NCBI GenBank assembly: GCA_017614375.1
Contig: JAGABZ010000017.1
Span: 1 to 33,030, forward strand
Length of the DNA stretch: 33,030 bases
From: Spirochaetales bacterium
GTDB lineage: Bacteria; Spirochaetota; Spirochaetia; Sphaerochaetales; Sphaerochaetaceae
Direction of reading: 5' to 3'
A model generated the notes under the pieces. It was not told the origin of the DNA and did not search any database. It worked only from the letters and a program-made list of their open reading frames with translations. The translations under genes were made by a program, and so were the position numbers. Shown piece by piece: positions 1 to 33,030 of the stretch. How positions within the stretch are numbered: the first letter of the stretch is position 1; every line of letters begins with the position of its first letter.

Positions 1-138
1 AAGACGCTTCAGCTCAACGGGTTTTTGCCGAGAAAACAACTCCTGCCGCCCCTTGCACTCATGAATGAGGACAAGATAATTCAGGATCTCATTATCCCAT
101 TTAAAAGATTCATATTTGTGGTAATCAAAACTCCTCAT
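1..138 (-). CDS. Fic-family protein, N-terminal fragment cut by window edge
   Basis: Read on the minus strand, an ATG at 138 opens a frame that stays open for 46 codons to the window edge. It starts MRSFDYHKYESFKWDNEIL and continues with IHECKGRQELFSRQKP. That is the recognisable N-terminal region (DUF4172 type) that precedes the Fic domain in a large group of Fic/DOC proteins. Fic domains usually transfer AMP from ATP to a target protein through an HPFxxGNG motif, which would lie outside this window, so activity cannot be judged. An AGGA sequence lies just upstream of the ATG. The gene is AT-richer than the housekeeping block and sits beside an unknown gene and a repressor gene, an accessory setting. 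Family assignment comes from pattern memory of the N-terminus only. Confidence 0.72.
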   Translation of the reverse strand, partial: MRSFDYHKYESFKWDNEILNYLVLIHECKGRQELFSRQKPVELKRL

Positions 139-214
139 TTCCTAACCATCCTATTTATTCCTAAAATAACATAGTTTTTAGGAATATTCAAGAATCATAT
201 TGCCATCTGTTTTC

Positions 215-760
215 TCAGCATATCCTACACAGCAATCTAACTAGATTCAGGCTGAGTTCGTCAGCATTCATCATCTTCTCAACCCTTGGGATAATCTCAT
301 ACAAATAATAGTACTCACCATAAAACGTATCCCATTCATGATATACGTAGTTTTGTTTGATATCATCGGAGAATTTGGAGTATACCTCTTCATCAATAAT
401 CTTTGGTTCATATTCAGAATCAGATAACAAATGTCTGTATGCATTCCTAGTGATAATTCCAGCATATTCATGTAATCCGGAATTATAGTCTTTCATCATT
501 CTTTCCAAATCCATTTGATAAAAACCGCAAAAGAATCTCTTCTCAATTTCATTGAGTTTTTCATACTTCTCTCGATTCTTTACTTGATATTCTTGACTTA
601 GGTATTGAAATCCTAATGGGATTGCAGATCCATATTCATCAAAGAATGATCTTGCGTGATTGCGAACACTGTAAAGAACATCAGTATCTCCATATTGGAT
701 GGACGACCTTTTGTCTTTTTCTCCCTGCTTTTCAAGATAAAAATCGTAGTATACACCCAT
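215..760 (-). CDS. Hypothetical protein, 181 residues, unrecognised
   Basis: An open frame of 181 codons with an ATG at 760 and no convincing Shine-Dalgarno sequence (only a weak GTGAG). The protein is soluble-looking, with no signal peptide or membrane segment, and is rich in Tyr, Glu, Asp and Lys; tyrosine clusters occur in the first ten residues and near residue 150 (GEYYYLYE). The middle looks helical and charged. I do not recognise the family and see no catalytic motif. It ends 76 bases upstream of the Fic-type gene on the same strand, so the two may be co-transcribed, and it is divergent from the XRE repressor at 914. Its AT-rich codon use matches the left accessory segment and differs from the core genes. 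It could be an accessory or defence-related partner, but nothing in the sequence shows this. Confidence 0.6.
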   Translation of the reverse strand: MGVYYDFYLEKQGEKDKRSSIQYGDTDVLYSVRNHARSFFDEYGSAIPLGFQYLSQEYQVKNREKYEKLNEIEKRFFCGFYQMDLERMMKDYNSGLHEYAGIITRNAYRHLLSDSEYEPKIIDEEVYSKFSDDIKQNYVYHEWDTFYGEYYYLYEIIPRVEKMMNADELSLNLVRLLCRIC

Positions 761-878
761 CAGTATTTCTCACAACAAAGCACAAAACAATCTGATAATT
801 ACCCTTAAGTTAAGTACAATATATTTTTATCATCCAACAGCTAATAATGCAATATCTTTATTAGCCATTCTTTTTTCC

Positions 879-907
879 TTGATAATTAACCAATGATTAA
901 TTATTTT
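879..907 (+). promoter_or_regulatory. Promoter for the XRE regulator gene
   Basis: TTGATA at 879-884 and TATTTT at 902-907 are separated by exactly 17 bases, a sigma70-like arrangement. The expected start of transcription, about seven bases past the -10, falls on or next to the ATG at 914, so the mRNA may have no leader. No Shine-Dalgarno sequence precedes that ATG, which fits. Confidence 0.5.
883..903. promoter_or_regulatory. Inverted repeat in the promoter spacer, candidate operator
   Basis: TAATTAA (883-889) and TTAATTA (897-903) are perfect inverted 7-base arms around a 7-base centre. The repeat fills the space between the -35 and -10 of the XRE gene promoter, the usual position for an autoregulatory operator of a small HTH repressor. 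The region is AT-rich, so chance symmetry is not excluded. Confidence 0.45.
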
Positions 908-913
908 TAAACT

Positions 914-1249
914 ATGCAGAACAACAGGACTCTATCAGAACGCATTACTCTCTATTTAAACAAGACAATAAAAGAGGAAAAGAGACTCACTCAAGCTGAT
1001 CTCGCAGAAAGGATGGGCATTGCACCCGCATCAGTGAGCAAATGGATGTCCGGTGGAACGCCTGCAATAGATAAGCTGCCTCAACTCTGTGACATATTAG
1101 GAATAACCCCAAACGAGCTGTTTGGCTATGAGCAAGAAGGACTACCGCAAGAAGCAATTGATCTGTACAAGGCATTCCAAAAGCACCCCGAGTATCACAA
1201 TTCCATCAAGAAACTATTGAATATGATTATTCTGGATATCGAGGACTAG
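914..1249 (+). CDS. XRE/Cro-type HTH transcriptional regulator
   Basis: A 111-residue protein with an HTH_3 (Cro/C1-type) domain at about residues 8-70. The helix-turn-helix core reads LTQADLAERMGIAPASVSKW, followed by the typical IDKLPQLCDILGITPNELF. After the HTH there is a short helical tail (residues 75-111) that could mediate dimerisation. It should bind DNA, probably its own promoter through the inverted repeat at 883-903. It is divergent from the unknown gene at 215-760 and could control it as well. There is no Shine-Dalgarno sequence; see the promoter entry for the leaderless argument. It runs toward the convergent rlmD gene with only 54 bases between the stops and no clear terminator there. 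Confidence 0.85.
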   Translation: MQNNRTLSERITLYLNKTIKEEKRLTQADLAERMGIAPASVSKWMSGGTPAIDKLPQLCDILGITPNELFGYEQEGLPQEAIDLYKAFQKHPEYHNSIKKLLNMIILDIED

Positions 1250-1303
1250 TAGTCTGTAACACAAAAAAGAAAGAAACGCGTAATATAATTTGTTTTGGCC
1301 ACA

Positions 1304-2428
1304 CTACTTGCCAGACATCGACAAAACGCACTCAACATGGTGGGTCTGCGGATAAAAATCAAATAGCCGCACTTTGCCGAGTCTGTAGCCCAAAGAGCGC
1401 AGGCGGGATACATCGCGGGCCATGGTGACGCTGTCGCAGCTGACGTAGATGATTTTCCTCGCCCCCGAGCGGGCAAGCATCGCCGGAACCTTCGGGTCCA
1501 GCCCCACCCGCGGCGGGTCGACGATGACCGTGTCGTATCCGGAGGGCAGGCTGAAATCCTCGACGCTGTCCGTGAAAAAGCGCGTTCTTTTCAGATGCGA
1601 CCGGGCCAGGCTCAGACAGCGCCGGTCGCGCTCCACCGCCAGGGTTTCGAACCGGTCCTCCACAAATGCGCTGAACACCCCTATGCCGCTGTACAGGTCC
1701 ATCACCTTCACCCCGGTGATATTTGAAACCACGTATTCAATCATCTCCGGCAACAGGGACAGATTCGACTGAAAGAAACTCCCGTTTGAAAGCGGCAGCC
1801 TCCTGCCCAGGATCGTTACATGACCGGTCCCGTCTCCGAGCAGGGGCCCCTCGTCACCGAGACAGACAGGAACCTGCCCGTCACGGGCGAACGGCAGCAG
1901 GCTCTCCGGTTGCCTGAGCAGAGCGTCCAGCTGCGGGTCCAGAACGGGGCAGTGCTCAACCGGCACGAAATCATTCGAACTGCGTCCGCTGAAACCCGCC
2001 CTCAGATTGTCGCCGGCCTTGGCGATTCTCAGGCGCACCCTGGTCCTGTAGCCCAGCTCCGCTCCGGTTGCCGGCGGCTCTATGACGGTGCCGCCGTCCG
2101 GGTCGATGGCGCGGAAGCGCAGCAGCGTATCGGTGACAATCCTCTGCTTTTCCCGGATCTGGGCCGGGGCGGACAGGTGCATCAGGTCGCACCCGCCGCA
2201 TATGCCGTAGTAGGGACAGACCGGCACGACCCGGTCGGGCGAGGGCTTAAGGATCTGTTCGACCACAGCGCGGGAGAAGTCCCTCTTCTGCTCCGTGATC
2301 CGGGCCAGGACGGTTTCTCCGCCCAGAGCCCCGGACACGAAGACGACCTTCCCGTCCTGAGTGTGCCCCAGGCCCTCGCCCTTCTGGACGAGGCTCTCAA
2401 TCCTGATCTCGGTCAAGCCCTTAGGCAC
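1304..2428 (-). CDS. rlmD: 23S rRNA (uracil-C5)-methyltransferase, RlmD/TrmA family
   Basis: A 374-residue SAM-dependent RNA m5U methyltransferase. The N-terminal ~60 residues fit a TRAM RNA-binding domain. The cysteines of the 4Fe-4S cluster are visible: C71, C77 and C80 in CPYYGICGGC, with C160 in EHCP. The methyltransferase domain has the SAM motif DLYSGIG (254-260), DPPRVGL (304-310), the catalytic cysteine C331 in YVSCD, and the general base E366 in QTHHVE, so all key residues are present. RlmD methylates U1939 of 23S rRNA in E. coli; paralogues RlmC and RlmCD differ in target site, so the exact uridine is inferred. The start is GTG, placed directly after the TAA of pepF with no gap, so translation is probably coupled to pepF in a two-gene operon. 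Confidence 0.88.
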   Translation of the reverse strand: MPKGLTEIRIESLVQKGEGLGHTQDGKVVFVSGALGGETVLARITEQKRDFSRAVVEQILKPSPDRVVPVCPYYGICGGCDLMHLSAPAQIREKQRIVTDTLLRFRAIDPDGGTVIEPPATGAELGYRTRVRLRIAKAGDNLRAGFSGRSSNDFVPVEHCPVLDPQLDALLRQPESLLPFARDGQVPVCLGDEGPLLGDGTGHVTILGRRLPLSNGSFFQSNLSLLPEMIEYVVSNITGVKVMDLYSGIGVFSAFVEDRFETLAVERDRRCLSLARSHLKRTRFFTDSVEDFSLPSGYDTVIVDPPRVGLDPKVPAMLARSGARKIIYVSCDSVTMARDVSRLRSLGYRLGKVRLFDFYPQTHHVECVLSMSGK

Positions 2429-4201
2429 TTATTTGCTCCCGACCAGTTTCTCGAACTCTTTGGTGTAGGCCGCAATCACGTCCAGACCCTTCTGCCAGAA
2501 CTCCGGGCTCTGGATGTCGCATCCGGCTGTGGCGGCGACGGTGACGGCGTCGTACTGACCGGTGATCGACAGGATCCGGTTGAACTCCTCAAAGAACGGC
2601 TTGCCGTCCCCGCTCTCCTGAGCCTTGACGTACAGCCCCAGTCCGAACAGCTGCCCGAAGGCATAGGGGTAGTTGTAGAAGGAGAAGCCCTCGCTGTAGT
2701 AGTGGCCCTTGACCGCCCACATGTACGGGTGGATCGTCTCTTCGGCGATTCCTTCGCCGTAGGCCCTCTTCTGGGCATCGACCATCATCGAGCACAGCTC
2801 CTCCGGCACCAGTTCGCCCTCGGCGCGGGCCTTGAACAGGTCGCGCTCGAAGTAGAAGCGGGCCAGGATGTCGACGCAGGTCTGGGTGGCGCCCATCAGG
2901 AAGTTCTCGATGAGGTTGGCCTTTTCCGCGTCATCTGCGGCCTGCTTCACGGCCCCGTTGAAGACGATGAACTCTCCGAAGATCGAGGCCGTCTCGGCCA
3001 GCGTCATCGGGTAGTTTCTCAAAAATGACGGGCAGTTGCTGACCACATGGTCATGCCAGGCGTGTCCCAGCTCGTGGGCCAGGGTGAACACTCCGTCGTA
3101 GTCCCCGCCGAAGTTTGCGAAGACCCTCGATTCCTTGACCGCTGGGAAATAGGTGTCGTACGCCCCTCCGGTCTTGCCCGGCCTGGGGAACGGGTCAATC
3201 CAGTTGTTCTTCACCGCGTTGTGGACGAACGCGCCCTGCTCCGGGTTGAAGGCGGCGTACTGCTTTTCGATGAACTCGGTCGCCTCCTCGAAGCTCCACT
3301 TCCTTGATGCCTTGCCGACCGGGGCGAAGATGTCCCAGTAGGAGAGGACGTCCAGACCCAGGGCCTTTGCCTTTGCCCTGAGGTATCTGCGGAACACGGG
3401 CAGGTTCTTCTCGATTGCGCCGATCAGGGCATCGATGACCTTCATGTTGACGTTGGCGATCCACGCCGAGCGCTCCAGCGGGTCATTCCAGCCCCTGCGC
3501 TTCTCCAGCGACAGACAGGTTCCCTTGACCCCGTTGAGGGCCGCGGCAAAGGCCGTCTGGTGGGTCCGCCATACCGAGATCTCAGCGTCATAGGCGGCCT
3601 TGCGCACGCTGCGGTCAGGGTCGGTGGCCATGGTGCGCAGTTGGATCACAGTCTTTTTCTCGCCGTTGAGAGTGGCGGTGGCGACGGAGGAGACTGCCTC
3701 CTGGAGCCTGGAAAATGCGTCGCAGCCTGAGCGGCTTAAATCGGCGGCCAGGTTCTCCAGCTCGGGGCTCATCTGGTGGGCGGCGCCTTCGATCGTCTTT
3801 TCTGCGACGAAGGCATAGGCCTCAAGTTCCCCGCCCTTGGTGCACAGCGAGCGGACCAGGTCCTTGTTGTCGGCGATGAAATTGCTGAAAAGCACATCGG
3901 CGTCGGAAAAGGTCACCCAGAGTTCCTCGACCTTGTTCATGGCGTTGAGGGCCTTCTTGTCCTCGGTGTTGACGCTCAGACAGGCCCCGGCATAGGCGCC
4001 CAGGGTCTCGGCGATGTCGGACAGCTGCTCGAACCGCCTGATCAGGGAAACCAGCGTCCCGGCATCGGGGGCGGCGCTGTTTTTAAGTGTCTCAATCAGT
4101 TCCCGGGCCATCGCACCGGCCTTTTCGAGTGCTCCGGTAAACTCCGGAGAGTCGACCGCGGGGTAGATGTTGGAGAGGTTCCATCTTCGTTCTTCTGCCA
4201 T
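2429..4201 (-). CDS. pepF: M3-family oligoendopeptidase (PepF type)
   Basis: A 590-residue zinc metallopeptidase that cleaves short peptides in the cytoplasm. The start MAEERRWNLSNIYP is typical of M3 oligoendopeptidases. The N-terminal half is the helical M3 cap domain (roughly residues 10-200). The catalytic motif HELGH lies at 376-380, with H376 and H380 as zinc ligands and E377 as catalytic acid/base; E403 in LAETAS is the expected third ligand. The C-terminal section with YYSEGFSFYNYPYAFGQL (about 501-518) is the conserved substrate-binding region. Length is normal for the family. An ideal GGAGG precedes the ATG, and a good promoter lies at 4225-4253. It leads the operon whose second gene is rlmD. 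Confidence 0.93.
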   Translation of the reverse strand: MAEERRWNLSNIYPAVDSPEFTGALEKAGAMARELIETLKNSAAPDAGTLVSLIRRFEQLSDIAETLGAYAGACLSVNTEDKKALNAMNKVEELWVTFSDADVLFSNFIADNKDLVRSLCTKGGELEAYAFVAEKTIEGAAHQMSPELENLAADLSRSGCDAFSRLQEAVSSVATATLNGEKKTVIQLRTMATDPDRSVRKAAYDAEISVWRTHQTAFAAALNGVKGTCLSLEKRRGWNDPLERSAWIANVNMKVIDALIGAIEKNLPVFRRYLRAKAKALGLDVLSYWDIFAPVGKASRKWSFEEATEFIEKQYAAFNPEQGAFVHNAVKNNWIDPFPRPGKTGGAYDTYFPAVKESRVFANFGGDYDGVFTLAHELGHAWHDHVVSNCPSFLRNYPMTLAETASIFGEFIVFNGAVKQAADDAEKANLIENFLMGATQTCVDILARFYFERDLFKARAEGELVPEELCSMMVDAQKRAYGEGIAEETIHPYMWAVKGHYYSEGFSFYNYPYAFGQLFGLGLYVKAQESGDGKPFFEEFNRILSITGQYDAVTVAATAGCDIQSPEFWQKGLDVIAAYTKEFEKLVGSK

Positions 4202-4224
4202 GTTTTTTCCTCCGTTATAAACAG

Positions 4225-4253
4225 AGTATATGGGGGCGGGGAGGGATAATCAA
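4225..4253 (-). promoter_or_regulatory. Promoter of pepF-rlmD
   Basis: On the minus strand TTGATT (4248-4253) and TATACT (4225-4230) are spaced by exactly 17 bases, a strong sigma70-type match. It lies 24 bases upstream of the pepF start, leaving room for a short leader with GGAGG. Confidence 0.75.
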
Positions 4254-4339
4254 CCGCGCCGGATGGCCGGGTCCGGGTGAAAATTATATGGAAATTGTTT
4301 CGAAACGGTTTTTTTTCTGTATCCTTTCCCGGACGAGGT

Positions 4340-4348
4340 TGTTATAAT
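4340..4348 (+). promoter_or_regulatory. Extended -10 promoter of the beta-barrel gene pair
   Basis: TGT followed by a perfect TATAAT at 4343-4348 forms an extended -10 element. No good -35 hexamer is visible at the right distance, which an extended -10 can compensate. Transcription would begin near 4355, about 53 bases before the ATG at 4408. Confidence 0.6.
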
Positions 4349-4356
4349 AAGCAAAC

Positions 4357-4373
4357 GGCGGCGGGAAGCTGCC
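4357..4373 (+). other. 5'-UTR stem-loop at the predicted mRNA start
   Basis: GGCGGC (4357-4362) can pair with GCTGCC (4368-4373), with one G-U pair and the loop GGGAA. It would form at the very 5' end of the predicted transcript, upstream of the AAGGAG ribosome site. Stem-loops at this position can protect outer-membrane-protein mRNAs from decay (as in E. coli ompA). That role here is inference. Confidence 0.45.
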
Positions 4374-4407
4374 GGCAAAAACGGATATTCCTTAAAGGAG
4401 ATAGAAA

Positions 4408-5085
4408 ATGAAAAAGTTATTCGTTGTCCTTCTTGTTGCGGTTCTTGTTCCCGCATGTCTGTTCGCTAAGCTCGCAGTCGGCGCCTATGCCGTTCCCAAC
4501 GGAAATTCCCAGCAGGTCATCGAGGCCATCAAGGCTGAGGAATGGGACTGGTTCGATATGTCCAACTACACCTTCGGAGTCCAGACCAGAGCCAACCTGA
4601 TCGGCCTGCTCGAGATTGACCTCAGCACCGGAATCACCGAAGTCGGCGACAGCGGCGACTGGCTCAACGATCACGCTTTCCCGATCAACCTCGACGCCGG
4701 TCTCGGATTCGGCACCCTGATCCGCATCGGACTGACCGCCGGTCTGGACGCATTCTACGCTCCGGTTCTGGGCGACGACCCGTTCCTGTTCGGTTACATG
4801 AACGCCTCCAAGGCTGATGTCGTCTCCGAGTTCTCCGACCTGGCCCAGGCCCTCGGCGAAGGCGAAATCACCCCGATGTCGATGCTGATGGCTGCTCCGT
4901 TCAGAGTCAGACTCACCGCTTCCGTGGTCCTCGGACCTCTGATGGTCGGTGCTGAGTACTCTCTCTACACTCCGTATTGTATCGCTACCTTCACCAACAA
5001 GGATGCATGGAAGGATGCCCACATGGACAGGACGATTGACTTCGCCAACTCCTCCCTCGCAATCTTCGCAGGTATCGAGTTCTAA
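4408..5085 (+). CDS. Exported beta-barrel-like protein, first of tandem pair
   Basis: A 225-residue protein with a clear signal peptide (MKKLFVVLLVAVLVPACLFA, cleavage probably after residue 20). Residue C17 in VPAC loosely resembles a lipobox, so a lipoprotein is an alternative. The mature part has alternating hydrophobic and polar residues with Gly and aromatic residues (for example FGVQTRANL, LDAGLGFGTLIRIG, LMVGAEYSLYTP) and ends in Phe (IFAGIEF), as many outer-membrane barrels do. It resembles the next gene product over its length, so the two are paralogues. AAGGAG precedes the ATG. It is probably an outer-membrane or periplasmic protein of unknown function; I cannot name the family. Confidence 0.75.
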   Translation: MKKLFVVLLVAVLVPACLFAKLAVGAYAVPNGNSQQVIEAIKAEEWDWFDMSNYTFGVQTRANLIGLLEIDLSTGITEVGDSGDWLNDHAFPINLDAGLGFGTLIRIGLTAGLDAFYAPVLGDDPFLFGYMNASKADVVSEFSDLAQALGEGEITPMSMLMAAPFRVRLTASVVLGPLMVGAEYSLYTPYCIATFTNKDAWKDAHMDRTIDFANSSLAIFAGIEF

Positions 5086-5096
5086 TTACCACGGAA

Positions 5097-5702
5097 ATGA
5101 AAAAACTCCTGCTGGTGTTAGCTTTGTCAGCGGTGCTTCTGGCACCGCTGGCTGCTTATTCGGCGGGAGTTTTTGATTTAAGCATCGGGCTTAACGCTTC
5201 GTTCAGGGACGGAACCCTTGAGGCTTTCAAGGAGTTCGCCGACTCCGGGTTCGACGACTGGCGCTTCGGTCTGGAGATGCGGACCAAGCTGCTGTTCTTC
5301 GAACTGGACTCCGCGGGAAAGATCGGAATGACCGAAAACAACGGTCTGACCTTTTCCGGGCTGATGGTGGCCGGTCTGTCCGAGGACCTCTTCGACACCG
5401 CCCGCATCGGCGTCTGCTTCGGCCCGGTAATCGACTACGTTCTGGAGGACGGCGAGAGTTCCCTGGTCATCGACGGGAACCACGTCCAGAGCGAATCCTT
5501 CATGGACGCCCTGACAAAGAGCCGCTTCAACCTCCGCGCCACACTTGATTTCTTCCTCGGCCCGGTTATCCGCCTGGGTATCGTCTGGACCGTCCCGACC
5601 CAGTACACCATCGAGGAACACGACATGAACAAACTTCTCCCCACCGGCGAAGACTGGACCCGCACCCAGATCGCCCTGGCGATCCACATGTCCCTCGTCT
5701 GA
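5097..5702 (+). CDS. Exported beta-barrel-like protein, second of tandem pair
   Basis: A 201-residue protein with a signal peptide (MKKLLLVLALSAVLLAPLAA, cleavage near residue 20-22). The mature sequence has strand-like alternation. It parallels the preceding protein: LEAFKEF...RFGLEMRTKLLFFELD against IEAIKAE...TFGVQTRANLIGLLEID, then LGPVIRLGIVW...YTI against LGPLMVGAEYSLYTP. It starts 11 bases after the preceding stop, with only a weak ribosome site (CGGAA), so coupled translation and lower output are likely. It lacks the terminal Phe of its neighbour and ends MSLV. Function unknown; probably the partner or a diverged copy of the first protein. A terminator candidate lies 50 bases downstream. 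Confidence 0.75.
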   Translation: MKKLLLVLALSAVLLAPLAAYSAGVFDLSIGLNASFRDGTLEAFKEFADSGFDDWRFGLEMRTKLLFFELDSAGKIGMTENNGLTFSGLMVAGLSEDLFDTARIGVCFGPVIDYVLEDGESSLVIDGNHVQSESFMDALTKSRFNLRATLDFFLGPVIRLGIVWTVPTQYTIEEHDMNKLLPTGEDWTRTQIALAIHMSLV

Positions 5703-5717
5703 TTCCCCGCCTTTGAG

Positions 5718-5847
5718 AAAGTGGGATATTTTTCCCTGTTTTTCCGATTTCATACCCACTTCGTTGGGTAATTTTTCTGATTTCCTCGAAAAAAAGTCCA
5801 AAGCATTGGGTGCAAATCTGCAAATCCGACAAAAAATCACCCACTTT
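5718..5847. repeat. Imperfect inverted repeat flanking an intergenic segment
   Basis: AAAGTGGGATATTTTT (5718-5733) and the complement of 5832-5847 (AAAGTGGGTGATTTTT) match at 14 of 16 positions. A third CCCACTT copy lies in the hairpin between them (5755-5761 region). The 260 bases from 5703 to 5962 hold no gene, only this repeat, a terminator and the promoter of the next operon. It may be a degraded dispersed intergenic element. Confidence 0.4.
5753..5776 (+). terminator. Intrinsic terminator after the beta-barrel pair
   Basis: TACCCA (5753-5758) pairs perfectly with TGGGTA (5765-5770) around the loop CTTCGT, followed by five T residues (5772-5776). The stem is short, so strength is moderate. 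Confidence 0.5.
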
Positions 5848-5896
5848 TCCCTGTCTCCGGCTTTGGCCAAGGCCCTGTCGCTCCCGGCCGTGTTCG

Positions 5897-5925
5897 TTGT
5901 TTTCGCTCCCCGATTATGCTATCAT
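5897..5925 (+). promoter_or_regulatory. Promoter of the orf5963-polA-coaE operon
   Basis: TTGTTT (5897-5902), a 17-base spacer and TATCAT (5920-5925), with TGC immediately before the -10 as an extended element. It lies 37 bases before the ATG at 5963. Confidence 0.6.
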
Positions 5926-5962
5926 TCCAGTCAGGAACTCATTGAAGTCCGGAGGTGTGTCC

Positions 5963-6448
5963 ATGGCCAAGAACAAGGGCGTTTTCCAGGGTTTTCTCTG
6001 GGCTGTAGCTGTCTGCATCATTTCATTCGGTGTGATTTACTTCCTCGTCCCGGACGTATCGGAGAAGTTCTTCGGGATGAGCTTCAAGAACGGAGACGTG
6101 TCCGAGGCCGTGTCCCTGTTGAGCAAAACCTTCGACGAGGCGCTTAAGAGCATAAAGGAAACGTTGGACAAGGAGATTCCCGAGCAGGCTGGAGAAGTCA
6201 TCGGGAAACTCAGCAAGTCCGATGTCTGGGACAAGGCGGCCGCCGCCCCTGAAAAGGCGGCCGAGATGATTTCCGAGGAAGCCCAGAGGATTGCCGAAGA
6301 AGCCGGCTATGTCGGAAAGAACATCACCGACGAGGTCGGCGCTGCCCTTAAGAGCATCGACCTGTCGGGACTGATGAAGAGCATTTCTTCCGTTGCCTCG
6401 GGTACCCGGAAGAGCATCAGAAACAAGATTTCCTCGGCATTCAAATGA
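5963..6448 (+). CDS. Membrane-anchored helical protein of unknown function
   Basis: The start at 5963 is chosen because GGAGG sits 7 bases upstream; the frame is open further upstream but across the promoter. The 161-residue product has one N-terminal membrane segment (GFLWAVAVCIISFGVIYFLV, about residues 9-28) followed by a charged, alanine-rich helical region containing repeated amphipathic stretches (EALKSIKETLDKEI, AAEMISEEAQRIAEEAG, LKSIDLSGLMKSI). The C-terminus is basic (RKSIRNKISSAFK). The likely topology is a single inner-membrane anchor with a helical domain outside or inside the cytoplasm. Its stop overlaps the polA ATG (ATGA), so it is translationally coupled to DNA polymerase I. 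I do not recognise the family. Confidence 0.75.
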   Translation: MAKNKGVFQGFLWAVAVCIISFGVIYFLVPDVSEKFFGMSFKNGDVSEAVSLLSKTFDEALKSIKETLDKEIPEQAGEVIGKLSKSDVWDKAAAAPEKAAEMISEEAQRIAEEAGYVGKNITDEVGAALKSIDLSGLMKSISSVASGTRKSIRNKISSAFK

Positions 6449-9210
6449 GCAGGCTTTTCATCGTCGACGGCTACGGGATAATCTACCGCTCGTATTTCGC
6501 GTTCATCTCCCGCCCGCTGACCGACGGGAAGGGCAACAACGTCTCAGCGGTTTTCGGGTTTTTCAAGACCCTGATGATGATAGTCCGGGACTACAGACCG
6601 GACTACCTTGTCGTGGCGCTGGACGCCCCGGCGAGGACGTTCAGGCATGACCTTTTCCCTGAGTACAAGGCCAACCGCGAGGCGGCGCCGGAGGATCTGC
6701 ACGCCCAGGTCCCGGTGATTACCGGCATCCTTGAGCACGCCGGCATACCGTACCGGATGCAGCCGGGGATGGAGGCCGACGACATCATCGCCACATTCTG
6801 CTCACAGGCCAGGCTGAAGGGTATCGACAGCGTGATCGTCACCGGGGACAAGGACCTGATGCAGCTGGTGTGTCCCGGTGTCCAGGTCCTCAGACCCCCG
6901 AGAAAGGGCGAGGACAGCTACGTCCTCTGCTCCGAGGAGCAGGTGCCGGATCTGTACGGCGTGCGTCCCGACCAGATTGTGGATTACCTGACAATCCTCG
7001 GCGACAGTTCGGACAACGTTCCCGGAATCAAGGGCCTCGGGGCCAAGGGCGCTGAGAAGCTTCTCTCCGCCTACGGCACTCTGGACAACGTCTATGAACA
7101 TCTGGACGAACTGACACCTTCTGTGAGAGCCAAGCTTGAGGAGGGCCGCTCCGGCATCGGACTGTCCCGGACGCTGATCCGGCTGAAGAACGACCTGTTC
7201 ACAATCAACGATTTCGCCGCCGAGCTCTGCCCGACCGACTCGATCAACTGGGCCGGGGCTGCAGAGGATTTCACCGCCATAAACTCCAAATCCCTGGCTG
7301 CCCAGGCTATGGGTCTTTCCGGTCAGACCGGTTCAGAACCGGCAACCCCGGCTGCCCCCGTTACCGCTGCGCCGGCCCCGGCGGCCCCGGGTGCCGATGA
7401 TGAGGATTTTGGCATAACGATGTCCGGAAACCCCGATTACAGGCCGATTCTTTCCATAGATGAACTTGACAGGATATTGAAGCAAGTCGTCTCCGGCGGG
7501 CTGGTTGCCCTGGATACCGAGACCACCGACCTCGACCCGACGGTGGCCTCGCTGGTGGGAATCTCGTTCTGCTCCGAGACGGGCAGGGCGTACTATGTCC
7601 CCCTGGTCTGCGCAGGAAAGCGCCTGCTGGAAGAGGCTCCTGTTCTGGACTGCTTCAGGCGGCACCTGAATGGCGTGGGCATCATCGGGCAGAATATCAA
7701 GTACGACCTCCAGATCCTCTCCCGCGCCGGGCTTGAGCTGGAAGACCCGGTTTTCGACACGATGATTGCCGCCTGGCTGCTCGATTCGGACAGCGGTGTG
7801 TACAACATGGATGCCCTGGCCGAGAGACTGCTTTCGTACAAAACGGTCCGCTTTGAGGACGTGGTGCCCAAGGGCGGATGCTTTTCCGATGTCGCACTGA
7901 CAGAGGCCGTGCGCTATGCCGCCGAGGACAGCGACGTGACATGGACGCTGTACCGGCTGCTTTCAAAAAAGCTTGAGAGAGCCGGACTGGACGGGGTGCT
8001 CAGGGAAATCGAGATGCCCCTGGTCAGGATCCTGGCCCGGATGGAACTCAACGGAATCCTCCTGGACAGGGAGAGAATAGCCTCGCTTTCCGGAGTCCTG
8101 GAAGCCCAGCGGGAGGCAGTGGCCTCACAGGTGTTCGAACTCTGCGGAAAAGAGTTCAACCTCAACTCGCCCAAACAGCTGAGCGAAGTGCTGTTCGTGG
8201 ATAGGAACCTCAAGCCCGGCAAGAAGACCCGGACCGGTTTCTCCACCGATTCGGATGTTCTTGAGGGCCTGGCGGCGACCTCGGGCGACCCGGTCCCGGG
8301 GTTGATTCTGCGCAGCCGCTTTCTGTCCAAACTCAACAGCTACTGCAGTTCGCTGCCCGACCTGATCAGCCCGGCCGACGGCAGAATTCATCCGGATTTC
8401 CTTCAGACCGGCACCGGCACGGGCAGGCTGTCCTGCAGGAACCCGAATCTGCAGAACATCCCGGTCAGAACCGACGAGGGCAGGCTGATCCGCGGGGCTT
8501 TCCCCGCCGCTGAGGGCTGCACTCTGATGTCGGTGGACTACAGCCAGATTGAGCTGGTGGTGCTGGCCCACCTCAGCGGTGACCCGGCGCTGACCGAGGC
8601 CTTCAGATCCGGGGACGATGTCCACCGGGCCACGGCGGCCAGGATTTTCGGCGGATTTCCCGAGTTCATCACCCCGGAGCAGCGGCGGATTGCCAAGACG
8701 ATAAACTTCGGCGTCATATACGGCATGTCCCCCTTCAGACTCTCAAACGAACTGGGAATCGGCTGGAAGCAGGCCCAGGGTTTCATCGACTCGTACTTCA
8801 GCCAGTACGGCGGTGTCAGGGCCTTCGTCGATTCAGTCCGTGACCAGGCCGCTCAGACTCTGTCCGTAAAGACGATGTTCGGCCATATCCGCAGAGTTCC
8901 CCAGATCGGCTCGGCAAACAAGGTCGAGCGCGCCGGCGGTGAGCGCATAGCCGTCAACACCGTAGTCCAGGGAACCGCGGCCGAGATAATGAAAAAGGCG
9001 ATGGTCGCCGTGGATAAGGCCCTCAGGGAAAGCTCTCTGGATGCCAGGCTTCTGTTGCAGATCCACGATGAGCTTATCTTCGAGGTGCCCGTCGGGCAAA
9101 AGGAAGCGACCGAATCCCTGGTGCGAAGGGTGATGGAAAACGTCGTGACCCTCTCGGTGCCGCTTAGGTGCAGCATCGAATTCGGGGACGACTGGGGGCA
9201 GATGCATTGA
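6445..9210 (+). CDS. polA: DNA polymerase I with active 5' nuclease and proofreading domains
   Basis: A 921-residue family A polymerase for Okazaki-fragment processing and repair. The N-terminal ~290 residues are the 5'-3' exonuclease (DGYGIIYRSYFAF near the start, GLEADD-like GMEADDII, VTGDKDLMQLV, LGDSSDNVPGIKGLG). A Pro/Ala linker follows (about 295-315). The 3'-5' exonuclease keeps its acidic residues: D357 and E359 in LDTETTD, the Asp of NIKYDLQ, and YAAEDSD. Polymerase motif A is DYSQIE (D698), motif B has K751 and F755, and motif C is HDE (D875, E876). All three activities should therefore be functional. The ATG overlaps the previous stop, and its TGA overlaps the TTG of coaE. Confidence 0.97.
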   Translation: MSRLFIVDGYGIIYRSYFAFISRPLTDGKGNNVSAVFGFFKTLMMIVRDYRPDYLVVALDAPARTFRHDLFPEYKANREAAPEDLHAQVPVITGILEHAGIPYRMQPGMEADDIIATFCSQARLKGIDSVIVTGDKDLMQLVCPGVQVLRPPRKGEDSYVLCSEEQVPDLYGVRPDQIVDYLTILGDSSDNVPGIKGLGAKGAEKLLSAYGTLDNVYEHLDELTPSVRAKLEEGRSGIGLSRTLIRLKNDLFTINDFAAELCPTDSINWAGAAEDFTAINSKSLAAQAMGLSGQTGSEPATPAAPVTAAPAPAAPGADDEDFGITMSGNPDYRPILSIDELDRILKQVVSGGLVALDTETTDLDPTVASLVGISFCSETGRAYYVPLVCAGKRLLEEAPVLDCFRRHLNGVGIIGQNIKYDLQILSRAGLELEDPVFDTMIAAWLLDSDSGVYNMDALAERLLSYKTVRFEDVVPKGGCFSDVALTEAVRYAAEDSDVTWTLYRLLSKKLERAGLDGVLREIEMPLVRILARMELNGILLDRERIASLSGVLEAQREAVASQVFELCGKEFNLNSPKQLSEVLFVDRNLKPGKKTRTGFSTDSDVLEGLAATSGDPVPGLILRSRFLSKLNSYCSSLPDLISPADGRIHPDFLQTGTGTGRLSCRNPNLQNIPVRTDEGRLIRGAFPAAEGCTLMSVDYSQIELVVLAHLSGDPALTEAFRSGDDVHRATAARIFGGFPEFITPEQRRIAKTINFGVIYGMSPFRLSNELGIGWKQAQGFIDSYFSQYGGVRAFVDSVRDQAAQTLSVKTMFGHIRRVPQIGSANKVERAGGERIAVNTVVQGTAAEIMKKAMVAVDKALRESSLDARLLLQIHDELIFEVPVGQKEATESLVRRVMENVVTLSVPLRCSIEFGDDWGQMH

Positions 9211-9794
9211 AACGGATTCTGGTCGGAATCACCGGCAAAAGCTGCAGCGGCAAAAACTACGTAGCCTCGATCCTGCAGGAGCGCGGCTGGGTTGTCGTCG
9301 ACGCAGACGAAGTTGCCCACCGTGTCCTTAACACCCTCTCGGACCGTGTTTCAGAGCTTTTCGGGCCTCAGGTCATCAAAGCCGACGGGACAGTCGACCG
9401 CAAGGCCCTCGGGCAGATAGTCTTCTCCGACCCTGACAGGCTCCGGGAACTCGAGGGCCTGATTCATCCGGCCGTGAAGCAGCACATCCTGCAGTTGCGC
9501 AAGCTCTCAGATGCCCCGGTGGTGGCTATAAACGGAGCGGTGCTGCACCGGAGCGGAATCGACAGGCTGTGCAGCGCGGTAATTTTCGTCCGCTCACCTT
9601 ACAGGCTGCGCGTCAAACGGGCCCGTCAGAGGGACGGGGTGACGGAGAGTCGGTTCAGACTCCGGACCCGCAACCAGGGGGACGTCAACCCCCGGACCGG
9701 ACTGAAGGGAGTCAGGGTTTACGTCCTGGACAACAGAGGCAACAGTTCCAAAATACATCGACAAATAGACAGGATATGTGATAGTATCTGTTGA
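9207..9794 (+). CDS. coaE: Dephospho-CoA kinase
   Basis: It phosphorylates the 3'-OH of dephospho-CoA, the last step of coenzyme A synthesis. The 195-residue protein has the P-loop GKSCSGKN (10-17) after RILVGIT, the acidic substrate motif VDADEVAHRV (31-40), the family motif GLIHPAVKQ, and INGAVLHRSGIDRL in place of the E. coli LLVEN segment. The start is TTG at 9207, overlapping the polA stop as TTGA; this gives the correct N-terminus right before the P-loop strand, whereas the upstream in-frame ATG at 9168 adds 13 unrelated residues. Length is normal. It is the last gene of the orf5963-polA-coaE unit. Confidence 0.92.
   Translation: MKRILVGITGKSCSGKNYVASILQERGWVVVDADEVAHRVLNTLSDRVSELFGPQVIKADGTVDRKALGQIVFSDPDRLRELEGLIHPAVKQHILQLRKLSDAPVVAINGAVLHRSGIDRLCSAVIFVRSPYRLRVKRARQRDGVTESRFRLRTRNQGDVNPRTGLKGVRVYVLDNRGNSSKIHRQIDRICDSIC
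9758..9787 (+). promoter_or_regulatory. Internal promoter in the 3' end of coaE
   Basis: TCGACA (9758-9763), an 18-base spacer and TAGTAT (9782-9787) with TGA before the -10 as an extended element. It lies inside the last codons of coaE and would drive the gene at 9808 and the nuclease genes after it. Confidence 0.42.
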
Positions 9795-9807
9795 TACGAG
9801 GTGTGTC

Positions 9808-11001
9808 ATGAAGGGACGGACTGTACTGCTTATCATCATGGTTGTGGTTCTTGTGTATGTGCTCGGACTCGTCATAGCCACGCGTCCGGAGAGCACGGGC
9901 CGGGACGCCGCTTCCCTCAGCCTTGAAAACCTCTCCTCAACCCAGCCTGTCGTTATCGCCGGAATGAGCGAGGAGGAAATCTCACAGCTTGTCGACCGCC
10001 GCGTCAGCGAACAGCTTGCCGCCCAGAAGGACGCCATCCTCGCCCAGGCCAGGGTAGACGCCTCGGCCGTTGTAAACCAGGCGATTGCCTCCATTCCACA
10101 GACCGACACCGCCGCCGAGCATGACAAGCTCAGAAGCGGCATCCTCAGCGAAACCGAAAAGCTCATCGCCCAGTCCGCCGAGCAGACAACAGAGCAGTCC
10201 GAGACATCGATCGCCACGGCAAAGAACGAGGTCATAATCCAGACCAACCGGAGCATCGAGAACGCAAAGACCGAGGTCAACCGCCAGACGGAAAAGGTAG
10301 TCCAGCAGGCCAACAGCCAGACTCTGACCGCGGTCCGCTCGGAAATCGAGGCGGCCGTAGCGCAGGCAAAGGCTGAAATCCTGGAGCAGATCGCTCCGTA
10401 CGAGCTGACCGCCGAGGACCTCGAGCCGTTCATTCCCGGCATCGTCGAGGCCGTCTACCCGCAGGTCCTGGCCAGGGTAATCGATACCTTTTCCGATTCC
10501 GGCGAGCTTCAGAAGGCAATCGTCGAGTGGATGAGGGAGAACGGGGACGAGGTCGTCGCCAACCTGATCGTCGCCGTCGTTTCCTCGGAACAGCTGGATA
10601 CCAAGGTCAACGGCAACATCGCCGCCGCTACCCCGGCTATCGAGCAGCAGATTGAGACCGACCTCTCGGAAAAGCTTGAGCCCGCCGTCGAGTACTACGT
10701 GGACGCCTATCTGGACGAACTGGACCTTCAGGCACAGTTTGCCGCCGCGCAGCCGGCAGCCGAGGTCGTTCAGCAGCCCGAGCCCGAACCGGCAGCCGAG
10801 CCTCAGCCTGTAGCCGAGGTCGTACAGCAGCCTGAGCCCGCAGCCGAGCCTGCGGCAAAGGATGAGGCCGAGTTCCCGGCCGAGGAAGGCCTCGAGCCCG
10901 GAAACGGCATCATCGAGATGACCGACGAGGAATACGCCGCCGCGATGGCGGAGGCAAAGCGGTCGGCAACGGCTGATTACACCCAGAAAATCAACAAGTA
11001 A
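9808..11001 (+). CDS. Membrane-anchored coiled-coil protein with Pro/Glu/Ala repeat tail
   Basis: Start at 9808 chosen because GAGG lies 6-7 bases upstream and the N-terminus then has a short basic stretch (MKGR) before one membrane segment (TVLLIIMVVVLVYVLGLVIA, about 5-24). Residues ~55-205 form a long Gln/Glu/Ala/Ser-rich helical region with coiled-coil character (EEISQLVDRRVSEQLAAQKD, NRSIENAKTEVNRQTEKVVQ). A folded-looking segment follows (PYELTAEDLEPFIPGIVEAVYPQVLARVID). Then comes a low-complexity tail with repeats of AAEVVQQPEPEPAAEP type (about 315-350) and a conserved-looking end (NGIIEMTDEEYAAAMAEAKR). Function unknown. Its TAA touches the ATG of the nuclease gene with zero spacing, so the two are probably made together. 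Confidence 0.8.
   Translation: MKGRTVLLIIMVVVLVYVLGLVIATRPESTGRDAASLSLENLSSTQPVVIAGMSEEEISQLVDRRVSEQLAAQKDAILAQARVDASAVVNQAIASIPQTDTAAEHDKLRSGILSETEKLIAQSAEQTTEQSETSIATAKNEVIIQTNRSIENAKTEVNRQTEKVVQQANSQTLTAVRSEIEAAVAQAKAEILEQIAPYELTAEDLEPFIPGIVEAVYPQVLARVIDTFSDSGELQKAIVEWMRENGDEVVANLIVAVVSSEQLDTKVNGNIAAATPAIEQQIETDLSEKLEPAVEYYVDAYLDELDLQAQFAAAQPAAEVVQQPEPEPAAEPQPVAEVVQQPEPAAEPAAKDEAEFPAEEGLEPGNGIIEMTDEEYAAAMAEAKRSATADYTQKINK
10758..10851 (+). repeat. Direct repeat encoding the Pro/Glu/Ala tail
   Basis: A 28-base unit at 10758-10785 recurs at 10812-10839 with two mismatches, a 54-base period. It encodes two AEVVQQPEP units. Further AEP-coding fragments follow. The unit is prone to slippage or recombination, so its length may vary between strains. 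Confidence 0.7.
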
Positions 11002-12183
11002 ATGAAGATTGCCCTCTGTGCTGATTTACACATAGGCAGGATTGTGTCCGACCCGGGGTGGAAAGCCGTCGTCGATTATGTCTGCGACAACGGCTGCGAT
11101 GTCCTGCTGATCGCCGGGGATGCCGTGGACAGTGAAGAGCTCTGGTATCAGGCCTACGGGCCTTTCACCGACGGACTGAGGCGTCTGAAGAACAGCGGGG
11201 TTAGGGTGATTGCCGTGGCGGGAAACCACGACAGCAAAATCTTCACCCGTCTGGCCGAACAGGATCCGGGTTATCTGACGATGCTCGGAACAAACGGCAG
11301 ATGGGAATCAACCGACCTCGATGATACTGTGCGCATACTCGGCTGGTCATTTGCTTCGCGGTACTGCAACGAGAGCCCGTTTGCGAACTGGAATCCCTCT
11401 CTGTGTGAGTTTGACGGGCCGGTAATCGGACTTCTTCACTGCGATGCCCCGTCCCCGGCCGGCAGCCGCTACGCCCCGGTCAGGGCGGACGAGCTGAATT
11501 CATCCCCGGTTTCCTTCTGGGTCATGGGACACATCCACCGTCCCGGTTTCGTCGGGGACAAGGCCCTCTACTGCGGCACTCCGTACCCCCTGGACCGCTC
11601 CGAGACAGGCCCCCGCGGACTGTGGCTGATACAGGCCGACGGGAGCGGAATCTCCGCTCCTGTGCAGGTCCCGCTTGCCGAAACCGAATACGCCCCGCTT
11701 GAAATCAATCTGAGCCTTTGTACCTCGACCCAGGAGGCAAATGAGGCAATCACAAAAGCTGTCAGGGGTCAGGGGCAGGAGTTGCTTGGTCTGCGGGACA
11801 ACCTGAACACAGCGGCTTTCAACATCACGCTTATGGGTGAGATTGCCCCGGCTGTGGACATGGACAGCGTCCTGCGCGACCTGACTTCGCTTGAAATCCA
11901 TCCGGAGGAGGGCCGTTCAATAAAGGTCTGCTCGGTAAGCGACATGACTGAGGTTGCCCTGCCGCTGGAGCAGCTCTCCTTGCGCAAAGACCCTGTCGGG
12001 ATTCTGGCCACGCTGATTCTCAATCCTTCACCGGCGCTGATTGGGCGCGTGTCCAAGGCGGAATCGGAGCTTCTGCGCCAGTTCGCCTTTCCGTCGGACG
12101 GAACTTTCCCCGATCAGGCCTTCAGGCGGGCGGGAATCAGACTGCTTCGGCAGATGCTCTCCCAGGAGGCAGACCGTGGGTAA
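11002..12183 (+). CDS. SbcD/MRE11-type metallophosphoesterase (YhaO-like)
   Basis: A 393-residue nuclease subunit of the calcineurin-like phosphoesterase superfamily. The five metal-binding motifs of MRE11/SbcD are visible: DLH (D8, H10), GD (D40), GNHD (N75, H76, D77), the histidine in LLHCD (H146) and GHIH (H177, H179). A C-terminal ~150-residue region should bind the ATPase partner. It is shorter than the canonical E. coli SbcD C-terminal region and resembles YhaO of Bacillus, which pairs with YhaN. Its ATG directly follows the TAA of the coiled-coil gene and has no Shine-Dalgarno sequence, so translation depends on coupling. Its stop overlaps the start of the ATPase gene. It probably cuts DNA ends or hairpins in a complex with that ATPase. 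Confidence 0.88.
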   Translation: MKIALCADLHIGRIVSDPGWKAVVDYVCDNGCDVLLIAGDAVDSEELWYQAYGPFTDGLRRLKNSGVRVIAVAGNHDSKIFTRLAEQDPGYLTMLGTNGRWESTDLDDTVRILGWSFASRYCNESPFANWNPSLCEFDGPVIGLLHCDAPSPAGSRYAPVRADELNSSPVSFWVMGHIHRPGFVGDKALYCGTPYPLDRSETGPRGLWLIQADGSGISAPVQVPLAETEYAPLEINLSLCTSTQEANEAITKAVRGQGQELLGLRDNLNTAAFNITLMGEIAPAVDMDSVLRDLTSLEIHPEEGRSIKVCSVSDMTEVALPLEQLSLRKDPVGILATLILNPSPALIGRVSKAESELLRQFAFPSDGTFPDQAFRRAGIRLLRQMLSQEADRG

Positions 12184-15100
12184 CAAAGCCGTAATAACAA
12201 AGGCCACGGTCAACCGCGCCCCCGGATTTCCCGGTGATGCTCCGGCCAGGACCTTTCCCCTCATCGACGAGGGATTCTGCGACGGGGTGAACTTCATCTA
12301 CGGCCCCAACGGCAGCGGAAAGACGACCCTGTCCCGGGCACTGCGCGGCAGCCTGTTCGAGGATGAGACGGACAGGACTACCTCGGTCGACTCGGACGTC
12401 AGCCTCGACGGGCATATGTTCAGATTCATCCTCTCCGACGGGCGGCGGAGTTTCAGCTGTACCGACGGTGAGGACATTGCCCCCGGTTTCCCCCAAAAAG
12501 GCGAGGGAGGGTACTACAACCTGGATTTCTCCAGCCTGCTAAGCTATGACGGCTCCGACCTGGCCAAGCGTATCCGCACCGAACTGGCCGGCGGATTTGA
12601 CATCCCCAGGGCAGCGGAATGTGCTGCCTATCAGCAGAGTTTTCCAAGGTCGCTCAGGGCAGATTTGAACTCTCTGGAGGAAAAGAGGAAGGAAATCGCC
12701 GGAGGTCAGCAAAGGCTTGCCCGGCTGGACGCGGAAATCTCCGAGGCGGACCGGACCCTGAAGGAAGTCGACGCGGACGAAAGGCGCCTTAAAAGGCTGA
12801 CTGCGGCCGCAGAATACCGCGATGCCCAACTTAAGCTGAAGGAGCTTCAGGCACGGCTGGAACACTATGATCCGGCGCTCAGGAACTTCAACGGCTCTTC
12901 AAGGGAGCTGCTTGCCCGTTCCCGAAAAGCTCTGGCCGATGTGCAGTGGCGTCTGGAGGAGACGGGCAACAAACTCCGGGAGGTTCAGGCCTCCGAGGCT
13001 GCCCTCGGGGAGATGCCTGAGATTCCGGCGGAAAAAGAAGCCGTTCTGAGCGACTGCCTTGATTCTCTGAAAAGAGAGAGAGAAGAACTCAGACGCAGAG
13101 AGGACAAGCTTGCCGAGGCCCTGGCCGCCAGAGACTGCTGGCTGAGGGAGTTTGATTGGCTTATCGGCCCTCAGGAGCCGCAGAACATCGGTTCCGCCCT
13201 CACGACCCTGTCCGAGTTGGCAAGGGAATCCGAGCCTCTGAGGGCGCGTCTGGCTCTGGCAAAGGAAAGGCTGGCCGCGGAGGGTAAGAGCCCCTCGGTA
13301 AGTCAGGCTTGTGGCCCGGAAAAGAAAAGACCCCCGGTTGTGCTTTGGATTGCAATCGGTGTTTTCTTTGTGCTTCTGGGTTTTCTGGTCAAAGCCCCGG
13401 CTCTGGGAATAGGGGCTTTCGGAGCCCTGGCGGTTGCGGCGTTCCTCAGCTGGAAAAAGCCCGAAGACGTCCAGAGCTCTCCTGCCGAACAGGACCCGGA
13501 TGCGGCCAAAAGGGAGTATGACGAGGCTCTCGGGGCTTTCCGGCAGTGGGTTGAGAATCATAGTGCGGCCGCATCCGAGCTTAGGATCCGTCCCGAAAAC
13601 GACCTGGCCAGTGAGCGTTACTTCTACGATTTCACCCTCAGGCTGGGCGAGTATTTCAATCTTTCCAGGGCGTTGGCCGTTGCTCAGGAAAACTGCGCGC
13701 AAAGCAGGAGTACCGCCTGCGGCCTGATTGAGCGGGCTGTCGGTATCGACGGTTCCTGCCCGGCGGAATTGTCCGACGCGATTGTCCACATCGAGCACCT
13801 TCTGAAAAAACTGGAGGAGGGCAGACGCATTTCCGCCCGTAAAGCCGAGTTGCTCAACTCCCTGACCGCCGACGGGGCAAAGCGGGACGAGGCTCAAAAG
13901 GCCTTGGATGAGTTCTGGGCCGGTCTGGGCTTTGAGGCTGAGGACGAGCGCCGTTTCGAGAAACTCTGCGAGGATTACGAGTCCTACAGAGAACTTTGCA
14001 ATCAAATCATGGTAATCAACGGAAAGCTGACCGGGGATGCGGAAATCCGAGGCCTGTCCGAACAGGAGGACCTTGATGCCCAGATTTCCCGGCTTCAGGA
14101 TACCGTAGGAAACAGACAGTCGGTTTCCGATACCCGGGGCGGAAACATCAGGGAGCGGGAGCTGCTTCTCCAGCGCAACGATATAGGCCAGGTGAATGAG
14201 CAGATCAGAAGCGCAAGGGAAAGTCTGGAAAAAGCCTTTGATCTGATGCTTTCCAATCAAATCGTGGACATACTCAGCACGGAGGTCGGCACCCAGGTGC
14301 AAGAGCAGCAGGCCCCGAAGATCCTCAGGGATGCGCGGGAGCTTATGGGCTCGTTCACCGGCGGGCGCTACGACATCCGGTGGTGCAAAGGCGACACCTT
14401 TGAATCCTACGACTCGGGCACGGGGCGCAGTTACACCCTGGATGAGCTGTCCTCAGGAACCCGGATCCAGCTGATGATTGCCCTCAAGCTGGCCGGCATC
14501 CGCAGCCGCGAGGGCGGCGGCACCGCCTGGCCGGTGTTCTTTGACGAGACCCTGGCCAACAGCGACGATGTCCGAAGCAGGGAAGTTGCCCGGAGCATCG
14601 CCGCATCCGCGAAGGGCAGGCAGGTGTTCTTCTTCTCCTCAAAGCCGGAGGAGGTGCAACTGATTGAGGAAATCTGCGCAGAGGACGGCACACCGTTCAG
14701 GGTAATCGACCTCTCCCGCGGCGGAAGGATTCCGGTGCGCAGACGCTCCTATGAGCCTTCTCGTAAAACCTACAAATGGGACTGCGCCTACGGCGACTGG
14801 ATGAGCCTCAACGGCATCGATTGCGGAAGCCTCTACGACAATATCGAATCACTGTCGGTGTGGTACCTGTTCGACGACATACCCGCCCTGCGCTCCTGTG
14901 TTGAAAAGGGCTTTGAGGACATCTACGGGGCCCTCGAGGCCAGCACTTTAGATAGCGCCGCGATTGCCGAGACTGTCAAAACTCTCTCCGAAGCCCGGGA
15001 GCTGGCGCTGGCCGGACGGCCGAAAACGCTGGACGGACAGACGCTGTTGCAGCTGAGAATAAACTACTCAGGCTATTGGGACAGCGCGGCCGAGATGCTG

Positions 15101-15340
15101 GACGCCGCGCCCGGCTCCACCGGAAACGACCTGATGCGCTGGATCCGCGCCGGTCAGGTGAGCCGCTTCACCAACCAGGCTGTCATTGCCGACCTTGAGG
15201 CCAGGCTCAGTGAAAACGGCTATCTGGATACCAGGGAGCCCAGGCCGGTTGCGCAGATAATCGACCGGATCCGGGCCGGGGGCGTATCCGAAACCGCGCT
15301 GGATCTGGCGCGCAGGTACCTTCAGATGCTGGCAGGCTGA
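12176..15340 (+). CDS. SbcC/YhaN-type ATPase with membrane hairpin and C-terminal extension
   Basis: The start is GTG at 12176, with AGGAGG 7 bases upstream and overlapping the SbcD-type stop; it gives 1054 residues. The N-terminal ATPase half has Walker A GPNGSGKTT (43-51). Long coiled-coil arms follow, interrupted at about residues 387-428 by two adjacent hydrophobic segments (VVLWIAIGVFFVLLGFLV, then ALGIGAFGALAVAAFLSW). The C-terminal ATPase half has the signature LSSGTR (758-763) and Walker B FFDE (D790, E791). No CxxC zinc hook is seen at the coiled-coil apex, where the hydrophobic hairpin sits instead. YhaN of Bacillus is a comparable membrane-segment SbcC-like protein. After the ATPase fold ends near residue 850, about 200 residues of unrecognised helical sequence follow. 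The complex would process DNA at the membrane. Confidence 0.85.
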   Translation: MGNKAVITKATVNRAPGFPGDAPARTFPLIDEGFCDGVNFIYGPNGSGKTTLSRALRGSLFEDETDRTTSVDSDVSLDGHMFRFILSDGRRSFSCTDGEDIAPGFPQKGEGGYYNLDFSSLLSYDGSDLAKRIRTELAGGFDIPRAAECAAYQQSFPRSLRADLNSLEEKRKEIAGGQQRLARLDAEISEADRTLKEVDADERRLKRLTAAAEYRDAQLKLKELQARLEHYDPALRNFNGSSRELLARSRKALADVQWRLEETGNKLREVQASEAALGEMPEIPAEKEAVLSDCLDSLKREREELRRREDKLAEALAARDCWLREFDWLIGPQEPQNIGSALTTLSELARESEPLRARLALAKERLAAEGKSPSVSQACGPEKKRPPVVLWIAIGVFFVLLGFLVKAPALGIGAFGALAVAAFLSWKKPEDVQSSPAEQDPDAAKREYDEALGAFRQWVENHSAAASELRIRPENDLASERYFYDFTLRLGEYFNLSRALAVAQENCAQSRSTACGLIERAVGIDGSCPAELSDAIVHIEHLLKKLEEGRRISARKAELLNSLTADGAKRDEAQKALDEFWAGLGFEAEDERRFEKLCEDYESYRELCNQIMVINGKLTGDAEIRGLSEQEDLDAQISRLQDTVGNRQSVSDTRGGNIRERELLLQRNDIGQVNEQIRSARESLEKAFDLMLSNQIVDILSTEVGTQVQEQQAPKILRDARELMGSFTGGRYDIRWCKGDTFESYDSGTGRSYTLDELSSGTRIQLMIALKLAGIRSREGGGTAWPVFFDETLANSDDVRSREVARSIAASAKGRQVFFFSSKPEEVQLIEEICAEDGTPFRVIDLSRGGRIPVRRRSYEPSRKTYKWDCAYGDWMSLNGIDCGSLYDNIESLSVWYLFDDIPALRSCVEKGFEDIYGALEASTLDSAAIAETVKTLSEARELALAGRPKTLDGQTLLQLRINYSGYWDSAAEMLDAAPGSTGNDLMRWIRAGQVSRFTNQAVIADLEARLSENGYLDTREPRPVAQIIDRIRAGGVSETALDLARRYLQMLAG

Positions 15341-15342
15341 TC

Positions 15343-16317
15343 ATGGACACTTCACTCATCAGGGCGCGGAGCCGGCTTTACCGCAACATCAGGGAATTCT
15401 TCGACAGCCGGGGTTATCTGGAGGTCGAGACCCCCTGCCTGGCTGCCAGCCTGATTCCCGAGCCGACCATCAAAAACTTCTCCACCCTCTACCAAAGCGA
15501 GTACCTCGGCAGCCGTGAGATGTACCTCGTCCCGTCGCCCGAGGTGTTCATCAAGCGCCTCATCGCCCGGGGCTGTGGCAACGTCTATGAGATTTGCAAG
15601 TGCTTCAGAAACGCCGAGCAGATCGGCTCGCTGCACAACCCGGAGTTCTCGATGCTCGAGTACTACACGATGGACTTCGACGAAAAGGACTCGATTGCCC
15701 TGACGCAGGAGCTGCTTCGCGAGACGGCTCTTCCCGGCTGTCCCGATGGTCTGAAACAGCCGTTTGAAGTGATTTCAATGGCCCAGGCGCTGAATAAGGC
15801 CACCGGTCTTGAGCTTGAGGCGATCCAGTCCCCGAAGGTTATCAGGCAAAAGGCCCATGAGCTGGGGGTGCTCGACGACCCGTCGGTTTCCGAAGGCTGG
15901 GACGATACGTTCAACCGGTTATTTCTCAACTTCGTCGAGCCGTCGCTGAGGACGGACGTCCCGGTGGTGCTGACCGGATACCCCGCCCAGATCGAGTGTC
16001 TCGCCCAAAACGACGGGATCGTCAAGCGGCGCTGGGAGCTGTACTTCGGCGCTGTGGAAATCGCCAACTGCTATCTGGAGGAAACCTCGCCCGAGAGGGT
16101 CCGGGAGAGCATGCGCAGGGAGTTTGCCAGAATGGCATCCGAGCGCGCCCTGACCGGCGAGGTCATCCCCGACAACGACCCGGAGTACTGGCGGATTTTC
16201 CGGTCATTCCCCCGTTGCAGCGGGGTTGCCCTGGGCCTTGACCGGCTTCTGATGCTTCAGACGGGGAGACAGAGAATCGACGATTTGATATTGTTCGGCT
16301 TTTCTGATATACTCTGA
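15343..16317 (+). CDS. epmA: EF-P beta-lysine ligase EpmA (PoxA/GenX)
   Basis: A 324-residue class II lysyl-tRNA-synthetase-like enzyme without an anticodon-binding domain, the hallmark of EpmA. It activates (R)-beta-lysine with ATP and attaches it to a lysine of EF-P. Class II motif 2 is visible as YEICKCFRNAE...HNPEFSMLEYY, and motif 3 near the end as GVALGLDRLLML. VETPCL near residue 28 is part of motif 1. The length equals that of E. coli EpmA (325), far below a real LysS (~500). It starts 2 bases after the ATPase gene stop and is directly followed by efp and epmB, which settles its role. Confidence 0.95.
   Translation: MDTSLIRARSRLYRNIREFFDSRGYLEVETPCLAASLIPEPTIKNFSTLYQSEYLGSREMYLVPSPEVFIKRLIARGCGNVYEICKCFRNAEQIGSLHNPEFSMLEYYTMDFDEKDSIALTQELLRETALPGCPDGLKQPFEVISMAQALNKATGLELEAIQSPKVIRQKAHELGVLDDPSVSEGWDDTFNRLFLNFVEPSLRTDVPVVLTGYPAQIECLAQNDGIVKRRWELYFGAVEIANCYLEETSPERVRESMRREFARMASERALTGEVIPDNDPEYWRIFRSFPRCSGVALGLDRLLMLQTGRQRIDDLILFGFSDIL
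16285..16313 (+). promoter_or_regulatory. Promoter of efp inside the 3' end of epmA
   Basis: TTGATA (16285-16290), a 17-base spacer and TATACT (16308-16313): the closest consensus match in the window. It overlaps the last codons of epmA and would start mRNA about 30 bases before the efp ATG, giving efp stronger expression than its modifying enzyme. Confidence 0.78.
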
Positions 16318-16348
16318 CAGTTCGTATTTTCTGCATTCGAGGTGTTTT

Positions 16349-16912
16349 ATGATAAAAGCAGGACAGATTGACAAAGGTACGGCGCTGCTGATCAAGGGGC
16401 AGCCGTTCATCTGCATCGACCGTGAATTCGTGAATCCGGGCAAAGGCTCGGCATTCGTCAGACTGAAGCTCAAGAGCCCGACCACCGGTCAGGTGCTCGC
16501 CGAGACGATGAAGAGCCAGGACAACGCCGAGGACATCACCGTCACCGACGAGGACTTCCAGTATCAGTACAACGACGGGGAGTACTTCCACTTCATGAAT
16601 ACCGAGACGTTCGAGGACGTGCCGGTTCCGATGAGCTCCTTCCCCGACTACCAGTTCATCATGAAAGAGGGCGAAACCTTCCGCTGCACCGTCTACAACG
16701 AGGAAATCCTCGACATCCAGGTTCCGAGCAAGGTCGTCTATCTCGTCGCCGAGGCCGAGGAGGCCATCAAGGGCGACACGGTCACCGGAGCGACGAAGTT
16801 CGTCACCACCGAAACCGGTCTGAGAGTGCGGGTCCCCATCTTCATCAAGCAGGGTGAAAAGATCCGCGTCAACACAGAGACAAAGGAATATCTCGAGAGA
16901 GTCAACAACTGA
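16349..16912 (+). CDS. efp: Translation elongation factor P
   Basis: A 187-residue EF-P that relieves ribosome stalling at polyproline stretches. The N-terminal KOW-like domain carries the modification loop VNPGKGSAF with K32 at the tip, equivalent to K34 of E. coli in VKPGKGQAF; this fits the beta-lysylated subfamily. The two OB-type domains follow, ending in the conserved GLRVRVPIFIKQGEKIRVNTETKEYLER. The length is standard. GAGG lies 6 bases before the ATG, and a near-consensus promoter lies just upstream. It sits between the ligase EpmA and the aminomutase EpmB. Confidence 0.97.
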   Translation: MIKAGQIDKGTALLIKGQPFICIDREFVNPGKGSAFVRLKLKSPTTGQVLAETMKSQDNAEDITVTDEDFQYQYNDGEYFHFMNTETFEDVPVPMSSFPDYQFIMKEGETFRCTVYNEEILDIQVPSKVVYLVAEAEEAIKGDTVTGATKFVTTETGLRVRVPIFIKQGEKIRVNTETKEYLERVNN

Positions 16913-16915
16913 CCG

Positions 16916-17953
16916 ATGCCGGGAATCCACAGTCCTGAGGCACTGCGGGAGCACTTCCGCCTCACCCCGTCCGAAAAGGCCTGGCGTGAGGACGCTTCCG
17001 GGGTGCCTCTCGGTATAACTGAGCACTACCTATCACTTATCGACGGGCAAGACCCGACCGATCCCCTGCGCCGGCAGGTGGTCCCCACAGCCGGGGAGAA
17101 CATCACCCTGCCTTATGAGGAGTCCGACCCCCAGGCCGAGGAGGGGCACAGCGTCACGCCCCGCCTGGTCCACCGCTACACGAACCGGGCGGCCTTTCTG
17201 GTGACCGACATCTGCCCGATGTACTGCCGCCACTGTTTCCGCAGGCGCTTTACTGGCAACCTGGCAGGCCCGGCTTGTTCGGACGAGATAGCCCGGGCGG
17301 CCGATTACGTCGGCTCCCATCCCGAGATCCGCGAGGTCCTGTTCACCGGCGGCGACCCGCTGACACTGGACAACAGCGCCCTGAAATCCGTGTTCGAAGC
17401 CTTCCGCTCCCGCCGGGCGGATTTGATCATCCGGCTGTGCACCCGCTATCCTGTAAGCGACCCGGACAGAATCGACGATGCCCTGTGCGCCATGGTCGCC
17501 TCTTTTTCCACCGCCCCGGTTTTCGTCCTGACCCAGTTCAACCATCCGCGCGAGCTCTGTCTCCAAAGCCGCCGGGCCCTGGACAGGCTTCACCGCTTCG
17601 GACTGCAGGTTTTCAACCAGACCGTCCTGTTGCGGGGTGTGAACGACGACAGCGCGGTGCTGGCCGAGCTGTTTGAAAACCTGCTGGGCTGCTACGTCAA
17701 ACCGTACTACCTGTTCCAGTGCGACCTGGTCGCCGGGACGGGGACTTTCAGGGTTCCCCTTTGCAGGGGAATGGAGATCTATCGGGAGCTTTCGACCAAA
17801 GTTTCCGGGCTGGCGCTGCCTGTATACGCCATCGATCTGCCCGGCGGCCGGGGAAAGGTCAACCTCGGCACCGCGGTAATCAGCCCCGCCGGTGAGGGCT
17901 TTGTGGACATCCTCACACCGGAGGGTGCCCGCGTCAGATACCCGGACAAGTGA
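16916..17953 (+). CDS. epmB: EF-P (lysine) 2,3-aminomutase EpmB, radical SAM
   Basis: A 345-residue radical SAM, PLP-dependent enzyme that converts lysine to (R)-beta-lysine for EpmA. The cluster motif CPMYCRHC gives C100, C104 and C107. FTGGDPL (about 143-149) is the SAM-binding segment, and K314 in LPGGRGKVNL is the PLP lysine. Length matches E. coli EpmB (342) and is clearly shorter than the free lysine 2,3-aminomutase KamA (~420). It begins 3 bases after the efp stop. With EpmA and EF-P it completes the beta-lysylation route; the hydroxylase EpmC is not in the window. Confidence 0.95.
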   Translation: MPGIHSPEALREHFRLTPSEKAWREDASGVPLGITEHYLSLIDGQDPTDPLRRQVVPTAGENITLPYEESDPQAEEGHSVTPRLVHRYTNRAAFLVTDICPMYCRHCFRRRFTGNLAGPACSDEIARAADYVGSHPEIREVLFTGGDPLTLDNSALKSVFEAFRSRRADLIIRLCTRYPVSDPDRIDDALCAMVASFSTAPVFVLTQFNHPRELCLQSRRALDRLHRFGLQVFNQTVLLRGVNDDSAVLAELFENLLGCYVKPYYLFQCDLVAGTGTFRVPLCRGMEIYRELSTKVSGLALPVYAIDLPGGRGKVNLGTAVISPAGEGFVDILTPEGARVRYPDK

Positions 17954-17959
17954 GGCCAT

Positions 17960-19309
17960 ATGGACAGATACAACACCGATGACATGATCTTTGCCCTGGC
18001 CACCGCCCCGGGCCGCGGCGCCCTGGCCGTGTTCCGCCTAAGCGGCGCCGGATGTATAGCCGCCTTTGCACCGTGTTTCTCAAATCGGGAAAAACTGCTT
18101 GCTGCCGCGTCCGGGACTCTGGTCTTCGGCGAAATCAAGGACATCGACCAGGTGCTGGTCTCGGTGTTCCGCTCCGGTCACGGCTACACCGGCGAGGAAG
18201 CCCTGGAGATTTCCTGCCACGGGAGCACCGGCTCGGTGACCTTGATGACCCGGCTTCTGCTTGAATCCGGCTTCCGCCAGGCCCTGCCGGGCGAATTCAC
18301 CCTGAGGGCCTTTCTCAACGGCAGAATCGACCTGACCCAGGCCGAGGCTGTGGACGAAATCGCCCGCTCAGGCACGGCCCTGACGCAGAAGCAGGCCCTG
18401 TCCCGGCTCGACGGGGCTATGACCAGGAGAATCGGCGCCGACAGGGAGTTGCTGGCCGAAGCGATGGCGGCAATCGAGGTCCAGCTGGACTATGCCGAGG
18501 ATGAAATCGGCGGGGATACCTCGTTCCCCTATGAACCGATTGAAAAGTGCAGGGCGGATCTGGACCGCCTGGCCGGGACCTTCGGCGCGGGAAGAATCCT
18601 CTCCGAAGGCGCGTCGGTTGTGCTGGCCGGTCCGGCAAACGCCGGCAAATCGTCGCTGTTCAACCTGTTTCTCAAGCAGGAGAGGTCGATTGTCAGCCCG
18701 GTGCCCGGCACCACGCGTGACTACATCGAGTGTCTGTGCTCGGTGGAGGGCATCCCCGTCAGGCTCTGCGACACCGCCGGGCTGAGGCAGGCGGGTGAGG
18801 AGATTGAGATGGAGGGCATCAGGCGCACCGGACAGCTGATGGCTGCAGCCGATGTGATTGTCTATCTCCTGGATGCCTCCGAAACCTCCGGCTCCGAGGC
18901 ACTGATGCAAAAGGAGAGGGCAGAGGCCGATTATCCTGCAGTCGGAAAAGTCTTCGTCTGGAACAAGACGGACCTCTCGGACACTTCGGCGCCGGAGGGC
19001 TTCATCGGGTTGAGCGTGGCCACTGCGGAGGGCTTTGCCGGGCTTTCGCACACGCTGGCGCTGATGCTTCAAGCCGGGGTGGATGTGAACGCGCAGACTG
19101 TGGTCCAGAGCCCCAGGCAGCATCAGGCGCTAGTGCTCTGTGTGCAGGCGTTGGACAGGGCGCTTGAGATGGCCCGTGACGGAGTGGGCCTGGACGCGAT
19201 TGCGGTGGAGCTCAAAGAGGCTTCGGACCAGTTGGGATTCATCTGCGGCGAGCTGACCGGGGATGATATACTTGAGCAGATTTTCAGCCGATTCTGCGTC
19301 GGGAAATAG
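17960..19309 (+). CDS. mnmE: tRNA uridine-5-carboxymethylaminomethyl modification GTPase MnmE
   Basis: A 449-residue GTPase that works with MnmG to modify the wobble uridine (U34) of certain tRNAs. The N-terminal tetrahydrofolate-binding domain starts DTIFALAT-like (DDMIFALATAPGRGALAVFRLSG) and includes LPGEFTLRAFLNGRIDLTQAEAV-type sequence (about 109-131). The G domain shows G1 GPANAGKS (224-231), TTRD (251-254), DTAG (271-274) and NKTD (335-338). The C-terminus FCVGK carries the catalytic C446. It starts 6 bases after epmB with GAGG. The usual partner mnmG is separated from it here by a minus-strand toxin-antitoxin pair. Confidence 0.96.
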   Translation: MDRYNTDDMIFALATAPGRGALAVFRLSGAGCIAAFAPCFSNREKLLAAASGTLVFGEIKDIDQVLVSVFRSGHGYTGEEALEISCHGSTGSVTLMTRLLLESGFRQALPGEFTLRAFLNGRIDLTQAEAVDEIARSGTALTQKQALSRLDGAMTRRIGADRELLAEAMAAIEVQLDYAEDEIGGDTSFPYEPIEKCRADLDRLAGTFGAGRILSEGASVVLAGPANAGKSSLFNLFLKQERSIVSPVPGTTRDYIECLCSVEGIPVRLCDTAGLRQAGEEIEMEGIRRTGQLMAAADVIVYLLDASETSGSEALMQKERAEADYPAVGKVFVWNKTDLSDTSAPEGFIGLSVATAEGFAGLSHTLALMLQAGVDVNAQTVVQSPRQHQALVLCVQALDRALEMARDGVGLDAIAVELKEASDQLGFICGELTGDDILEQIFSRFCVGK

Positions 19310-19359
19310 AGCGGGGAATGACTAACGGGTTTTTGCGTGTCCGGATCTGAAGACTGCTG

Positions 19360-19656
19360 TTACACGCATTCCTTCTCTGTAAGGGACGAAGCCAGTTTGT
19401 AGACTATGTACTGATTCAGGCTGACGCCTTCGACAGCCGCGGCCTCTTTCAGCTTTTTGTGGAGGCTTCTGGGCATACGGAGAACAATGTGCCCGCTGTA
19501 CTCCTTGAGATTGTCTTCAAACTCCTCAAGTGTCATCGTTGTGCCGTCGTCCATGGCCTCTGCATCAGCAAGAGAAGCCTTCTCCTCAGCGGATAGCTCC
19601 TCGGCGGGCCGACCGTCAATCCGATTGAACATTTCCTCGAGTTCTCTGTCTTTCAT
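19360..19656 (-). CDS. Antitoxin, ribbon-helix-helix (HicB/Arc-like)
   Basis: A 98-residue protein. The C-terminal third, RMPRSLHKKLKEAAAVEGVSLNQYIVYKLA in type (about residues 59-88), is the ribbon-helix-helix pattern found at the C-terminus of HicB-like and TacA-like antitoxins. The N-terminal part is acidic (MKDRELEEMFNRIDG, LSAEEKASLADAEAMDD) and would wrap the toxin. It begins 15 bases after the toxin stop, on the same strand, so the toxin is the first gene. It should bind the promoter palindrome at 19930-19943 and neutralise the toxin. Confidence 0.82.
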   Translation of the reverse strand: MKDRELEEMFNRIDGRPAEELSAEEKASLADAEAMDDGTTMTLEEFEDNLKEYSGHIVLRMPRSLHKKLKEAAAVEGVSLNQYIVYKLASSLTEKECV

Positions 19657-19671
19657 TGTTATGCCCCCTCC

Positions 19672-19920
19672 TCAATAACTGATGTTTGTCCTAGTGTTGA
19701 TTTCAATGACGATTATCAGGATTTCTCCGTCCTCCAACCTGTCAAAGATAATCCGGTAATGCGCGATTTTATACCGGTACCGGCAGTTGTAGCCCTTGAG
19801 CCTGACAATGTCTCCCTCATTGTTCATAATCTGCTCAATGCCCTTCTCCAACTTCTTTCTGACCGAGGTCGGAACAGATGCCAGGTATTTCTGCGGTTGC
19901 TTTTTCAGGACAATCTTCAT
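19672..19920 (-). CDS. RelE/ParE-type toxin
   Basis: An 82-residue basic protein with the RelE/ParE fold pattern: MKIVLKKQPQKYLASVPTSV, then KLEKGIEQI, then VRLKGYNCRYRYKIAHYRIIF and a last strand IIVIEINTRTNISY. The central L-K-G-x-x-x-RYRYKIAHYRIIF region is typical; RelE-type enzymes cleave mRNA in the ribosome, ParE-type block gyrase, and this short sequence does not decide between them. The gene is AT-richer than its neighbours. Its start codon lies only 5 bases after the -10 hexamer, suggesting a leaderless mRNA. Confidence 0.85.
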   Translation of the reverse strand: MKIVLKKQPQKYLASVPTSVRKKLEKGIEQIMNNEGDIVRLKGYNCRYRYKIAHYRIIFDRLEDGEILIIVIEINTRTNISY

Positions 19921-19925
19921 GCCTC

Positions 19926-19954
19926 ATAGTACTGCATGTAGTATCAAAAGTCAA
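19926..19954 (-). promoter_or_regulatory. Toxin-antitoxin promoter with palindromic operator
   Basis: On the minus strand TTGACT (19949-19954) and TACTAT (19926-19931) are spaced by 17 bases. The near-perfect palindrome TACTGCATGTAGTA (19930-19943, 12 of 14 positions symmetric) overlaps the -10 and spacer, the expected place for autorepression by the antitoxin. Confidence 0.7.
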
Positions 19955-20034
19955 TGGTTTTTGGCTTCCATAAGATCTGCAAAAATGATTGACGGCTTTT
20001 GAAGCAGGCTAAAGGGAAACACCTGGGCCCTCCT

Positions 20035-20063
20035 TTATCAAGTTTTACGGCTTGTGGTACAAT
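20035..20063 (+). promoter_or_regulatory. Promoter of mnmG-rsmG
   Basis: TTATCA (20035-20040), a 17-base spacer and TACAAT (20058-20063) preceded by TGG as an extended -10. It lies 49 bases before the mnmG ATG, so mnmG no longer depends on the mnmE transcript. Confidence 0.62.
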
Positions 20064-20112
20064 TTTCCTGTTCAAGTATCGCTGTTGCTTGTCCGCAATT
20101 TGGTTTGGAGAT

Positions 20113-21912
20113 ATGGATTACGCAATAATCGTAGTAGGGGGAGGTCACGCCGGAATCGAGGCTGCCCTGGCAGGGGCCAGGACCGGCTGCCGGACTCTGA
20201 TGATAACCCAGAGCCTGGACACCATCGGCAGGCTTTCGTGCAACCCCGCAGTCGGCGGCCTGGCCAAGGGCAACATCGTCCGGGAGGTCGACGCCATGGG
20301 CGGAGCGATGGGGCAGCTTATCGACCGGACGCTGATCCAGTACCGGGTGCTCAACCGACGCCGCGGTCCGGCGGTCCAGGCCCCGCGTGCCCAGGCCGAC
20401 AAGTTCTCGTATTCCCGCCTGGCCAAGGAAACCCTTGAAGCCCAGAAGAACCTCGATCTGTTCATGGATACGGTTACCGACCTCCTGGTCGAGGGCGGAC
20501 GCTGCTGCGGGGTGGTCACCGCCCGCGGTCACAGGATTTCTGCTCAGGCCGTGGTGGTCACAACCGGCACTTTCATGGACGGGCGGATCTTCATCGGAGA
20601 GTACGACGCGCCGGAGGGCAGACTGGGCGAGGAGGGGGCCTTCGGTCTGGGAGACAGCCTCAGGCGCTTGGGCTTCGAGACGGGCAGGCTCAAGACCGGC
20701 ACGTGCGCCAGAGTCGACGCTGCCTCTTTGGATTTCAGCAGAATGGAGCGGCAGGACGGGGATGAGCCGATTGAGCCGTTCTCATTTCTGACCCCGGCTG
20801 TGCCGAAAACCCAGATTCCCTGCTGGATTACCTACACCAACGAAAAGACCCACGAAATCATCCGTCGCGGCATAGACAGATCCCCGCTTTACGGAGGAAA
20901 GATAACCGGCCGCGGACCGCGCTACTGCCCCTCGATCGAGGACAAGGTGATGCGCTTCCCCGACCGCGAACGCCATCAGATTTTCGTCGAGCCGGAGGGC
21001 TCCGGAACCTGCGAGATGTACCTCAACGGCCTGTCCTCGTCGCTGCCGGAAGATGTTCAGAATGATTTCATCCACTCCATCCCGGGGCTTGAGAACGCCA
21101 GGGTGATGCGTCCGGCGTACGCTGTAGAGTATGATTTCCTGCCGCCGACCCAGCTGCTTCCCTCGCTGGAGTCCAAACGTCTGGGCGGGCTGTTCTTTGC
21201 CGGACAGACCAACGGAACCAGCGGCTACGAAGAGGCCGCGGGGCAGGGCCTGGTTGCCGGAATCAACGCAGTCCAGTCGATACGCAAGGAGCCTCCCCTG
21301 ATTCTCTCCCGGGGCGAGGCGTACATCGGAGTACTGATCGACGACCTGGTTACAAAGGGAACCAAAGAGCCGTACCGGATGTTCACCAGCCGGGCCGAGT
21401 ACCGCCTGAGCCTGAGGCACAACACCTGCGATGTACGGCTGACTCCGAAGGCCGCCGCTTTAGGCCTGTGCTCCGGGCAGAGGATGGAAAAGCTCTCGGC
21501 AAAGATTGCCGCAGTGGCGGAACTCAAGCAGGCTCTCAGGGAAACCAGGCTCAGGGGGACCAACGCCTACGCCCTGCTCAAGCAGCCCGGGGTCGAGTTG
21601 GACAGTCTGGCTGACAATGTCCCAGAATTGAAGAATTATTCAGAAGATGTGAAGGAAACCGTCCAACAGGACATCAAATACGAAGGCTACCTCGGACGAG
21701 AGGAGCAGCAGGTCCACCGGATGGAAAAACTGGAAAACCTCAGCATCCCTGCCGGATTCGACTACGACGCCGTAGGGGGACTTAGCTCCGAATCCCGGGA
21801 AAAGCTCAAGTCAATCATGCCGGTGAGCATCTCCCAGGCGGGACGGATCAGCGGTGTGCGGCCGTCCGATCTGGCCCTGCTGATGGTTTTCCTCAGGAGG
21901 AAGGATGGATGA
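20113..21912 (+). CDS. mnmG: tRNA uridine-5-carboxymethylaminomethyl modification enzyme MnmG
   Basis: A 599-residue FAD enzyme and partner of MnmE. Start at 20113 because GGAG lies just upstream and the protein then begins MDYAIIVVGGGHAGIEAALA with the FAD-binding GxGxxG-type motif at residues 9-14; the in-frame upstream TTG at 19999 would run through the promoter. Conserved family segments are visible: CNPAVGGLAKGNIVREVDAMGG, TGTFMDGRIFIG, PRYCPSIEDKV, GQTNGTSGYEEAAGQGL, and the C-terminal YEGYLGREEQQVHRMEKLE region that contacts MnmE. Length is slightly under the family average (~620). The stop overlaps the start of rsmG by 8 bases. Confidence 0.97.
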   Translation: MDYAIIVVGGGHAGIEAALAGARTGCRTLMITQSLDTIGRLSCNPAVGGLAKGNIVREVDAMGGAMGQLIDRTLIQYRVLNRRRGPAVQAPRAQADKFSYSRLAKETLEAQKNLDLFMDTVTDLLVEGGRCCGVVTARGHRISAQAVVVTTGTFMDGRIFIGEYDAPEGRLGEEGAFGLGDSLRRLGFETGRLKTGTCARVDAASLDFSRMERQDGDEPIEPFSFLTPAVPKTQIPCWITYTNEKTHEIIRRGIDRSPLYGGKITGRGPRYCPSIEDKVMRFPDRERHQIFVEPEGSGTCEMYLNGLSSSLPEDVQNDFIHSIPGLENARVMRPAYAVEYDFLPPTQLLPSLESKRLGGLFFAGQTNGTSGYEEAAGQGLVAGINAVQSIRKEPPLILSRGEAYIGVLIDDLVTKGTKEPYRMFTSRAEYRLSLRHNTCDVRLTPKAAALGLCSGQRMEKLSAKIAAVAELKQALRETRLRGTNAYALLKQPGVELDSLADNVPELKNYSEDVKETVQQDIKYEGYLGREEQQVHRMEKLENLSIPAGFDYDAVGGLSSESREKLKSIMPVSISQAGRISGVRPSDLALLMVFLRRKDG

Positions 21913-22552
21913 TTCTTTCCTGAGGGCGGCCCTCTCTGAGATGGGCGTAGGTCCGGCCGAGGCCCTGATTCCGAAGATTCACAGGTACGTGTCTGAAATC
22001 GTCCTGTTCAACCCCTCGCTCAAGCTGGTGGGGGACGAAGGCGACGCCCTGTACATCCGCCACGTGCTGGACAGCATGTCGGCCGCCGCCCTGATCCGGA
22101 GGGAGTTCGGTGAGTCGTTTCACGCTGCGGACCTCGGGTCCGGCGCCGGCCTGCCGGGCATCCCTCTGGCCCTGGCCCTGGAGGGCGGCTCTTTCGACCT
22201 GGTCGAGAGGATGGGCAGGCGTTGCGGCTTTCTGAGAAACGCGGTGGCGGCCCTCGGACTTTCGTCCCGGGTCCGGGTGATCCAGGGTGATATCTCGGCA
22301 ATCAGCGCAAGCTATGATTTCGTCACCATGAGGGCGGTAAGCCCGCTTGTGAGAATCGCCGGTCCGGCGGGTGCCCTGGTGCGTCCCGGAGGGGCCGTGC
22401 TCGCCTACAAGGGCACTTCACAGCAGGTTGACTGTGAGGTTGCCGAACTGCAGGCCCGGTATCCCGGAAGGTACGCCGTGGAAAGTGTAGCCGTAAGTGT
22501 TCCCGGGCTGGACGGGGAGCGCCATATCTGTCAGGTCAGACCTTTGGTCTGA
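21905..22552 (+). CDS. rsmG: 16S rRNA (guanine-N7)-methyltransferase RsmG
   Basis: A 215-residue SAM-dependent enzyme that makes m7G at position 527 of 16S rRNA (E. coli numbering). The SAM motif ADLGSGAGLPGIPLALA (about residues 75-91) and the preceding IRHVLDSM are characteristic of GidB/RsmG. AGGAGG sits 4 bases before the ATG inside the end of mnmG, so the two are coupled, the classical gidA-gidB order. The C-terminal part is RsmG-like (SVSVPGLDGERHICQV). In many bacteria loss of this gene gives low-level streptomycin resistance. Confidence 0.94.
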   Translation: MDDSFLRAALSEMGVGPAEALIPKIHRYVSEIVLFNPSLKLVGDEGDALYIRHVLDSMSAAALIRREFGESFHAADLGSGAGLPGIPLALALEGGSFDLVERMGRRCGFLRNAVAALGLSSRVRVIQGDISAISASYDFVTMRAVSPLVRIAGPAGALVRPGGAVLAYKGTSQQVDCEVAELQARYPGRYAVESVAVSVPGLDGERHICQVRPLV

Positions 22553-22567
22553 AGCCCGCGGTCCGTA

Positions 22568-22597
22568 TTCACCTTCGATTCGCAAATGTGTTATCAT
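22568..22597 (+). promoter_or_regulatory. Promoter of ftsK
   Basis: TTCACC (22568-22573), an 18-base spacer and TATCAT (22592-22597) with TGT before it as an extended -10. The -10 is the same TGn-TATCAT form seen at 5917-5925. It lies 25 bases before the ATG at 22622. Confidence 0.5.
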
Positions 22598-22621
22598 CTG
22601 CTTGATTACCATGGAGGTGGT

Positions 22622-25411
22622 ATGGGCAGATACAACGGCTTCGGATTGACCAGGATGCTTCTGAACATGATGGTTCTGACCCTGTCACTCATCTGCCTGC
22701 TCGTCATAGCCCTGCCTTTCTTCACCAACGAAAGGGACCTGGGGGACGGACTTCTGTCGGCCGCCGCCGGTTTTCTGGAGAACAACCTCGGCTTCATTTC
22801 CCCCAAGGACACCCTGGCCCGGTTTTCACTGATTCCTTTTGCCGCCTATCTGATTCTGATCAACTTCTGGTTGTTTCGCTCGGAATCCAATCCTTTCGAG
22901 TATTTGAAAGTCCTCTTTTCCCTGCCGCTGTTTGCCGGCACGAGGTTCCTGTTTCTCTTTGCGCAGGGGATGAAGCTTCCCGCCTGGACAAAGAACATCG
23001 GGCTTTTCGGGAACAGATGGACCGTCTTTGCGTTGATGGCCGCAACGGCGGTGCTCTTTGCCGTCGTGCTTGCCGTCCTTGACAGATTCACCGGGAAAAA
23101 GAAGAGACCCGGCCCGGCCGAGGCCCAGGCCCGCAAGCAGGAGAAACTCCGGCTTAGGGAAGAGAAGCGTCAGGAAAAGAAGACAGCCCGCCTGCAAAAG
23201 ACCGCCGCACAGTCCCCGGCCCTCCCGGCGGTACAGTCCGAGCCGGAGGGAAAGCCTCAACCGAAGGAGCCGGAGAGGCAGGATGCCCCGGTCAGGCTTC
23301 TGGTGACCGAGGTCCCGGTTTTCAGGAAATTCACCGACCGCACCCCTGAGGAGGAGGCCGCGCGTCATGCTCAGGCAGACAAGCCCGCCGATGAGCAGGA
23401 CGGGTCGATGGCTTCGTCTGTGAGCATCGGGGTTTTCGACGCAGTGCAGAAGGAAGCCGAATTGCTCGGTGACAACCGGCAGGGGGGCAATGTCTGGAGC
23501 AGCTACAAGCCGGGCAATCTGGCCAAAAAGGTCGAGCAGGACGAACAGGCCTTTAAGGCGATGATCGAGATGGAACGCAAAGTCCGCGAGCAGCGGGAGG
23601 AGCTTCGCCAGGCGGAACTCAACCGCCTGACTCTGGAGCAGGCCGCCATCGAGGCCGAGGCCGAAATCAAGCGGCTGCGCGCCGAACGGGAAAAGGCGGA
23701 GAACCCGGAGACCGATCAGCCGTCGTCCGAACCTGAGGAGACAGTTGAGCAAAGCGCTCCCGCCCCGGCTCCGGAAATTCCGCAGATTGACGCCGGGAAC
23801 GCCGGGAATGATTCCGTGCACAAGGTCACCCGTTCCAACGAGTCGGTGATTGCCCCTGCCGAGGAGCCGGCGGACGAGGAGGAGTGGGAGCCGGAGGGGG
23901 ACGGCGAGTACGACCTGTTCTCCGGGGTCGGAGGACTGGGGCACGCCGAGGCTCGCAAGAACAACAGCTACCTGCTCAACCGCGATGACATCGGGTACCA
24001 GTTCCCGCCGCGGAGTTTGCTCAAGTCTTACCCGAAAGACGATTCGACTGAGCACGACCAGGCGACAATCGACCGTGGCAATACGATTATCAATACTCTG
24101 GCCGAGTTCAAGGTCAACGCGAGTCTAGTGGGCATCATCAAGGGCCCGACGGTCACGATGTACGAGATTGCCCTGGCTCCGGGTGTGAAGATACAGGCGG
24201 TCAACGGGCTGACCGGCAACATCGCCATGAATCTGGCGGTGTCCCAGGTCAGGCTGCTGGCGCCGATTCCGGGCAAGCAGGCCATCGGCGTCGAGGTGCC
24301 GAACTTCAAGCGTGAGACCATCGGGTTCGACGAGCTGCTCGACTCGCTGGATACGCAGAAGATGAAGGTCCCCGTGGTGCTGGGAAAGAAAATCACCGGC
24401 GAGAACGTCGCCATGGATATAGCCAGCGCGCCGCATGTGCTGATTGCCGGAACCACCGGTAGCGGAAAGTCCGTCTGCGTGAACTCGATGATCTGCTCGA
24501 TCCTCTACACGAAGACCCCGAGCGAGGTCAAACTGATCATGGTCGACCCGAAGATCGTCGAGCTGAGCATCTACAACGGCATCCCGCACCTGCTGACACC
24601 GGTCATTACCGAGCCCAAGAAGGCGATCAAGGCGATGAAGTTCCTCCTGGAGGAGATGGACCGCAGGTACCGGGTGATCAACTCGGTCATGGTCAGGAAT
24701 ATCTCCGCATACAACGAAAAGATTGTCGCCGAGCATCTGGCCCGGGAGAAGATGCCGTACATCATCGCCATCATGGATGAGTTCGCCGACCTGATGGCCG
24801 TGGCGGGCAAGGAGATCGAGATTCTGATCTCCAGGCTGACCGCCATGTCGCGCGCGGTGGGAATCCACCTGGTATTTGCCACCCAGAGGCCTTCGGCCGA
24901 AGTCGTCACCGGACTTATCAAGAACAACCTCCCGACAAAGATCGCCTTTGCCGTGCCGAGCAAGGTCAACAGCACGATCATCCTCGACTGCATCGGCGCG
25001 GAGAACCTGCTGGGCAAGGGTGACATGCTCTTTAAGAACAGCACAATCCGCGACCCGGAGAGGTTGCAGGGCTCGTTCCTCAGCGACCCGGAGGTCGAGG
25101 CGATTTCGGCCTTTGTAAAATCTCAGGGTGAGCCTGAGTACCTGGACGAGGCATACTTTGAGGATGACGAGCCCGAGGACGATGACGAGGGCACGGATGA
25201 CTCCGTCGCCGGCGGCGGGGATGACGCCCTGTTCGAGCAGGCGCTGAAGATTGTCTTTGACCGCAAGAACGCCAGTGCCTCGTTCCTCCAGCGGCGGCTG
25301 AGCATCGGCTACAACAAGGCCGCCCGGATGATTGAAAAGATGGAGGAACTCGGATACGTCGGACCGGCCAGGGGCTCCAAGCCCCGGGAACTGATCAAGT
25401 ATCCCGATTGA
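22622..25411 (+). CDS. ftsK: DNA translocase FtsK/SpoIIIE
   Basis: A 929-residue septal DNA pump. The start at 22622 has GGAGG 4 bases upstream; an in-frame ATG 36 bases earlier lies in the promoter. The N-terminal region holds four membrane segments (about 8-32, 62-82, 96-116 and 135-155). A charged linker rich in Glu, Gln, Lys and Pro follows (about 160-440). The motor domain has Walker A GTTGSGKS (610-617) and Walker B MDEFADLM (D719, E720), and the helicase-like segment HLVFATQRPSAEVVTGLIKNN. The last ~70 residues, after an acidic spacer, form the winged-helix gamma domain (FLQRRLSIGYNKAARMIEKM) that reads chromosome polarity sequences. Length is between SpoIIIE (~790) and E. coli FtsK (1329). 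It segregates chromosome arms at division. Confidence 0.96.
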   Translation: MGRYNGFGLTRMLLNMMVLTLSLICLLVIALPFFTNERDLGDGLLSAAAGFLENNLGFISPKDTLARFSLIPFAAYLILINFWLFRSESNPFEYLKVLFSLPLFAGTRFLFLFAQGMKLPAWTKNIGLFGNRWTVFALMAATAVLFAVVLAVLDRFTGKKKRPGPAEAQARKQEKLRLREEKRQEKKTARLQKTAAQSPALPAVQSEPEGKPQPKEPERQDAPVRLLVTEVPVFRKFTDRTPEEEAARHAQADKPADEQDGSMASSVSIGVFDAVQKEAELLGDNRQGGNVWSSYKPGNLAKKVEQDEQAFKAMIEMERKVREQREELRQAELNRLTLEQAAIEAEAEIKRLRAEREKAENPETDQPSSEPEETVEQSAPAPAPEIPQIDAGNAGNDSVHKVTRSNESVIAPAEEPADEEEWEPEGDGEYDLFSGVGGLGHAEARKNNSYLLNRDDIGYQFPPRSLLKSYPKDDSTEHDQATIDRGNTIINTLAEFKVNASLVGIIKGPTVTMYEIALAPGVKIQAVNGLTGNIAMNLAVSQVRLLAPIPGKQAIGVEVPNFKRETIGFDELLDSLDTQKMKVPVVLGKKITGENVAMDIASAPHVLIAGTTGSGKSVCVNSMICSILYTKTPSEVKLIMVDPKIVELSIYNGIPHLLTPVITEPKKAIKAMKFLLEEMDRRYRVINSVMVRNISAYNEKIVAEHLAREKMPYIIAIMDEFADLMAVAGKEIEILISRLTAMSRAVGIHLVFATQRPSAEVVTGLIKNNLPTKIAFAVPSKVNSTIILDCIGAENLLGKGDMLFKNSTIRDPERLQGSFLSDPEVEAISAFVKSQGEPEYLDEAYFEDDEPEDDDEGTDDSVAGGGDDALFEQALKIVFDRKNASASFLQRRLSIGYNKAARMIEKMEELGYVGPARGSKPRELIKYPD

Positions 25412-25418
25412 GGCAGTG

Positions 25419-26234
25419 ATGGATAGTTTCGTTCACGCAGTCAGAAACGGGGTGCTGATTCCATCATCGGAAGCGACGGTTCCGGTTACGCTGCGTGAAG
25501 TCCAGTGCAACTTCAGCGTCTATGAGGCCATCAGGGTAATCCGGGGCAGGGTGGTCCATCTGCCGGAGCATCTTCAGAGGCTCGGCTACTCTGCGAGGAG
25601 CATCGGGCTGGTCCATCCGTTCACCGACAGCCTGATTGAAAAGTGGATCTATGACCTGATCGCGGCGGACAGTATTGAATCCTCCACGATGCGCATATTG
25701 ATTATCGGCGGGGCCGAGCCGGTGCTTTTCATCACCGCCGCCCCGATTCTGGAGTATCCCCGGTCGATGTATGAGCAGGGGGTTGCCTGCACCGTCTATT
25801 ACGGCGAGAGATTCCTGCCGCAGTGCAAGACGGGCAACCTCCTGATCAACTATCTGGCCCTGGAGGACGCGAAAAGGAAGGGGGCCTTCGAGGCCCTGTT
25901 GATTGACAGACAAGGGTGCATAAGAGAAGGCACCCGGAGCAATTTCTACGGTTTCAGGGACGGCGTGCTTCATACCGCCCCGCTGGATATGGTTCTGGAG
26001 GGTGTGACCCGCAGAAGCATACTCCGCGCGGCCTCCGAGCTGGGTTTCCCGGTGAGGGAACAGGCGGTCAGACTGGCCGACCTGGGGGCCTTTGACGAGG
26101 TGTTCATCTCTTCTACCAGCATGGCTGCCATGCCGGTAAGCAGGGTGGAAGACCTGGTCTTCGGCCCCGTCCATACGCGCACCTTGGAACTCTGCAGGAT
26201 TGTGAGAGAGAGGGAGTCGGAAGAAAAAGCATGA
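25419..26234 (+). CDS. Class IV aminotransferase (PLP-dependent)
   Basis: A 271-residue protein of the branched-chain/D-amino-acid aminotransferase and aminodeoxychorismate lyase fold. The PLP lysine is K137 in CKTGNLLINYLALEDAKRKGA, the family signature; IREGTRSNFYGF (the E-G-x-x-SN element) and LEGVTRRSIL follow as in IlvE-type enzymes. An adjoining GTG at 25416 is an equally possible start and adds one residue. The true substrate cannot be told from sequence alone: branched-chain amino acid transamination, D-amino acid transamination or 4-amino-4-deoxychorismate lyase all remain possible. It starts 7 bases after ftsK and its stop overlaps the helicase ATG (ATGA). Confidence 0.88.
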   Translation: MDSFVHAVRNGVLIPSSEATVPVTLREVQCNFSVYEAIRVIRGRVVHLPEHLQRLGYSARSIGLVHPFTDSLIEKWIYDLIAADSIESSTMRILIIGGAEPVLFITAAPILEYPRSMYEQGVACTVYYGERFLPQCKTGNLLINYLALEDAKRKGAFEALLIDRQGCIREGTRSNFYGFRDGVLHTAPLDMVLEGVTRRSILRAASELGFPVREQAVRLADLGAFDEVFISSTSMAAMPVSRVEDLVFGPVHTRTLELCRIVRERESEEKA

Positions 26235-27775
26235 AGTTCGAACAGCTCGGGCTGCACACCGAAGTGCTCAAGGGAGTCTCCAACGCGGGATTCACCGATT
26301 GTACAATCGTGCAGGAAAAGGTCTGCCCGGTCAGTCTGACCGGCAGGGACGTGATGGTCCGCTCCAAGACGGGCAGCGGAAAGACCGCCGTTTTCATCCT
26401 GACCATACTTGAGAACCTGGTCAGGGCCAGGGAGGCCGGCCGGCAGTACCGGGCCATGGTCGTCAGCCCCACCAGGGAACTGGCTCTCCAGATCGCCGGG
26501 GACGCACAGGTGCTGGCCTCCGGTATTCCGGATGTCAGAATCGGCTGCTTCTACGGAGGCGTGGGGTACGACAAGCAGCGTACCGACATGAAAAACGGGG
26601 TGGACATCTACGTCGGAACTCCGGGACGCCTGATTGACTTCATGCGCTCCAGGGAGATTGATTTCTCTAAGATCGACTCGTTCACCGTGGATGAGGCGGA
26701 CAGGATGTTCGACATGGGGTTCTACCCCGACATACAGAAGATCTTCTCCGCCCTTCCTGACCGCACAAAACGCCAGACGATGCTCTTTTCGGCGACGCTT
26801 TCGGTCAAGGTCCGGAATCTGGCGTGGAACTTCATGAACAACCCGGAGGAGATCGAGCTTGAGCCGGATCAGGTCACCGTCGACGGGATTGTGCAGGAGC
26901 TTTACCATACCCCGAAATCGGAGAAGTTCAAACTGCTGCTGATGCTGTTGCGCGAGGAAAACCCCGCCTCGGTGCTGATTTTCACCGACACCAAGTACAT
27001 GGCGGTCGAGGTCAGCGAGCGGCTCAAACTCAACGGGTTCGACGTGTCCTGCCTGATGGGCGACATGCCGCAGACCCAGCGTCAGAAGGCCCTGCAGAAG
27101 ATGAAGGAGGGGCGGATCTGGGGTCTGGTCGCCACCGACGTGGCCGCCCGCGGACTGCAGATAGATGACCTGCCGCTGGTGGTCAACTACGATATCCCGG
27201 AGGACTACGAGAACTACGTCCACCGCATCGGACGCACTGCCCGGGCGGGGAAGAAGGGCAAGGCCATAACGCTGGCCGACGAGGAGCACGTCTGGGGCCT
27301 TGAGGCGATCGAGAACTTCATCCACATGAAGATTCCTGTAGTCTGGAAGGACAATGTGGCCGAGGTCACCGACCATTCGGAGGGCATACGGATCCGCAAC
27401 CGCGAGCACCTGGCCGGGGTTACCCATCCGGTCCACGGCTCCCAGCGCGGCAGAAGCAGTTCTTTGCGCAGGCCTGCCCAGTCCCAGAGGGGCCCTGCCT
27501 CAAAGGCCCCGCAAAAGAAAGCCGTGCAGAAGAAAGCCGCACCTCAGCGCAAGGGTGAGGATGACCGGCTCTCGAGGATGAGCGAATCCGAGCGGATGGC
27601 CTACTATAAACAGGCCTTCATGGACGGGCCTTCGCCGAAGAAAAAGGCCGCGCCCGCCCCGGCAAAGAAGGCTCCGGCAGCCGCCCCCGCTGCGGTTGTC
27701 CCGGCCGCTTCGAACGGGAAACAGCAGAAGGGGCTGAAGGGCTTCCTGGGCAAACTGTTCGGAAAGAAGAAATGA
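26231..27775 (+). CDS. DEAD-box ATP-dependent RNA helicase with basic tail
   Basis: A 514-residue RNA helicase. Domain 1: Q-motif region near residue 28, Walker A SKTGSGKT (45-52), PTRELA (80-85), TPGR (130-133), DEAD (154-157) and SAT (187-189). Domain 2: VLIFTDT, ATDVAARGLQIDDLPLVVNYD and HRIGRTAR. Beyond the core (about residue 400 on) is a Lys/Ala/Pro-rich low-complexity tail ending in a short amphipathic basic stretch, GLKGFLGKLFGKKK. The tail probably binds RNA; such helicases act in ribosome assembly or mRNA decay, and the basic tail and RhlB/RhlE-like core do not settle which. Its ATG overlaps the aminotransferase stop and its stop overlaps plsC. Confidence 0.93.
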   Translation: MKFEQLGLHTEVLKGVSNAGFTDCTIVQEKVCPVSLTGRDVMVRSKTGSGKTAVFILTILENLVRAREAGRQYRAMVVSPTRELALQIAGDAQVLASGIPDVRIGCFYGGVGYDKQRTDMKNGVDIYVGTPGRLIDFMRSREIDFSKIDSFTVDEADRMFDMGFYPDIQKIFSALPDRTKRQTMLFSATLSVKVRNLAWNFMNNPEEIELEPDQVTVDGIVQELYHTPKSEKFKLLLMLLREENPASVLIFTDTKYMAVEVSERLKLNGFDVSCLMGDMPQTQRQKALQKMKEGRIWGLVATDVAARGLQIDDLPLVVNYDIPEDYENYVHRIGRTARAGKKGKAITLADEEHVWGLEAIENFIHMKIPVVWKDNVAEVTDHSEGIRIRNREHLAGVTHPVHGSQRGRSSSLRRPAQSQRGPASKAPQKKAVQKKAAPQRKGEDDRLSRMSESERMAYYKQAFMDGPSPKKKAAPAPAKKAPAAAPAAVVPAASNGKQQKGLKGFLGKLFGKKK

Positions 27776-28506
27776 CAAGAATCGTTCTGTTCTTCGACCT
27801 GCTGCTGGTCATGCTCCTGATGATTCTGTCGGTGTTCTATGCCCTGATACCGGTTCTTTTGATGAGGCTGTTCGGGGCAAAGGCGGCGGCGGAGAGATGG
27901 GCCAGGACCTGCGGCACAGCTCTGGCAAGGGTGTTTCTCAGAATCGCCCACGTCAGGCTGCACAACAGAACAGATAACGGAATAGACCCGGACAGTTACC
28001 CCAGAGTCTGTTTCATAGCAAATCACACGAGTATTCTGGATATTCCGGCCATCATTGCCGGTATTCCAGCCTGGACGGCGTTCATCGTCAAAAGCGAACT
28101 GAAGCGGGTGCCGGTTCTGCACTTCTGGATTGAGAGTCTCAACTGCGTTTACATGAAGCGGGGTGTCCTGCGCGAAAGCGCCAGGGCCATCGAGACCGGA
28201 GCCCGGAACATCCGCGGCGGCATCCACATGACGATCTTCCCCGAGGGCACCAGGAGCAAGACCGGAAAGATTGCCCGCTTCAAGGGGGGCAGTTTCAAGC
28301 TTGCCCAGAAAAGCGAGGCTGTGATTATCCCGGTGGTGATAAAGGGAATCAGGCCGGCCTTTGAGGCCAAGAGGCGCCTGGGCCGGGTCGACGCGCAAAT
28401 CAAGATGCTCGATCCGATTCCGACCGAGGGAATGGACAGGGATGAGTTGAGGTTGCTTCCGGAGAGGGTGGAGAACCTGATCCGCGAGGCGTACGAGGCA
28501 TTGTAG
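27772..28506 (+). CDS. plsC: 1-acyl-sn-glycerol-3-phosphate acyltransferase (PlsC)
   Basis: A 244-residue membrane enzyme that adds the second acyl chain to lysophosphatidic acid in phospholipid synthesis. A hydrophobic N-terminus (about residues 4-32) anchors it. The catalytic NHTSILD (NHx4D; H85, D90) and the glycerolphosphate-binding FPEGTR (156-161) are intact, and PVVIKG follows as block IV. Its ATG overlaps the helicase stop (ATGA), so it belongs to the ftsK-downstream unit. The relative PlsC paralogues with other acceptors (for example lipid A or ornithine lipids) are not excluded. Confidence 0.92.
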   Translation: MTRIVLFFDLLLVMLLMILSVFYALIPVLLMRLFGAKAAAERWARTCGTALARVFLRIAHVRLHNRTDNGIDPDSYPRVCFIANHTSILDIPAIIAGIPAWTAFIVKSELKRVPVLHFWIESLNCVYMKRGVLRESARAIETGARNIRGGIHMTIFPEGTRSKTGKIARFKGGSFKLAQKSEAVIIPVVIKGIRPAFEAKRRLGRVDAQIKMLDPIPTEGMDRDELRLLPERVENLIREAYEAL

Positions 28507-28514
28507 GAGGGTAT

Positions 28515-30071
28515 ATGGAAATCAAGGAAAGCATCGTCGTTCTGGATTTCGGGGCGCAGTACAGCCAGTTGATTGCACGCCGGGTCCGCGAGGCCCATGT
28601 CTACAGCAGCATAGTCCCGTTCGACACTCCCGCTGATGAGATCCGCGCCCTCAAGCCCCGGGGAATCATATTTTCCGGCGGCCCGGCCAGCGTGTCTCAG
28701 CCCGGCTCTCCCCGCCCGGACCCTGAGGTCTTCAATCTTGGTGTGCCTATCCTGGGAATCTGCTACGGGCTTCAGGTAATCGCACTTATGTCCGGCTCGG
28801 ATGTCTCGTCCTCTTCAAAACGTGAATACGGGCTGGCCGAGCTTCAGATTACCGCCCAAAGCCCCCTGCTTGAGGGAATGACGGCCGGCAATGTGTGGAT
28901 GAGTCACGGGGACGCGGTAAAGAGCCTGCCGGAGGGCTTCAGGGTCATAGGCCGGACTGACAGCTGTCCTTACTGCGCCATCGAGAATCCTCAGAAGCAC
29001 CTCTACGGTGTTCAGTTCCACCCGGAGGTAATCCATTCGGTGCAGGGGCGCAGGCTGATTGAGAACTTCGTTCTGGGCATCTGCGGCTGCGAACCGGGCT
29101 GGACTATGGCGAACTTCATCGACCTCTCCGTGGCCAGAATCCGCTCTCAGGTGGGAGACAGACAGGTTCTGTGCGGGCTGTCCGGCGGGGTGGATTCCTC
29201 CGTCGCCGCGGCCTTGATTCACCGGGCGGTGGGGGACAACCTGATCTGCGTGTTCGTCAACAACGGCTTGCTCAGAAAAAACGAGGCCGAGACGGTGCAG
29301 CAGGTGTTCCGCGACACGTTCAGGATGCGCTTTTTCTACGCCGATGCGCAGGATCTGTTTCTGAAGGCCCTTCAGGGAATCTCGGAGCCGGAGGCCAAGC
29401 GCAAGACGATAGGCAGGGTTTTCATCGACGCCTTTTACGACAGCGCCCGGACAATCGAGCGCGAGAGCGGGCGGAAGATCAGCTTCCTGGCCCAGGGGAC
29501 CCTGTATCCGGATGTCATCGAGTCGAAGTCTGCCCACGGCGGGCCTTCGGCGACCATCAAGAGCCACCACAATGTCGGCGGGCTTCCCTCAGATCTGAAG
29601 TGGGAACTGCTCGAGCCGCTTCGCGACCTGTTCAAGGACGAGGTCCGGGCCCTGGGGCGTGAACTGGGACTTCCCGAGACCTTGGTCGACCGGCATCCCT
29701 TCCCCGGTCCCGGGCTGGGTGTGCGGTGCATCGGAGCCATCACAAAGGAGCGTCTGGACACCCTCAGGGAGATCGACGCGATTTTTATCGAGGAAATCCG
29801 CCGCGCGGGGCTTTACAACAAGATGTTCCAGGCTTTTGCCGACCTGCTGCCGGTGAAATCGGTCGGCGTCCAGGGCGACGGGCGCACATACCGCGAGGTG
29901 TGCACCCTCAGGGCGGTGACCAGCGAGGACGCTATGACGGCTGACTGGTACCACTTCGCCCCGGAGTTCCTGACCAGAGTCTCGAACCGCATATGCAACT
30001 CCGTCAGCGGGGTCAACCGCGTCCTCTACGACATCACCCAGAAACCGCCCGGGACTATCGAGTGGGAATGA
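28515..30071 (+). CDS. guaA: GMP synthase (glutamine-hydrolysing)
   Basis: A 518-residue enzyme that aminates XMP to GMP. The N-terminal class I glutamine amidotransferase has the nucleophile C83 in GICYGLQ and the dyad in QFHPEV (about 171-176). The ATP-pyrophosphatase domain has the PP-loop SGGVDSS (223-229). The C-terminal dimerisation domain includes HPFPGPGLGVRCIG and ends with the canonical TIEWE. AGGAGG precedes the ATG, 8 bases after plsC. It is the last gene of the core block and is followed by a strong terminator. Confidence 0.97.
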   Translation: MEIKESIVVLDFGAQYSQLIARRVREAHVYSSIVPFDTPADEIRALKPRGIIFSGGPASVSQPGSPRPDPEVFNLGVPILGICYGLQVIALMSGSDVSSSSKREYGLAELQITAQSPLLEGMTAGNVWMSHGDAVKSLPEGFRVIGRTDSCPYCAIENPQKHLYGVQFHPEVIHSVQGRRLIENFVLGICGCEPGWTMANFIDLSVARIRSQVGDRQVLCGLSGGVDSSVAAALIHRAVGDNLICVFVNNGLLRKNEAETVQQVFRDTFRMRFFYADAQDLFLKALQGISEPEAKRKTIGRVFIDAFYDSARTIERESGRKISFLAQGTLYPDVIESKSAHGGPSATIKSHHNVGGLPSDLKWELLEPLRDLFKDEVRALGRELGLPETLVDRHPFPGPGLGVRCIGAITKERLDTLREIDAIFIEEIRRAGLYNKMFQAFADLLPVKSVGVQGDGRTYREVCTLRAVTSEDAMTADWYHFAPEFLTRVSNRICNSVSGVNRVLYDITQKPPGTIEWE

Positions 30072-30098
30072 TAACACGCAATAGTTAATTTTTTATAT

Positions 30099-30133
30099 AA
30101 CCGATAGTTAGCTATCGGTTTTTTCTTTTTTTG
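30099..30133 (+). terminator. Strong intrinsic terminator after guaA
   Basis: AACCGATAG (30099-30107) pairs perfectly with CTATCGGTT (30112-30120) around the loop TTAG, followed by a long T-rich run to 30133. The clearest terminator in the window; it marks the end of the core block. Confidence 0.92.
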
Positions 30134-30183
30134 CCGAATTTTGGCCGAGTTTTTTTCAAAAGCAGATTTCTAGTTATAAATGA

Positions 30184-30197
30184 TGGTTCATGAACCA
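30184..30197. promoter_or_regulatory. Perfect 14-bp palindrome, candidate operator
   Basis: TGGTTCATGAACCA is a perfect palindrome placed 10 bases upstream of the -35 of the ATPase gene promoter. It could be a protein-binding site. No cognate regulator is visible beside it. Confidence 0.5.
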
Positions 30198-30207
30198 ACA
30201 AAAAGAG

Positions 30208-30236
30208 TTGAAACCTCACATCATTATGAGTAAAAT
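30208..30236 (+). promoter_or_regulatory. Promoter of the AAA_14/DUF4143 ATPase gene
   Basis: TTGAAA (30208-30213), a 17-base spacer and TAAAAT (30231-30236), five of six matches in each hexamer. It lies 31 bases before the GTG at 30268. Confidence 0.65.
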
Positions 30237-30267
30237 AAAGTAGACTTTATATTTCTCGGAGTGTTCG

Positions 30268-31494
30268 GTGCGGTACATCAGCAGATCAATGGAAGACTCC
30301 ATTCTCAAGGCATCAAAACAGTTTCCCGTTGTAATGGTCTGCGGCCAAAGACAGACCGGAAAAACCACCATGCTCAGACATCTGGCTGAACCGGACCGCA
30401 TATGCGTCTCATTCGACAAGCTTGAGACCAGAAGACTTGCAGAAAACGACCCGGCTCAGTTCTTCGAGACCTACGGACACAAACTCCTGATCGATGAGTT
30501 CCAGCGTGTTCCGTCAATCCTGATTGCAATCAAGGATATTGTCGACAATGCGGCTTACAGCGGAAAAGACCCGAACGGAATGTTCTGGCTCACTGGTTCA
30601 CAGAAATTCGTCATGATGAAGAACATACCTGAGACCCTTGCAGGAAGGGTCGCTATCTTCTCCATGCTCCCGTTGTCCCAGCGTGAAATCGACGGGAAGG
30701 AATCCGCGCCGTTTGACCCCGATGTAAATGTCCTCAAGTTCAAGGATTATGAGAGAAAGACGTTGGATACGGCATTTGAGAGGATATTCCTTGGTGGAAT
30801 GCCGAAACTGTTGAGCGACAGGACAATCGACCGGGATCTGTATTTCTCAAGCTACATGGACACCTACATAGAGAGAGATGTGAGTGCACTTGAACAGGTC
30901 GGGAAACTGGATGAGTTCAGGACCCTGGTCACTTTCCTTGCCGCAAACACTGCACAGGAGCTCAAGTACGATTCGATCTCAAAGGAGATAGGAGTCTCGG
31001 CTCCGACAGTCAAGCAATGGGTCACAATTCTGGAACGGTCAGGTATCATCTTCATTCTCAGACCCTATTACAACAACATCAGCAAACGCCTGGTGAAGAC
31101 ACCCAAGTGTTATTTCCTGGACACGGGACTTGCAGCCTACCTGACCAGATGGCCGACTTACGAGACCCTTATGAATGGCAATGCATCAGGTGCCTTCTTT
31201 GAGACATTCGTTGTAGGCGAAATTCTCAAGAGTCATTACAACTGCGGGAAGGAGCCGAATATCTATTATTACCGGGACATAGACAAGAAGGAAATAGATC
31301 TTCTTTTTCTCGGACCTGACCGGGTGTTTCCGATAGAGATCAAGAAATCCAAGACGCCTTCTGACCCGGACAGAAACTTTAATGTCCTTGATAAGCTCGG
31401 ATTGAAAGTGATGCCGGGAATCATCCTCTGCATGGCAGATGAGCTCTTTCCCCTGAGACGGGATGCATGGCTTTGTCCCATATCAATGATATGA
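30268..31494 (+). CDS. AAA_14/DUF4143 family ATPase
   Basis: A 408-residue protein starting at GTG 30268, with GGAG 6 bases upstream. The N-terminal AAA_14 domain has Walker A GQRQTGKTT (26-34) and Walker B LLIDEFQ (D76, E77); SGSxK-like LTGSQKF (around residue 110) is sensor-like. A middle region with AANTAQELKYDSISKEIGVSAPTVKQW is helix-turn-helix-like. The C-terminal DUF4143 domain contains FFETFVVGEILKSH, YYYRDIDKKEIDLLF and PIEIKKS, which resembles a PD-(D/E)xK-type nuclease fold. The family is common, often multi-copy and widely transferred in prokaryotes; its function is not established. Codon use is AT-richer than the core block, it has its own promoter, and it lies between a strong terminator and repeat-rich DNA, consistent with acquisition. 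Confidence 0.9.
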   Translation: MRYISRSMEDSILKASKQFPVVMVCGQRQTGKTTMLRHLAEPDRICVSFDKLETRRLAENDPAQFFETYGHKLLIDEFQRVPSILIAIKDIVDNAAYSGKDPNGMFWLTGSQKFVMMKNIPETLAGRVAIFSMLPLSQREIDGKESAPFDPDVNVLKFKDYERKTLDTAFERIFLGGMPKLLSDRTIDRDLYFSSYMDTYIERDVSALEQVGKLDEFRTLVTFLAANTAQELKYDSISKEIGVSAPTVKQWVTILERSGIIFILRPYYNNISKRLVKTPKCYFLDTGLAAYLTRWPTYETLMNGNASGAFFETFVVGEILKSHYNCGKEPNIYYYRDIDKKEIDLLFLGPDRVFPIEIKKSKTPSDPDRNFNVLDKLGLKVMPGIILCMADELFPLRRDAWLCPISMI

Positions 31495-31538
31495 AACTCC
31501 GCTTATTGGTTTTCTTCATAAAAGTAGACACAGAACAT

Positions 31539-31553
31539 GCCTTCCCCGAAGGC
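31539..31553 (+). terminator. Short hairpin after the ATPase gene
   Basis: GCCTTC (31539-31544) pairs with GAAGGC (31548-31553) around CCC. There is no T run after it on either strand, so it is at best a weak or factor-assisted terminator. Confidence 0.25.
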
Positions 31554-31617
31554 AATGAATTGAAATTGTCGGAAATCACTCATTCCAGCTCAAAACGCCC
31601 CGGAATTCGCTAATTCA

Positions 31618-31664
31618 ATTTGCGTTTTTCGGCAAAATTCGCAAATAGCGTTTGCGTTTTCGGC
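31618..31664. repeat. Interleaved direct and inverted repeats upstream of a tiny ORF
   Basis: ATTTGCG (31618-31624) and CGCAAAT (31640-31646) are perfect inverted arms. TTTGCGTTTTTCGGC (31619-31633) recurs as TTTGCGTTTTCGGC (31651-31664), one T shorter. The gene-free stretch 31495-31843 holds this repeat, the hairpin at 31539 and the tiny ORF at 31697. The arrangement looks like a regulatory or recognition site upstream of an accessory gene. Confidence 0.5.
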
Positions 31665-31696
31665 GGTAAAGTGTTATCCCGCCAGAGGAGAATACT

Positions 31697-31777
31697 ATGG
31701 ATTACATACCCAGAAAGCTTGATATCCTGATTCTCCCGTGGCAGGAATTCCTCCACCGTCTTTGGAACAGCCTCTAA
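31697..31777 (+). pseudogene. Tiny ORF, possible relic of an AAA ATPase N-terminus
   Basis: A 26-codon frame with excellent start signals: AGAGGAG 6 bases before the ATG, and TTGCGT-17-TATCCC with an extended TGT (31652-31680) upstream. The peptide begins MDYIPRKLD and contains PWQEF. Many AAA-type ATPases of the DUF4143 kind begin with a YIPR.LD..L..W pattern just ahead of their Walker A loop, so I read this as the leftover N-terminus of a second such gene, broken before its P-loop. A genuine small protein is the alternative. The overlapping 66-codon minus-strand frame (31610-31810) has no start signals. Confidence 0.35.
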
Positions 31778-31843
31778 CCCGATGCCTCTGGGCTTTTCCC
31801 TTATGTGCAATTCAATCCAGCTGGGTGCATCTGAAACTCACAG

Positions 31844-33030
31844 TTACTCAACCACTTCCCAGTATCCGCCTTTTGTCCGGCCTATTCTTTTCAGTCTCCC
31901 GATGGATTTCAGTTCGGCGATAATGGCTGACACTCGTGATTGTCCCAAACCGGATAACTCGCACAAGTCGGCAATCTTTGCCGTCGGATTACTCCTGATT
32001 ATCGACAGCAGCCTTTTCTGCGGCTGAGACAAACCGCTGTAGCTGATTTGCCGGAAAGAGGGCTCAAAAGCAAATGGAATCCTAACTGTAATATTGTTGT
32101 CGGTTATCTCGAAAACATCCGGGCCATAAACGGAAACGATCTTCGGAATACCATGCCCTGTCTGCTCAATCAGACCGAGCTGGCCCATTATTTTCTGGAG
32201 ACCTATATTCACAGGTCTTGATATCCCCGAGTAAAAATCTTCTTTCGAGAAATCATACGGAAGACCACCGGTGGATACTATCTCTATCCTATCATCGAAT
32301 ACGTAGATTGCCGGCGGAACATTCTTTATCCATTTGTTATGAAGGCATGCATTGGTCCAGGCCTCATCAAAGCATTTCATATCAAACAGGGATTGTTCTC
32401 GCCTCTCCATTCCGGCATCCAGATCAACCCTGACTTCATTGAGCGATGCCACATAGTCATATGCAGACTTCATCGATATCAGAAGACATCTGTATCCGAA
32501 TTCATTTCGGGAAACCATTTCCTGTTTATCCTGACCCCTGAAGCGAACCACCTTTATCGAGCAGTTGTTCTCATCCGCCAGTATTTCAGCCAGATAATTG
32601 AATGTCCCCCTTTTTGTTAGAAGTCCCATGTTGGAATTGAAGGTCTTCATATTCACCGTCAATCCATGGCTGACATACAAACCCTTCAGTTGCTCAAATG
32701 TAAGGGTCTGATTGAAAGACTCAACGTTCTCCATCTGGGCAATTGAATTGGACAAAACCATCTCGCTGATTACCGAAGGATCGATCTTCTTGTTTTCAGA
32801 TCCAACCCTTATCCGATATTCTCCGGAAGCTGAATAAGGCTTATTGAAACCCTCGGCTTCAAGCACAACCACTACCCGGACTCCATAGACATCCATATGA
32901 ATGGACGGAATGACAGCAGGCCTGATCTGCTCAGCAACCCTTGTGCCGATTTTCTTTATCGTTTCCTGACCGAGCATTCCATCAAGGCCAAGAACTGTCC
33001 CGTCATTTGCCACACCGAAATATATTCTCC
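31844..33030 (-). CDS. AlbA_2-domain ATP-binding protein, N-terminus cut by window edge
   Basis: The frame is open to the window end; read from the edge it begins RIYFGVANDGTVLGLDG, the end of the AlbA_2 (divergent AAA_4) DNA-binding domain, whose ~40 preceding residues lie outside. The apparent start at 33013 is an internal GTG. Next come HMDVYGVRVVVVLEAEGFNKPYSASGEYRIRVGSEN-type strands of the same domain. A GHKL-like ATPase section (HATPase_c_4) follows: DEAWTNACLHNKW, FDDRIEIVSTGGLP, RPVNIGLQKIMGQLGLIEQTGHGIPKI. The C-terminal ~65 residues form a winged helix (LCELSGLGQSRVSAIIAELKSIGRLKRIG). It is probably a transcription regulator or an accessory DNA-binding ATPase; such genes are frequent near mobile or defence loci. 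AT-richer than the core. Confidence 0.82.
   Translation of the reverse strand, partial: RIYFGVANDGTVLGLDGMLGQETIKKIGTRVAEQIRPAVIPSIHMDVYGVRVVVVLEAEGFNKPYSASGEYRIRVGSENKKIDPSVISEMVLSNSIAQMENVESFNQTLTFEQLKGLYVSHGLTVNMKTFNSNMGLLTKRGTFNYLAEILADENNCSIKVVRFRGQDKQEMVSRNEFGYRCLLISMKSAYDYVASLNEVRVDLDAGMERREQSLFDMKCFDEAWTNACLHNKWIKNVPPAIYVFDDRIEIVSTGGLPYDFSKEDFYSGISRPVNIGLQKIMGQLGLIEQTGHGIPKIVSVYGPDVFEITDNNITVRIPFAFEPSFRQISYSGLSQPQKRLLSIIRSNPTAKIADLCELSGLGQSRVSAIIAELKSIGRLKRIGRTKGGYWEVVE

Follow-up and report, generated by a model that had tools for sequence, protein, structure and literature searches.

In the window analysed here (the whole stretch of 33,030 nucleotides, contig 17 of a source genome of 1.54 Mb that is 98% complete), the genes run in the order polA, coaE, a coiled-coil gene that starts at position 9808 (hereafter the 9808 gene), a nuclease gene, an ATPase gene, epmA, efp, kamA and mnmE, where efp and mnmE are putative names given on the basis of sequence. 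An earlier, sequence-only reading had described the three central genes as adjoining one another, and both its coordinates and its couplings are borne out (Table 1); homologues of all three are found in both sister species, as expected of real genes. Also in agreement with that reading, the first and third of the encoded proteins contain hydrophobic stretches, located at residues 6-24 of the 9808 protein and at residues 387-405 and 407-425 of the ATPase. The family to which the window belongs includes Sphaerochaeta, as the S. halotolerans locus L122 and the family genome G127 have 60-mers in common.

Table 1. Positions of the genes and protein features in the window.
Feature	Position	Strand	Remarks
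polA	6445..9210	+	context; in the same block as the 9808 gene
coaE open frame	9168..9794	+	true start probably near 9207; 9808-type gene follows coaE across the family
N-terminally anchored coiled-coil/low-complexity protein, 397 aa	9808..11001	+	slot-mate of coaE-linked SPOR proteins in other families; probably no part of the nuclease system
Coding sequence for the N-terminal membrane anchor of the 9808 protein, residues 6-24	9823..9879	+	KD mean 3.36
YhaO/SbcF-type Mre11-family nuclease, 393 aa	11002..12183	+	PF00149, Mre11 motifs, PDB profile matches
YhaN/SbcE-type Rad50/SbcC-like ATPase, 1054 aa from GTG 12176	12176..15340	+	motifs, model, Foldseek
Walker A, GPNGSGKT, residues 43-50	12302..12325	+	ATPase sequence
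Membrane hairpin (predicted), residues 387-425	13334..13450	+	coiled-coil apex, zinc-hook site of SbcC/Rad50
All-helical C-terminal domain, residues 862-1054	14759..15337	+	only in long YhaN forms, roughly 1,050-1,190 aa
epmA-like EF-P ligase	15343..16317	+	first of the downstream epmA-efp-kamA block

The nuclease and ATPase genes

The product of the nuclease gene matches PF00149 (E=1.1e-11; 46 bits, with the cut-off at 21.5), and its Mre11 motifs (D8, H10, D40, N75-H76-D77, H146, H177 and H179) are invariant across eight family relatives. In addition, a profile of the nuclease alignment A1 matches SbcD/Mre11 chains in the PDB. With the SbcD model TIGR00619 the protein scores 34 bits, which is below the cut-off of 77.65. 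No SbcD above the curated cut-off is found in the three genomes of the window's genus (G000-G002), while one is present in 40 of the 139 family genomes, and the YhaO/YhaN pair is therefore probably the sole Mre11-Rad50-type machine of the genus.

The ATPase, which carries an LSSGT signature and a Walker B motif together with its Walker A motif, starts within the nuclease gene, as the sequence-only reading had noted, since the GTG at 12176, with AGGAGG in front, precedes the nuclease stop codon (12181-12183). Residues L758, S759 and T762 of the LSxGT signature are invariant in 30 aligned proteins. A structural model of the ATPase based on 30 sequences (mean pLDDT 78.7) has an ABC head and a pair of coiled-coil arms, with helices at residues 389-405 and 408-426 lying at the apex; its pTM is low (0.39), which concerns the coarse geometry of the arms. 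When this model was compared with known structures by Foldseek, Smc5/6 and Mre11-Rad50(-Nbs1) (7zr1) ranked at the top, and the SbcCD head (7yzp) was also in the list. The Pfam family AAA_27 (PF13514), which is a mark of YhaN, scores 14 bits on the window ATPase against a cut-off of 22, and is passed by the homologues at loci L131 (25.6) and L128 (50.3). Taken with the Mre11 motifs of the nuclease, the LSxGT signature and the hydrophobic hairpin halfway along the ATPase coiled coil identify the two proteins as being of the YhaO/YhaN type, in line with the SbcCD/YhaON-like pair of the sequence-only reading.

The C-terminal domain of the ATPase is found in 24 of the 30 aligned ATPases and, modelled alone, reaches a mean pLDDT of 95.1. 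No PDB match at E<=0.001 was obtained for it with Foldseek, and neither the best Z score (4.5, for SAM domains of liprin and for a protein of an archaeal virus) nor the best hmmsearch E value of 0.0013 leads to an assignment.

A hydrophobic hairpin at the coiled-coil apex

The two hydrophobic segments of the window ATPase lie at the apex of the coiled coil, and the protein has no CxxC. The extent of this feature among relatives was followed through the nuclease, for which a first contig scan (P0002) returned no relatives and a repeat with alignment A1 returned 80 loci. In the 30 YhaN proteins of alignment A2, which were picked by the author among the loci of the nuclease scan and come from many phyla, the two most hydrophobic 19-residue stretches are without exception (30/30) adjacent to one another and in the middle of the protein, with hydropathy means for both of about 1.6-3.0 in most of the 30 and a lowest value of 1.02 for the second stretch. 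A wide survey covered 56 loci (L076-L131), of which nine gave no ATPase frame and 47 a readable one; the most hydrophobic 19-mer falls at residues 371-465, with a mean of at least 1.6, in 43 of these 47 YhaN frames. In L113, the 19-mer at residue 402 has a mean of 1.5, and in L091, where the frame was clipped by the motif search, the hairpin is evident in a separate reading; the hydrophobic segment is absent from L094 and L127 (2/47) in both readings. A CxxC in the middle of the protein is found in two of the 47 frames (L076 and L107). The SbcC control, comprising 20 frames with a Walker A motif from 24 loci with true SbcD matches (L132-L155), shows the reverse pattern, with CxxC at 500-587 in 20/20 and a hydrophobic segment in 0/20. 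The survey and the control together indicate that the hairpin is a trait of the YhaN family and not a peculiarity of the window. Literature searches returned no description, by title or abstract, of a membrane hairpin in YhaN/SbcE, which is not proof of absence.

The apexes of SbcC and Rad50 are established dimerisation sites, which lends some weight to an alternative in which the pair would be a soluble SbcCD variant of the ordinary kind, with the hairpin buried at the apex as a dimerisation element instead of serving as a membrane anchor. The short helices of the model (17 and 19 residues) also speak for this alternative. However, paired 19-residue stretches of high hydropathy joined by a short turn are typical of a membrane hairpin, and the soluble variant is considered unlikely. 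Hydropathy and the structural model point instead to a membrane anchor, and YhaN resembles a Rad50 with such an anchor in the position of the zinc hook. With the hairpin at the apex, the far end of the arm would be held in the inner membrane and the heads would reach into the cytoplasm.

Linkage of the 9808 gene to coaE

The sequence-only reading had also proposed that the 9808 protein is a structural partner that holds the nuclease at the envelope, and had named as a check whether the 9808-type gene is conserved beside the nuclease pair in related genomes. A full-length nuclease is found at E<1e-100 in 31 of the 139 family genomes, from which 30 loci were obtained, 29 of them with a readable upstream neighbour. 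A 9808-type gene lies upstream of the nuclease in three of these 29 family loci, all three of which represent the window's genus (3/3), and conservation beside the pair is thus not seen beyond one genus. At locus L182, a small protein with a signal-like start, of a kind that differs from the 9808 type, is encoded 151 bases upstream of the nuclease.

A gene for an N-terminally anchored protein follows coaE in 17 of the 20 other family genomes that were fetched (the misses being G009, G035 and G036, the last of which has a contig that ends after coaE). In all five of the pair-bearing genomes checked outside the genus (G004, G005, G007, G016 and G024), the 9808-type gene follows polA-coaE, away from the pair, and in the one-contig genomes G004 and G024 gene and pair are about 0.9 Mb apart. 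Genomes without the pair still have the 9808-type gene after coaE. Pair-bearing relatives outside the genus therefore lack the gene beside the pair and, in the five checked, carry it elsewhere, which the sequence-only reading had named as grounds for giving up its proposal. The structural partnership is left unsupported by a gene that travels with coaE, that occurs without the pair and whose position and SPOR slot-mates point to the periplasm.

The SPOR domain is a peptidoglycan-binding domain. In other families of the class, an N-terminally anchored gene follows coaE in 19 of 20 genomes (the miss being G044), and a SPOR domain above the Pfam cut-off is present in 16 of the 18 coaE-linked proteins scanned from these families (L194, which is cut by its contig, was left out of the scan). 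Across whole genomes, SPOR occurs in 1 of 37 members of the family versus 22 of 24 others, and the number of transpeptidases per genome is 0 or 1 in the family (one in 21/37) versus 1-5 in the others. A single transpeptidase is also what is stated for Sphaerochaeta coccoides in a passage of an earlier publication (PMC4423922).

Within the 9808 protein itself, Pfam and NCBIfam gave no match above cut-off, and PF05036 (SPOR) was found neither in this protein nor in genome G000. A search with the protein reached relatives in the window's genus only, and the wider relatives were therefore located by position. When a profile of the genus proteins was compared with the rest of the family, the first 35 residues alone could be aligned (E=1e-6). 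The 9808-type proteins of the family share a basic start and a membrane segment that often ends in (Y/T)xRP. Their middle part, either coiled coil or rich in Pro, varies strongly, and many of them have a tail of the type EEYxxxRxxIRxxAIxxxLxxL. With a SPOR-anchor profile, the family anchors separate as a group from 134 control N-anchored frames (p about 1e-8; one control, at 67.5, is probably a SPOR protein missed by the control filter). The 9808 protein of the window scores 3.7 bits, inside the control range, and it is accordingly position and the family series that tie it to the SPOR slot. On the basis of position, anchor and family series, the 9808 gene would be the family's SPOR-less occupant of the coaE slot, and since this slot elsewhere encodes a membrane-anchored SPOR protein, the C-terminal bulk of the 9808 protein probably lies in the periplasm, with the membrane between it and the nuclease.

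A three-part membrane complex in which the 9808 protein binds YhaO/YhaN and holds the pair at the envelope, at least in the genus, would account for the adjacency of gene and pair in 3/3 genus genomes, for the abutting TAA-ATG in the window and for a core of the 9808 protein, at about residues 204-271, that is conserved across the genus. A coupling of the 9808 gene and the pair within the genus may exist, given that the linkage persists in all three genomes despite nucleases that are just 38-40% identical to that of the window, and given the abutting genes. However, synteny throughout the genus (G000, G001 and G002) extends over the entire polA-mnmE block, with the 9808 gene and the pair included, so that the adjacency is not specific, and it is coaE, not the pair, with which the gene travels across the family. 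The junction itself also differs between species. In the window, as had been pointed out from the sequence, the nuclease ATG (11002) directly follows the TAA (10999-11001) without a Shine-Dalgarno sequence, but this does not hold as a general trait, as in both sisters a gap of some tens of bases separates the stop of the coiled-coil gene from the nuclease gene, which has a purine-rich, ribosome-site-like sequence of its own (GGGAGG and GTAGGGGG). Both sisters also have a terminator-like RNA hairpin between the two genes, which, like the separate ribosome sites, speaks against a three-part complex. The hairpin of G001 has 8 pairs and -16 kcal/mol (3 of 200 shuffles were as good) and that of G002 has -20.1 kcal/mol (1 of 200). 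A terminator scan listed the intergenic hairpin of G001 (7 found versus 5.4 expected by chance) and, in G002, just a weaker stem at the gene end (6 found versus 5.7 expected); no comparable hairpin was seen at the junction of the 9808 and nuclease genes in the window. Furthermore, a single N-terminal anchor with a C-terminal part of 370 residues in a SPOR slot would place the bulk of the 9808 protein across the membrane, and YhaN has a hydrophobic hairpin of its own, so that it would not need a further tether. A three-part complex is thus highly improbable, and, tempting as it is, has been set aside as unsupported.

Proposed arrangement and comparison with known systems

The region 11002-15340 is very likely an SbcF/SbcE (YhaO/YhaN) pair with a membrane hairpin at the apex, and the 9808 gene a member of the polA-coaE block and not a subunit. 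In the arrangement proposed, YhaO would be a metal-dependent, Mre11-type nuclease that is seated, in the cytoplasm, on the ATPase heads of dimeric YhaN, and ATP would shut these heads on a DNA end, thereby gating cleavage in the manner of SbcCD and Mre11-Rad50. In place of the zinc hook, the YhaN coiled coil would carry a two-helix membrane hairpin at its apex. The 9808 gene would represent a SPOR-less version of the periplasmic SPOR protein that other families encode in the polA-coaE block; in the Sphaerochaeta family, where transpeptidases are few, the coaE-linked SPOR slot of spirochaetes would thus be without its SPOR domain as the result of a loss. More broadly, the evidence leans towards YhaN/SbcE-type proteins being a large class of Rad50-like ATPases that spans many phyla and has a membrane hairpin instead of the zinc hook. 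Their nuclease would then act on DNA ends while anchored in the inner membrane, and the longer forms add a helical domain to the head. DNA-end processing in a widespread Mre11-Rad50-like family thus seems to be tethered to the membrane through an apex hairpin, where textbook members have a zinc hook.

The window pair belongs to the already known SbcEF (YhaN/YhaO) type. In Bacillus subtilis, the genes for the nuclease YhaO and the ATPase YhaN are paired and, as in the window, an Mre11-type nuclease adjoins a Rad50-like ATPase. A Clostridium relative (L131, 936 aa) has a hairpin in the middle of the protein as the window ATPase does. The window ATPase carries in addition a helical domain of about 190 aa at its C-terminus, which the shorter YhaN forms (about 940 aa) lack. 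Passages in the literature implicate SbcEF in double-strand break repair, with a role that is described there as poorly characterised (PMC6452273), and refer to SbcE as an SMC-like protein of double-strand break repair (PMC4205851) and as an interactor of SsbA (PMC7031210); yhaN also appears in a listing under lexA/SOS (PMC3896406).

Compared with SbcC/SbcD (Rad50/Mre11), the window pair has the nuclease motifs, the ABC head and the coiled-coil architecture in common, whereas the apex carries a CxxC zinc hook in SbcC and a hydrophobic hairpin in the window ATPase. The missing CxxC and the TIGR00619 score both speak against a canonical SbcCD identity. The coaE-linked SPOR proteins of other families share with the 9808 protein the slot after polA-coaE and the plan of an N-terminal anchor; in place of their SPOR domain, the 9808 protein has a coiled-coil/low-complexity middle and a short conserved tail.

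Nuclease gene start and canonical SbcD

The YhaO/SbcF-type nuclease gene begins at TAA-ATG without a ribosome site and differs in this respect from both sister species, which suggests either re-initiation or the local loss of a spacer and hairpin. Canonical SbcD above the curated cut-off was not found in the whole genomes of the genus (G000-G002), and is present in 40 of the 139 family genomes.

Features of the window
Feature	Position	Strand
Coiled-coil gene in the polA-coaE 3' slot	9808-11001	+
Nuclease gene start	11002	
C-terminal domain of YhaN-type ATPase	14759-15337	
epmA-efp-kamA	15343-17953	+

C-terminal domain of long YhaN forms

The C-terminal domain found in long YhaN forms, confidently predicted to be all-helical in the window, contains an invariant GR, mostly as a GRGR-like motif; comparison with solved structures gave no assignable relative.

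Flanking genes

In this genus epmA-efp-kamA is encoded on the + strand; in many other family loci read, it is inverted and lies 3' of the coaE-linked gene, so that a rearrangement border coincides with the site of the nuclease pair. SPOR domains are almost absent from the Sphaerochaeta family (1/37 genomes), with 0-1 transpeptidases per genome. The slot 3' of polA-coaE holds a coiled-coil or Pro-rich protein without SPOR in this family; elsewhere in the class, most families have an N-terminally anchored protein with a SPOR domain there (loci L185-L204).
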